Source: Paramacrobiotus metropolitanus (taxonomy: Eukaryota > Tardigrada > Eutardigrada > Parachela > Macrobiotidae). From it: 64,000 bases of DNA. The stretch's first letter is position 1, and the number at the start of each line of letters is the position of its first letter. Position numbers and translations under genes: made by a program. The stretch spans positions 434,001-498,000 of the forward strand of contig NW_026570317.1 in the NCBI RefSeq assembly GCF_019649055.1. The letters run 5' to 3'. The notes beneath the pieces were generated by a model. It saw nothing but the letters and a program-made list of their open reading frames with translations, had not been told where the DNA came from and did no database searches. Positions 1 through 64,000 of the stretch are shown piece by piece.

Positions 1-414
1 ACGCGAAATCTTTCCCCTGAAGACGGCTTGCTCAACAACGCGTCCGTTAGGATAGAAGAAGTTGCCAGATACAGAGTAACCGTTAAACTATTGTCTACCA
101 ATAGGATATTTCAAATTCCCAGAATATCCTTCAGAATGAATATCAAAAGAAAAAAATTAACTTTCATTCGCAAGCAATTTCCTTTACGAGTTTCTTATGC
201 GAAAACTGTCAACAGAGCACAAGGTTCGACAATGCTTAAATGTGCATTAGATCTTAGAGTAGAACCATTTGCACATGGTCAGCTTTATGTCGCTTTGAGC
301 CGAGTTCAAAAGTCTGCAGATCTATTGATTTTAGTTTCACCTGATATGGTCATTGGTCCTAACAAGTTTATGGTAAGAAATGTTGTGTATAAGGAGCTCC
401 TCTTGCAAAAATAA
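1..414 (+). CDS. Helitron helicase C-terminus (PIF1-like), cut by window edge
   Basis: The frame is open from base 1, so this is the 3' end of a longer gene. The first residues read RNLSPEDGLLN, the phrase that opens the last PIF1/Helitron helicase block (usually RNLNPxxGLCNGT). Residues about 57-105 carry FPLRVSYAKTVNRAQGST and HGQLYVALSRV, which are helicase motifs V and VI of Helitron Rep/Hel proteins. In Helitrons this domain unwinds DNA during rolling-circle transposition. A host PIF1 helicase is the alternative, but SxAxTVNRAQGxT with HGQLYVALSRV is typical of the transposon form, and the RPA-like gene that follows on the same strand supports a Helitron. The catalytic HUH endonuclease would lie to the left of the window. 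Confidence 0.85.
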   Translation, partial: TRNLSPEDGLLNNASVRIEEVARYRVTVKLLSTNRIFQIPRISFRMNIKRKKLTFIRKQFPLRVSYAKTVNRAQGSTMLKCALDLRVEPFAHGQLYVALSRVQKSADLLILVSPDMVIGPNKFMVRNVVYKELLLQK

Positions 415-738
415 GAATAATAAAATCGGTTAATCAACATTATGATTTACGAGTAATTCAAGTGTGCAAGTACCGGTTAAAAATTGATACGAGTATTTGT
501 ACGAGTAGTAAAATAGGACTGTTTTTTATTTATTGGTATCTAAGCAACAAACTGTTACGGTGTACTACCTAAAGCTTTAAATTAATGCTCTGGAATAACT
601 AAAGCTTTCAAGACTCCAAGAAATCTTCGCTGAATTTAAGTCCACGTACAACGTGTACAAGTGATGTACATAAACGTTACAGTTATTGCAACGTAAACTA
701 AATGATAGCGCTCCGTATACCACCCAGCTCAGTCTCAG

Positions 739-2101
739 TGTGCCTTAATTCCGTTACCAGATGACTTTGTGTATGAGATCAATCCTTTACCTCTAACCGA
801 TACGATCAGCCCAAATGACTTTACTACTATTCAATCTGCAACATCTGGAGATTACAGGTACACACCCTGAAGGAGTATGCATTAATAACCTTTCAAAGTT
901 CAGATGAAATTAATCTTTTCTGTACAAAACAGGTTTATCTAAGCACTTTTAATAGGAAAATTATACGTATCATATAATTTTAGTGCGATCCAACTGATCC
1001 TTATATCAATTAAGAAGCCCTACACCGCTTCAAATGGAAAGCAAATAGTTTACATTGTACTCGGTGACCGGACAGGCACTATGAATGGTGCAGTATTCGA
1101 CAATGCCATCACCCAGCTTCATATTGCAAAGTACCACCCTGGCGACGTATGCGTTTCTGCCTTTCATTTATATTGTAACACTAATTATACAATACCACTT
1201 ATTATTAAATTGTATATTATTGTCAATATTTTTAGTTACTTCAATTCCGCAACGTATCCATCCGACCCAATCAAAAACAATACCAGCGCTGGGCGACATC
1301 GCAGCTCCAAATTAAATTCAACAACAACTCGACAATCGCCAAAGTGAACGGACAACCGCTACTAACGCCTCTTGCAGAGCTGGAAACCTACTTAAAACGC
1401 CCCGCTCTAACAAAAAGTCACGGTATTAAACAATTTTATTTGCCTAGAAATTTTCAAAGAGCTTTTATAATATCCCATTAGGTTTCATGGCATTTATCGA
1501 TTCGGTTATCTCAGCAAAAGAACAGCAAGGAGTTACTGTTCTTTCGGTATTGGATCACAGCATTTCCGCCCCAATACAAATTGAAGTGGAGCTTCCAATG
1601 GTACACAAAAATTCTTCCATCAATTTATTAACAACTTTAAATTCTGCTTACTAATAATCCTCTTCATTCACTTAGGCGGAACTTTTCAATACATATTATG
1701 AAAAAAAAATTTGCATTTTCCAAAACCTTTCAATTGAAAGCCGCAAACTGAGGTGCAAAAATCAAGAAACAATTATTTGGATCGATACCGGTAAGGCAGT
1801 AAACTTAATAAAAATCAAACATTTGATAACTCCCTTACTCCCGGTTTTTTTGGCATCTGGCGCAGGATCAGAGCCCGCACGTGCCCTCGTCAGCAACTTA
1901 ATCGCTGCGAATTACATTGACGATTACAACTTCCTCGACCATCCTTCTCCTGAAGAAATACAACCAACTACCAGCAAAGACAAATTCCCTTCTCGCACAT
2001 CTTCGACCAGCTCGACCGAAAAGAAAACACCGACGAAAGAAAACTCCAAGCAAACTAAAAAACGCAAACCGCGCTATCCAAAAACAACAAAGAAACGATA
2101 A
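739..2101 (+). CDS. RPA70-like single-strand DNA-binding protein (Helitron-associated), spliced
   Basis: Exons read as 1015-1146, 1236-1422, 1482-1600, 1676-1790 and 1866-2101 (stop). All have GT/AG borders, and the phases match from exon to exon. An earlier exon at 739-857 (IPLPDDFVYEINPL) is likely, but its splice phase to 1015 does not fit, so a small exon may be missing between them. The 1015 exon gives IVYIVLGDRTGTM and the next PGDLLQFRNVSIRP, the OB-fold strands of RPA large-subunit DNA-binding domains. The C-terminal 40 residues are Lys/Ser/Thr-rich. RPA-like genes are carried by many Helitrons and Helentrons and protect single-stranded DNA during replication. Being just 3' of the helicase on the same strand fits that. 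A diverged host RPA1 copy is less likely. Confidence 0.72.
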
Positions 2102-2263
2102 AGTTTTCTACTTATTTTGTACGGCAAAATTAATGTACATAAATGCTTTGTACGGTAAATTAGTTTTCTCCTTATTTTTTTCCATAAATCGTAAACACTC
2201 CGAATTTGAATAAAGTTAACTAAAATCTTACAGCGAATGACAATTTAAAAAATTGTGTCAAAA

Positions 2264-2316
2264 TGTGATCCAAGATCACAAGGAAGCCGAAGGCGAAGCC
2301 GGAGGGCTTACTTGTA
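2264..2316 (+). mobile_element. Candidate 3' end of the Helitron
   Basis: A perfect 7-bp stem with a 3-base loop (TGTGATC CAA GATCACA, 2264-2280) is followed by a GC-rich block with a second 5-bp stem (AAGCC GGAG GGCTT, 2296-2309) and then TATATA. Helitron 3' ends have a hairpin shortly before a CTRR terminus. Here the expected CTRR is not clean (CTTA at 2307-2310), so the exact end is a guess. Confidence 0.3.
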
Positions 2317-2514
2317 TATATATATAACAAACTCGTGCTTACAAATAATACCATAATAAGAAACAATAGTAAAGCAATGATAGACGTAAGTACTTACGTC
2401 TAGTATACTTATTAATAATTTCATAAATTATAACTGGGAATCAAGAACTAAATGCATTTTTAATGAATCCGCTGGCCGCCGTCCATATTTTTGGCCGATG
2501 GTTGGCAGATAATA

Positions 2515-2769
2515 TTAAATCAAAATGGTAGACATTTTCTGACAGGACACAATTGAAACAAGTGACATTTCCAATAAAACTGCCCCACACAGGTCAGAAG
2601 GAAAACCAAGCTCTTGGTTCGGTTGATACTTATTCAGTCGTGCCGCTTTTAAAATGTCATAATTATGGTTTGTTAAGAAAGCTGTAAGCCGAGTGTTATA
2701 AGGTGCCGAAAAAAATTCCAGATAATGAAAAGAATCAAAACGGCCAGCGTCTGCAGGCAGTAAATGCAT
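2515..2769 (-). CDS. Unrecognised 84-codon open frame
   Basis: An ATG-initiated frame, starting MHLLPADAGR, within a 2.2-kb stretch with no other gene. I recognise no domain, membrane segment or signal peptide. It has one ATG and a clean stop, and could be a small gene, an exon or chance. No other gene is seen between 2317 and 4568. Confidence 0.15.
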   Translation of the reverse strand: MHLLPADAGRFDSFHYLEFFSAPYNTRLTAFLTNHNYDILKAARLNKYQPNQELGFPSDLCGAVLLEMSLVSIVSCQKMSTILI

Positions 2770-4568
2770 GTATTTTAATAACAGATTTTAATTCAGAGTG
2801 GCCGTTCAAAATATCGGTAGCCAGTACTCAGTAGCTTGCTACAAACATGTAATATAATTAATGGAAAGTAATGATGTATTCTTACGAAGTATTTTTACAA
2901 AATACTTTATCTTAATTCGGGACGCCCTGGAACACTAACAGTTTCAAATGGAATCGATATCGACGAAATTCGTATGTCAGCGTATCGCCGTATGAATACG
3001 ATCGAAAAATTTTCCACGTCATGATCATTTACGTACTTAATACAACTGGGTCAACAAAATATGGATATTCCGCTGATCTACCATTTTATTAAGTAGGAGG
3101 TAAATGATGATGATGTGCGAATGGTTTCGCACTGTCTGCAGATATGTTTTATAGAAATATACGAAACATCATGATAAATATTGTTACTATGTTTTTTGGT
3201 TTTGCTGCTTATCACATCGTGCATATAGCTTTATAATCTACCTCGTGCGGTGCACGATCGGAAATTGTCGAGTTTGTGCAAACATCGCTGTTGCACAAGC
3301 AGCGTCGCATATTTATGTAAAGTAGGTATTTGATTTTAATATAATATAATTTTTTGATGTTTTCGAGTACGGTGTGTCACTCGGTAATTTACTAATGTGC
3401 TTGCAGAAGCTGATTAACGATAACATACGTCGAGTGCCGTACACATGACACTATATGTGCAAAGGCAATAATTGCCGGCAAACTACCAGTAGTTAAAATT
3501 GTTACGTAATCCCAAAACTGATAATCGCTTATTATATACAGCCAGTACACGTATATTTGTGCATGATGTGCAGCTATGAGCGAGATCATCTCAAAATTCA
3601 TCTGATTGTCGTTTGTGGCTATTTTAAATTAGGGCTGTATGAGCATGGTATATCGTAGTGCACTGGCATTTGTGTAACCACTTAAACCAAAGACGTAATC
3701 GCTATTTCGAAAAGCTTGCTTGATTTTTGCTGTTTCATAACGCTTTGTACCATTTATTATCCTTGTAGAACCGTAACTGTTTTATGTCGTATGCATAATT
3801 TGCTTTTTCTCGTTTCGAAATACGAGACCAATTTTAAAACCGTATAATTAAACCAATGTTAAGAAAGTTGGTATCCATGCGATTCTTGCACCACACAGCT
3901 GTTTTGAAAACAGCTGTTTCGAAATAAAGTCGGATGAACTCCCAAAGCATATTATGCCAGTATTAATATTAATTGTAACAGTAACAAAATTTCTTCGCCC
4001 AATTTTAACCACAGAAATTTCTTCCACGTTTGACTCACAAATTTCTTTCTTACTTTCCTTACTTTCCACATTCGTTCTACCACAACCGAAAAGGAAAAAT
4101 TAAATGCATGATATTCTGTAGCACAGCTTCAGAATTAATATCGGTAAATAGAAAGGTCAAAAGACAATCTACAGTATATGTGCAAGTAGACGGATATAAT
4201 GGGTCGCCATATCAGAGTCATTAGAGATTGTTGTTCGTGCAAATTTTGCCGCATATATACGCGCAAAGTAATGGATTACACATTTCTTTGTTCTTTCAAC
4301 AAATACCGACAACGCCGTAAGTACATACAGGCGGATACGCAGCTCCCAGAGCACGCACACGCAAGTATTAATACAACAGTTTTAAATGTCTGTAGATTTA
4401 TATGGTGCACATTTATTTCGCAATTTTGCAGCAGTATAACATAATTATTGTATTTAATCTTCTTTTTCTATGCTTAATACCTTTTAATTTACATATCATT
4501 AATTTATTGTGCTACGTATAATACTAATCACAGGATGTATTCAAGGGCAAGTTTGATCCATAGAAATA

Positions 4569-5936
4569 CTAAAATATTAACGGAAAGATCATGGGGCGAT
4601 TCGTCAAGGGTGTATCACGCGGGTCACCAGCTGTCCAGTCATTCCGTTTCTCGTGGAACTCAGCTTCAGCATCCATATTGTACAGGGATCGCCCCACGGA
4701 GGACGGTCCTGCTGTTGCGTATTGATAGTGCTCTTCCATTTCTTTCGGGGAAACAAAATTTTCAGTTGGTAAAAAGGGAACACGAAGCTCAGTTCGAGGC
4801 GGGTTGGAAGGCGTGCCGGTAAACCAGGACGAGCGGTGGGCCAAACGGCTTAATGAACTAAGCGATTTCTTTGTCTCCTTACGAACTTCCTGACTGCAAC
4901 ATGCAATTACGAAACATTGGTAATAATGATTTCCAGTACAAATGTATTCAGTAAATATGTAATTGCAATATGCCTAATAAAAACATCTTATCTTATCATG
5001 CATCTATATGTAAAAGTTACAGCCTAAAAGGATGGTACTTTCACAAATTTCCTTATCCGGGTAACGCAGAATATGTAAAAAACTGACGTATTATGCCACG
5101 TTGCAGTACAGCAGAATTAATTGTCAAAACGGGCAAGGAAAACTTACAAATCTTGCAAAGTACCACAGGATATTATGTGTAACATTCTCACACGCACGGA
5201 TAATTCACCGATTACGGATAATTTCACATTTTTTATAGGCAACATTATTTACACTGTGGTAAATACAATACACTGTGATAAACTGTTGCAATATATATGT
5301 GAATTTATTACCGCAGTGTAATAATATTAACACGAAGTACTTTTGAACGTTTTAAGTTTGTTTTTTTCTACAGTGTTTATAATTATTAAACTGCCGAACA
5401 AAACACGAAGCAAGAATAAAACATTGTAATGTGAAATTGAAAATAAGATTTAAAATCAAAAACTAAAATTTAATGAGTTCTTAAATAGAAAATTCCTGTT
5501 AATTGTAACCGCTGGCAAAGTGTGAAGTAATCTGACAGGTTTGATTGCTGTAATTTCGGACAGTAAAAAAAGAAACGACTATTATACACTTGAAGAAGCA
5601 GATGCGGAGCTTAAAGTACGAGTAATAAACAAAGAATTTCTAACAGTAAAGCCTCTGTTGCACCAACTCATTAAAAATTCATTATACATACGTATTGTTG
5701 GACGATTCGCTAAAGGATGACGACCGTTCAATGAGTCCCGGCGGAACAACACCGCCCGCCAAATCCACACACCCACTAAACAGGTCCATCGCCATTACAA
5801 AATATTTATTACGCTGCAGCTGTCGTTTAATTCCCGATGCGGTCCCCCAAAAGGTCACGGCAAGCATCCAGATAATTTCCGCCAAATCAGCCAAAAAATA
5901 TATAAGAGAGCAGAATCCACAAGCGTTTGACTCGAC
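4569..5936 (-). CDS. C-terminal exons of a membrane protein
   Basis: Two exons join in frame. The first runs from about 5930 to 5692 and ends AAC AAT AC before GTATGT. The second starts at 4893 after TTGCAG and ends at the stop at 4569; its first base completes the split codon as Thr. The upstream exon carries a strongly hydrophobic stretch (SLIYFLADLAEIIWMLAVTF), so one membrane helix is seen, then a loop and a Ser-rich segment. The last exon gives about 107 mostly polar residues (KETKKSLSSL, EMEEHYQYATAG), likely a cytoplasmic tail. The upstream end of the first exon is unresolved: an in-frame TGA lies shortly 5' of it and an acceptor at a GAG is likely. The N-terminus is not found. I do not recognise the family. 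Confidence 0.5.
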
Positions 5937-5939
5937 CAA

Positions 5940-8616
5940 AAATGTGTCGTTTCATGGTGTTTTTATATAAGAAGTTTGTTTTCGACTGGGTAGATAACCA
6001 ACAGCCGCGGGCATCGTTATGCGCAGATATTCTTCTATCGCCTGACCAGATTCAGTGATCGCAAAATAATCGCACACTGTGTTTTCGCTTTTGCGCTGTT
6101 ATTTTTCACTCAGGCAGTAATTGTCCAAAAGTGCGCTCTACATTTTTGTGGTGAAATATTCGCAGAAAGCACGCTTAAGTTTTTGCGATAACATAGCGTC
6201 GCCATCGCACAAGCCGGTAAACACCGTCCAGGCTACTGCCATCTTTATTAAGTGCACGTGCACGTTTTAGTAGATAAATGCTCTAATTTCTTGGCTCGCC
6301 TACTCGCAGTATGTGAATTATGCTCGCCCGACATAATTAATTTTGGCGCTAATCACGTTTTTAAAAATAACTAGCACGTTATTACTTACAACATTACTTA
6401 CTTATTGTACATTAAAGTATGCGAAACACGGTAAACCAGGCGTTACTCAGTTCTGAACGTTTTTTACTAAAAACTATTACATTATGTGTTAATTTTAATG
6501 CCAGCGTAATAATTTTAATGCCAGCGTTTTTGTGCAAATTTTGTACAAGTCTGCCGGCCACATCGCCAAGAAGTTCGATGTTTCCGGTTGACTCGATGGT
6601 GCATGGTATCGGGTACGTGCGTGTGGCAGTACAGACCTGACTATTGCCAAATTATTTCGTCATTACATAATTTACGCTGCCAGCAAAAACAAAGCAGTAA
6701 ACACTTAAAGCACTACACCCATAATATAATTGTATGGGTGCGGTGTTTTTTCCTTTCACTCTTTAATTCGATTAAGTGCCGTTGTCGATCAGTTATCAAT
6801 TATTTGCCTAATTACAGTAGTTATCAATAGTTTGCAAGTGAATGTCTTTTATATGTACGAATTTTTTTTAAAAATAATATCTTCCATCTACCTCGAGAGC
6901 GAACGCATAGTTAATTCTGCAGGATTAAGCAAAAAATTCATCTGGGTGCTTCAAAATTCTTTGGAAATTTCCTCAAAGTTTTTTATTGTTCGTCATTATC
7001 TTCCTTGGAGCTTCCATAATGTAGAAACTAGAAAGTTTTCCGATGGGCGCGATTAATTTGAAAAGCATATCAGCATATCAACTTCGAGCATGCACAGCAT
7101 GCTGAAATAGTGAAGTTGCAGGAAATTACCAAACTATAATTATATTTTTTCACTAATCGTATCCGTTTAGGCTTTTTCCAATTACTCATTTTTAAAAATA
7201 GCATTATCAATAAAAATTCTTATTGCCTCCGAAATTGATAATCAGGATTTTTTATTAACAACAACGATTGGTGCTGTTTACTGAATATTATTAAGATCTC
7301 TTGTTTTGGCTATTTTCCGTTGTATTGTTAATTAATTGTATCGTATATGCGTACAGAGAAAAATTTTCCAGTGCACGGGATCAAGCTCTGGTGTGATTAT
7401 GAGAATGAAAATGGTCTTCTTAATAATAACTCTGTTGATATAACTTGAAGAGAAAAGAAATAAAGACGAAATCCTCAGCTTATACACATGCGGTACACTT
7501 GACGTGTACTGGCGTCCCTTAGTACACATCGATTCTACTTCTACTACTTCTACCCTTGAGGATACGGCTTAGGCTTTACTACAGCTTCTTCTTGAGTCAT
7601 GACCCCGAGTCTCAGTTTCGACTTCTTAGAAATCTCCAGCAAAGAACTTTGACCGCGAATTGCCATTTCGCTTTGACCGCGAGTCACTGACGTAGCTAAA
7701 CCTATTGTTCTTCTGTACGAGGTGACCTCATGTTCTTATTGGGCCACGTGTGTGAATGCCTTCTAGATGCTCTCATTAGATTAGTCCACGTGCATGCAGT
7801 CGTAGTTCATTGGCTTACGTTTAGATCTCTATTGTTCTCAGATCCGTACCTACGCGTACGAAGAGCCGCACCTGCGAGTGCCCAGGGCTATATAAGGCGC
7901 TGGTCGCCCACAAAAATTTCAAGAATTGTAATCCCAACAAAAGTAGAGGCTTGTACTCGATCTGATTAACTTCAAGCTTTTGCTCTGGCTTTCTCTTATC
8001 GCAGTGAGGAATCGCTATCAGACCTCTTGGTGACCTTTCTCGCCTACGTCTGTGGTTCTCCTTCACTTTACTGGCGTGCATTATATCTTCGGTAGTCTCG
8101 CAGTAAGATACGTGACCTTTAGCTCTCGCTTGCATCCCTTGACCTTTTGGTCTCTTCATCATCTTCATGCCCTGTAGCGCCAGGTTGATGGATATTGCTT
8201 TTACCGCTTCTGCTAGCCTCTAGCGAGGAGTCAGGTAAGTATTACTCGTATCTTGTATATTTCTAGTGTTTTTAGCAGGGATACCGGGTTCCAGTCTTCT
8301 TCTTCTGCACATCATCAAGGATACTTCTACTATCTTCTACTTTCCTACCAGTTTGAGATCTCAAGAGTGCTCTATCCCGATTGTGTCGTGGTCTGGGAAG
8401 TGGTAAAGGAAATACTACTGCACAAGTCTTTCTCTTTACTTCACGACACACTGCAATATTCCGGCGCAGCCGTCGCGTAGTTCTCGTAAGACGCGTATAT
8501 GTATAGTTGCACGTGTAACTGGAAGACGCTACATATTATATGTACTGTGGTACACGTAATTGTGTGCGCGGTGGCAAAGGCCGAACACGATAAGGCAACT
8601 AAGTGCCAGAATAATA
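5940..8616. other. No confident gene
   Basis: Only short frames are seen. A weak coding-like stretch on the minus strand near 6545-6640 (CTIESTGNIELLGDVAG) could be a 5' exon of the membrane protein to its left, but no splice chain was found. A TATA-like box and a strong splice-donor motif (CAG/GTAAGTAT at about 8230-8239) suggest a transcript near 7.9-8.3 kb. Confidence 0.3.
7889..7897 (+). promoter_or_regulatory. TATA-box-like sequence
   Basis: TATATAAGG lies in a locally GC-richer stretch. A perfect donor motif CAG/GTAAGTAT lies about 340 bases downstream. No protein-coding exon could be tied to it, so a promoter of a non-coding or short transcript is only a possibility. Confidence 0.2.
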
Positions 8617-8618
8617 TA

Positions 8619-8760
8619 CTGTAGCCGCCCGCACAAGTTGCCCCACAGAGTGAGGTATACGGATATTTGGCCTCACATTGCTCGCTGTTCAGCGCAGTGT
8701 GTGCAGGGAGAAGGCAGCGGCCGGATCTGCCAATGGAGCAACTTGTGCGGGCGGCTACAG
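8619..8760. mobile_element. 142-bp inverted-repeat element with TA target duplication
   Basis: Perfect 22-bp terminal inverted repeats (CTGTAGCCGCCCGCACAAG... at 8619-8640 and 8739-8760) are flanked on both sides by TA (8617-8618, 8761-8762). This is the form of a small non-autonomous Tc1/mariner-type element. It has no coding capacity. A related left end occurs near 36505. Confidence 0.75.
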
Positions 8761-8881
8761 TAACCCTGGACTACCTGTTCAACGCTTTGGGTTTAAAAAC
8801 GCTAGGACCAAACTGACCGGAAGCTATCCGCCTGTTTGTGGAAGTCGGTAGAAGGGGTTTGGCAAGAAACCGGCAAAGCAC

Positions 8882-9361
8882 TGATACATTAATCGCTCCA
8901 CTACTACGTATCGCTGCAGACTTTACGCAGCAGCTAAGCGGCAATGCTAAAGTTGGTATTTTAACTTTAATTCAAAAGTACCGAACAACTCCGAAACGGA
9001 CCAAGAGAAAACTAAAACCAATTCAATTCCCAATGCACACTCACACTGCGTTTAAATATTCTAGGTCAAGTGCACGCATTCATAATTGCCATGTTTTGCA
9101 GTCGCACATACACACAGAGTGGACAACGGACAGTACGTACATCTTCCTTAATAGCCCATATGCTTATGATTGATAAGACAACACGATAATTACCAGCACA
9201 TTATCCATAAGGCACAAGACCACTGTTTACTCGATACACGTTACTAAATATAAACGTTAATTGCTGCTGATGATGGACACTGGCCATATGTGCGGCCGTA
9301 AGCCGTCTGTTTATCTTGCCGGCAATGACTGCGTCCGGTTATATGCCGTATGTCCGTAACA
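8882..9361 (-). repeat. 3' LTR of the Ty3/Gypsy element
   Basis: A 480-base direct repeat of 17086-17565 with no difference seen. It is preceded (element sense) by a purine-rich tract. Promoter and polyadenylation signals were not assigned. Confidence 0.95.
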
Positions 9362-9376
9362 TATCTCCCTCCTTAA
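9362..9376 (-). promoter_or_regulatory. Polypurine tract
   Basis: In element sense, AAGGAGGGAGATA lies directly before the 3' LTR, where plus-strand DNA synthesis is primed in LTR elements. Confidence 0.75.
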
Positions 9377-9407
9377 GGGGTTTGGCCCTCCAAACCATTA
9401 GCACTTC

Positions 9408-12400
9408 CTACTGCGCGTATCCGATGACGACATTTTCCGATCCCTGTGTAAAAGTAACAGTGTCAGGATAAATACGCGGTACTGTTATAGTGTCACAAGG
9501 GATCGTTTCTGTGGAAGGCTGTGTTTCCGGTTGCAAAGGGGCAGAAGGAGACGGCTGAGTTTCGCGGGTTGCATCCTTCGCTTTACACATACGGCAACAC
9601 TGGACAAACGAGAAGATTGTTGCTCGAAAAAACCATATTGCGAATCCGATGCCGATCAATGTCAGCACGCCTGCGCCAATGTAAACAGCATTCCGAAACA
9701 GGCGAAAGCCGCTAAAAAAATCCGGTAGCTCAGCTGTGCGCGTGGCAGCTTGAGCAATTTGTTCTACGCTTATCAGTCCGTTTTCCTCCATAGCGCTTCC
9801 CAGTTGTGCTAATAAGTTGAATGTGTAGGAGTGTTCTTTTTCCAATGCTGAGGAAAGATATTGCGCTGAGTTATCGATGTGACTGTCAAAGTGTATGTTA
9901 ATCCACTTGTGTTCCGCATGTATTGTCGACTCTAACTTGTTCCATTCGTTGTCACGGGCAGTGTACGGTTGGCCCATCAGGTTGATTATGCTGGACCGCC
10001 ATAAACACGGTGCGTACGGCAATAACAGGTAGCCGTCTTGTCCGATTCCATAGTTTCCGCTACGTGGTTGCGGTCCACATGGCGAGTCGTTATCTACGAT
10101 GACGTCGACGTTCACTGTGCGGCATTTACGTAACACTGCCGTTTCATGGAACGACTCTAAGCTGTGACAGTCGTTGTAATGAGCCGCTCTCGCTGCGAGT
10201 ATCCCGGAAGTGCGGGAAAGGGCATACATAGACTGTACATGGATTTGCGAGAACTTGCATTCTAAAGAGTTAACCGCGTCCGCTGCGGCATTCTCTTGGG
10301 TTTCAAACGTATCCATGATCCATTGGAGATGATGAGGTAGGAACTGCTCCTCTGTCATTATTTCCGTTTCCTGTGGTCGAGATCGAACTCGTAGCCTTTT
10401 GTTGCGACTTTTGGGCTCATTCTTTTGTAAGTGCTGAGTAATTTGCACATACATCTGCTTTTCACCTATCACTGCGTGCGCTCCCGGTGGTACGTTCGGA
10501 CAGGTGGTGTAGTTGCTACTTTCGGCCAGAAGAAAGTCAACCTGTTTGTTTTGGTCGCGTATCCGAACAACACCTTTTTCGACGAAAAGTTTGCCTGAAC
10601 GTTCTGGCATCTTATTCACTCGGCAACCTACATCGGCTACGCCAAAGTCAGACCATACAAAGGTGTGGTGACCTTGCGTTACATGGCCGGTACTTCGGTT
10701 TTTGGAGACTTCGCCCATGACAGTGTAGATGGGGCAGCTGTCACACCGCTGCTCCATAGTAATGTCCATTACTTCGCAATTTGTGATTTCGTATACTGAA
10801 ACCGAATTCCACGAACCTGATCCTGATGGCTCCGCTTCATATGTCCACCTGTTTCCTTCCTTTTGCATCTGGTGACCTTTGCACATGAGTGTTTGGACTA
10901 ACGTCCAACATTCCGTTGGAGAGACCTGTCGGTGACGCGTTCGGTAAATAGTATCGGTATTAAACAGAACTCCCTCGGTAATTTCTTTTTCTTGTGACCA
11001 CATCCGGCAGGCATGCCCTTTAAAAGCTCTTTGGCTACCTTTTTCGACGTAGAGTACGTATCGAACATCCATTGCCTGAGTCCTTGTCTGGTGATCGTAG
11101 CAACTTGAGAAAAGGCGACCAAAGTCAACTACGCCCACTGTTTTTGGTGCAGTGCAGTCGCACGCCGTAATGGGAACTCCAATAACAGACGGCATACAAG
11201 CAACCAGAAGCAGGCCGAAAAGCCAATATTTCCAGCCGCTTATGCTGGAAGCTGGGGCCGACACGTTGTAGTGCTTGATCAGGCGATCTGGCTCTCTTCG
11301 ATTTCGCTGTGGGCGACCGGAAGTTTCCGCTTGCTCATCGTCGGTGTCGGCTTCGCTTCCTTCTGGCGTTGTTTCAACCGACAGCTGTTCGTCTTCCAAC
11401 ACCGCATGGTCCTCTGGTTCGGGCGACTTGTTCTGCGGTGCCTGTGTGCTCGGGCCTGTAGCCGGGGTCGGCTCGGCCGGTGATTCATCTCTTTCTCCAA
11501 GGGGTTGCGTGTCTGCCGGCGGTGCACTAGGGAACACTTTCCTGGGATTAACCGGGATCCACCCTTCGCCGTCCTCGTCTTCACTATCAATGTAAAGGTC
11601 ATTCCGGTCATGGAATACTTTAATCTTGGAGACATGGCAGACGAATCTTTTCTTCCGTCGGCGACCCTGCGTTTCCACCTCGTAATTAACCTGGGATATT
11701 TTACGAAGGATGCGGTACGGTCCGTACCAACGGCTCAGGAGCTTCGAGGCTCGGCCGGGTTTTCCGCTCGGGTTGTATATCAGGACCATTTGACCGGGCA
11801 AAAAGTCGATGTCCGGACGATCGTCGTGCGCGTAAACATAGTTTTGTTTCATCTCGATCTTCGCGAATGCCTCAGTGTGTATGTCCTTCAGCCGCTCTTG
11901 CAGGTCGTTTGAAGCCGGGTGCTTGTCGGTGGGTAATGCCAAGTCCAAGGGCAGTGTCGGCTTGCGTCCGAAAACCATCTCAAAGGGGGACATTCCGGTA
12001 GACTCGTGTCTTGCTGTGTTAGTTGCAAAAGTCACATAAGGGAGGGTTGCGTCCCAAGACTTCTGCTCGGCATCAACGTACTTGGCTAACATGTGAGCCA
12101 AGGTCTGGTTATACCGCTCCACCGTGCCGTTGCACTGCGGGTGGTAACCGCTTGTGGTCACCCGTTTAACGTTTAGCAAATCGTACAACTCTTTTACCAA
12201 CTGGTTGACGAAAGGCGTGCCCTGATCCGACAGCACCTTATGAGGCAGGGAAAAACGTAGGAAAACATCAAAAAACATGAACCGAGCGATGGTTTTTGCG
12301 TTTTGCGCCGGGAGTGCCTTAGCGGTGACCCACTTGGTAAACAGGTCGGTGCACACGACTATGTATTTATTTCCACGTTTAGAACGCGGTAGCGGACCGA

Positions 12401-15400
12401 GTACGTCGACGGCGACGATTTCGAACGGGCCGGCAGGACAAAAGCTTTGCAGTGGCCCCGGGACCTTTTGTGTTGGTCGATTCCGCTGCTGGCAGGGTCC
12501 ACAACTTTCCACGTATCGCTTAACAAATGAGAGCATTTCCGGAAAGTAAACCCGATTGCGCAGCTTCTCATACGTCCTGCTGAAACCGAGATGGCCGGCA
12601 AGTGGGTCGTCATGCACGAACGCCAAAACTTCGAAGCGAAGATGCTTGGGTATAACCAACAGCCAGTGCAGAATTCCTTGTGACTTCCAGTGACGGTACA
12701 GTATGCCGTCCCGGACAGAGTAAACCTTTTGGACGCTTTTGTTATACTCGAAAAGGTCACGGACTGATTTGCAGAAAGCGTCACCTTTTTGTTCCCGTTT
12801 CAAATCCAATTTGGCCAATCCAATGTCGTCAGCGACGGCGACGTGCCATTGCGGTGGCTCTTCCGGTGGATATCGGGACAGACAGTCGGCGTCCGAGTGG
12901 GTTTTTCCGGATTTGTGCATGATTTCTAGTACAAACTCCTGAAGCCTTAAGGCCCAACGCACGAGCCGGCTGCTCGGGCTTTGTAGTGATACGAGCCAAC
13001 ACAAGGAATGATGGTCCGTATAGACTCGGACATTTCGACCTATCAGGTAGTAGCGATATTTATCGCAAGCCCAAACGATAGCGAGGCATTCCCTTTCTGT
13101 CGTCGAATAATTTCTTTCAGCTGGGAGCAGTCGTCGGCTACCGTAAGCAATCACGCGCTCCTGGTCATTATCATCCCGTTGAAGCAAAACCAAACCCAAA
13201 GCATAGCCCGAGGCATCAGGGTGCATTTCGACGTCCTTTGAAGTGTCGAAATGCACGAGAACAGGAGACGAAACCATCGCATTTTTGAGGGCTTCAAATG
13301 CCGACTTCTGTGCTTCGGCCCAAATAAAAGGTTCGTCTTTCTTGGTCAGCCGTGACAAAGGTCCAGAAATCATGGAAAATCCCTTAATAAAGCGCCTGTA
13401 GTAACTGCATAAACCCAAGAACGACCTGCATGCCTTAAGGTTTGTGGGCACTGGGAACTTCGTGATGGCCTCCACTTTGGCTGGGTCGGGAAGGATTCCT
13501 TCAGTATTAGCGACAAATCCGAGAACCTTCACTTCGGACTTTATCCAGTGACATTTCGACGGCTTAAGGATGAGACCGGCAGCTTGAAGGCGTTCCAAAA
13601 CGGCTGTGACGACTTCCCAATGTAGAGCAATTGTTTCCGTTGCGATCACGATGTCATCTATGTAAACGAATACATAGATCCAGAGCAGGCCCGCAAGGAC
13701 TTTACACATAACGCGCTGGAAATATGCCGGGCCATTGCGGAGACCGAAGCAAACCACTTCAAACTCGTACAGACCGTTTCCCGCTTGAAAAGCTGTAATC
13801 GGTTTACTTTCCTCCGCGAGTGGGATTTGCCAGAAGCCCGACTGTAAGTCCAGGGTCGAGATGAATTTGGCGCGGGCGAGTACCTGGAGACAGTCATCTA
13901 CCCGGGGAAGTGGGTAGCGGTCCGGGACAGTGACCTCGTTAACTGCCCTAACGTCGTTGCACAGTCTGGGGTCGGCCTTGGCATTGTTGTACACGAGAAT
14001 CGGTGGGGAACACCACTCACTGTTAGACTCGCGAATCACGCCCTTTGCCAACATTTCTCGCACCTGTCGCTCTATCTCGGCCATTTCCGCTGGTGCACGG
14101 CGATACTGGTTCCGGTACCGAGGTTTCGTACCTGGGCGAAGTTCGATTTTAAAAGGAGGGACCTTCGCGTTACCTAGTCTTCGACCTTCCGTATGAAAGA
14201 GATCTTCGTACTGGCGTAGCAGCTCCTTACATTCGCTAACCCATGGCGCCGTCTTTTTGTCACCTATGTCGAAAGTGTCTACTGAGACCTTTGGCCAACT
14301 GTACTCCCAGTGACTCAAATCCATTTCCGTTCCCGGTGATGTGGCTGCAAGTAGTTGCTGCTGTCGGCTCGCCTCGGTTGGGGCAAATTGGGCAAAGACG
14401 CCTGCCAGTACGGTACTGGCCTGGGGCTGCTTTCCTACGCCGACCTTTCCTTCCGCGTCCCTGGGAGGGCATTGTCCTGTGTTTGGACCGTATGGACTGT
14501 TAGCTGGTGAGCTTACCTGCTCTATTGTCCGGGTACCGACGTTGACCACTACGCCTGGGATGGCGAGCACGTTGCAGCCAATCACTGCATCATATTTGCC
14601 GCTGCCGAAGCTGTCAAAGAGCACGAATGGCACTACTCCGTGCATGCCACCGAGTGTGATGTTGAGCGGGACCATACCGGCAGTTCGGACAACCCGGTTA
14701 TCTGCTACTGTGACGTCCATGGCGTGTGGGATAACCTCGACACCCAGGCCCCGAACAAAGCTGACGTTGATAATCGACAGGCTGGCTCCGGTGTCGATCA
14801 ACGCGGTGGCTGCCTTGCCGGCTATGGTCAGGTCCACTATTGGTACTTCGCGGCTGAGTGGCAGCAGTTCCTTTGATCCTCCAAAAGGTGGATAGTCTGC
14901 TGGCGGGCCGGCGACATGTCGGGCCTGTGGGTTCTTCGCGCGCACGACGTTCCACACCATGTCGACCATTCGTGTCGGTTCATACCACTGCTGTGTCTCC
15001 TCGTCGAACCACGGCTTGTTGCCGAACACCACTTCGGTGCCATCCGGTGACCTTTCCACCAATACCGTTTGTGCCGGCTCTCCCTCACTCGCCGGGCCTG
15101 GTGATGGCAAACCCGAATATGGCGATGTACAGTAACTCGGGATACTGTACGATGGTGGGCTGTAACTGGTCATCTCCGAGTCGCTGCTTTCCATCCCATC
15201 CTCGGAGACAACGTTGCTAGTGCCAGCCGTTGCCGCCATAACTTCATTCACTACCGCCTCCATGCGCCGGGCATCTTCACTGGCTGTGGCGGTGCTGGCG
15301 GTATCGTCGGTAAAACTCGCTTCGCTGACACTCTCCATCTCCGCCCACTCTTTTTCCAGGGCTTCCTCCACATCCGCTATCAACCGGTCCACCCTGGCTC

Positions 15401-16985
15401 CGGGGTCAACAGCGTCAACCCACTTCTGGACACGGTCATCGGGGGCGTCCACTCCGCCTCCACGGCTACCACCGACTCCTACCTCGCTGCCTTCCACGCG
15501 GGCTGCTGCCACAGCCACGCCTCTCGCGCTCCCAACCGGCGACGCAGGTGACATGGCCACTGCCACCTCTCGCTGTCCAAACCGGCGCGCAACATCGTCG
15601 GGGTCATTGCCGTTCTGGTCGATTTCGACCGGTGCGGCCGCTGGCACCACCACGCCCATGAGGTTAAAGAACACCTCCGGCGGCATCTTCATCATTACAG
15701 TCGCGTCCGCCTGCATCTGAAAGGTCACGGGGCGGCCGTTCAACAAGAACGTGACCGGCTGGCCGACTGCTCCCGACCCGATCCCAAGAGAAGAACCCAC
15801 GGGGCCCTGGTTCCTCTCGACGGCTTCTCCGGCAGCTTCATCCATGCCGTCTTCGTCCACCGAAATCGGTGACGTCGGGTCGCCGGGGTACTGCTTACCC
15901 CCTTCCAGCACACTCCATCTGGCATTCCCGGGGTCGCTAGCCATTGAAGAGTACTGGGCGTTATAATACGCTGCATAAGCTGCATGCTCACCTTCTGTGC
16001 CGGCAGTTACAGTACTGCGCGCTTGGGCTCCACTTCCGCCCTGGCCGGCATTGTTGTTCTTGGGACAGTCGTTGATTCTGTGCGGTCCGCCGCAGTTAAA
16101 ACACTGCACACGCGGGCGGTTCCACCCGCCACGGCCTCCACGCTGGCCGCGATAACCTCTTCCACCTCCACGCCATGGTGACCTTTCACTGCCCGGTCCT
16201 TGACGCTGTTGGTTCATGCTTGACCCACTTCCTTGGCTGGCTTCCGGCTGGTAATTGCTGTTGTAATTACTGTTCCAGTTACTGTGCCTCCAGTCCCGTC
16301 TGTATCCCTTCCAGCTGCCTCTTCCGGTGTCTTCCTGAACAGGGCGGGCGCGTTCAGGTGCGTTACGCAATTCCAAACGCATGTTCTCCAGTGCACGCTG
16401 TACCCGGCTGAGCCAGTCCGCAGGCGTCGTTGCGGTTTCAGTGCCGAGTCGAATTAACAGTGCCGGCGTTAGTCCGTTTGTCAAGCGTTGAATGCGCTCT
16501 TCGTCGTCCATTAAGCTGTCCACTCTATCGCATAGCGCCAGAATATCATTATAGTAGTTGCCCACATTTTCGTTAGGGGATAACTTCCTTTCGCGCAGCT
16601 GGCGCTTCGCCTGGTCTTTGTAGTCCTTAGATCGGAAACGTGCGATCAGAGCATCGGTAAATGCTTTCCACGTGGCGTATGGGGCTACCGTTCCGTCAGA
16701 GGTGACCTTTCTGTACCAACTGCCAGCGTGGCCAATAAGATACAGACCGACGTTCTGTATCTTTTTGGCCTCATTCCACTCTTTGGCGGTGGATACGGTG
16801 TTGAACCGGTGTAACCAGTATTCAACGTCCTCATCTGCCAACGCGCTGAAGGAGGGCGGCTCCGTCAAAGACAGCTTTGTCATCTGTTGTGCAAGATTGA
16901 CAGGATCCACTACGACCGGTGTCGCATTGCGCATATTCTGTACCGGCGGAGGCGGGGGCGGTGGTGGCGCTCCGTTTGTCGACAT
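9408..16985 (-). CDS. Gag-Pol-Env polyprotein of Ty3/Gypsy element, single frame
   Basis: I chose the ATG at 16985 (MSTNGAPPPP), giving 2525 residues; an upstream GTG is less likely. Domains in order: gag capsid at about 45-205; CCHC zinc knuckle (CFNCGGPHRINDC, 295-307); aspartic protease (DTGA, about 731); RT with YIDD at 1108-1111; RNase H (DASGYALG, about 1257); integrase zinc finger (two His about 1458 and 1465, two Cys 1495 and 1498); DDE residues D1527, D1587 and E1623; a GPY/F module near 1752. After an acidic linker, a hydrophobic segment at about 1920-1937 opens a Cys-rich ectodomain with a basic cleavage-like site (RNKR, about 2194) and a transmembrane helix at about 2432-2453. No stop or frameshift separates gag, pol and env, which is unusual. 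The env part may instead be made from a spliced RNA. Confidence 0.93.
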   Translation of the reverse strand: MSTNGAPPPPPPPPVQNMRNATPVVVDPVNLAQQMTKLSLTEPPSFSALADEDVEYWLHRFNTVSTAKEWNEAKKIQNVGLYLIGHAGSWYRKVTSDGTVAPYATWKAFTDALIARFRSKDYKDQAKRQLRERKLSPNENVGNYYNDILALCDRVDSLMDDEERIQRLTNGLTPALLIRLGTETATTPADWLSRVQRALENMRLELRNAPERARPVQEDTGRGSWKGYRRDWRHSNWNSNYNSNYQPEASQGSGSSMNQQRQGPGSERSPWRGGGRGYRGQRGGRGGWNRPRVQCFNCGGPHRINDCPKNNNAGQGGSGAQARSTVTAGTEGEHAAYAAYYNAQYSSMASDPGNARWSVLEGGKQYPGDPTSPISVDEDGMDEAAGEAVERNQGPVGSSLGIGSGAVGQPVTFLLNGRPVTFQMQADATVMMKMPPEVFFNLMGVVVPAAAPVEIDQNGNDPDDVARRFGQREVAVAMSPASPVGSARGVAVAAARVEGSEVGVGGSRGGGVDAPDDRVQKWVDAVDPGARVDRLIADVEEALEKEWAEMESVSEASFTDDTASTATASEDARRMEAVVNEVMAATAGTSNVVSEDGMESSDSEMTSYSPPSYSIPSYCTSPYSGLPSPGPASEGEPAQTVLVERSPDGTEVVFGNKPWFDEETQQWYEPTRMVDMVWNVVRAKNPQARHVAGPPADYPPFGGSKELLPLSREVPIVDLTIAGKAATALIDTGASLSIINVSFVRGLGVEVIPHAMDVTVADNRVVRTAGMVPLNITLGGMHGVVPFVLFDSFGSGKYDAVIGCNVLAIPGVVVNVGTRTIEQVSSPANSPYGPNTGQCPPRDAEGKVGVGKQPQASTVLAGVFAQFAPTEASRQQQLLAATSPGTEMDLSHWEYSWPKVSVDTFDIGDKKTAPWVSECKELLRQYEDLFHTEGRRLGNAKVPPFKIELRPGTKPRYRNQYRRAPAEMAEIERQVREMLAKGVIRESNSEWCSPPILVYNNAKADPRLCNDVRAVNEVTVPDRYPLPRVDDCLQVLARAKFISTLDLQSGFWQIPLAEESKPITAFQAGNGLYEFEVVCFGLRNGPAYFQRVMCKVLAGLLWIYVFVYIDDIVIATETIALHWEVVTAVLERLQAAGLILKPSKCHWIKSEVKVLGFVANTEGILPDPAKVEAITKFPVPTNLKACRSFLGLCSYYRRFIKGFSMISGPLSRLTKKDEPFIWAEAQKSAFEALKNAMVSSPVLVHFDTSKDVEMHPDASGYALGLVLLQRDDNDQERVIAYGSRRLLPAERNYSTTERECLAIVWACDKYRYYLIGRNVRVYTDHHSLCWLVSLQSPSSRLVRWALRLQEFVLEIMHKSGKTHSDADCLSRYPPEEPPQWHVAVADDIGLAKLDLKREQKGDAFCKSVRDLFEYNKSVQKVYSVRDGILYRHWKSQGILHWLLVIPKHLRFEVLAFVHDDPLAGHLGFSRTYEKLRNRVYFPEMLSFVKRYVESCGPCQQRNRPTQKVPGPLQSFCPAGPFEIVAVDVLGPLPRSKRGNKYIVVCTDLFTKWVTAKALPAQNAKTIARFMFFDVFLRFSLPHKVLSDQGTPFVNQLVKELYDLLNVKRVTTSGYHPQCNGTVERYNQTLAHMLAKYVDAEQKSWDATLPYVTFATNTARHESTGMSPFEMVFGRKPTLPLDLALPTDKHPASNDLQERLKDIHTEAFAKIEMKQNYVYAHDDRPDIDFLPGQMVLIYNPSGKPGRASKLLSRWYGPYRILRKISQVNYEVETQGRRRKKRFVCHVSKIKVFHDRNDLYIDSEDEDGEGWIPVNPRKVFPSAPPADTQPLGERDESPAEPTPATGPSTQAPQNKSPEPEDHAVLEDEQLSVETTPEGSEADTDDEQAETSGRPQRNRREPDRLIKHYNVSAPASSISGWKYWLFGLLLVACMPSVIGVPITACDCTAPKTVGVVDFGRLFSSCYDHQTRTQAMDVRYVLYVEKGSQRAFKGHACRMWSQEKEITEGVLFNTDTIYRTRHRQVSPTECWTLVQTLMCKGHQMQKEGNRWTYEAEPSGSGSWNSVSVYEITNCEVMDITMEQRCDSCPIYTVMGEVSKNRSTGHVTQGHHTFVWSDFGVADVGCRVNKMPERSGKLFVEKGVVRIRDQNKQVDFLLAESSNYTTCPNVPPGAHAVIGEKQMYVQITQHLQKNEPKSRNKRLRVRSRPQETEIMTEEQFLPHHLQWIMDTFETQENAAADAVNSLECKFSQIHVQSMYALSRTSGILAARAAHYNDCHSLESFHETAVLRKCRTVNVDVIVDNDSPCGPQPRSGNYGIGQDGYLLLPYAPCLWRSSIINLMGQPYTARDNEWNKLESTIHAEHKWINIHFDSHIDNSAQYLSSALEKEHSYTFNLLAQLGSAMEENGLISVEQIAQAATRTAELPDFFSGFRLFRNAVYIGAGVLTLIGIGFAIWFFRATIFSFVQCCRMCKAKDATRETQPSPSAPLQPETQPSTETIPCDTITVPRIYPDTVTFTQGSENVVIGYAQ

Positions 16986-17065
16986 AATCCCAATATTTAT
17001 TAGACTGAAGCAAAAGGTCTCAAATAATATTATCACACTGCGTCCAGTATAACAATATTATTGTC

Positions 17066-17083
17066 CGTCCTAGTCCAGCACCA
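17066..17083 (-). promoter_or_regulatory. Primer binding site
   Basis: Three bases inside the 5' LTR the element reads TGGTGCTGGACTAGG, starting with the TGG that pairs with a tRNA 3' CCA. I could not assign the tRNA. Confidence 0.6.
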
Positions 17084-17085
17084 AA

Positions 17086-17565
17086 TGATACATTAATCGC
17101 TCCACTACTACGTATCGCTGCAGACTTTACGCAGCAGCTAAGCGGCAATGCTAAAGTTGGTATTTTAACTTTAATTCAAAAGTACCGAACAACTCCGAAA
17201 CGGACCAAGAGAAAACTAAAACCAATTCAATTCCCAATGCACACTCACACTGCGTTTAAATATTCTAGGTCAAGTGCACGCATTCATAATTGCCATGTTT
17301 TGCAGTCGCACATACACACAGAGTGGACAACGGACAGTACGTACATCTTCCTTAATAGCCCATATGCTTATGATTGATAAGACAACACGATAATTACCAG
17401 CACATTATCCATAAGGCACAAGACCACTGTTTACTCGATACACGTTACTAAATATAAACGTTAATTGCTGCTGATGATGGACACTGGCCATATGTGCGGC
17501 CGTAAGCCGTCTGTTTATCTTGCCGGCAATGACTGCGTCCGGTTATATGCCGTATGTCCGTAACA
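17086..17565 (-). repeat. 5' LTR of the Ty3/Gypsy element
   Basis: A 480-base copy of the repeat at 8882-9361; in element sense it starts TGTTACGGACATACGG. It carries the presumed promoter. Confidence 0.95.
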
Positions 17566-17649
17566 GCACGAGCAAATGAGGTAAAAAAGGATATATGTAC
17601 AGTGGTATGTAATTGTAGGAGTAATGTGCATGTTACTTGTACATTAGTA

Positions 17650-17800
17650 CAAGCTTGTCCGGTAATTTCTGCCGGTTCAAAACAGCGAGATACACAAATT
17701 TGCGTGTTACGCCAAACGTAGTGTAGTGGCAATCGCTATAGCGCAAACTCCGCGCCAAATATGTGCTATCCTTTACGACAGAAATTACCGGACAAGCTTG
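17650..17800. mobile_element. 151-bp inverted-repeat element with TA target duplication
   Basis: Perfect 22-bp terminal inverted repeats (CAAGCTTGTCCGGTAATTTC..., 17650-17671 and 17779-17800) with TA on each side (17648-17649, 17801-17802). Non-coding. Only 84 bases separate it from the 5' LTR of the Gypsy element. Confidence 0.75.
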
Positions 17801-17802
17801 TA

Positions 17803-18849
17803 CATGCACATTAATTTTGTTATACTATATGTTACATGGACATTACGTTAGTTACAGGTACATGTACATGTGATTCTAATTGCAAGAAGCTATGTATATG
17901 TACCGTTGTATGTGTAATTCTAACGAATAAAAAGCTATGTATTTGGTAGCAAAGTGGCTTATACATTTTATGTACAGTGTTTTCTACACTCCGATATGTA
18001 CACACTGGAAAGCACGACAAACTGATTAAATCCGTGTTGTAAAAGTCGGGCATTTATTTTCCTTAATTTTCGCATCAGCATCGAGAAAGTTAATGTTTTG
18101 TTGAACGATCGCTTTTCTCAGCTATCATTAAGGTCTTACATACTTGGACTCCCATAAAGCAACAATTAGAAAAGTTGCTTGGCAGAAAGCATCGTTTATT
18201 CGAATAATTTACTGCCTTCTTTTATTAAAGTAGTTATTAATTGGCATGAGCTCGCTTTCTACTGATAGATAGCGCGTTTGGGCCGTTGTTAATCTGCGTA
18301 GGAAACATTTCCAGCGTACGAAAAAAAAAACGGTGAAACACCAGCAAATTGCACGGGTCTGTTTTCAGCAGGAACACTGAAACGTCGACACTTCGGAAGT
18401 ACATCTTATGGGACTGGCTGCAGAATCAAAGAAACACTAAAGCAACGCAGCTACCATAATATTAACGCAACGGAGCATGCGGATAACGCATTCATCTAAT
18501 ACATAAAAAGTTGTACTGGTTTGTGCCGCTTGTGCTAAAAGCCCAAGGTATCTGTACACCTACGCATTTTAGAAGCTAACGCCGTTACGAGGATCCCCCA
18601 ACAAACAGTTATATAAACTTATATCAATTTCATTTCAGTACCAAACGTATTTGAAAGGTTAAGAAATCGGTACTCGAACTGTATGAAACACGTACAAATT
18701 TTTTACTGTATTACATAGAAATTATTTTCGTATTCGGGTGCGCTTCAGATAAACACAGCCGTACTTTGCGATTGCTTTATGGTTTATGCGGCTAGTTGTT
18801 TCGAAAACGTTGCTGTTGCTGATCTGGAACACTGCATTACAGGACGAGG
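17803..18849. other. No gene seen
   Basis: AT-rich intergenic DNA between a small inverted-repeat element and the serpin 3' end. Contains no open frame that I can support. Confidence 0.5.
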
Positions 18850-21026
18850 TCAGGCAGTTGGATCGGTAATTCGTCCAATGAAGACCGGTACGTTGGCTAA
18901 CTCGTTCCAAATGACGACAAGGAAGGGTCGATTAGCCACGAAATTCGGATAGCTGAGCAGGTTTATTTCGTTCAGTTCACCATAACATGGCGCCGTTTTA
19001 ATTCCGTATTCGTCCACTTCTGCAAATCATGTATTTAAATTATTTTTGAAATTTGTTATTGAACTATGTAATAAGGTCGCAACTGTGGCGTGAGTAATCG
19101 TGCTAGTGACCACATAGCTACTCCCTAAATTCCTAATACACCGCTCCACTGCTCCAACAATTTTCCAAGCTTAAAAATAATTTTAAAATTCCAGCAATTT
19201 ATTTTAAAATTTGAAAAACACGTTAGAACAAGCTTGGGCCGGTGCTTGAACAAGCTTCATGGTTAGAATTTTCACTCCCATGCAACACTCGAAGAAGACC
19301 GTATGATAATGAGACTTTTTGTACTCGTACATCTGCATGTGTTTCAACATTTTGGAATTTTTTTACAGCCATAATTCCTTAACCATAATACCTTGACCGG
19401 CTAACAAACGGATTTCACGTAAATGTACACAAAGCATGTGGATAAAGTGCGAAAAAAGTGCTTCGGAGTGCGCGAAAGCGAAAGCTTTTGGTGCATGCAC
19501 ACGGATATGGTATAGTACCAGGTCACTTTCCTTAAGCCGTGGGAAGTCATACAGTGGAATCTCCCGATCTTGAACACCCTCGGTACGTAATTTTTTGTTC
19601 AGTGTTCAGAGGTGTTCACGGCTCAGAGGTTACCGCCAGTGTTATACGTTACGACGGTACGAAAAATTATGTTCAAGGTTCAGATGTGTTCGTCGCTTAG
19701 AGGTGTTCAAACTCGGAGGTTCCACTGTACTCATTTTCCTTGTAAGGACACATTATCCCAATTTACATACAGCGACTCCTAATGTATTCCCCGTTTACGT
19801 ACAGTGAAACTTTCCAGCGTTGAAGATTTAATTTAATCCGTACCTATGGTCACCTCCTGCTTAAATTCGTCAACTTTCACCGGTCCGTCGCTGCTGACCA
19901 TCGGCGAAAACCCCGTGCTGGACGCTGCATACAGTTCTTGTAATCCCATCGACTGCGTGCATACTTTTAAATCGACACCGCAACGGATACGAAATCTGGG
20001 AAGAACAATATACAGATTATTGCACGTCCGGCTTTTCTGTCGCCATTGCAGTAGATTTTCAATTGTCAGCGTCTTCTCCAGTGCCTGCATTCCTCCATTA
20101 TTTTCCCCTGGTAACACAATCATCACACTGAACTGCCTTCCCAAAACATCCAAAATGACCATCTGCGGGTCTTCGGCGTGCAGGGCACGGGTGGTGTCCG
20201 GCTGAACATTATAGCAACGACTGGGATTGAACGTCTGCTCCATGAAGACCACAGATTTCTCTTTACCATCGGCGCAGTAGAACGTGTCGTCTCTGCTTTT
20301 TCCGGGATAAAACGGCTCCTCCCATTGACCGGAAAATTCAACCCTGTTCAGCAGGACCAGTGTGGCATCCGTCCGGCGTTCGTCCAGCCAGTGGTGAAAC
20401 TTATTCCCCGATCTTCCAAAATCAGACTTCTGGAGGATGTCTACTGCTTTCTCGAAATCATCCCGAAAAGGCACTGGAACGAACTCGCACTGTAGGGATT
20501 TATAGTGAGTATAATGAGGCTCTACAGCAGACCATCTGTAGTCTTGATCTTTATCTAGATAGACTGGTGTCTCTCTGGTATGAATGACGACGGACTTCTC
20601 CAATGTCTCCTGATACTCGGAGACTAAACGACAATTTTCATCGTAAAATACGGTGGTGACACTGTTCAGTGCACCGTTGGCGTTAATGGCATCCAAGGAT
20701 CCGAATAATTCTGGAGGAGTTCTTCCGTTTAAACATAACAGATTCGCCAATGCCGCGTAGACTTCCCCGCTAGTCCCGGGCAACAGCGTTGCGAGGACGA
20801 CTTGAACAGCATGCGGACTAACGGCAATGTTCCGCTGAGGACAGTAAGAGGTTTCTACAAGCTTCTTGAACAGTGTCACGGCAAAAGAGTTAACCGTGGT
20901 TACACTGAAGTCGGTAGTATGTGGTGGCAAAGGATATCCACGGGGAATGGGATCGGGCCGCGGTTGCGGGGATCGGGTCTGTTTTCTCCCAAGACATGTC
21001 TTAAAAAATTCCAGTAAATTGGGCAT
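18850..21026 (-). CDS. Serpin, two exons
   Basis: Exon 1 is 21026-19844 and ends ACC ATA G/GTACGG. Exon 2 is 19019-18850, after TTTGCAG. The split codon G/AA gives Glu and the join is in frame, for 450 residues. Serpin landmarks: a helix-B-like NIAVSPHAVQVVLATLLPG (about 65-85), a strand 3A region (NRVEFSGQWEEPF), and the C-terminal NRPFLVVIW and VPVFIGRITDPTA. Exon 1 alone would lack the reactive loop, which lies in exon 2 (EVDEYGIKTAPCYGE). The proximal hinge keeps the Glu at P17 and Gly at P15, but has Ile at P14 and Pro at P10 where inhibitory serpins prefer Thr/Ser and small residues, so inhibition is doubtful. There is no obvious signal peptide, so it is either intracellular or an upstream exon is missing. 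Confidence 0.88.
19552..19727. mobile_element. 176-bp Tigger/pogo-like inverted-repeat element in serpin intron
   Basis: The ends CAGTGGAATCTCC and GGAGGTTCCACTG form imperfect terminal repeats of about 32 bases, flanked by TA (19550-19551, 19728-19729). CAGTGGAACCTC is the style of pogo/Tigger ends. The element lies inside the serpin intron and is non-coding. Confidence 0.6.
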
Positions 21027-21848
21027 TTAGAATAAAAATAATTGACACCTTTTATCAGTTGAATGGAATAGACATATCAATAGATAAAACATTATAACTT
21101 TTCAATTGCTTATTCCGTTCAATTATTTTAATTATTTCATCGTAAAATGAATTACACCATTCCAAAGCACTGATGAGACGCAAACATGTGCTAGAATACT
21201 TTGAAAAGAAATCATTAATTAGTATTCGAAACCAACTTCCAGATGCTAGTACGTACAGTACTGTATTACACTGCTCGTCTGCACGGCTGTGGGAGACATC
21301 AGCCATATCTGTGGCACAAAAAACAAAATCTGTCACAAGATTTTAACGTTTTCTGGATCTGCTGTACTTAGAGTATCCCAATAAAAATAGTTCTTGCTGG
21401 TTTTGCAGAACTTTATTTTACGTCTTCGCAGGCATGCGCGCATGCTTTCCGATCGATAAAGTACTGGTTGCCGGCAATTTCTCCGACGATGCAACCCGTA
21501 CGGTAATATCTGTACAGTGTAAGTACATGTGATCTTGAACTTACTGTACTCTGTATAAGCCGGTATTAAAGCGCAGCAAACGCACATTAGTACTGCAATC
21601 GTAGCGTGTGCAGCCGGTGTTTTCTCTCATGCAGCCAAGCGATACAACTCATCACAAAATGAATGTTAACGGCGCACGTAGCTGCTGCTTGAATGGAATA
21701 ACGTTATCGCTTTTATGTACAACTAAATTTCATGAAGCAATAAAATGCAGTGAATGTCCATTACAAATAAACCCGTTCAAAATGGTCGTAGTATACATTC
21801 ATAAACACTTCGTAGGTTAAAAAGCCAGTTAACTTCGTAGATCACCCG

Positions 21849-23083
21849 TCAAAACGAATCCTTCAACCACAGAATCCTCAGCAAAATCAACTGGGCAAAA
21901 TCCAGTACCAGATCCCCAAAGACCCCGCCCATCATCACCCACATAATCACACGCTTAATGAAATAGGCGCTGCAATGTGGCGGCCGGTTCCACATGTAGT
22001 ATTCCGGCCACAGCGGTGCGTTGTAACAATCCGTGAAGTTGTCAGTGAAGTCCGGGTCATGGGCGTACCAGCGGAAGCGGATGGCGATGTACAGGATGAT
22101 GGACATCAGGGCGCCGGCGGCCACGATGGCTTCCATCAGCCGCAGCGGGTAGTTGAAGGATTTTTGGAAGAAGAGGGAAATGGTAAGGATTCCGTAGAAG
22201 AGTTCCATAGCGCCCAGGACGAAGCCGGGTTTCAGGAAGTCCTCGGCGGTGTTCTGGGTGTGGAAGGTCCAACTGCTGATTTCCACTGTAATCAAAAGCA
22301 TATGCAAAAAAGAATACAGGCATAAATCTCTGTTAAAGTACGGGGACCGGCGGCGCCATCCAGCGCTAATTTAAAGAATTTAATTTTTGCTCTAACGCCT
22401 ATCGCACAAACAAACTTTTTTTGGATTCCGGTGCTGTGTTCAGTTTGCATTAAAATGAATGTTTTCCAGTTGTAATCTCATCGTTAATTTAGGATGGTAT
22501 TAAATTTGTGAAGCGCCAACCGATTGTACGATTGTCATTTTCACGTTGTCTACAGATTAACGACGTTTTAATTATTCCACAAAAATTAAAGAGGCCAAAT
22601 TATTCCACGTTGTTTTGTACGAAGTTTTATTAGTTATTCCACAAAAATTAAAGAAACACTGAAATCACGGCGCGATGTTGTTATAATTTGGCGGCAATTT
22701 GACACCATTGGTTTGCGTCTGAATTATTAATTTTGTCCCAGATGAAAAAATTTAAGTTACTAGCTCAAAGAACGACTTTCGAAAATCACGACTGATATTT
22801 TAACTGTATCGGAGAAACGCAGTGGACGTCGGCTTCACTTCTTGAATTGTTGTCAACTGGTCTGGTGGTCTCATAGATAGAAAGTACTTCAAAGTACAGT
22901 ACGTTAAAAGTGGGCCCGTAGTTATGTAGATTGTAAATGAAGAATACCTTGGAAGAATTGTGCATTCAGTTTCTTACCTATAATTTGCAGGCCGATATAT
23001 ATTAATCCGAGAATAATGTGAATTCCACCGAAAATTATGCGTAAATGATATTTGGTCAATTTCTTGGGTAACTTCATCTTCAT
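21849..23083 (-). CDS. Four-helix membrane protein, two exons
   Basis: Exon 1 is 23083-22978 (MKMKLPKKL..., donor G/GTAAGA). Exon 2 is 22285-21849, after TTACAG. The split codon G/TG gives Val and the phases match, for 180 residues. Four hydrophobic helices are seen: about 15-35 (GGIHIILGLIYIGLQII), 60-80 (LGAMELFYGILTISLFF), 90-112 (IVAAGALMSIILYIAI) and 150-176. A loop between helices 3 and 4 contains Cys, Trp and the glycosylation-like NFT, so it is probably extracellular. Lys-rich residues at the N-terminus should face the cytoplasm. The layout fits tetraspan or MARVEL-like proteins, but I see no CCG motif of true tetraspanins. Function unknown. Confidence 0.72.
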
Positions 23084-23608
23084 CGATTTCGTGCAGTAAT
23101 ACGAGTAATATTCTGTCCGGTGAACAAGGCCTTTGATGTGTTGATTAAACTGGTAATATTACGTTTTTCAGAGTGCAAAGCGCTGAACTGAGTGAGCAGA
23201 TATATCTTCCCACGGACGGTGGCAACTTGGTAAGTTTGCAATTATTATTAGCTCTTAAAAAGATAAGAAATGATTCACAGCATCTTGATACCGGCATCTT
23301 TAGGTCAGTGCAATTTCTGTGGAATGCGCGCATCATTCGGCAGCGGATTTTATGGAGTTGTCAAGCGCTTATAAGATCGTTAATTTATAGAGATTGAAGC
23401 ATCCATAGGGCTGCTTAAAACACCGCGTAACGATCTGAAGCGAAAGAAATTTGAAATAATCTTTCGCTGTATTTTGTTCTCGGTTTTTACGTTCCACTTA
23501 TTAGCAAATGTTTATTGTTGGCATACGCTTACACTGTTAGTGAAGAAGATACGTCATATACACGTAATAAAAATATACATATTACATCATTTACATGTAC
23601 ACATATTG

Positions 23609-23752
23609 TACTGTACCCGCGCGAGTAAAGGGACAGTAAATTCCCCTGGACCGCCAGCACTAGACGTCGGTTTCTTTGATGTCGAAGTATCCGACGCCTA
23701 GTGCGGGCGGTCTGGGGCAATTTTCTGTCCCTTAAACACGCGCAGGTACAGT
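23609..23752. mobile_element. Long-hairpin element with TA ends
   Basis: Arms of about 60 bases pair with few mismatches around a 20-base centre. The ends read TA/CTGTACC...GGTACAG/TA. The inner arm carries GGGACAG and GGACCGCC with their complements. It resembles a fold-back non-autonomous element, and its CTGTA start resembles the element at 8619. Confidence 0.65.
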
Positions 23753-23913
23753 ATATGCTTACATATCATAACATAATAATGTATACACGGACTCACATAA
23801 ATATACAGCTTAGGACTAAAAAGACGGATAATTCCACCCACAGCATTCCGAACGCATGCGGCGCAGCGCGCTGTATGACTTAGCTAAAATGAAATTTTTC
23901 ACACTGATATCTT

Positions 23914-26050
23914 TACATATACAAGGTAAGCCTCGCACTCCGCGCTCGGCAAATGTGTAGTGGAAAGGTCAGGCTTGAATTTATGGACTGTTACGAGATA
24001 CGACAGTAGTGTAAACCGTTAACGACACCAGTCGTGGTAGTGGACAGTGCTGGTAGATCGGTCACTTACTCACCTACAGATTTTGCTCACGGGACAGTGT
24101 TGGTAGCTCGATCACTCACTTACCTACAGATTTTGCTCATGGGTCGTGGTAGCTCGGTCACTCACTCACCTACAGATTTTGCTCACGGGACAGTCGCTGA
24201 CTCATTATTATGCTATCGCAAAAATCAAAAGCGTACACTCGACGTACAGTACAAACTATTGTACATTAATGCATAATATTGTCCCAGATCCATGGTTACA
24301 TTTGTCCTTACTTCAAATGTCATACTTACTTAAATTGCAGAGTTCTACGCAATTTTGTTGTCAGGCTTCTCAAGTACTGTAAGCACTTAAGTAAAACAAC
24401 ACTTTGTCTGGATCGTCCCGAAATCTCAGGAAGACTATTTAAGATCAAAATGTCACCCGTCCTCACTGGGGTTGACATTCTAAGTATGTTAAATGTAAGG
24501 TGCCGTAAATTTTTTCCGCCCCTCACCTTTTGCTATGGTCCTTACGAAATTTCTGGATGACCTCGTAGTCTAATCCATGGAGATTCAGGCTTTTCTATAC
24601 TTAAAACGACTAAGAGAGTTTTCAAACCTTGCAGTTCTAGGGACAAACAAAATTCAGCGTAAATACCTATGGAAAATAAGATTAGTTTCAAGACTAAGAA
24701 GGACTTAAACCGACCACGCGTTGATTTTTCCATAATAACCCACGGAGTTACGCCTTGCGACGGTAAGATTGTATGAATACAAGGTAAGCCTCGCGCTCCG
24801 CGCTCGGCAAGTCAGTATTGGAAAGGTCAGGCTTGAATTTATGGATTATCTTAGCCCACTCGGTCATTCACTCGCGTAACAGATTTTGCTCAAGGAACAG
24901 TTGTGGTAGATCGGTCCCTTACTCATCTACAGAATTTGCTCACGGGACAGCAGTGGTAGCTCGGTCACGCCCTCTCCTACAGATTTTGCTCAAAGGACGG
25001 TGTTGGTAGCTCTTTTACTCGCTCATCTAGAGATTTTGATGATGAGTTGTGGTAGATCGGTCGGTCACTCATCTACAGATTTCGTTTGGACGCCTAATGG
25101 ACGGTAAGACTGTGTGAATGATGCTGCAAGGGTACAAAAGCCTTTCGCAGCTGCGCTGACTAGGTCAGGTCCTCCTATAAACCTTTTTTAACGTTAAGTC
25201 CTTTACTTTTGTACTATACGTAACAGTAAAATTAATAATAATTTAGTACAGTATATTCCCAGATCCATAGTTACGGTTTTCTGTATCTGTATTTAACTTC
25301 ACCTACAGCGTGGTAGCGCCAAGTTGAAGACAGTTGGTTGCCAATTATTAAAATTTCAGAGTTTGGTACTTTTAACTCAAAAGCAAAAACAGCAAAAATT
25401 TAAAAAAAAAATTAAGACAGCAAAAATTTTTTAAAAAATTAAGACAGCAAAAATTTTTTTTCAAATAGGTGAACCGTGAACCATAGTTTTATCCATAATA
25501 ATTGAGCAGAACTAACAAGTACAGGGAAGTGAGGGGGCGAATTAAATATGCGCTGTCTTCAACTTGGCGCTACCACGCTGTATATCCGTAAGTACTTATC
25601 GTTAAAATAACACGTGCTGTACAGATGTCAGGTACCTCAAATAAAAAGTAAGAGGGTGCTTTGTCAGGATCATCCACAAATTTCAGGAAGGCAAAAGACC
25701 ACAAAAATCCCACCCGCCCCTCGTGGTGGTTGAGTTCCTGAGTATTGTTAACTGTATGGTTCTGCAAAATTCGTCACCCTGCCCTCGTCCTTACTGTCCA
25801 TACGTAATTTCTCGATGATCCCGTTATGTTAAGTACACAAACATGGATTTCGTATGTTCTCCAGTACTTAAGACGACTAAGAGAGATTGTGGAACTGGAA
25901 GGGTCTAGGTTCAATCAAAATTCAACGTAAATACCTATGGAAAACAAGAATTATTTCAAGACTAAGCTTGACTTAAACCGACCACGCGTTGATTTATCCA
26001 TAATAACCCACGAAATTACGCCTTTTGACGGTAAGATTGTATGAATATAT
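23914..26050 (+). repeat. Tandem duplication of a ~0.9-kb unit containing a ~50-bp minisatellite
   Basis: Two diverged copies, about 23914-24777 and 24778-26050, start with ACAAGGTAAGCCTCGC and share CCGACCACGCGTTGATTT and CCATAATAACCCACG near their ends (24710-24780, 25975-26048). Each contains a minisatellite with unit CTACAGATTTTGCTCACGGG plus about 30 more bases, at about 24046-24200 and 24880-25085. The second copy is longer partly because of an inserted element at 25306-25580. No coding sequence. Confidence 0.7.
25306..25580. mobile_element. 275-bp inverted-repeat element with TA target duplication
   Basis: Perfect 28-bp terminal inverted repeats, starting CAGCGTGGTAGCGCC (25306-25333, 25553-25580), with flanking TA (25304-25305, 25581-25582). 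The interior holds a short tandem repeat, ATTAAGACAGCAAAAATTTT. The sister repeat copy near 24310 lacks it, which supports insertion. CAG...CTG ends with TA fit Tc1/mariner. Confidence 0.8.
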
Positions 26051-26587
26051 AGATGTAGATATCTAACTGATACTTTAACGTATACTGAAGCGCTAATTTC
26101 TGCAGTGCTACCAGAAAATGCGGGAAATATACAGTTAACGGAAAAAGCGGGAAAAACCGAAACTCTTTTTTCCCGCGCTGTGGCACGGACAAGCACATAA
26201 AACATCATTAGAAAATTCCACTGCCGTGCAAAAGGTTGTGCCCTGCCGACGTGATAGGCCACTGAGAGTTACTCCGAGGTTATTGAATAATAAAACGATA
26301 CCAACATTTTCTGTTCATTTTGTAGTGCCTTTGTGATAAGTTAAACGGTCATATTGCGGTAGTTTTGTGCGGATATCATAAAGCTTGTGGGCGTACTTGC
26401 GTATCTACGGTTTACAAGGTATCATGGGCTGGCAGATCGATACTTGGTTTAACCGCTTGCGCTTCCATCTACGACAAGTGGGACCGCTTGTACTGCTCAT
26501 CCTCGTACAGAGTTTTTGCGTCAGGAAAATTAATCAAGATTGAGATGCATACTCGTATAACGCAGAACTACGCTTTCTGTTCTCGGA

Positions 26588-27652
26588 GGCAGGGGATAAA
26601 AGGTGGCAGTGGCATCTGCCACTGGCAATTGCCACTGGCAGTGGCATCTGCCGTTATGCTTGTGGCAAACGATAAAACGTGGCAATTGCCAAAAACAGCT
26701 ATGCGTACCTTTTACGAAAAGTTGAGACCAAGAAATTTGACAAAACTAAGAAAGGGTTATCCTAGTGAATGGTGTTGGTAATAATACTGGTTACACCGTG
26801 CCTGTAGTGGTAAACTGAGTAGGGCTGATACCGATGGGGCAATGAGATTGGAAGTGATTATGGTACTGCTACTATGTATTCAGTCTTTAATTTTCTGTTT
26901 TTCGAATTAGGTGGAGGTTTTGTCAGGCCTTTCAGTTTTTAGCTTGTAACGTTCTGAGGAGAAACTTAAAGATATAACCGGCTTCTACTTAACAGTTTAA
27001 ATTTTTAGCTCGATTGGTGGCATTCAGAATTGTATCCAAAACAGAATTTTTTTACGATTCGTAACAAAAAATAGGTTTCGGTAACAGTTCTACCTAATGT
27101 TAAACGTTGACCGACAGTTATCCCTTTTCTAAGTTTTAAGTCGGAGACACTTAAAACCGGCACCACAGTTATGGACAGCAACTTGTAATAATTCGAGCTA
27201 TCAGAAGCCGATACGCCACAAGCACTACAGTGTTTAACGTAACAATTCAAAAAGACCACAAATTATAAAGTATTTGCCAGAAGAATTAAATTATTATTGC
27301 TCTACGGTCCGTTCATCAAAATTACAACCTCCCTATATTTGTAAATTGCAGTTACCAATGACTTCGAATTGTTTTCATTCATTAATAATCCGTGATTTAT
27401 TCCGCGCGAAGTCTACTGGTCGGTTATACACGACTTGGGTTCGGCAATATAGCCAAGCAATTTTTGAACCATTTCTGACCATGAGATGACACGGTTTAAG
27501 TTAATGTTTAAATCGGTGTCCCGAATCAGTTTATTTGGAATTTCGTGTTTGTGGCAACTGCCATGTTTTATCGCTTGCCAGTGAGCTGCCACTGCCAGTG
27601 GCAATTGCCAGTTGCCAGTGGCAGGTGCCACTGCCACCTTTTACCCCCTGCC
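26588..27652. mobile_element. 1065-bp element with long inverted repeats and 9-bp target duplication
   Basis: Terminal repeats of about 100 bases start GGCAGGGGATAAAAGGTGG and are rich in TGCCACTGGCA palindromes. The 9-base sequence GTTCTCGGA occurs directly outside both ends (26579-26587, 27653-27661). Long inverted repeats with a 9-bp duplication are the hallmark of Mutator-like elements. The interior has no transposase that I can read, so this is a non-autonomous copy. Confidence 0.75.
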
Positions 27653-27661
27653 GTTCTCGGA

Positions 27662-29056
27662 CCGCTGTATGACACGACCACACCGTTACGAACGGGAAAG
27701 CGTGTTTAGCGTTTACGAGTTATGTCGGAAATTGGTCCAGTCTGTATGCCAAATGCGCTTATAACTACAGATAATTACAGGTTACCAGCCCATGTGTTAG
27801 GTTGACCACAAGGCAGAATATACTTGGCTTTAGTCCTTTCTTATGAGCCGATTGCTGTCATTTGCTTTTCATCACCGCAGGACTTGTAGCCATAGTAGAA
27901 ATTAACCGCGTCCCGTTAGCTGCATACTCAAGGGTAGGTAGAATAATAGTCGACCAATGCGAAGCAGAGGTCCTCTATGTGCAGGAAATTTAGGCTTGGG
28001 TCTGTCCATCAGGTCACGCAGTAAGTGCACTCACTACGGCAAGCTTAGTACCTACTACGGCATATTAATTAAGCGAAAGCCCTCTGTTTTCACGAAAGTA
28101 AGACATTAGCCTGTCCGTCGTTCGCGCAATAAGTTGAATATAAGGTCTATTAAAAATTAAAAATACTAGGTATTACCCACGAACTAACCTTTCTGCCGGT
28201 CACGATCTACGCACTAAGTTACGGTTCACCTTCTTCGCTGTTCTTGGGAGAAACAGTCCACACGAAAAACATTCTTAGCGCTACAAAACAGTCTTTTTTA
28301 ACAATAAGCTGCCAGTTTAACATTGCGTGCTCTTTGCAAATGACACGATTCGTAGTTCGTACTACCTTTGAGCACTGGATCAATTTTGTATCAATTTTGC
28401 AAGCTGAATGCTCAGTCTGTGACACTTTGAGAAGCTGTCAGGTTCAGTACTTATGTATACTCGAGCGGTTCGTGTTAAAGCTGTACTGCAACAAGTGGTC
28501 AACCAGCTTGGAAAGCTCACGAATGTCGTCGCGCTTCGGTTGGCCAGCCATTTGGAGTGTCTGGTAAAGTTGGACCAACCACAATTGGTCCACAAATATA
28601 ATATGATCGTCAATTCAATATTGGTGCGCGTTTTTGACGGTTCCTTGTTAGTCAGACTCATTTGATATTTATTTCGAAGTAGGCCCAAAACTTTATCGGT
28701 TGCGCGCATGATTCTGTAAATTCTGCTGATTACTACGTGAACCGTAAGATACGTATGGATAATTTTAAAGTCTTTTAGGTATGATATACTCGTATTCGTG
28801 ATCCTCATACTTGCGTGCACGAGCTTATGACTAAAGTGTTAACAAGAAACAATAAAATTTCCTGTCCGTTTCGCGTTAAGTGTCTTAACTAGGGTTATTG
28901 TATTTTTTTTACATTACAAGGTGGCACGTAAGAGCAACAGCTTATTTTTAAGAATCACTTGTAGCGGCTACTTCAAGGGGTAAGAAAAGTTATTATTTCA
29001 CAATTTCACAATAAAGGAATCCACACCGTTAGTCCAGTTGATTCCCATTTGTAATC
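27662..29056. other. No confident gene
   Basis: Overlapping frames of 60-146 codons on both strands near 28.2-28.8 kb show no motif and no splice chain. Otherwise AT-rich intergenic DNA. Confidence 0.4.
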
Positions 29057-31893
29057 CTACAAGGCCGTAAATTCATCAACTTGAAGCACATAGTCGCAAC
29101 TATTTTGTCTAATGAAGTTTAGAAATTTGAACAACTCCATTGCAGAACTTCTGTCATTCTTTAGTAAACACAAGCTGCGGCGAACACATTCGGCAATTTC
29201 TGCAGGAATACGGTCATCAACATATGGAATAAAGCCGTCTTCTGCTATTAATTTTATGAACTGACAGTCATCCATTGCGGGTCCAGCTTCCCACTTTTCA
29301 GTTTCTTTCGAAAGCCACTGTTTATGGATCTCCAGTGCACAATTAGCCATCTCCAGGATTATACAACCATAACTCCACATGTCAGATTTCCGTCCAGGAG
29401 TTTCGGAGCCAGTGCAACAAGCTTCTGGAGAACCTCTGGCGCCATATAGCGGATTGTTCCACGAATATGTTGGATGTCGCAAGAACGAGTGTCAAAACGT
29501 TGTAACTGCACGCTATCGTCCAAATCGCCGATTATCATCCGAATCTCCTGTCTGCTAAACCGTGTGAGAATATTTGCTGGTTTTAGATCACCGTGCACGA
29601 TATCGTTGTAATGAAGAAACTGTAAGCCGTCAGCGATTTCCGAAGCGTAACGCACAACTGCTGGACAATCCAGTAACAACTTTGTCGATTCGTCGGTGGA
29701 GACATGTAACCGAATTCTTTTCTGTCGTTCTAAAAGGTCAGACAAATCTCCATCTGTAAATACAAGAAAAACGTTTTCCTGCTGGCATGGCGAAACAACT
29801 TGGTTTCAGATGTTTAGACTCAGGCTATAAAAGCCGGTTTCCTTTTTCAGGATTTTTCAAGCTTTGTTGTAACGGCCCATGATTATGGTGACGGCAGCTC
29901 AACCAAAATGAATCTCCGCTATTTTTTAAATTGTAAAAATGGTTAATAATTTTGACAACCTAAAGACTGCTTTTAGTTTTCGCGGAACATGATTTAAACC
30001 CTGTTTTCTTTCAAATATGCCCTTTCAGTTTCGAGTTTGCAGCCACATTTCAGCGCACCCGGACAACTGGGAGTGTGACATCTGCCGCACTCAAATTCGG
30101 CAAGCGCTTTTTGCCGCGGGACCTACGGACGCTTGGACACTTTGGCTGGGACAATTTGCTTGGAGAAGTTCTCACTTTGCACCATTTTGACGCAAACGAA
30201 TTCGACACGCTCAGTTTTCGATTGCTTTCCTGGCGTTTTCTTAGGTTATCAGATATTCTTTAAGTTTTCTTAGTATTTTTCTTAAGTTTTTTAGGTTTTC
30301 TTGAGTACTCTCAGATATTCTTAGGTTGTATAGGTAAGTGCCTTAACTCTTAAGTTTCATAGTTGTCTTAGGATATGTAGGTTTGTCGGTTTCCTGGACT
30401 GCCTAGGCTTCTGAGGCTTCATCTATTTTTCGGCTTATTTAGTTTTCTTAGGTTTTTAAGTTTTTGCTTTTTTGCTTAGAATTGTTTGACTGTTTTATTG
30501 TGCCTAAAAAAAATCTGCACCATAAAATTTAATAGAAATGCATTTTCGTCGCATAAACGGTCTGGTTGCGAAATGTCTTGCGGCATGCTTCCCTGCCGAC
30601 AAAATGTCTTCTGCGAGACGTCGCGTTGCCATTTTCAGGTGGGTTGGATAGAAACTGGATTTAAACTTCCCAAACTATAGCTGAGGTACTTCAGCACAGG
30701 GTAGTTGCGCGCACAAATGGTTTTTGAACAACTTATGCACTTAATGGTATTCAAGTACTGTATAAAACTACATGCCTATAGCACCAGGAAAAACTTTGGG
30801 AAAAGCGAACGTTTCAGTTGATGCCCACAAAAGTCCCCAGTGTAACGAATGTATATATGTTACAGATAGGACGGTTTGTTTTTAGTGAACAAATTTTCAA
30901 TATGTACAAAATTCGTTGCTCGTTGCTTACCGCAGTAATCCATCATAATTTCGACGAGAGCGCCTCGACTCGCCGCTACTAGTGTAACTTTGTGATAAGT
31001 AACAATGTGTGGATGGTTTAACTCAACGATGGTGTTCATCCGCCGGCACCAAGAGGTCCACTTGTTATTGTCTTCCATTAGCTTTGACTGCGTCTCCAGA
31101 GTTACGACCTTAATTGCGACTGGTTGTTGTTCGTCTCCGGTAAAATTGCCACTCTCTGTGATAACTCCTTCATAAACCGCACCAAAGCTTCCCCCACCAA
31201 GATAGTCCGTGATGCGGTAGCTATAGCGACACGTTCTGCCAAACAGTACAATTTCCTCTGGCTTATTTCCTTCACTCTTGCTTTTTCCAAGAAGCATATT
31301 ATATTTTTCAACAAACTTCATATCCTGCCTCTGTATGACGCAAGTTTTGAACTGGCCCTGTAGAACAAGTTAAAAAATAGCCTGTAGAATAGGTAGACAT
31401 GCAAAACATATTTTGCCAGACGGTCTTTCACATACCCAAAGTCGGTTATAAAGCAGCATCAAATCAGGATCTCCGAGGATTGTGTCGTACACATACGGTG
31501 CTCCTTTTCCTAGGTCAGTTAGCATATCATAAATGCCGCGCATGATGCCTTCTCCGAGAAATTCCTCGTGTTTCCTCTTGTTCATTATGGCAGTGCGAAG
31601 TTTAGTACGGATGAATTCGTGGCACACGATGCAATCCCGAAACATCATAAGAGATAGCTCGTTCATGAGTATTTTTGAGCCTGGGTCGTCCTTTATCTGG
31701 GGACGATATCCCTTATATAAGTAATTTAACCTTGAAAAAACTTTGATTTACCAGTTACCGGGTTGTTACTTTGATTTACCAAATCTTGAATCAGGTTTCC
31801 CATGTGGCACACGGTGAGGCTAAGGCATGTCCATAGCAGACATAAAGCAGACAGAAATTCAGGGTTGGGAAGTAGCGCAATTTCTTTGCATAT
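29057..31893 (-). pseudogene. Cullin-kinase fusion family member, frameshifted
   Basis: Exons on the minus strand: 31893-31780 (114 nt), 31696-31436 (261 nt), 31357-30931, 29753-29057. Borders are GT/AG and phases match through to the last exon. The first two encode cullin-repeat sequence (PNPEFLSALCLLW; MMFRDCIVCHEFIR). The third has the kinase glycine loop (YLGGGSFGAVYEG) and VAIK. The last has HGDLKPANIL, IGDLDDS in place of DFG, YMAPE and PGRKSDMWSYGC. A one-base deletion (or equivalent) near 29405-29420, between APE and GRKSD, breaks the frame, so the product would stop early; a sequencing error is possible. The exons for the first cullin segment were not found. A fold-back element sits directly upstream at 31954-33593. 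Confidence 0.75.
30060..30480 (+). repeat. Low-complexity CTTAGGTTTT repeat in kinase intron
   Basis: Reiterated CTTAGGTTTTCTTAAG-like words at 30235-30480, preceded by a G-rich block (GGACAATTTGCTTGG, CATTTTGACGCA). The same pairing of blocks recurs at about 34545-34980, and reversed at about 35640-35990. Probably parts of one repeat family. Confidence 0.4.
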
Positions 31894-31953
31894 CTATGTC
31901 AAAGAAGCATGTTAATCCGGCAGACTTTGCTCTTGTCGGTTTTTAATACAGTA

Positions 31954-33593
31954 CTTCGAATGCTGCCTTATATGGGCTCCCCTTATATAGGGGGAAAAAT
32001 GTGTCTAGCCGAACCAATCCCTTGTACTTCTGATGTAAGCCAGCTGGTGGTTTACGTTGTGGCTGCACAGCGTTTTATGTAAAGCGCTGCTATTAAGGCT
32101 GTGCAGTGCCGCTCTACAGTAGTATAGGCTTCTGGCGAAGCTATACAGGCTTGCTACTGATCGTAAAACTTTCGAGCTGATCCGGAGACGGAGAAAGGGA
32201 ACAGAGAGAACGCCTATGTTAAGCTACCGTAGAGAAATTTTCTCGCCCGAATAAACGCTTATGGTTCTAAACTTTCCAGACTTTTGGAACTTTAAACACC
32301 ATCATCACCTGTGAAATTTCGCCTCCTTCTTTCTGATGATACCAAACGCGGCCGAATTCGATAATTAGAACGTTCACTGTTATAGTTTAATTGGCATGCT
32401 ATCGAAAGCCCACGGCATGTGCGCTGTCTCTCTCTTGCCCATATGACTGGCTTCATTGTGTGCGCCATTGTGTTCTTGGCGCTAAAATGTCTGGTTGCCC
32501 ACATCGGACGCCCGTTTCCGCTGGGCTTGCTTAATACCTGTTTTTTTCAGCGACGAGTCGGATTTACCAAGCCAAACCCATATGGTTCTGACCGCCCAGA
32601 CTTTCTCTGTCAGTCAGAACCAACCAAATGTTCAAAAGACCAAATCAAAACCGAAAGGTTCGGCTTTAACTGAAATTTTCCGTAGACTTCTATGCTATTT
32701 TCCGGAACAGCTAGGCTCCGCCCATCAGGGTTTTATGATGAGTAGCAAGCCTGTATAGCTTTGCCAGAAGCCTATACTACTGTAGAGCGGCACTGGGCTG
32801 TGCGGCATTGACGGTACATGTGGTATTAACTGCACCAGGCAGGTCCGGGCTATAATACAGTTTTAGCCTGTTTACCTGCAGTTGTACGAGTGCCGCTTAC
32901 CTGTTATCAGTACCTGCAATCTAAATAGCAGCGCTTTACATAAAACACTGTCAAGTCACAACGTAAACCACCAGCTGGCTTACATCAGAAGTACAAGGGA
33001 TTGGTTCGGCTAGACACATTTTTCCCCCTATATTACTCTCCCTTATCTGGGCTCCCGGCTTGTTAGCAATACCCGTCAAATTAAATTTATCGGATTTATA
33101 GCAAAACCCTTTTCTACTTCTTTCAACCGGATTTACAAGTGAGCACACCAAAGAATTCCGAAATTTCACATCCGAATTATATTTATATATTATATTATCT
33201 ATACAATATTATTTTTCATTAATTTCAACCGGATTTGCCAATGAACAAACTGAAAAATGCCGAAATTTCATGTCACTTTATTTTTTTCATGGGGTTCTCA
33301 GTGCAGTCAGTCTCAGTGCAGCGGGCGACGTTTAGAAAGGTTTTAATTTTAGAAAGATTTTGAAACTGTCGTTCATGCAACCTGAGCACTTTGAAACAAA
33401 CTAAATGCTACAAAAGTACTGGCAAAATAAGTACTTTAAATAAATCAAAAATTTTAGTCAGGCATAACTCTGATAACAGCTGCGAAAGTGTGAGTAATAA
33501 CGTAACCGCCCATGTAGAGGTTGCTCATATTGCTGGGGAGCCCAGATAAGGGAGAGTAATATAAGGGGAGCCCATATAAGGCAGCATTCGAAG
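31954..33593. mobile_element. 1640-bp fold-back element with TA target duplication
   Basis: The ends CTTCGAATGCTGCCTTATAT and its complement are flanked by TA (31952-31953, 33594-33595). The left arm 31954-32165 pairs with segments of 32735-33593, including CAGCTGGTGGTTTACGTTGTG near 32040 and its complement near 32960. The right arm carries two extra pieces: an unpaired block at about 32806-32925 and a nested element at 33033-33559. The interior has no transposase that I can read. Confidence 0.75.
33033..33559. mobile_element. 527-bp inverted-repeat element nested in the fold-back element
   Basis: Perfect 24-bp terminal repeats, starting TTACTCTCCCTTATCTGG (33033-33056, 33536-33559), with TA on both sides. 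The unoccupied target, CCCCCTATATAAGGGG, can be read from the other arm of the host element at about 31973-31990, which confirms the insertion. No coding sequence seen. Confidence 0.8.
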
Positions 33594-33613
33594 TAGTGGC
33601 TTTTACAGTTCCT

Positions 33614-34426
33614 CTACAAACTGCTGCAACAATATACATATTGTAATTTCATTTGCAGTACCTCAGTGATACTTTTAGCCATCTTTGACTTCATCAACCC
33701 TCCCTGAAATTTGGTGGTGTATTGGTTTATTGTGCTGGTGTTACGCTCATCAGTAACGAAATGTCGAAAAAACTCTACATCAATCAGGTAAGGCAACATA
33801 GTCTGAACAATCAAATCCCATGCACGAGGAATGCAGGCAAATGCTTGACGACGATAGATTGTATTCCCTGCTCCAAAATCAAGTAGTTGAGCTTGAACAA
33901 TATTTTCCCATGCCAAGACGCTGTAATTTCGGACTGCAGTTATCGTTCCGGGTGCTACAATAGTGTGCTCCCATGCAAGAAAGGTTTCTGACAACATCTG
34001 GCTAACCACCTTGGCTTCGAACTTTGCCACTTCGTTTTGCCGATCGTCATCCGTTACGGAAAATCCAGTTTGAAAACCAGTCTGTTCCCATTTGTCACTG
34101 TGTGCATTTATTCTAGCTACATCCTTCCACTTGAGAATGTTGCGCTTCTGTGCTGGAGCAGTATCGGTTCGTAGTCGAATAGTTTCAGTCCAAATGCGAA
34201 CAAAATTTTCCGACCTTTGAATCCTATCCTCTCGCGCTTGAATCGCACGGTTTTGGATGAAGACGTTTTCTCTATACGAGGTGGTTACGCGGGGAAGTGC
34301 TGTAAACAGCTTTGCCCGAGGCCTATAACACCCATCGTATAATTTTAACGAAGAGCTCTTGAAATTTTTGGTAACTAGTTCGGAAACTATTGACGGTCGA
34401 AAATAGCTAACTACGGCGTCCAGTTT
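33614..34426 (-). CDS. Open 270-residue frame with spaced Trp motifs, probable exon
   Basis: 813 bases stay open on the minus strand with no in-frame ATG, TTG or GTG in the first 130 codons, so it is likely an internal exon rather than a whole gene. Possible borders are an acceptor in the TAG/TTAGC near 34408 and a donor at GAG/GTACTG near 33660. The sequence repeats a loose motif with Trp and hydrophobics: ENFVRIWTETIRL, RNILKWKDVARI, SETFLAWEHTIV, SVLAWENIVQAQ, IPRAWDLIVQTM. I recognise no family. It lies upstream of the minus-strand cullin-kinase copy, with the fold-back element between, but shows no cullin similarity. Confidence 0.45.
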   Translation of the reverse strand, partial: KLDAVVSYFRPSIVSELVTKNFKSSSLKLYDGCYRPRAKLFTALPRVTTSYRENVFIQNRAIQAREDRIQRSENFVRIWTETIRLRTDTAPAQKRNILKWKDVARINAHSDKWEQTGFQTGFSVTDDDRQNEVAKFEAKVVSQMLSETFLAWEHTIVAPGTITAVRNYSVLAWENIVQAQLLDFGAGNTIYRRQAFACIPRAWDLIVQTMLPYLIDVEFFRHFVTDERNTSTINQYTTKFQGGLMKSKMAKSITEVLQMKLQYVYCCSSL

Positions 34427-34544
34427 TCACGTTAAAATGATTCTGAATGGTGAGTTCTAAAACAGTTCAGCACAAATGTTCATTTCATTGAATTTTGTCA
34501 CGTTGCTCTGTGGTTCCACATTTTGTTCAGCTTGCGGTTTATGG

Positions 34545-36060
34545 TGAACAAGAGGTTGTCCAACGTTTAGTTGATTTGCCCAACGCCGGGCCGGGACATT
34601 TCTGTTTGGGACAAAATGCTTTGAGGCATCTTGCCTTGCAACATTTTGACGCAGGACCTTTGGTCGCACTCGCCGATGATTCACCGCAAGCGAAGCTTGT
34701 ACGCTTAGCTTCCACGGGTTTTTCAAATTTCTTATCAGGTTTCCGCGTTCTTTCCTAGTCTTTCTAAGGTCTCTTATCTTGTGACTCTTGTCTTATGTTT
34801 CCTCGGTTCTCCTTATGTTTTCGTATGTCCTCTTAAGTTCATTCTTGTGTTTTCTTATAATTATTTTATTCTAAATGTTTAATTCATTTTAAATGTTATA
34901 TCTTTCTTATGTTTTCGTTGTGTTCTTTCAGGTCTGTTATGTCTTTCTTATGTTTTCTTACTCCAGGTTTATTGTTGATATTCGGATAGGTGGAATTTTT
35001 GTTCGAATAAGTAGCTTTCCGGCAAATTGTCTCATCGTCGAAACGACCTCCCGACTAAATGCCTAACGTCGGGATGTCCAGCCGGGTAATTGTCCCACGA
35101 CGAAAATTTGCGAGGCGACCCGACCTCGACGCTATATGCAGTAGCTGAGGCCAAACGTCGCGCGACGAATCGTCCTCGGCGAAATGTCGCCCTGCCTTGC
35201 GGCGTAGACCACAAGACTCTGCATCCATCAAGCGGGAAAAAAATTCCGGGAGCTTGATACCGTTATCTGAAGTTAATTTTAGCTAGAAGAAGTGTGCTTC
35301 TTTCCTTTTCGGCAAAAGTAGCAAGTTACCGTCTTACCGCAGCCGGTGTGGCCGCTTAGACTAAAGAGTCAGCCGCCACGCTGGCCCACGCATGCTCTCT
35401 CTTTTTGCTCATTGTTCTTGTGTGCCCCATTGAAGCCTCCTTAGAGCCTGCTCTTGTCATTGCACTTCCCCGATTCGTGACTTTAGACTTCCCCGCCCGC
35501 AACACCTTTCCTTTTCTGTAGGTGGCATTTTGCATTCCTCCAAGAAGGTGTTCAGGTGCGCGTGGCACGGTCACTCTCTTTCGCCGACCCCGGTCGGCTG
35601 GCTTCTTGCTGACCTATGCTCACTGGCCACACCGACATTTCACAGACGGCTATCTCGCTGACCGCAAACTTGATGACGACCTTTTGCTGAACTGCATATT
35701 TTTACTCCACATTTTTGAAACGATAACTCGATGATCGAGAGATTGCTTAACGACTGCTTGCTGAAATTGACATGTCGTTGACGACACCCGCTAAATTGCA
35801 TGACCAACAGAAACTTGTCGAAACGCGCTAAAAAGATCTAAGAAAACCTAAGAAAAGTACTATCCAAGTTGAGAAATCCAGCATAAGAGAATAAGAATCA
35901 TAAGAGCCTTAAGAACTGTAGCATACCCATTGCAATCTGAAAATCCTGAAAACCCAAGAAGAACAATGGAAAAGCTTAAAAAAACCTAGGAATCTGGTCG
36001 ATAAGTAAGCTGTCGGTCAACGAAATGGTTTTCGCAAGAAGTTAGGCAGCAAAATTGTGG
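34545..36060. repeat. Dispersed repeat blocks (CTTATGTTTT and GACGAAA types)
   Basis: About 34745-34980 repeats CTTATGTTTT-like words. About 34985-35215 and 35590-35850 contain degenerate CGACGAAA / TTGCTGAC phrases. About 35820-35990 carries the complementary AAAACCTAAG. They resemble the block in the kinase intron near 30.06-30.48 kb, partly in opposite orientation. No gene supported. Confidence 0.35.
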
Positions 36061-36504
36061 AAAAGGCAAACAGTTAGTACGTAATTTTTCGATAGCCAGT
36101 TGTGGCAAACAGCACTATGGCGGCCAGCAAACTGTCGCAAAAGGAAAATGCGGAGCACACATCCTCCAGCTAGCATTAACAGCAATTAACGTTCTTATTT
36201 TCTAAATTGTCTTCAGTCACCGCCGGCAAGATTCTGATTGGGCGTATTCAAACACAATGTCATGTGACGCAGTTCTGGATACGGCCGATCTAACTGTGGT
36301 ATCAGAGCTTTCTGAAGGTTTTTGGTTAGAGAGATCTCCAGACTGTGGGGAGGCCACGCGTAATATTGACCTTTCTTATATATAAAATTTTATATATATT
36401 TTGTGTATATCAATAATAAACATTGGTTATATCACAAATTTTGTTTTCTTTCATGACTTCGACGGCTTCTACCTATGCCTACTCGCAAGCTTTTTTTGGC
36501 GAAC

Positions 36505-36880
36505 TGTAGCTGTCCGCACAAGTTGCACCACAGAGTGGGGGCCCGCGCTCAAGCTCGGACTTGGCTACTAAACTTGGACTTGGACCACACTTGGACTTCA
36601 TACTTCGGACTTGGACTTCCTAACTTGGACCTGACTTTTAAACTTGGACTTCAAACTTGGACTTCTTTTGAGAAAAAAACTGGTGAGCCTAAGAAACCTA
36701 AGAAAACTAAGAAATTTAAGAAACCTAAGAATCCTGGAAAAAAGTCTAACTTGAAGAGTCCAAGTCCCAGTTTAGAAATCCAAGTTCTAAAAGTCCAAAT
36801 TAAGATGTCCGAGTGTGGTCCGAGTCCAAGTTTTATTAGTCCAAGTCCAAGTCCGAGCTTGAGCACGGGCCCGGAGTCGT
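36505..36880. repeat. GGACTT-rich fold-back with a known element end
   Basis: About 130-base arms (36533-36663 and 36747-36877) are imperfect reverse complements. Both are built from GGACTTGGACTT-type words and begin with GGGCCCG...GCTCAAGCTCGGAC. The centre repeats CCTAAGAAA. At 36505-36541 the sequence CTGTAGCTGTCCGCACAAG matches the left end of the element at 8619 over about 37 bases, with a few changes. The expected right end is missing or diverged. Confidence 0.55.
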
Positions 36881-37119
36881 GTGTATCTTTGCACCTAAAT
36901 TGCACGACGTTTAGCACAGAGTGTGGGTTGGCCAGCAGTATGACGACAAAGGCTGGGCTAGACAGCGGTGTAACCTGCCCTGGCGGAAACAAATTAACCG
37001 AGATAAATTTTCAAAGCTGAATTACCTGTACGATCCTGGGTCGAAACTGATTTCCCTTCTGCAAAAGCTGTCTACTCTTCTGCAATGACAAAAAGCTATA
37101 GTAACTAATCAAGCAAGCG

Positions 37120-37440
37120 AGCGAAGCGAGCTTGTGTTCTATACGTAGGATTTGAGGTTCTCTATAACACGGAGACCTCGAACCCGGGTCCCTGGGTTCG
37201 CCCTTGAGTTTTTGCTGCTGACCTACACAACTCGACACGCTGAGCCGAATGGCATCGAGGAACCCAAGAACCCGGGTTCGAGGTCGCTTAGGCCCCAGAG
37301 GTCGCCACCGGGATTTTGCACTTTTCTGGTACAGTTTAATGTGGCGATTCTAACCAAAGTACCCGGGTTTGAGGTCTCGGGATCCCCGAGGTCGCCACCG
37401 GGATTTTGGCTTTTTATTGTGCAGTTTAATGCGGCGAGTA
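37120..37440 (+). repeat. Short direct repeats
   Basis: GAGGTCGCCACCGGGATTTT occurs at about 37298 and 37389. A second word, GTACAGTTTAATG/TGCAGTTTAATG, repeats with the same spacing, giving a tandem unit of about 91 bases. GAACCCGGGT words recur to the left. Non-coding. Confidence 0.5.
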
Positions 37441-39460
37441 TTTTAAGAACAACCAAAATCTTAAAAAATTTGAAAACAAATAAAATATTTTTAAATCTTG
37501 ATAATTATTTGTCAATATTTCAAAATATTTTTCTAAACATTTGAAAGTATTTCTAAGAATTTCTTTAAATATATTTAAAAATAATATTTAAAAACTCTAA
37601 AATTTCTGATATTTTTAGAAATTGCTAATTAATTATGTTAAGTATTTTAAAATACAGTAAAACCTCTCTATAAAATACAGGCACGGTTCCATCAGTTTCG
37701 TACGTTATACTGGGGTGTATTTTATAAAAGGAAACTGCCCCCAGGGGCGCCATGATAATTTGGGGTGGGGGCCGCCGCAGTACATGTATTTTATTAAAGC
37801 AACATTAAGGAAGTATCAAGAATCTGTAGTACTAGTACATCACAAGTTTGTATTGCATATGAGTACATTAAAAGATGCAAACTTCGTTTTGAGTTCATCA
37901 TAAACATAAAGTATGATTAGTACTTGAAGACGAGTATAAAATATTTTTTGTGAGATAGACATATATAGTAATTACCATTTACATATGCATATAGTAATTA
38001 CCATTTACACAAACAACGTTAATGTTGCTCCATATTAGTTCAGGATATATTTCTAGATATTTCCGAATATTTCGAATATATTAAATATTCAAAGGAATAA
38101 ATCATTTAAATTAATAATAAAATTACGATATTAAGGTAAATATTTTTAAGTCCTCCCATTCTTTTGAATATTTCCTAAAATATTTCGAAATGTTATTGAA
38201 TATTTTAAATATTCAAACAAATTAAATAAGTTAAATCGGTTATGTGGTTATGGAAATATTTTCAAAATTTGTGGGTCTTCCTAATTATTCCCCATTCTTG
38301 GAAATTTTGCTAAAAATATTTCTAAATACTTCTAAAAATATTTCCGAAAATATTCTAAATATTAGTAAAAATATTTCTAAATACTTCTGAATATGTCTAA
38401 AAATTGCTAAATTCTGTTAATGATTCTAATATATACACAGATTTCTAATATTTCTATGTATGTTTCTAAGTGAATCTTAGAACTAATTATAAAAAGGTTT
38501 ATAATATTTCTGCATATTCCTTAGTATTGCTAAATTCTCCTAAATATTTTTAAATATTTTTGTAAGTATTTCTAATTATTTCAAATAAATTCATAAAAAT
38601 TTTTAATTTACTTATAAATATCTTTAAATATTTCTAAATGCTTATTAAAATTTTAAATAATTTGTTTTACTATTTAAGAATATTTCTAAATATTGCTGAC
38701 TTCTTTTAAATGTTTTAAAGTATTTCTAATATTTTTATTCATATTAAGTCTTTCCAAAAAATGCTATTATAAAAATATTTCTTAATGTTTCTGAATATTT
38801 CTAAACATTGCGAACTCCTTTTAATGGTTCTAAATATTTATACAGTTTTCTAATATTTATATATATAATTCGAAATGCTTCTCAAAAATATTTTTAACAA
38901 TATTCAAAACTCTTTGCACATATTTTTAAATACTGCTAAATTCTTCTAAAATATTTTTATTTATTCTTATAAAAATTTTCAAATATTTTCGATATATCTA
39001 TTAATTTTTTAAAATTGATTTCTAAGAACTCTTAAATATTCCAAATGCTTTTGAATATTTTTTAATAAATTATGTAATATCCAGATACTTTTAAATATTC
39101 ATGAATTCGTTTAAATGTTTCTAAATATTTCGTAGTATATTTCTAAAGATTTATAATATTTTCATTTATGGTTCTAGATACATTTCTAAAAATATTTCTA
39201 AAAATAATTCTTAAAAAATTTGTAAAAATGTTTCCAAAAATATGTCTAAAGATATTTTACAATGTTTTAGATATTGCAAAATAGTTCTAAAAATTTTTAT
39301 ATATTTTTCTAAATATTTTTAAATTTTTTAGAATATGTCTAAATTTATTTCGTAATATTTTTAATAAATTATAAATATTTCGTAATATGTCTACTTATTT
39401 TTGCAAATATTTATGAATATTTCTAGATATTCTAACTATTTTCAATTATTACGATCACGA
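37440..39460. repeat. 2-kb AT-rich tract of TTTCTAAATATT words
   Basis: A degenerate array of TTTCTAAATATTT and its variants, with almost no G or C. At about 37657 a CAGTAAAACCTCTCTATAA sequence next to TA resembles a Tigger-like end, but no partner was found. No gene. Confidence 0.6.
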
Positions 39461-40228
39461 TCGTTTGATTAAATGATAATGAGGATATTTGCATCTTTCT
39501 ACATTCTACATTATCTTTAGCAGTTTTACAAATCTTCTCTCCACCTTTAGCATTCCTCCACCACGGTAAATAAGAAATATCTCTTTTATACGGTGCTTAC
39601 ACAATTGGGGTGGCATCTTGATTCTTAATCACCTGTAATATATTCTGGTGAATTTGTTTTATTGAGAACAACTGAAACTAAAGACTAAGAAAAAATAGAT
39701 ATTCATGTTTATTGATAAAAATTAATTTTCGAATAAAACAGAAATTTAGTAATTTACCTAATGCTGGCGGTATACCTACAACATATCGATGCAATAACAG
39801 AATTTCGCACAAAATAACAGGCTTGAGTTTGTATTACAGATAAACGTTGTGACAATATTATTATGTACCACGGGAAATAATTACTCATAAAAAATAATTT
39901 TGAGACGAGTCATTACTTGCATCAACACTAAAACTACACTAAAATGTCGGTAGGAATAATCATACGCTGTTATTGGGTTTAAAAATTAATAATCCTGTAA
40001 TTGCTGCACGTTGCTTTGTGTGTCATGTCTATTGTTTAGTTGCCGATCATTAAATAAAATAATATACTACCGATAGGTGTTTGAGCTGCGCAGCTGTACT
40101 ATGGGAGCCGTCCTTGGTGCTGTCTGTGTATTAGTGTCGAAAAATGTCTACATATGGCTTGCTTGCTTGCCCTTAGGGCTGCTGAGACCTATACTAGTAA
40201 CTTTTATAAGCATGTACTCTTTGGTTGT
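39461..40228. other. No gene seen
   Basis: AT-rich intergenic sequence 3' of the small membrane protein gene. Nothing further supported. Confidence 0.5.
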
Positions 40229-41069
40229 TTAAGTGTACCTGGAGTCCATTGTGGGTGAAAGACTAATGCTCGGTGGAGAACTTCGTCTTTCTAGACAGGA
40301 AATTTTCCTCGTGCTGCTCTTATCGTTTATGCAACAGCAGATAGTCAGTGTGATTATAATACTAATCAAGAAGGCGCAACATCCAAGGGAGATCAGGACT
40401 ATCTCTGTAATAAGTGAAAACTTTGCAGTTGCGCATCGCCACCGGTCACCGGACACCTTGTCCGTTAAACACGAAAAACCGCCGTGACACCAAAACCTCT
40501 AAATCCCAGTCCTCTTAAAAACTTACCGTCTCATACAATTTCGTATTAACGTTTTCTCAGTACTCGGACATCGTAACCATAATTCGATCGTTGTCTGGAC
40601 AATATTTTTGGACGGTTTGACAAGCTTTGGTCTTTAGCCGTACGATCGAAACACTCCTCGGAAAGGTGTTTGGTAATCGACGCAGAATTCACTGACCGTT
40701 TGGGTTTCAATTGTCATACCACTGTGTTCAGGTCGACATCAAAGATCCGTTAGGGCTTAAGCTATTTCGTTTTAAACCAGACGGTTTTTCGGTGAAACGG
40801 CCGAAGAGTCAGACGCAAGTCAAATCGTGTAGGTGGGTTTAGTGATTACCTGTCCTATCGATTTGCGTATCGTCCACAGAACCATCGACATAACCATAAC
40901 TGGGTTGCGGGACCGGGATAGGGCTTGGGAACCGATCGAAAAGTTGTGAGTGGTTGCGAACGGGTTGGTGGCCTATCAAATTTTGTGCACTTGGTGGTAA
41001 ACTCCGGCACCGAATCGATGTTGTCCATGCGGCAGAAAGCACCAGTAAAATCAAAACAGTCCTTGTCAT
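40229..41069 (-). CDS. Small type I membrane protein, two exons
   Basis: Exon 1 is 41069-40850 and ends AGG ACA G/GTAATC. Exon 2 is 40404-40229, after ATTACAG. The codon G/AG gives Glu and the phases match, for 131 residues. The N-terminus MTRTVLILLVLSAAWTTS is a signal peptide. A short Pro-rich ectodomain (PSPIPVPQPSYGYVDG) follows. A transmembrane helix at about 76-98 (VLISLGCCAFLISIIITL) is followed by a Cys cluster and a Ser-rich tail of about 30 residues. I do not recognise the family. An extra small exon in the 445-base intron cannot be excluded. Confidence 0.6.
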
Positions 41070-41459
41070 TTTCGCTGTGAATGGTTTCTCTTAATACTTA
41101 ATACCTAACGATGGACTCTACAGGATTAATAAATCACATAAGTGAACATGTTTAAGGCACCACCATAGCACATAAACTAGCATCTACTTAATCTTTTCGA
41201 AATGACAGAAGTTTTTATGCCAATGCCTGCTTGATAGCTTGCTGTATTGCGTGCATTCATACTATCAGTTGAGAAATGGTGCTTATCTTTAAACAGACTT
41301 CGCTATCAGCAGATTCAGTCACAACCAGTCTCGCGGACCGAGATCTTGAACTTTAAAATTGATACAATTAATAATTATATCGTTATCAAATCGAGTCAAT
41401 GAATTTAACGCTTGCAATCACCGTTATTGTTGTAAGAATCACGGTTATTGTTGTAAGAA

Positions 41460-41740
41460 TGTTATTGCAAGAATCAAGTTGCGGTTATAAAGCAACGGTG
41501 AATTACGATCTCCAAGAACTGCGTCGTACAAACACGGTGTCCCGTTTCAATATCAATCAGCATTTCATTAATGTCGCGCACAATACCTTCGCCGAGAACT
41601 TGCCCGTGCTGCCGCTTATCCGGCATGGTAACGCGTAGTTCATCGCAGACAATAAGCAGGTTGCGTTTTTGCAAGAAGGCAGCGACTGACGTAGGAATTA
41701 ACGACGGGGTTACAATTAACGAACGTTTAAACGGCAGCAC
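41460..41740 (-). pseudogene. Fragment of cullin-kinase family, cullin exon only
   Basis: Reads ELRVTMPDKRQHGQVLGEG and IVRDINEMLIDIETG, aligning with the 261-nt cullin exon at 31696-31436 (KLRTAIMNKRKHEEFLGEG, IMRGIYDMLTDLGKG). After this a frameshift is needed to continue with YDAVLGD and LLYNR. No kinase exon is seen next to it, so it is a relic. Confidence 0.6.
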
Positions 41741-42307
41741 ACGTCTGTATTACCAAAACCATTTCCCCTTCGTTACTAACGAAACGAAGGGGATATCGTT
41801 TCGTTAATACCGAAGGGATGTTCAGTAACGCACACCTGGTGTCATTATCATGTTACACCTGGTTAACTTATCATCTTACAGAAATATTGGTCGATATATT
41901 ATAACTGCATTCCATTAAAAACTACCGAAATAAGTTTTCTTGCTCGTGTAATGAAGGTCAAGTGGATTTTAGATTTCCAAAGACATCACTTTTTTCAGAT
42001 AAAAGCTGATTTCTCAAAGATCACGGTTGTCCACACATACAGCGCTCTTATTAAATTGCCGATCAATAAGAAAGAAGAAAGATAATTAAAAGGATTGTAC
42101 CATGCCCTTTTCGTGTTTTGTTAATTGTATTGTTTTCACATGAAGTAAGCACAAGCGTACTAAATACACGCAGTTAATAAATGCAGTTTCAAAGGTGCTT
42201 CCAAGTGCGATATGCCGATATCAGACAGTTCACATTCCTTTTCAACACAGATTTTAGAAACAGTTTAAATTGCTACATTCGACAACTATGAATGAAAACA
42301 GTCCGCA

Positions 42308-44920
42308 ATGTTCGCATTAATGGATCGCCGATACAGAATGCCGATGGAGCTGCTGCCCATAGAATTTCCAATTTTGAAGCAGCTTCCGCCTTCCGGACCA
42401 CGGATATACCGAGCGCGGGCCATCAATTTTCGAGTAGAGGACAGCTCTTATCATTTATCGGAAGAAAACATGCAGTTTTGGATACAGTGCTTTAGTGACA
42501 GTGTAGACGATCATTCACGCCAAGGGAGACAGCAGATGATGGTCCTTCGCCACTATTTAAACTTTTGACAATTACCTGGTATCTGAATCAGAATTTTAGT
42601 TAAAGATAAAAATGTCGGTTGCACTCATTGCTCGGCTTGGTGCGGTAACTGTCAAATTTAGCTTAACGCAGCTATCACGTAATGTGAAGAGCAAAAATTA
42701 AGAAACTTGCTGTAGTCGTTGTGAATCTCATGATTACACTTGGTTTATGTTATTTTCGCTTATGTAGGACGATTATTATATGCCGAATGAGCGTGGGCTC
42801 TAAATCAATTTAATATTGTAAAATTTTATGTCTACTCCGCTTCAGGTTTGCGATCACCTTCCGCAGACCTCATATACAAATTTCCTTGATAGTTTGAGCA
42901 TGCACTGGATGTGGTTTTACCTTTGCGCAAGACATGTGGGAAGGCTTATCAAAATCGGGGTACGTAAAATGAGTCTAATATAAGCACCGTTGACATTTTC
43001 CCGTAAAGTACGGTCTTGTAAACACAGGACGCCAATCATACCAAAGAACAAATCCGGCAACTTTTCCATTGCGTTAGGATGTTGTTCAGAAATCAGATTA
43101 TGAGCCACGAAGCAGTCCGTAACAAGCTACGTACCATCATGAGGACCGAAACGCGATTCGGCACGCTACTGGATGCGGAGACCAGTGTAATTCATAAGCA
43201 AGTGCGTGGCAGACCTACTACAAGAGCGAGCGAAAACGACGAATATCTCGCAATACTAATTAATGATGATATACTCCGGGACGCATACGAAATGCTCATG
43301 GATCTGGGTGAAGGAACACCTCAAGTTTACGACGCTGTTTGCGAAAATGCGGATCTACTGGTACTCTACGCCCGGCTTTTGGTGCGTCATGGGTCAACCG
43401 CGAACCGCTAAACCATTCTGGAAAAATTCTTCCAAAAGATGTTTTGAGAAACACTAGAAGCGTTTTGTATGTTTCTAGGTGCACGTCCGAAGCTGTATCT
43501 CAACGCAGAGAATCGAGTTTGATTTCATGCATTCGTCGATGCCACTGGTATCTATGGGACAGGTTAGAGCGTGCAGACCACAGGAGACTGTTTTATTCGG
43601 TAGTAAGTGCCAATACCTCTACACAAATGACGATTACCTCGGAGCAGGAAGTTTTGGAACTGTATACGAAGCAATCATAACTGACAGTGGCAATGCCACG
43701 TATGGCAGGCAGCGGTTAATTGTGAAGGTCCAGCCCCGGTAGCCCATGGACAATAATGCAGACTTGATGCAGTGTCCTGGAAAATGGAATAGCTGGTGGC
43801 AAAGACTTGACAAGTTCTGAAACTGAAGCATCCCCTTCTTCTGGCGTGCCATAAGGTTTTCGTTATAATCGCGGCAGGGAAAGCATCGCGTATAGAAATT
43901 CGCATGGATTACTGCGGTTAAGTTCAGGCGCGTGATACTTTGGTTTTCTGGAATCTTAAATATGTGTAGTTTGTGTTTGTCAGACCGCAGTCTAAGCACG
44001 AAGCTGCATTAAGCTTGCTTGATGAGAAATGATTGCACACGCTGCAAGATAGCACAGTAACACTGTACCTTGAGCTACCCTGTGACACTTAACAATTTGC
44101 TGACCGTTATGCTGCTGATTTCAGTACTCGTTAGCCGAAGGATTTTTGAATTGTCCTGTCTTTTTGTGAAACCGCGCTCAACAAGAACTGTAATTTTTAA
44201 TTTTTAGTTGGGGATCTCGCGCGCCTTTTATAACACCACAAGGAAAAGAACACTCTACTTAATTATTCTACAGCCTTGCACTACGTAACCGACATTGCTT
44301 CCGGATTACATTTTCTCCATTATAATGACATCATGCATGGCGATCTAAAGCTCGGAAATATCTTGTTGCAACGGATCGGAATTCAGTATCGACTACTTAT
44401 CGGTGATCCTGACGGCAGCGTACAACTACGACGCTGCTTAACCAGCGCCGGTGACATTGGAAACGTTCGGGGTCACAATCCGCTATACGGCTCCGGAAAT
44501 CCTTGAGCAGTTAACTGGACAAGCAAATCAGGTGGATAAACCTGGACGGAAATCGGATATCTGGAGTTTTGGATGCGTTGTCTTGGATTTGGTAAATTGC
44601 GTTATCGGAAAACATACAAAGTTGCTTTATAAAGAAGAGGAGCGAAAAGAAGTCGGGGTAGGGCGCCAGGATTTCATCTTCATTCAGTTGGTTGTCGAGA
44701 AGGGCTTCTTCCATATGTGGATGATAGTGCTCCAGCAGCTCTGGCCGAATGTATTCGTCGCTGCTTGCGCACGGGAGTCAGTGAGAGAAATTCTGCGAAA
44801 GAGCTAATAACCTTTCTGCAAACAGGTACGTATCAGTTTGCACACTTTCTTTTAACACGAGTTTCGAAGATGCTTCCCATGTTTTTCTTTTGTGCAGAGG
44901 TGGCTTGTGCTCCGGAATGA
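42308..44920 (+). pseudogene. Cullin-kinase fusion family member, degenerate
   Basis: Exon-like blocks: 42308-42568 (RARAINFRVEDSSYHLSEE, like the cullin-3 N-terminus), 42846-42959 (114 nt), 43028-43381 (the cullin exon with a 31-codon insertion), 43479-43916 (glycine loop YLGAGSFGTVYEA), 44208 to about 44830 (HGDLKLGNILL, PGRKSDIWSFGC). Lesions seen: TAG at 43740-43742; a frame change within the same exon; TAA at 44231-44233; a one-base insertion near 44475 and a one-base deletion near 44705. IGDPDGS replaces IGDLDDS. The second cullin exon (the segment ending KHG) was not found. Blocks and splice sites are otherwise in the family's order, so this is a decayed duplicate. Confidence 0.8.
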
Positions 44921-46138
44921 CGCATGAGTACCTCGGCAATGAAAATCGTGGAAAAGGTTCAACGGATCATCAGCCTTGCACTTCACGGGATATGACGCTC
45001 ATTTTGAATTTTATAGGCTATCATCAATTTGGTACAACTTGTAAAACAGAGAAAACGGCTTGGTCATGTCAGACTTTTCTAGTTCATAAAACGCGGTGAG
45101 TGAAAGCTGGAAGCAAAACATTCCGACCTACGGTACCTGTCTTTAACATCTTTAAAACCGAAGCGTCAAATCATCTACGTATATACTGCCGAGTGCCGAC
45201 TAAGATTACAATCATAACTTCTGCGCAGTGAAAGCTTTCCTTGGTATGATTGTTGATGCAAAACTGTAGACGTAAAAATTTTGCTGTCAAAGATAATAAT
45301 AAGATTTAGCATGATTTTCGTCGAATCTTGTTATTTCGAGACATTAAAACGTTTCTGTAAAACATTAAATTAAAAACCCCGTCACTGCAGCTTTGATTTT
45401 TACAACAGAGTGACTGTCGGTGCTTACGGATCGAGTTATTAACGATACGTTTTAGAAGATGGCTGCGTCTACCATTAGGACGATGAGCATAACAATGTTA
45501 TGTCAAAATGGTAATAATTATTACGTTCAACAAGCCGACTAACAAGGAAGGGTAAGCAGTGTGCCATTCAGCCGTCTACTGCTTTTAAGTTACTGTAGCT
45601 GATTTTGTGGAAAAAACGTGTGGAAAGCACGAATACATTTAAGTGGTGGTCGTACGTATGCAAACTGGCGCAGTCAGTATCCAGTTTTAGGCTGCACTTT
45701 GAACGCAGCGACACAAGCAAGCGTGTTTTCGCAGCTGATACGAGGTACCATCGCTCAGTCGGCTAGCGTGAGCAGAATAACACTACTGTACTACGACCTG
45801 TTTTAAAGTCCGTACTACTTTTTTCTTCTTGATATTACTATAGTAATTAGTGCCTGTGAACAATTTGCAAAACCTACCAGCGCAATGAGCACGAAAGGAA
45901 CATCTGGTTGAGCAAAGCACTCACATTTCTTTGTAATCAACTCATAAACGTGTAAATTTACTATAAATGTCTAAGCTGAAAGACTAGATTTAATTAGACC
46001 ACACTATATTTAGTATTGCTGGGTAAAAAACCTGATGCTATGTATTTAGATAGCTTAATTACGGAAATACGGCTAGTTAACAACCTGGTAGTTGTAGTGA
46101 AAGTTTAAAGTGGTTAACGAAAAAATTAGCAACAGTTT
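44921..46138. other. No gene seen
   Basis: Intergenic DNA between the two plus-strand family members, probably holding the promoter and 5' end of the intact copy. The first exon of that copy could not be fixed. Confidence 0.4.
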
Positions 46139-49100
46139 TTGAGCTGGCTCAGCAGACGCAAGCCTACCGTCAGCACTGACGAACCTGATGAGAGGAAGGG
46201 CGCTTCCCAATCTCTGCGAGCTCGCGATGGCCCTGAATGCCTAAACCGTTCAACACCACGAAGACGTCCCGAAAACTTATTGCAACCATGGGAACATCTG
46301 CGGATAAACGAGCTACCATCGGTAAGAATAGAATCCGTGAGAATTATTTTGCAATAAAAAGTCAGTTATTACAACTGCGTAACAGGTATTCATTGACGGC
46401 TTGCACTTTGTCAGAAGACTTTCTTCAAGAATTTACATTAAGTCGGTAATAGAGCGTCTGTACTTTAATCACTTCAACGAATATACCTATTTCTGAGTAC
46501 CTGAGTTTGTATGAACAATTTTCAAAGTAGAGAATTGCAGGTTGCAGGCTTCAGAGGAGAAAATTGGAGTACGTTTTATAATTTTCGTGACGAACCTCCC
46601 AGTTTAATTCTACATTTTGCAGTTATCAAGTGCACAGTTATCAAATGCGCTGTGGACTAAGGAGACCAGGCAAGTGTCGATGACCCACAAAACCAACGGG
46701 CGACGTTATGAGGACCTGTTATATTTTACCTACGCAATTGTTGTACTCAAGCACGGTGCAGAACTGTTCGAACTTTTGGAGGGGCCCGTTGTTGACTACC
46801 TCACACAGGTGTGTACAGCATCAACTAATTTGATTTAAGCTTTATCTAAATTCTAAGACAAGTAGTTCTAAGGCAAAATTTGTCATTCGGAGTTGTGGAC
46901 TAAGGGAAACCATGCAATAATTCGCAAATTGACGCACGTTAGCTTAGCATAAGTTTAACGTGGAATGCAAGGTACCTCTGTACAAGCCGAGTTCACGGTA
47001 ACCCGAAAGCCGAAATGACTCAAATTATTGTTACGTAGTCTGGGCAGTATTAGCTACTTACGTGCGCAATGTCACCCGGTGAACGAATGCACATACCTAA
47101 AAGTGATGAAGAAGTGTTCTTTTACATGAACGTACTTGTGCTTGGTACTTAAACGTTACTGTTCATGAAAAGGATAATGAACCAGTGTTGATCGCGTTCT
47201 TTATTAAAACCTCAAATTTATTCACTCTGGCGCATGCAGCCAACCTGTTTATGTGATCAGGTTCGCAAAGATGTTACTCAGCCTTCCGAAGACGAGTTTC
47301 TTGCTGTTTTAAGTGCGACGTGGAACAATTTTAAAACAGGTTTATCCCTCATCAAACTTACTACGCTGTATATGGTAAGTTCAGTACGCTAGCCTAAATA
47401 AAAAACGTACTCGAGCCGTTTGCTACTGAATTCGTACAGGACAAAGTTTTTGTCGGACTTAATGACTTGGACAGCACCGAAAATTTGGGTATTCGGATTT
47501 TTCGAGATACTATCGTTTACCATGAAGGCGTCCGTGAAAGAGTGCGATTGGGTATGTTGGATAACCAACGACGAGTCGCGGTCGATACCGTTGCTCTGCG
47601 CAGTGTCTACGAAATGCTGATCGATCTCGGCAAAGGAACTGTTGACGTTTACCAGGAAATTTGCGAACACCCTTTTTTAGCGCATTATGCCCACCTTTTG
47701 GTAAGCATGAATATGTGACGCTCATTTGTGTTAATGGTGATAGAAAGTGACCTTTAGGGCAAAGTTAAACACTACTTGATGCAAAGCCAAATCACGGACA
47801 TTCTGCAGTCACCCGATCAGGTTTCACTCACCAACGTCCAGACTGCGTCACAGGAGATTGTCCTATTCGGCAGTACGTGCCGCTATAGCTACAACAACAG
47901 CGGTTATCGGGGAGCGGGTACATTTGGCGCAGTGTTTGCAGCAACTGCAACCATCGGCGCATCAGAAACACGTGTCGCTGTGAAAGTCATGCCGATGCAT
48001 AACGATGCAGACCTGGTTAATAACACTGAAAAGTGGAATACCTGGTGCCGACGGCTCCAAACAGTCTTGGAACTTGTCCACCCCCATGTTATAAAATACC
48101 ACGCGGTCAACGTAATCACGGCTAGCTGTGGTGCACGCATTGAAATTGTGATGGATTACTGTGGTAAGTGTTAGACGAGGACGATAGCCGCAGTTCAAAC
48201 GTTTTCGCCATTTGACAGTGTCTTAGAAATACTCAACTGCGTTTCCAGTCTCTTTGTTGCGCGCCTTCCTCAGCAGTAGCAGCTACCTTAAGTCAGCAGA
48301 TGAATAAAAAATTTCCTTTCATCAACATCCTTTGTCTATTACCCGCTTGCGTATTTGTCTCTGAAATCAGCTTCTACAGATATAATCAGGAACTTACTAT
48401 AGCTAGAAGGACTGTCGACTACGTCATCACTGTCGCATACAGAAAGCAGTGTCAAAGCACTGCTGTGCTAATGCTTTCCATAGCCCACAGACTTTGTTGA
48501 CCCTTTTAATAGATATTCTGAAGTTCCTTTCTCATCGAAAGCTTTCTGATATTTTTAAAAGATCATATTGAACATAGGAACCTTTATTTCGGGGGCTAAA
48601 GTAGAAGAGAAGAGAAATCGGCTGAGAAAACTGGCAAAAACCGTGAAAAACGCGCATCTGTCACCATGGCAGCCGCCCTCCCGTGTATGCGAGAGTGATG
48701 ACGTCAAACGGTTGGTTACCAGTACTCCTCACACTATAGTAAGTACTTGATATAATTTACAATATGTATTTATTTGTACAGCAAGAAATAATATTAATTT
48801 TTATATGACTGGTGGGAAATTTTTTTGGCGGCTGCTTCTTCTGTAAGCCCTTAGAAAAAGCTTTCGGACCAGAAAATCTGGGTATAACGGCAACTAAGCA
48901 AAACCTAAGAAACTTCTTCAATAATATCAACCAAAACGACTATTTCGATTTGCAGCTGGGGATCTTTCACTTTTATTATCGCGGCATTATCTTGCTGTGA
49001 GGAAGGATATGCTGTTGGACAATCCAACAGCCGTGCGTTATGCAACGGAAATCGCTGACGGATTGAACTTTCTGCATTTCAATAAACTCATACATGGAGA

Positions 49101-49620
49101 TTTGAAGCCTGCAAACATCCTGGTACGGTCCAGCGGGAGAAAATGCGAGATGCTGATTGGTGATCTGGATGACAGTGTGCAATTACGACGCTTCATGACT
49201 TTTTCTGACGAACTGTCTCATGTTCGCGGTACTGTCCGCTACATGGCTCCGGAGATTCTTAAGAAATTTATCGCACAAAAAGCAAGCGAATCCCCGGGAC
49301 GCAAGTCTGACATTTGGAGCTACGGCTGCGTGATACTGGATTTGGCAAATTGTGTTGCGAAGGTAGAGAAGAAGAGGCTATACAAAGAGTCTCAAATAAT
49401 CGAAGCCGGAAAAGAAGTATCAGACTTTCAGTTTATTCAGCTGATTGTCGAAGACGGCTTTGTTCCGTACCTTGATGGTTCTATTCCGGAAACTCTGCAT
49501 GAATGCATTCGGCGCTGCTTAGTCAGCGTAAAAGATGCTAGAAGTTCAGCTGCCGAAATACTGGAATTCTTGAAGGATGCAGAGCGTGCTGTGCAGCCGT
49601 CCTGTGGCCAGATTTTGTAA
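46139..49620 (+). CDS. Cullin-3-like N-terminal domain fused to protein kinase (intact copy)
   Basis: Exons: a tentative 46139-46321, then 46623-46808, 47261-47374, 47440-47700, 47758-48163, 48956-49620 (stop). From 46623 on, every border is GT/AG and every phase matches, giving 543 residues plus an unresolved N-terminus. The cullin part aligns with human cullin-3: NGRRYEDLLYFTY with VVLKHG (cullin-3 FEELYRNAYTMVLHKHG), then EDEFLAVLSATW, YMDKVFV and ENLGIRIFRDTIV (cullin-3 YNLGLIIFRDQVV). In cullin-3 this region binds BTB adaptors. The kinase part has GAGTFGAVF, VAVK, HGDLKPANIL (no Arg before Asp, so non-RD), IGDLDDS for DFG, YMAPE and PGRKSDIWSYGC, so catalysis is plausible; the style is STE/MAP3K-like. 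The cullin C-terminal half that binds Rbx1 and NEDD8 is absent. Likely role: a kinase recruited to BTB-bound clients, by inference only. Confidence 0.82.
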
Positions 49621-49854
49621 AAAACAGTAAACGTCGCTTGAAGTTTGGCATTGAGATATTAACCCATGATGGCAGAGAATATGATAGGTTCTTCATAAAG
49701 AGAAACCTTGGCTATGGCTATGGTCAATATTCAGTTAGGCATTTTCCATATTATCCGGCTTGAGCTTGTCATCCTAGAAAAACTGCGGGGCTGTTTTTTT
49801 GAAGGTGGTTTTATCTGACTTTGTAGCAACAATGTAAGAAAAAATGTTAACTTA

Positions 49855-50198
49855 CCGGAGCCGATTGATTTCTATCCAATACGTTCCGTGTAACGCAACG
49901 TGTAACGCAGGCAATTCAACATGTCCGTTTTCAAATGCCTTTCGTAATGTAAGATGCCGTGATATAAACTTCGGGCTTAATAACAATTTATTCCGGATTG
50001 ATAGGTAAGTAACCTGTGTTACGTATCGTCCTGCTAAAACCCGTGAAACGAAGAAATTGGCTGCCGTTACTTCCAGCTGTCCGGATGCGGCAGGGGCTAA
50101 CACTGCGTTGACCCTTATAAGGTCAATCTCGCGATGTCGATCATCATGAGGGCAGTGGCCAAGAAAAACAAAGGAACAACTAAGAAATCCAAGATGCT
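49855..50198 (-). CDS. Unidentified exon, possible signal anchor
   Basis: About 115 codons are open, ending at a strong donor CG/GTAAGT at 49855. The start has a hydrophobic run (LGFLSCSFVFLG), then polar sequence (RVLAGRYVTQVTYLSIRNK, ENGHVELPALHVAL). No ATG was fixed and no partner exon found. Downstream on this strand lies antisense to the intact cullin-kinase gene. I do not recognise the family. Confidence 0.35.
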
Positions 50199-50952
50199 TA
50201 AATTAACTACATCGGCACAGCAAAACGCATACGGGTCGATATCGTGACTGTTCGACTCGTTGACGACCGACGAGTATCTACTTTCTACCGACGGAATGGC
50301 GGGTCACTGCGGCAAAAAAAGGGTAGTGTTAGATACCGATGCATTCATGCACCTTCGTTGTGGTATACTCACACCACATGTAACTCGTGACGTCAAATCC
50401 ACAGGAGCCGCATAAATTACGGATTTTTTATTGTAGCCAAACACTTATTTACAGAATTAACAAATTAAAGCAGACCGGGGGCAACCGCTGACTTTGCAAA
50501 AGTCATACGGCACGAAACACAACTAAAGCGAAATAACTGTGTAGTGTGTACCAGGCAGGAAATGGTTGCAGGTTTGTGTGGTAGTAGGGAAAGGTATAAT
50601 ATACGTATATTGCATATGTATCTAATACGGTACCCTAAGGGCCCAATGAACTGCTCAAATTTGTTTGTTTTTTCAAGTTGGCAGGAATTCATAGCAAACT
50701 ACGTCATTTGGTCACAGAACTAATAAAGTCGCACTACTAAAATTTCTATGTTACAATATGGAGTAAGTAACGAGCTAAAGGTAAATGCGGCTAAGTTTTA
50801 TGATTCCGGTATCGCTACCTGCTTGATGTTCAGTTACTGTGTAACTAGTTGGTTTCACCACTGTTAGTACCTTCAAGTTGATATGTGCAACATTTTTCAA
50901 TCACTACACCACCATGCACAGATACTTCCTCAATTAAAAGTTAAACCTGTCT

Positions 50953-53900
50953 CTAACACGCTTTAATCCCTGGGCTCATCGGGGATCCCAGAGGACAGTT
51001 GTAAGACGCCCCGAAATCTGGGCTGTTTATGTACGGTCCCATTACACGAAATCGAAACGGTGAGTGAGTTTCGTCGACTAATCCTGGTGGACGGATGCAC
51101 CATGCCTGAAAAACATGGTTGCGCAATTTTCTAACCAGTTTTCTAATTTTCTAACAAATACCACCTGAGCTCCAGTTAACCAGAACAGCTGCTTCTCATC
51201 CATGGTTTCTAACCCGGGTAGCGTTATGCGGTATCCAGTGCGACGCATAAAATTACGAAAAGCCTGCAGAAGTATCATTCTTTGTGCATTTTGTGACGAG
51301 AATTTAAATTCTTCAAATTACTAACCAAAAAAGCAGCCTGGAATCCGCCGTTGTCGGCAGTGTTCTCGATGAGAGTTTGCCGTCCATCGACACTGACGTT
51401 CTTCGTGCTAATACTGTTGTAGAAATCCACCAAAGTGTAGTTTCTCGCGTTATAATTGTTCTGCGTCGTATCGGTCCACCACTTAAGAGGTTTGCCGTCG
51501 TTCCCAAGTTCTTTCACTATGCACAAAATTTTTAATTATTAACCCACTAGAACAGAACAGTATTTCTCTTTTAAGAAATCGAAACATGCCTTCGATATCG
51601 ATAATATGGGTGAATTCGTGGCCAATGAGAAAACCCATGCGAGCGTAGTCCAAAATGTCCATGTCGCTTGCGTAAAACATTGGTGTCTGTACTACGGCCG
51701 CCGGAATAACTGCAACGCCGACAAAATTATGGTCTCATCTAATTATCAAATGCTTGTCACTTAACTTTCGACGCACTCAGCAGAAACGAATAATATTAAA
51801 TGAGAAGTACGAAACGAAATGAGAAGTAGAAATTTAAAGGTAAAAATATTGTTCAGAAGCACTATAGTAACTGATAACAAATTAATGCGACAAATCTGTC
51901 AACAGCTTTCTAAGCCTACTTCTTACGACCGAAGGTAACCGTATACATAAAGAATAAGGATTCCAAAAATAACGCTGGGAATTAACGAGCTAGCAACATA
52001 CCAATATAACGGTTTTGAGTGTAGGTTTCGAGGGTTACCAAGGTCCTATCGGCCGGAAAGAACGGATCGTTGCGGGCGTTTGTGCGAGAGAGTCTTTGCA
52101 GGTTGATCCAGCTGTTGCTTTGACCGATGGTGCGCAGTGTGTCGAAGAATGACATTTCCACTTGAATCTGCAAACATAATGGCATTCGCTTCAGTGCATT
52201 TCATGGTAATTGTACTTGTAGACACTGCATACAGTGAAATTACGTGCCGGTGTACTTCATACGAATTTGAAACGATTTTTTTCACTCTATTTATCAGTAA
52301 CTGTGTCCACACTTTAGAGCTTGTCTCAAAAGAAAACCTTTCTTGCCCCATCCTGTTTTACTTTATTGTACAACTCCCGCTTTTAAAATTTCTTTTTCTA
52401 TGAAAGGCGATGCGCCATGGTTGACTAGCCCTTGTGTAGTAGTTATCCAAGAGCGTCCAATTCTCCACCAACTCCTCGGGAAAACCAACGTTCAGTAGTG
52501 TATCATTCAGCCTGTCCATGGCCGCTTCCTTCGTTGTCTGGTCCATCCAGGGCGTCTTGAGAAGGACTGCATCGCGAACTGCGTTGGCAATTTCAGATGC
52601 CAGCACTTTTGCCTGAAAATATGTAGTCGCTATTGTTTTTAATCGTTTTTATTGGGTTTTATGTATTTTTGCATGCAGTAGTTCTTGAGGTTTTCTGTTT
52701 CGTGATTAAATTCTGTTCTCAAGACCCCCTTTTGGGGTCGACCAACTTCGCCTTTGCCGTTTCAGTTTGCCGTTTTCAACTTTACCTATGCCGGCGGAAA
52801 AGCCGTTGGCATTCTAATTTGCCGTTTCAAAACGTTTTTCTTTATACGTTTATATGTATTAATATAACGCCTTCGTATGGAGAAGACATATGTGGGATTC
52901 CCACAATGGGAAGACTAAGTCACTAAAGTAAAAAGTATAAAGAAAAAACAGCACAAGAGAAGTTCGAAAATGGCAACGTGTTAACAGTAATTCGTTCTCC
53001 AAACGGAAAAGGCTTTTAAATACGGCGTTTTGAAACGGCAAATTAGAATGTCAACGGCTTTTCCGCCGGCAAAGGAAAAGGTAAAGTTGAAAACGGCAAA
53101 CTGAAACGGCAAAGGGAAATAGACGGTAAAGGCGAAGTTGGCCGACCCACCTTTTGAACCGCTTTCTTTGGTATATATGTCTTAAAGAACATTCCCGATA
53201 CGGTCAACGGCATGGCCGCTTTAACCAGCCCCACGCAGATGTCCGTTACTCGATATATAAGGTGGTAGTGATTGACGGCGGTCCACCACAACCAATCAGC
53301 CAGTGTCGTCAGTCCCGCATCCCCGTCGCCTTCCAGCTGAGCCATCGTCTGATCTAGATTGAGGAGGTATTCAAACTGATCAGGAACCGCAAGCTGCGTA
53401 GCGGTTGTGGCTTGATAGTTTATCGAAGAAGCTTTAAGCATCGCGTTAAACAGGTGCAAAAAGCTTGATAGAAACTGCGAGCGGAATGGTGGTCTAGAAA
53501 GATCACCGAAGGTTAGGCGCTCTCGATAATACACCGGTCCTGTTGGCCCCTAAAAATTATTGATTTTAAAAATTACGAGAAAACAAAAACTAAGAAGGAA
53601 AGAATGAATTTAAGTAAATCGGCAACCAAAACAATCGAAAGGTGGAAAATAAAAGACTAAATATAACTGAGTGAAAACAAAAACTCTCGTAAAATAAAAT
53701 AAACTTTAGTGCAGAAATGCGATAACAAACCGAAATTAAACATTTAGAAAATATTTTAACACGAGTATATTTTGAAAATGTTCCTTCAGAGGAAATAAAT
53801 AACTGCCTTCCAGACAAGGACGCTAACAGTACATGCCTAAAAGACCTCGGATGAATAGAATTTATAGAGAGATATCATTCTGGAACGCAGCTGTCACCTT

Positions 53901-55378
53901 CGCCAACATAAAGTCCAACAGAAGGGCTTGCTCGAATCGGTTTTTAACAGTAGACCACAGGAAACTTGCATTGGCTGCTTTCAGTAAACGCTGTACGACC
54001 GGCGCCCATTTGTACAATAATTCCGCAAATGCAAAGGGAGCAAGGCGCTTGTTATTGGGGTTGACCAGTGTATCTAATTCCCACCGCTTGAAAAGGCGAC
54101 CAGGCATCATGAAGTGCAGGATATTTTCCTCGATAGAAAATTCGTTTGTTTGTACGGACAGACCGCTGAAGGTCGAAATGCCGTTTTGGTGCAGACGCAC
54201 TAGAGCTTCTTCCAGATGAAAAGCGGACACATTACGAGGGTCTTTTAATAGGGACCATCCACCTAACAAGTCTTCAATAGTGCGCAAAAGATTGCCGTCG
54301 TCGAATGGCCGCTCTGTTGACAATAGCAGACAAAATTATATAGACATTCATTGGTCTTCTCATCAGAAAGTTGTTTCTCGAAGCATGTGTAAATCATTAT
54401 TATGTTACTGTTTCTTATTTAATGCTGGGCTAATGGCAATGCAGAAGACATGGAAGCACATGTTGCAACTAGCACAAGTTACTGTCAGGTTTAAGAAAAA
54501 AGGTTAGTTTAAAGTAAACTTCTGTTGCAGTAAACTTCTTCTGGTGCAATTCTGTTGCAGTTTAGATACGTCGTATGTTGTAAGTGGACGACCACAATTC
54601 ACATAAGCTGCATCTGCAACTGATCCCTCTTGCCCTTTGACCTTTACTAAATTATATGCACCTTACGCCGTACGAACGCGCTTTCGAATGCAGGTGTACT
54701 AAAAGGTTACTTTGAATACCGTTCGTCTGGTTTATGCACTGGTTGTATATGCCAGTTGCCTTTTTTTCGGTGGGATTGGTATAATTTCCACTGGCGAGCA
54801 TTTCTAAATAAAGCCAACAACAACAATCACGCAAAATGCAAAAATAAGTACCACAGAATGAGTCAAAATACAGAAAGCGAAAAAATTCTAGCATTGAGGG
54901 TTTGTGAACATCAGGCACGTTGTCGTTCATACCTTGAATTTGTTTGGAGATTTTGGGAATGAGCACGTTGTGCACCAGACCGTGGGTGCTATTCCAGCGG
55001 TTGCATGAGTAAGCGAAGAAATCCACGCACGGGTCGATGGTTTCATCCATACTGGAGACGATTTCACGGGCTAGAAAGAACACAAACGATTGGCTGAAAG
55101 CCTGCCTTAAATAGTCGTAGTGTCTGACAGCGACAGCAGTCGAGATAGAAATTCCAATGGAAACTCAGTGCAAACCACAGCAATGCAGGAAACTGCTCCC
55201 GAGCCTTGCTTTCCAAAATAACAGCGTTTCTTTTTCCCGTTTTCAAGTTACAGCTTTTATACGTACCAATAAGCTGGCAGAGATCCGACGTGCAAACTGT
55301 GGATGACGGCTGTCTCTTGGTTGCTTTTACTGCAGCAGCCGCAACGACCAGAATTTTAACCGCGTCCAACAATAACAT
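50953..55378 (-). CDS. Secreted M13 (neprilysin-like) zinc metallopeptidase, eleven exons
   Basis: Exons: 55378-55267, 55070-54933, 54803-54720, 54313-53898, 53549-53151, 52612 to about 52400, 52167-52002, 51733-51590, 51516-51326, 51263-51165, 51105-50953. Phases match throughout, except that the 3' border of exon 6 is unresolved. Exon 1 is a signal peptide plus CTSDLC; exon 2 has SSMDETIDPCVDFFAYSCN, the usual M13 opening. The zinc site GHEFTH is in exon 8, the third ligand in ENTADNGG (exon 9), LPGLETMDEKQLFWL in exon 10, and THSPFRFRV plus a C-terminal Cys in exon 11. These residues predict an active extracellular peptidase of small peptides. There is no transmembrane anchor, so it is a soluble type. 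The intron after exon 8 has a GC donor (GAAG/GCATGT). A paralogue starts at 62767 on the other strand. Confidence 0.92.
52735..53149. mobile_element. 415-bp inverted-repeat element at an M13 splice donor
   Basis: Long imperfect arms start GGGTCGACCAACTTCGCC (left) and end with the complement (right, to 53149). The 7-base CCTTTTG flanks both ends (52728-52734, 53150-53156). The right end of the element supplies the T of the GT donor of M13 exon 5, while the G and the exon end lie in the target duplication. Non-coding; superfamily not assigned. Confidence 0.7.
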
Positions 55379-55954
55379 TGCGCGCGTTTTTCGTCTGTCA
55401 GTTAAAAAGCATCTATAACAAACTGATATTAGTTTCTCTGTCAGAGAAGCATCCAAAAATAACAGAAACGAAGTAATTTGTGTATAATGAGAACAACTGT
55501 CTAGTAAACGTCCACCGCAATTTAAAAAAACCATCACCTTCCCCAGACGGATTCTTCGGTTAATATGATGGTCTGACTGGAAAAATTGAGACTTCAAAAG
55601 CATTTGTTTGCAGCCTTAAGGGATAATTGTTCTGATGACTAAAGTACTGAAACAGTATTTGTCTAATTAAACGCGCCGTTCGTAGCATATATGGCTAGCG
55701 GCAAATCCGGGAAATCAGAATGGTTGATTTATACACTTAAGTAATTCGGCAAACCATTACCAGTGATAATTTAGCACGGGACAGACAGCATTAACGTGAT
55801 ATCGTGTGGATTAAGGAAGCAGATGTACTAATTTATTGGTAGAGCGGATTAGATCGGAATTGTTATAATTTTACGACGACTCATTAAGCGTCAATGCTAT
55901 CCCACGGTATAACACCGCCGCCCATATCACAGCACGTCTGCGGACATGATGTGT
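55379..55954. other. 5' flank of the M13 gene, no gene seen
   Basis: Intergenic DNA upstream of the signal-peptide exon, presumably holding its promoter. No clear TATA box. Confidence 0.3.
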
Positions 55955-58540
55955 GCGCATGTAGCCGGCAGGAAGGTTGACGGGTTGATGGTTGATGTTC
56001 AATGAAGGTCATCAACCTTTTTCTAAAGGTCATCAACCTTTCCATCAACCTTTCCGTCAACCTTTCTCGAAAGGTCATCAACCTTTCTGTACGGCAAATT
56101 TTCATGCAGAGACGGCACAGCACAGAACAGTGCAAGCAAGAAACACAGCTCCAAACCCGGCCAAGAACCTTCCACAACGCAAGTAAGATGGATGGTGGAT
56201 GATCATGAAATCGCCTCCACCTTCCTGCAGGAGCCAGGAAGAATTGTGTCCACTTTGCTGCCAAATCATTATCGCTTTAAACTAATCTAAATTAAACTGA
56301 TCTAAAATTAACGCCATTGTGAGCATTCAGACCCATTGTAAGATCAATGCATTCCGCAAATGCTCCGGCTGAAAGGTGGACGAAGATATGTCTGCCGCTC
56401 TACCTGTACAATTTATACTGACTAATTTGCTTCTAGTAAATAATTTGCTTCTCGCACCTGTCGATGGTTGACTTTCAATTAAAATTTACGAAATAAATAG
56501 TTCGTTCACTGGGATATAAAAAAACGACCAAGATGGCGCATAAGCTGTACAGATTGAGCGATAGACAGTAAGACATATCTGCGTCCACCTTTCTACCAGA
56601 GCAGTGACGGCATGCTCTGATCTCACAATGGGTCTGCATGCACATAATGGCGTTATTGTTAGATCAGTTAAAGCCGACCATGGACTGGGAGAAGGATGAC
56701 CGCGCTCCGGCAGATTGGTGGATGCGATTTCATTGTAAGTCCACCCTCTTAAAGTCCACCTTCGTGCCGGTTACGGATGTTCAATGAAAGTCATCAACCA
56801 TTCCGCAAAGGTCATCAACCTTTCTCCAAAGGTCATCAACCTTTCTCCAAAGGTCATCAACCTTTCTCCAAAGGTCATCAACCTTTCTCTAAAGGTCCTC
56901 AACCTTTCCGTCAACCTTTCTCGTAAGGTCATCACCTTTCCACCGGCGGTATCCACTGATCTGCTTCGAAGCCAGGATGTACAAAAGCTTTAATTCTGCG
57001 TAACCGAGTGATTTGTATTTTGTATCGCACTAAGCCCACGTGTTCGATTGCGTAAGTCGGTCTAACACTGGCACACAACGCGCAGAGCGTAGTCCCAGGA
57101 CCCGTTAACGGTCCTGCAAAAAGTTAAATATGGAAGATCTTGTCATTTTTCATTAATTTCTCTGTGCGGTGTAAAAATTTCAGTGGGTCAATATACGATT
57201 AATTGGTTGGAAGTTACTCATCCTTAACCCAAAATTTTAATTAAAAAACTAGCAAAAAACGGTTTGCCTTGTTAAACGACAAAGTGCAAAAAGCGAACGG
57301 TAGCATCCACCTTTCTGCCAAACCGGTGGCGGCATCCACTCATTAAACTTTTGCGCTATTGCAAACATTTTCTGTCACAGTTGCTTCCATCGCTATCGCT
57401 TATCAGCATATCGCTTATATATAATCAAACATTCAGACGCAAGGCACAAACATAGTCGATGTCTTACCGAGTGCGAAATAGTTGTGACGCACAATGAATT
57501 ACAACACAATGAGCACAATAACATCAAAGGACACCGCCGGCAGAAAGGTGGATGACCTTTACGGAAAGGTTGATCACCTTTACAGAAAGGTTGATGACCT
57601 TTACAGAAAGGTTGATGACCTTTACAGAAAGGTTGACGACCTTTACTGAAAGGTTGATGACCTTTGCAGAAAGGTTGATGGCGTTTAGAGAAAGATTGAT
57701 GACCTTTCTAAAAAAGTTTATGACTTTGCTGAATGGTTGATGATCTTTAAAGTAAGGATTATGGCTTTCGACAGACAGGTGGACTACCATAACAACCCCC
57801 AGTAAAACTAGGAGTGCAATGACGCCATTTGCATGCAGAACGCGGTGCTGTTCATAATGTTCTTGTCCTAAAGCACAAAGGTTCGGAAACTGGTTACAGA
57901 TAAAGTGCACAAATAGCGCGAACGTGACAACCAAAGAAAGCCATCTGCGCCTTTCGTCTTAAGTCTGAAGTGTTGCGCTCCTATGTGGCACCCATCGGTG
58001 CATTTTTCCAGTAAGTGTAACTGAGAATTTAGCAAAAGACAGTCCCTGCAGTAAGGTTTCGGCTACTCTGAACGCATAATTATAGGGCGCAAAGTGATAG
58101 CATATGGCCGCAATGTCTCCAAATGCAATTTTTAAATCAGTGGATACCGAAAAAAAAATGCTAAGAAACAAAAAGTTAATGTTAAGAGAGCTTACACACA
58201 CATACAGTGCGCAAGAGTGAGCAGAACGATAAATGTGTTGGGCAGCTAGGAGGATCGGCAAAAACGTGAAAAAGCTCATGCAGAAGTCTGATGACCTTTA
58301 GAAAAGGTAAATCAGAAAGGTGGATGACCTTTAGAAAAGGTTGATCCGAAAGGTTGATGACCTTTAGAAAAGGTTGTCAGAAAGGTTGATGACCTTTAGA
58401 GAAAGGTTGATCAGAAAGGTTGATGACCTTTAGAGAAAGGTTGATCAGAAAGGTTGATGACCTTTAGAGAAAGGTTGATGACCTTCATTGAGCGTCAACC
58501 ATCATTCCGTCAACCTTCCTGCCGGCTACATGCGCAAAAC
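55955..58540. repeat. Inverted-repeat region built of AAGGTCATCAACCTTT tandem units
   Basis: Blocks of 20-25-base tandem units of the GTCATCAACCTTTC type lie at about 55990-56095 and 56785-56940. The complementary GAAAGGTTGATGACC orientation lies at about 57540-57740 and 58270-58500. The outer ends carry the same sequence in opposite orientation (GTAGCCGGCAGGAAGGTTGACGG near 55961; its complement near 58506-58530), so the whole 2.6 kb can fold back. Smaller inverted pairs lie inside (for example 56377-56400 with 56570-56595). A solo end, GTAGCCGGCAGGAAGGTTTAC, occurs near 61986. Every frame here is a product of the repeats. Confidence 0.7.
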
Positions 58541-59038
58541 GTTTGCCCAAGAGCAAAACCCATGGTGACTTTACTTTATTTTGCCACTTCCCTTTTCCCG
58601 CGAATGCCGCGTAGATTGAAGCGTGCATCACGAGCAAAATGCAGGAAGTTCGATAAATGTTTTAGAATATCTGAGTTCTGACACCATTCTGTGAGAGATG
58701 GCTTGGTAGGTAATATAGTCCATTCATTTTTAGTAACAAAACTGCCAGTTTATGCGGCGGATATTCCCCGTGCTGAAAAGTGCGCGCTGCATTAACACAA
58801 CGCGCATGACAGAGCGAGCGAGCTCATGACAGTAATGCAACGTTCTGCTTGCAGTAAATCATGTACGAGTGTAATACGAGTATATTCGGCATGGCAAACT
58901 TGAACACAAATATAACATTCTCGATAAAAATATAACATCCTCGAATTCGATCACTCAGTCCTCAGAAGTGTTCCAGATTCACCGAGCGACCGAGACGTAT
59001 GCATACACTGTCGAACCGCGAGCTGAACATCGCGCTGC

Positions 59039-60874
59039 CTAAATAACGTGCAGGTAAGCTTCCTGAGCGATCCATTCATCAAGACGATCATTAATGCGAA
59101 ACCAGCATTCATACAGCCCGGCGTCTCTCCATGTGACGCGCTCGATCTCCATCTTCGAGTCGCATCGATACTGCTCATCCACACCGAAATGGAAGACGCT
59201 GTTAGAAGCCTCGACATTTTCGGCCACGTCGGGAATGGACCGCGCCATCAGCAAGGAGTTTCCCTTGCGCCATATGAAGCGGGTCTTCAGGGCGCCGGGA
59301 AGAAAGTTGAAGCGGACGTGGCAGACCATCTCCACTGGGTCACCGTAGCGGACGGTGAGGTTCTCCATCGGTGGATCGAAGACCTCGTGGCGGAAAAGGG
59401 TCGCACTGACCCAGTAGCGCTTTGTCACTACCAAGTGGCTCCCGTTGGAGTGTAGGCACTCGTACAGACCGGTGTGGATGTACGTGAAGTTGGGCAACGC
59501 GATAGAAAACGTGCCCGTCATCAGATCATATCCGGACAGCGCCAATTTGCGGTACAAAACTACTTTCCCGCTGCCGACTTCATTTGTGCAGTTGCAGAAG
59601 TAACTCATTTCCTTGGACGGCTCTCTTTTTCCACTGCGAAACTGCTCTCCATTGAATGCGAATGTCGGCGGGATCGCGATGTTGGATACCTGTGAGTGCT
59701 GCCGACGTTCACTCACAAGTGAAACAACAGGTAAAATTAAAAAACGACATTATGAATTTGATTACGCAAAATCCAACCGATTTGTTCGCTCGAAAAATTA
59801 GTTTTTTTCCATCATGTTAAATAATTTTAACGCAAAATAATTGTTTGGTGTTCTTTGGCCATAAGAAAGACGACCATATTAAAAGAGGTATAATAATGTA
59901 AAAAGTACTACAGTAGTACGCGTGCCGTTCTTACAAGACGCTTTCTACCTAGTAGCACTGTAAATCGTGAACCAAACGCACCCGGTTGTTTATAAAGTGT
60001 AAGTGCTGTCGTTTATATACCGGACGGTTGTTCGTGTTGTTGCAGGGAAGGAGGAGTGTGCCGCCTTCCGTGGCTCGGATGATTTCCGTGTGGGGCGGCC
60101 ATTCCGCTATCGGATAATCCTGAGACGAGGGACCAATTCCGTATCCGTGCAGATGCATGGTGCCGTGGCCGTTGCGTCGTTTCGCGTCGTTCAAAATCTT
60201 ATTCACTAATAAAAAAATTATTGTCAAATGAAATAAAATTTAAAGGCGGTGTGGATGCTTAAAAACCGGGCGGGGGATGGCGGCCTTCCGCCGCCGCGTG
60301 ACTACAGCATTTTGAAGTGTGTTTTATTTTTATACACAAACTTTGTCGCCTTCGTGTTAACATCACAATTTTCTACGAGCAATTCTGATAATTATTAAGT
60401 GTAACTTTATATGTTTGAGTGCGAAGAGAGAACTCGGAAATGTGGGACCGCCACAGCTTGCGCAGAGCCTGCCAACTGCGTTGTCTATACTGACGGCATC
60501 ACCTGTGGCATTTCAAAGCTCCCCAAAATTGAATGGTCTTCTCTCAGTTCCTATCCTGAATTAATAATTCTACAAAGGAGAATGACTCGTTTTATCTTAC
60601 GCGAGCGATCAAGTCGTGGAAATGAACTATTCTATCCGAATTTCGGATGTGTCTTCACATGTGAATTCCACACAAACTCAGTGAATATTCCGACATGGCT
60701 GAACACTCATATGTGGCATCTTGAGACAAGTATACCCAAAAATGAGATTTACAGTCACCTACTTCTGTCCACCCCGACTGGGTGGCGAGCTCTGCGTTGA
60801 GCTGAACAGAGAAGGCGGTCTTGCACGCTGAAGGCCAGCACAACCACGACAGCAGCCACGAGAAGATGACCCAT
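59039..60874 (-). CDS. Secreted protein with two immunoglobulin-like domains, three exons
   Basis: Exon 1 is 60874-60763 (signal peptide MGHLLVAAVVVVLAFS). Exon 2 is 60205-59973 and exon 3 is 59689-59039 (stop). The split codon A/TG joins exons 1 and 2, and phase 0 joins 2 and 3, for 331 residues. Domain 1: strand-B Cys in GGTLLLPC (about 92) and strand-F THTGLYEC-type Cys (about 193). Domain 2: VEMVC (about 238), core Trp in FIWRKG, and RDAGLYEC (about 310). Glycosylation-type NFT, NGS and NLT sites occur. There is no transmembrane helix or GPI tail, so it is predicted to be secreted, perhaps an adhesion or recognition protein. The exon 2 donor (TTG/GTTCAC) is weak; another choice is possible. 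Confidence 0.8.
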
Positions 60875-62766
60875 TAACAAAGATTAGCAAGAATAAATGA
60901 TAAAATAGAAAAAGAAACACTGGTGGCGCAATGTCGAAAACTTCGTTGTGCTAAAAATGCAGCCACACTTGTTGCCTGTTGGACTGCAATCTCCGAACGG
61001 AAATCAGGATCTGAAGAGTGGCATGGGTTAGAGCCATAGTGCGATGATCAGACTCGCGACAGCCTGTCACGCGTGTCATTCTGTCCAAGGCAACCGCCGC
61101 GTGACGGCGGCTTGTAGAAGCAACGTCTGTTTTGGTGTGGGTGTACGATTGTACGTTTGTACCCGTAAGTCGTAAAACGCTTAGCACAGGAGTGAGTTGA
61201 AAGTGAAGTATGCTGAGCACAGGAGTGAGTTGAAAGTGAAACATGATAGCAATGCTTATAATTTTTCGTAGCACTTGAACTAAATCTGCTGAAGAAGTGA
61301 AACGTGGTCGATCACGCGCGATACGAGTGATGCCACAAGTGCTTTGCCGAACGCTGACTGTACCGCATTGGATAGGTGCGCCAATCAACACCGTTCTAGC
61401 TAAACGGAGACTGGCAACCTCCTACGGTTGACTGTTTAGTCAAATCGTGCATGCGCACAGTCAATGCCACAGTGTTCGAAGAGTCTCAGGAATTTGAACG
61501 CGCTACCGAAGATATTAGCTTTCTCCTCGTAGTCACTGTTCAAAGCCATAAATTTTAAAAGGCAAAACACGTCGCGGCCAGGGCTAATTTTCCGAATAAT
61601 CATGTGATAACTTTTTTTTAATTTCATTCATTCTCGTTGACTTACATTTATCGCCGATTCCACTCCCTGGTTTTAGACATTCTCGCTTATTCACAGCGAA
61701 CTTTTTAAAGACTTTTCCAACATTTGAGATCCTATATCGGTATTACTCGCTCTCAGCATTTTAGGCGTGTATTGTTATAATGTCCCTAAGGGCGGTATAA
61801 ACGCTACTAAAGCCTTTAAATTTTTCCTTCCATTCGATCTTCGACAAACAGTGAAAGCAGCGGGCAGTACCGTCTATTAGTTCGCTTTGAATGGAGCGTC
61901 GATCGGGTTTGGGACGTTTAATAAAAGTTTGCACGACTACGTCATATTTAAATTCCCAGTCCGCAAGCTAACGGTCTGCGCTTGTAGCCGGCAGGAAGGT
62001 TTACAGTTGATAGTGTAGAGCTGGGGAGGCGGCGTAACCTTTTCTGCCGAGACTCAGCACAAAGGATTTCACTAATAACTGTAACAAGAATTAGAAAAGT
62101 GAAAATTAGGAAGCAGTAACAAACGCTTTATGGTAACCAACGGTTTTTGTAAACAACTAAATGAATAAAGAAAGAGATGTACAATCTAACCGTCGAATTA
62201 TCAAAGAAAAATTGTCCCTGTAGATTTTGTTAGAGCAACGCACAGTTGCGCACTTGTATTAGTTGTATATAATTTCTACTGTGCCCATGGACAGTTAATA
62301 AGGGGATAATTACCAATGGTCATAACATTTACAAGCTGCCTGAGTAGGTATTGTCCTCGTAACGAATAATGCAAGATCAGAAAAACCCATATTCCAGACC
62401 AAAATCCATTAGTAGGGGCATTGTATAGATACCGTATCCGTCTACATGGGCGGCTGCAGCCTTCACCCTGACAATACTAATTTTCCGGATTTGCCGCAAG
62501 CTATAATAATTATTTCCTACAAAGGTGCGTTTTAATAGAGAATAAAAACATCAGTCAACTGAGTAGGTATTCCTTCAGGCTGCAAACGGGTGCTCTAAAA
62601 ATTGCAGTACTTCCTTCCACTTACCGGTTAGATTGCTACATTCTCCGAAAAATCCGTCTGTAAAACCAGTGCTGATTTTGAGAGTGCTGTGCAAATGATC
62701 TTTAGAGACAGACTAAAATCTGATTGTTTTGAATGCTGTTAAAGTATTAGAGGAAGAAAGCGCGAA
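60875..62766. other. No confident gene
   Basis: A short tandem duplication (GCACAGGAGTGAGTTGAAAG at about 61186 and 61219) and the solo repeat end near 61986 are the only structures. The stretch probably contains the promoters of the Ig gene and the second M13 gene. Confidence 0.4.
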
Positions 62767-64000
62767 ATGTTACTGTTGAATGTGATTAGATTTCTGTTTA
62801 CTGCAGTTAGTGTGATACAAGCTAACGAGAGGCGTCAGTTATCAACCACCCTTTGCACGTCGGATCTTTGCAAACAAACGGGTATGTACGACTAGAACTG
62901 CTGTTCAGCTGCAAAGGAGAAAAAAGAAACTTTGAACGAAAAAAGTGCTCGGGAACTACTTCGTGCAAATTTTTTTGCGTTGTACTGATTTTCGATGTAC
63001 GAGATATATTCCTTCTTGATTACTGTCGCTATCAGCCACTACGGACGTTAGGTAGGCTTTATCAGTTACATAGTTTATGATTTTTATAGCCCGTGAAATT
63101 GTCTCCAGCATGGATGAGAATGTTGATCCATGTGTGGATTTCTACGCTTACGCTTGCAACCGCTGGAACAGAAGCTCTGGTATGGCGAACGAAGCGCTCG
63201 TTCCCAAAATTTTCAGGCAACTACAAGGTGCGTGAGAGCACATGTGTGCTAAGAGATGTTCAATAAAGTTAAATCCTTGGTTCCTTTCGTTTGCTTCCTT
63301 TTGTGCTTAATGCAACATTGGTTTCCGTTATCAGTAGATCGATGAAAACTTAATTTAAAATTATTTGTGTACTTCGCATCTATGATGCACTGGGATACAG
63401 CATGGTTCCAGATATTCCGGTTACTGAACCATTGTTCTTATATAGGTATATTCTGTTCAAGCACAACGCCAATAAAAATACAGCTAATAAAAATAAATAT
63501 TTATTGGAATAATGCCGTGATTATTGCTGCCGGATTGATTTTAATCGGCTCTTTACATCAGTATACATGTTGCCGGTAATTCCGAGTTATAAAAAATGTT
63601 AAGCGTTGTAAAAAACAGCAGGTTATTACCAATGATACGTCCCATAAACGAACTACTCTAGCTATTCTTGATAGTACATTTCAGAATTCAAATCTTTCGA
63701 TGTGAACAACTTAGTGATCGATCCTCCAAATACTGGGCGAAATCAAAACTTCTTCGGATTTTCACTTCAAGAATTATTACCACGGCAGAACTTTTTCGAG
63801 TTTTTTGCAATAAAACAAAAGTTTAAGGACGCGAAAAATCGGTTCAGTAGAAATAAAGCCCTTGCAACTCATTTCATGTATGTATATCAAAAAGTCTGGA
63901 GCTGAGTAAGATTATTTTCCTTACGCCATTATTTCGGAATTTACATGTTAACAGCAACAGAAAATTATACTCTAAGCATGGCTGGAGTTGTGGGAATGGT
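62767..64000 (+). CDS. Second M13 (neprilysin-like) peptidase, 5' exons only
   Basis: Exon 1 is 62767-62881: a signal peptide starting MLLLNVIRFLFTAV, then CTSDLC. Exon 2 is 63090-63227 (138 nt): AREIVSSMDENVDPCVDFY and ACNRW. Both match exons 1 and 2 of the minus-strand M13 gene (112 and 138 nt) in phase, and CTSDLC and AREIVSSMDE are identical. The next exon is uncertain: an open frame after TTCAG at about 63685 fits the phase but does not look like M13 sequence, and one after CAACAG near 63959 starts ENYT and is cut off. The catalytic exons lie beyond the window. Confidence 0.78.

Follow-up and report, generated by a model that had tools for sequence, protein, structure and literature searches.

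What would a tardigrade gain from a gene that begins as a cullin and ends as a protein kinase? The question is raised by a locus of Paramacrobiotus metropolitanus within a window of 64,000 nucleotides, the whole stretch of DNA that was analysed (positions 434001-498000 of contig NW_026570317.1, here C97, in the 169.8 Mb assembly G000). Cullins are the scaffolds of ubiquitin ligases, and the N-terminal module of cullin-3 (CUL3) binds BTB adaptors; Kelch repeats are the substrate module of those adaptors that are of the BTB-Kelch type. The original prediction for this locus was a cullin-3-like N-terminal domain fused to a kinase through phase-matched exons, with the kinase in the place of the half of a cullin that binds Rbx1 and takes NEDD8. 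As read from its sequence, the gene encodes just such a chimeric signalling protein: a cullin-3 N-terminal module followed by a protein kinase.

The exon structure is the first part of the answer. Splicing at 46808/47261, 47374/47440, 47700/47758 and 48163/48956 on the plus strand gives a single open frame whose translation is exactly P0001, a product of 524 amino acids identical to a database protein of the species named "MAP3K3-like". Cullin exon 1 (46680..46808) begins at the database start codon, ATG 46680, codes for residues 1-43 and holds the region of the BTB-facing helix alpha-2. Then come cullin exon 2 (47261..47374; 114 nt, phase 0/0, VRKDV...LYM), which has 114-nt counterparts in the paralogues P0003 and P0004 and in both CUL3 genes of the species, and the last cullin exon, exon 3 (47440..47700; phase 0/0, DKVFV...AHLL). 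The border between the two parts is a GT-AG intron of 57 nt (47701..47757), at the position of a CUL3 intron. Beyond it, one exon (47758..48163) carries a linker and the kinase N-lobe, with the glycine loop, beta-3 Lys 244 and the alpha-C region, and another (48956..49620) runs from the kinase hinge through the C-lobe to the stop codon, with HGD at residues 350-352, DLD at 373-375 and APE at 401-403. In a profile search the spliced protein matches both Pfam Cullin (PF00888; E 4.3e-20, residues 3-170, profile positions 14-189 of 620) and Pfam Pkinase (E 1.9e-33, residues 220-507), and a cullin match is present for the product of 46623-47700. The kinase does replace the Rbx1/NEDD8 half: the cullin match stops at profile position 189, and the Pkinase match then fills the C-terminus.

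At the 5' end the prediction and the database model differ. The frame of cullin exon 1 is open 5' of 46680 as far as possible acceptors giving 46623 or 46638; the proposed exon start of 46623 fits this frame and an AG acceptor, but the database model begins at ATG 46680, and the second acceptor would give 46638. The gene start proposed at 46139 is without an in-frame start codon, and the sole in-frame ATG found upstream, 46040, runs into stops. An extra 5' coding exon, absent from the database model, likely lies upstream of the database start; its 3' part (46285..46321, plus strand) reads PWEHLRINELPS and is followed by a phase-0 donor. It is judged likely because 46285-46336 resembles (81% identity, E 2.6e-08) the 5' coding exon region of P0003 in L017. 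Elsewhere in the window, gene pieces of peptidase family M13 (neprilysin-like) lie at 51275-51734 on the minus strand (E 2e-09 and 9e-07).

Which cullin is this, and how much of it is left? By homology, the N-terminal ∼170 residues of P0001 are repeat 1 and the beginning of repeat 2 of a cullin-3. Every one of the 14 distinct PDB sequences that match P0001 at E<=1e-20 is named cullin-3 (best 2.8e-23), the same 14 of 14 are found with P0003, and exon 47440-47700 alone has cullin-3 as its best PDB matches (E 1.2e-08). The PDB CUL3 sequence, which we take to be human, is homologous to P0001 over CUL3 residues 49-216, with 58 of 168 aligned residues identical, and CUL3 residue 49 aligns with P0001 residue 5. 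In a tree that combines six fusion proteins with three CUL3s, the two sets separate with support 100/100, P0007 and P0008 being long branches; CUL3 is the sole cullin type in this tree, so the assignment to CUL3 rests on the PDB searches and on the introns, since the fusion shares intron positions with the CUL3 genes of the species. Unlike CUL3, P0001 ends its cullin part after the first part of repeat 2 and has a kinase attached in place of the Rbx1-binding/NEDD8 half. A PF00888 scan of the genome returned 40 matches and none on contig C97, where it also overlooked the short cullin exons of the fusion itself; for the missing half it is a supporting negative only.

Is the chimera perhaps a product of annotation, a cullin fragment merged by the gene finder with an unrelated kinase gene? 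The database name, which cites the kinase only, would suit such an artefact, yet the idea deserves next to no credence and is taken as ruled out: the 57-nt intron is hardly long enough for a second promoter, eight loci, one of them broken, have the same cullin-then-kinase order, and the models of P0001, P0003 and P0004 have an identical phase-0 border. These loci come from a search of the genome with the cullin part of P0003. Its 17 matches at E<=0.1 belong either to three genuine cullin genes (C62, C66 and C202) or to eight loci in which a kinase exon comes next. Three of the eight are in the window, and the others are on C1 (P0003), C69 (P0004), C7 (P0002), C32 and C314 (P0007); the cullin matches on C32 (E 7e-5) and C314 (E 0.005) are weak for a search threshold of 0.1. 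P0003 and P0004 have the exon layout of P0001, and their exons reproduce the database proteins exactly, including the first mini-exon of P0003.

Besides P0001, the window holds the gene of P0008 (LOC129596871), located at 29060..34324 on the minus strand by tblastn with P0008 and P0001, with database exons extending to 41069, and a broken copy at 43064..44902 on the plus strand, where the tblastn matches of P0001 and P0008 fall in several frames with internal stops. Inside the kinase, near 29410, the frame of P0008 shifts; the database protein terminates about there. Seen by eye, the P0008 model (29060-41069, minus strand) has a start resembling a signal peptide, and a membrane segment; both are coded several kb upstream by exons (40238-41069) that may not belong to the gene. 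A degraded cullin-only fragment was found with P0008 at 41481..41653 on the minus strand (tblastn, two frames, E 1.6e-07), and L018 157-649 is a stop-containing relic of a further cullin-kinase copy 5' of P0004.

A cullin profile built on the cullin parts of three fusions together with three CUL3s detects a cullin part in 6 of 33 proteins of the kinase family. The held-out members of the six, P0002, P0008 and P0007, match with E 1.4e-31, 1.1e-17 and 1.3e-14 in this 33-sequence search, and the best of the remaining 27 reaches 0.071. All three held-out proteins fall below Pfam Cullin detection, and a profile of CUL3s only gives them probabilities of 97% (P0002), 83% (P0008) and 8% (P0007, not convincing alone). 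As for other organisms, all matches above 111 bits in full-length database searches (best 120 of 218 and best 120 of 1178) are named P. metropolitanus; these searches consider only candidates with shared exact words, so they point no more than faintly to a restriction to this species. Searching by region with the cullin part alone brought up two matches, both from P. metropolitanus; since it overlooked CUL3 itself, this search cannot show absence elsewhere. The expectation that no cullin-kinase fusion had been described agrees with the open-licence literature searched, in which none was found among the papers listed. By term search, the main text of the P. metropolitanus genome paper and of a transcriptome paper (PMC8277472 being among them) mentions neither kinase nor cullin, and a hybrid-kinase survey has no mention of cullin, Kelch, Hsp70 or BTB.

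How did the two parts meet? Two CUL3-type genes are found in the species. L012, on C62, is close to CUL3, sharing 128 of 173 residues with the stretch compared in the PDB sequence; L013, on C202, is CUL3-like but divergent and shares 76 of 173. Three phase-0 introns are common to these two genes and the fusion: two that flank an exon of exactly 114 nt, and one at the fusion border, which follows EFFR in CUL3a, AYFR in CUL3b and AHLL in the fusion. Because these positions coincide, the fusion is taken to have arisen by genomic exon shuffling, which brought CUL3 exons to a kinase gene; the CUL3 splice sites in L012 and L013 were placed by homology and GT/AG. Origin from a CUL3 retrocopy is ruled out by these same introns, with the CUL3 sites so placed. 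A single origin is the simplest reading, because a single branch separates the six cullin-kinases from all other rows of the kinase trees: with SH-aLRT 99 in a quick tree built from 38 domains of 33 proteins, which omits two short or weak kinase pieces (P0122 and P0123), and with 100/99 in a careful tree of nine rows.

The C-terminal ∼310 residues of P0001 are, again by homology, a protein kinase from a lineage-expanded family. In the genome this kinase has at least 98 matches, equivalent to at least 80 loci on 49 contigs, when same-strand matches less than 3 kb apart are merged, loci are counted by match alone and 82 of 722 candidates are scored. Like eukaryotic Ser/Thr kinases, it has the kinase fold, the Pkinase profile match and most of the catalytic residues; the listed matches of a fold search with P0001 span residues 161-518, that is, the kinase. 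The nearest PDB kinases are weak and scattered over groups (a PKR/NEK7-type chain, MAP3K5, MAP3K2, NEK7 and CDK8; E 3e-15 to ∼1e-13), and among the matches listed the best relatives are from P. metropolitanus itself. Membership of the MAP3Ks, which the database name implies, is unsupported, as the PDB matches spread across several groups.

The family departs from other Ser/Thr kinases at the catalytic site, and does so in a uniform manner. In a 30-row alignment (A2), the beta-3 lysine (Lys244 of P0001) is present in 29 rows, the other being a gap, and Asp352, Lys354, Asn357 and Asp373 are each present in all 30. The HRD arginine is replaced by Gly in 28 rows and by Ala in 2, and the DFG position reads DLD in 30 of 30. 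At the site of the alpha-C glutamate, as placed by sequence alignment, 23 rows of 30 have Arg (23 of the 28 with a letter), two have Lys, Gly, Ser and Leu occur once each, two are gaps and none has Glu. Among 18 distinct genes from 20 loci sampled, HGD occurs in 17 and HGD together with DLD in 15; one has DMD, one DLG and one is without the motifs. This uniformity suggests an active site that may have been re-wired rather than one that is dead, and kinase activity is uncertain because the alpha-C Glu, the HRD Arg and the DFG Gly are absent.

Such a kinase invites the thought that the protein might be a pseudo-cullin decoy, which would occupy BTB adaptors and lower cullin-3 ligase activity while its pseudokinase served as an ATP-sensing or scaffolding fold. 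The missing Rbx1/NEDD8 half would suit a decoy, as would the three altered catalytic positions and the hydrophobic residues that P0001 has kept on its BTB face (see below). A pseudokinase, however, need not retain a lysine, two aspartates, a further lysine and an asparagine without exception in every lettered row, and the kinase part is under purifying selection; we regard the decoy as unlikely.

Purifying selection in fact acts on both parts. In the cullin part dN/dS is 0.28 [0.18-0.43] for P0001-P0003, 0.30 for P0001-P0004 and 0.36 for P0003-P0004; in the kinase part the values are 0.27, 0.24 and 0.22. The two parts tell different stories of kinship: identity in the cullin and in the kinase, respectively, is 67% and 44% for P0001-P0003, 50% and 66% for P0003-P0004, and 38% and 64% for P0001-P0002. 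Synonymous distances, counted with P0007 and P0008 excluded, separate for P0001-P0003 (cullin dS 0.71 [0.50-1.02] vs kinase 1.93 [1.27-saturated]); for P0001-P0002 the difference is reversed but the ranges overlap, and saturation affects several other pairs. In topology tests the kinase data reject the pairing of P0001 with P0003 (p 1e-6), and the cullin data do not reject the pairs of the kinase tree (P0003 with P0004, p 0.11; P0001 with P0002, p 0.17). Because the cullin test rejected no kinase-tree grouping, the case for exchange rests on the synonymous distances, and it is moderately supported that the cullin cassette was later exchanged or converted among paralogues.

Relatives of the kinase carry other domains as well. 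According to precomputed Pfam matches, with nine proteins re-scanned, Kelch-type domains occur in 11 of the 33 family proteins, Hsp70 in 2 and Amidase_2 in 1 (P0024, which by eye also has a probable membrane segment), and some members have two or three tandem kinase domains. The Kelch-type repeats recall the BTB-Kelch adaptors of CUL3 ligases, which differ in having a BTB domain, found by precomputed Pfam in none of the 33. The genome has at least 150 BTB matches (150 of 1033 candidates scored, every one of them above the cut-off), many of them clustered, e.g. on C70, C132, C8 and C59, and the C132 cluster encloses a kinase-family match.

Could this variety belong to a defence system? By analogy, fast-duplicating kinases might carry copies of host proteins attacked by intruders (CUL3, Kelch, Hsp70), so that an attack would trigger kinase signalling. 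The ∼80 matching loci with their broken copies, the varied extra domains and the discordant ages of cullin and kinase parts would fit, and plant kinase fusion proteins have been proposed to work in this way. In plants such fusions, and tandem kinases (examples are Sr43 and Lr9), are likewise expanded kinases with varied extra domains, two-kinase members being found here too; the likeness is one of architecture. Under an arms race some sites should evolve faster, yet dN/dS is well below 1, and this explanation seems quite improbable.

What, then, would the cullin part do? Two papers (PMC3616122, PMC6484134) place CUL3 F54, Y58, Y62 and L66 along alpha-2 and have Y125 form a hydrogen bond. At these five sites P0001 reads Y/L/Y/V/Y, five of five hydrophobic and two of five identical, which is not above background: its other hydrophobic positions stay hydrophobic in 47 of 62, and this counts against conservation of the BTB face as such. 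Against docking count also the same sites in the paralogues (YSYSY in P0003, AMF-Y in P0004, SVLLL in P0002) and the Arg at the CUL3 Ser53 position in P0001 and P0003. BTB docking by the cullin part of P0001 is nevertheless plausible. The segment may instead have drifted from BTB binding to become a helical spacer, or a dimer or docking unit for other partners. Such drift would agree with the variable contact residues, with cullin parts of P0007 and P0008 only 23% and 30% identical to that of P0001, with the failure of these two and P0002 to reach Pfam Cullin detection and with the low CUL3-only probability of P0007. The 67% identity of the P0001 and P0003 cullin parts, their low dN/dS and the unchanged exon borders speak against it, and on balance drift is improbable.

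The fusion is real, recurrent and under selection. For its function we favour, with a probability of roughly 45%, docking: the cullin part would bind BTB proteins such as BTB-Kelch and MATH-BTB adaptors, and the tethered kinase would phosphorylate the adaptor, its cargo or the CUL3 complex, delivering phosphorylation where CUL3 would deliver ubiquitin. A side effect would be competition with CUL3 for the adaptors that the fusion occupies.

Whatever its clients, the adaptor-binding end of cullin-3 has here been freed from the catalytic end and joined to a kinase by whole-exon shuffling. If BTB binding is true, CUL3 adaptors would be re-usable for phosphorylation, and the fusion would be a natural template for bringing kinases to BTB clients. 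The kinase family, for its part, is a test case for kinases without the alpha-C Glu, the HRD Arg and the DFG Gly. On a wider and rather doubtful view, one tardigrade lineage may have built a parallel, phosphorylation-based cullin-3 system: a kinase family of ∼80 loci, marked by alpha-C Arg, HGD and DLD, would have captured the CUL3 front in one branch and Kelch in others and kept swapping cullin and kinase cassettes, so that clients selected through BTB or Kelch are phosphorylated and not ubiquitinated. The recurrent cullin-kinase design suggests that an animal has turned part of its apparatus for destroying proteins into a signalling enzyme.
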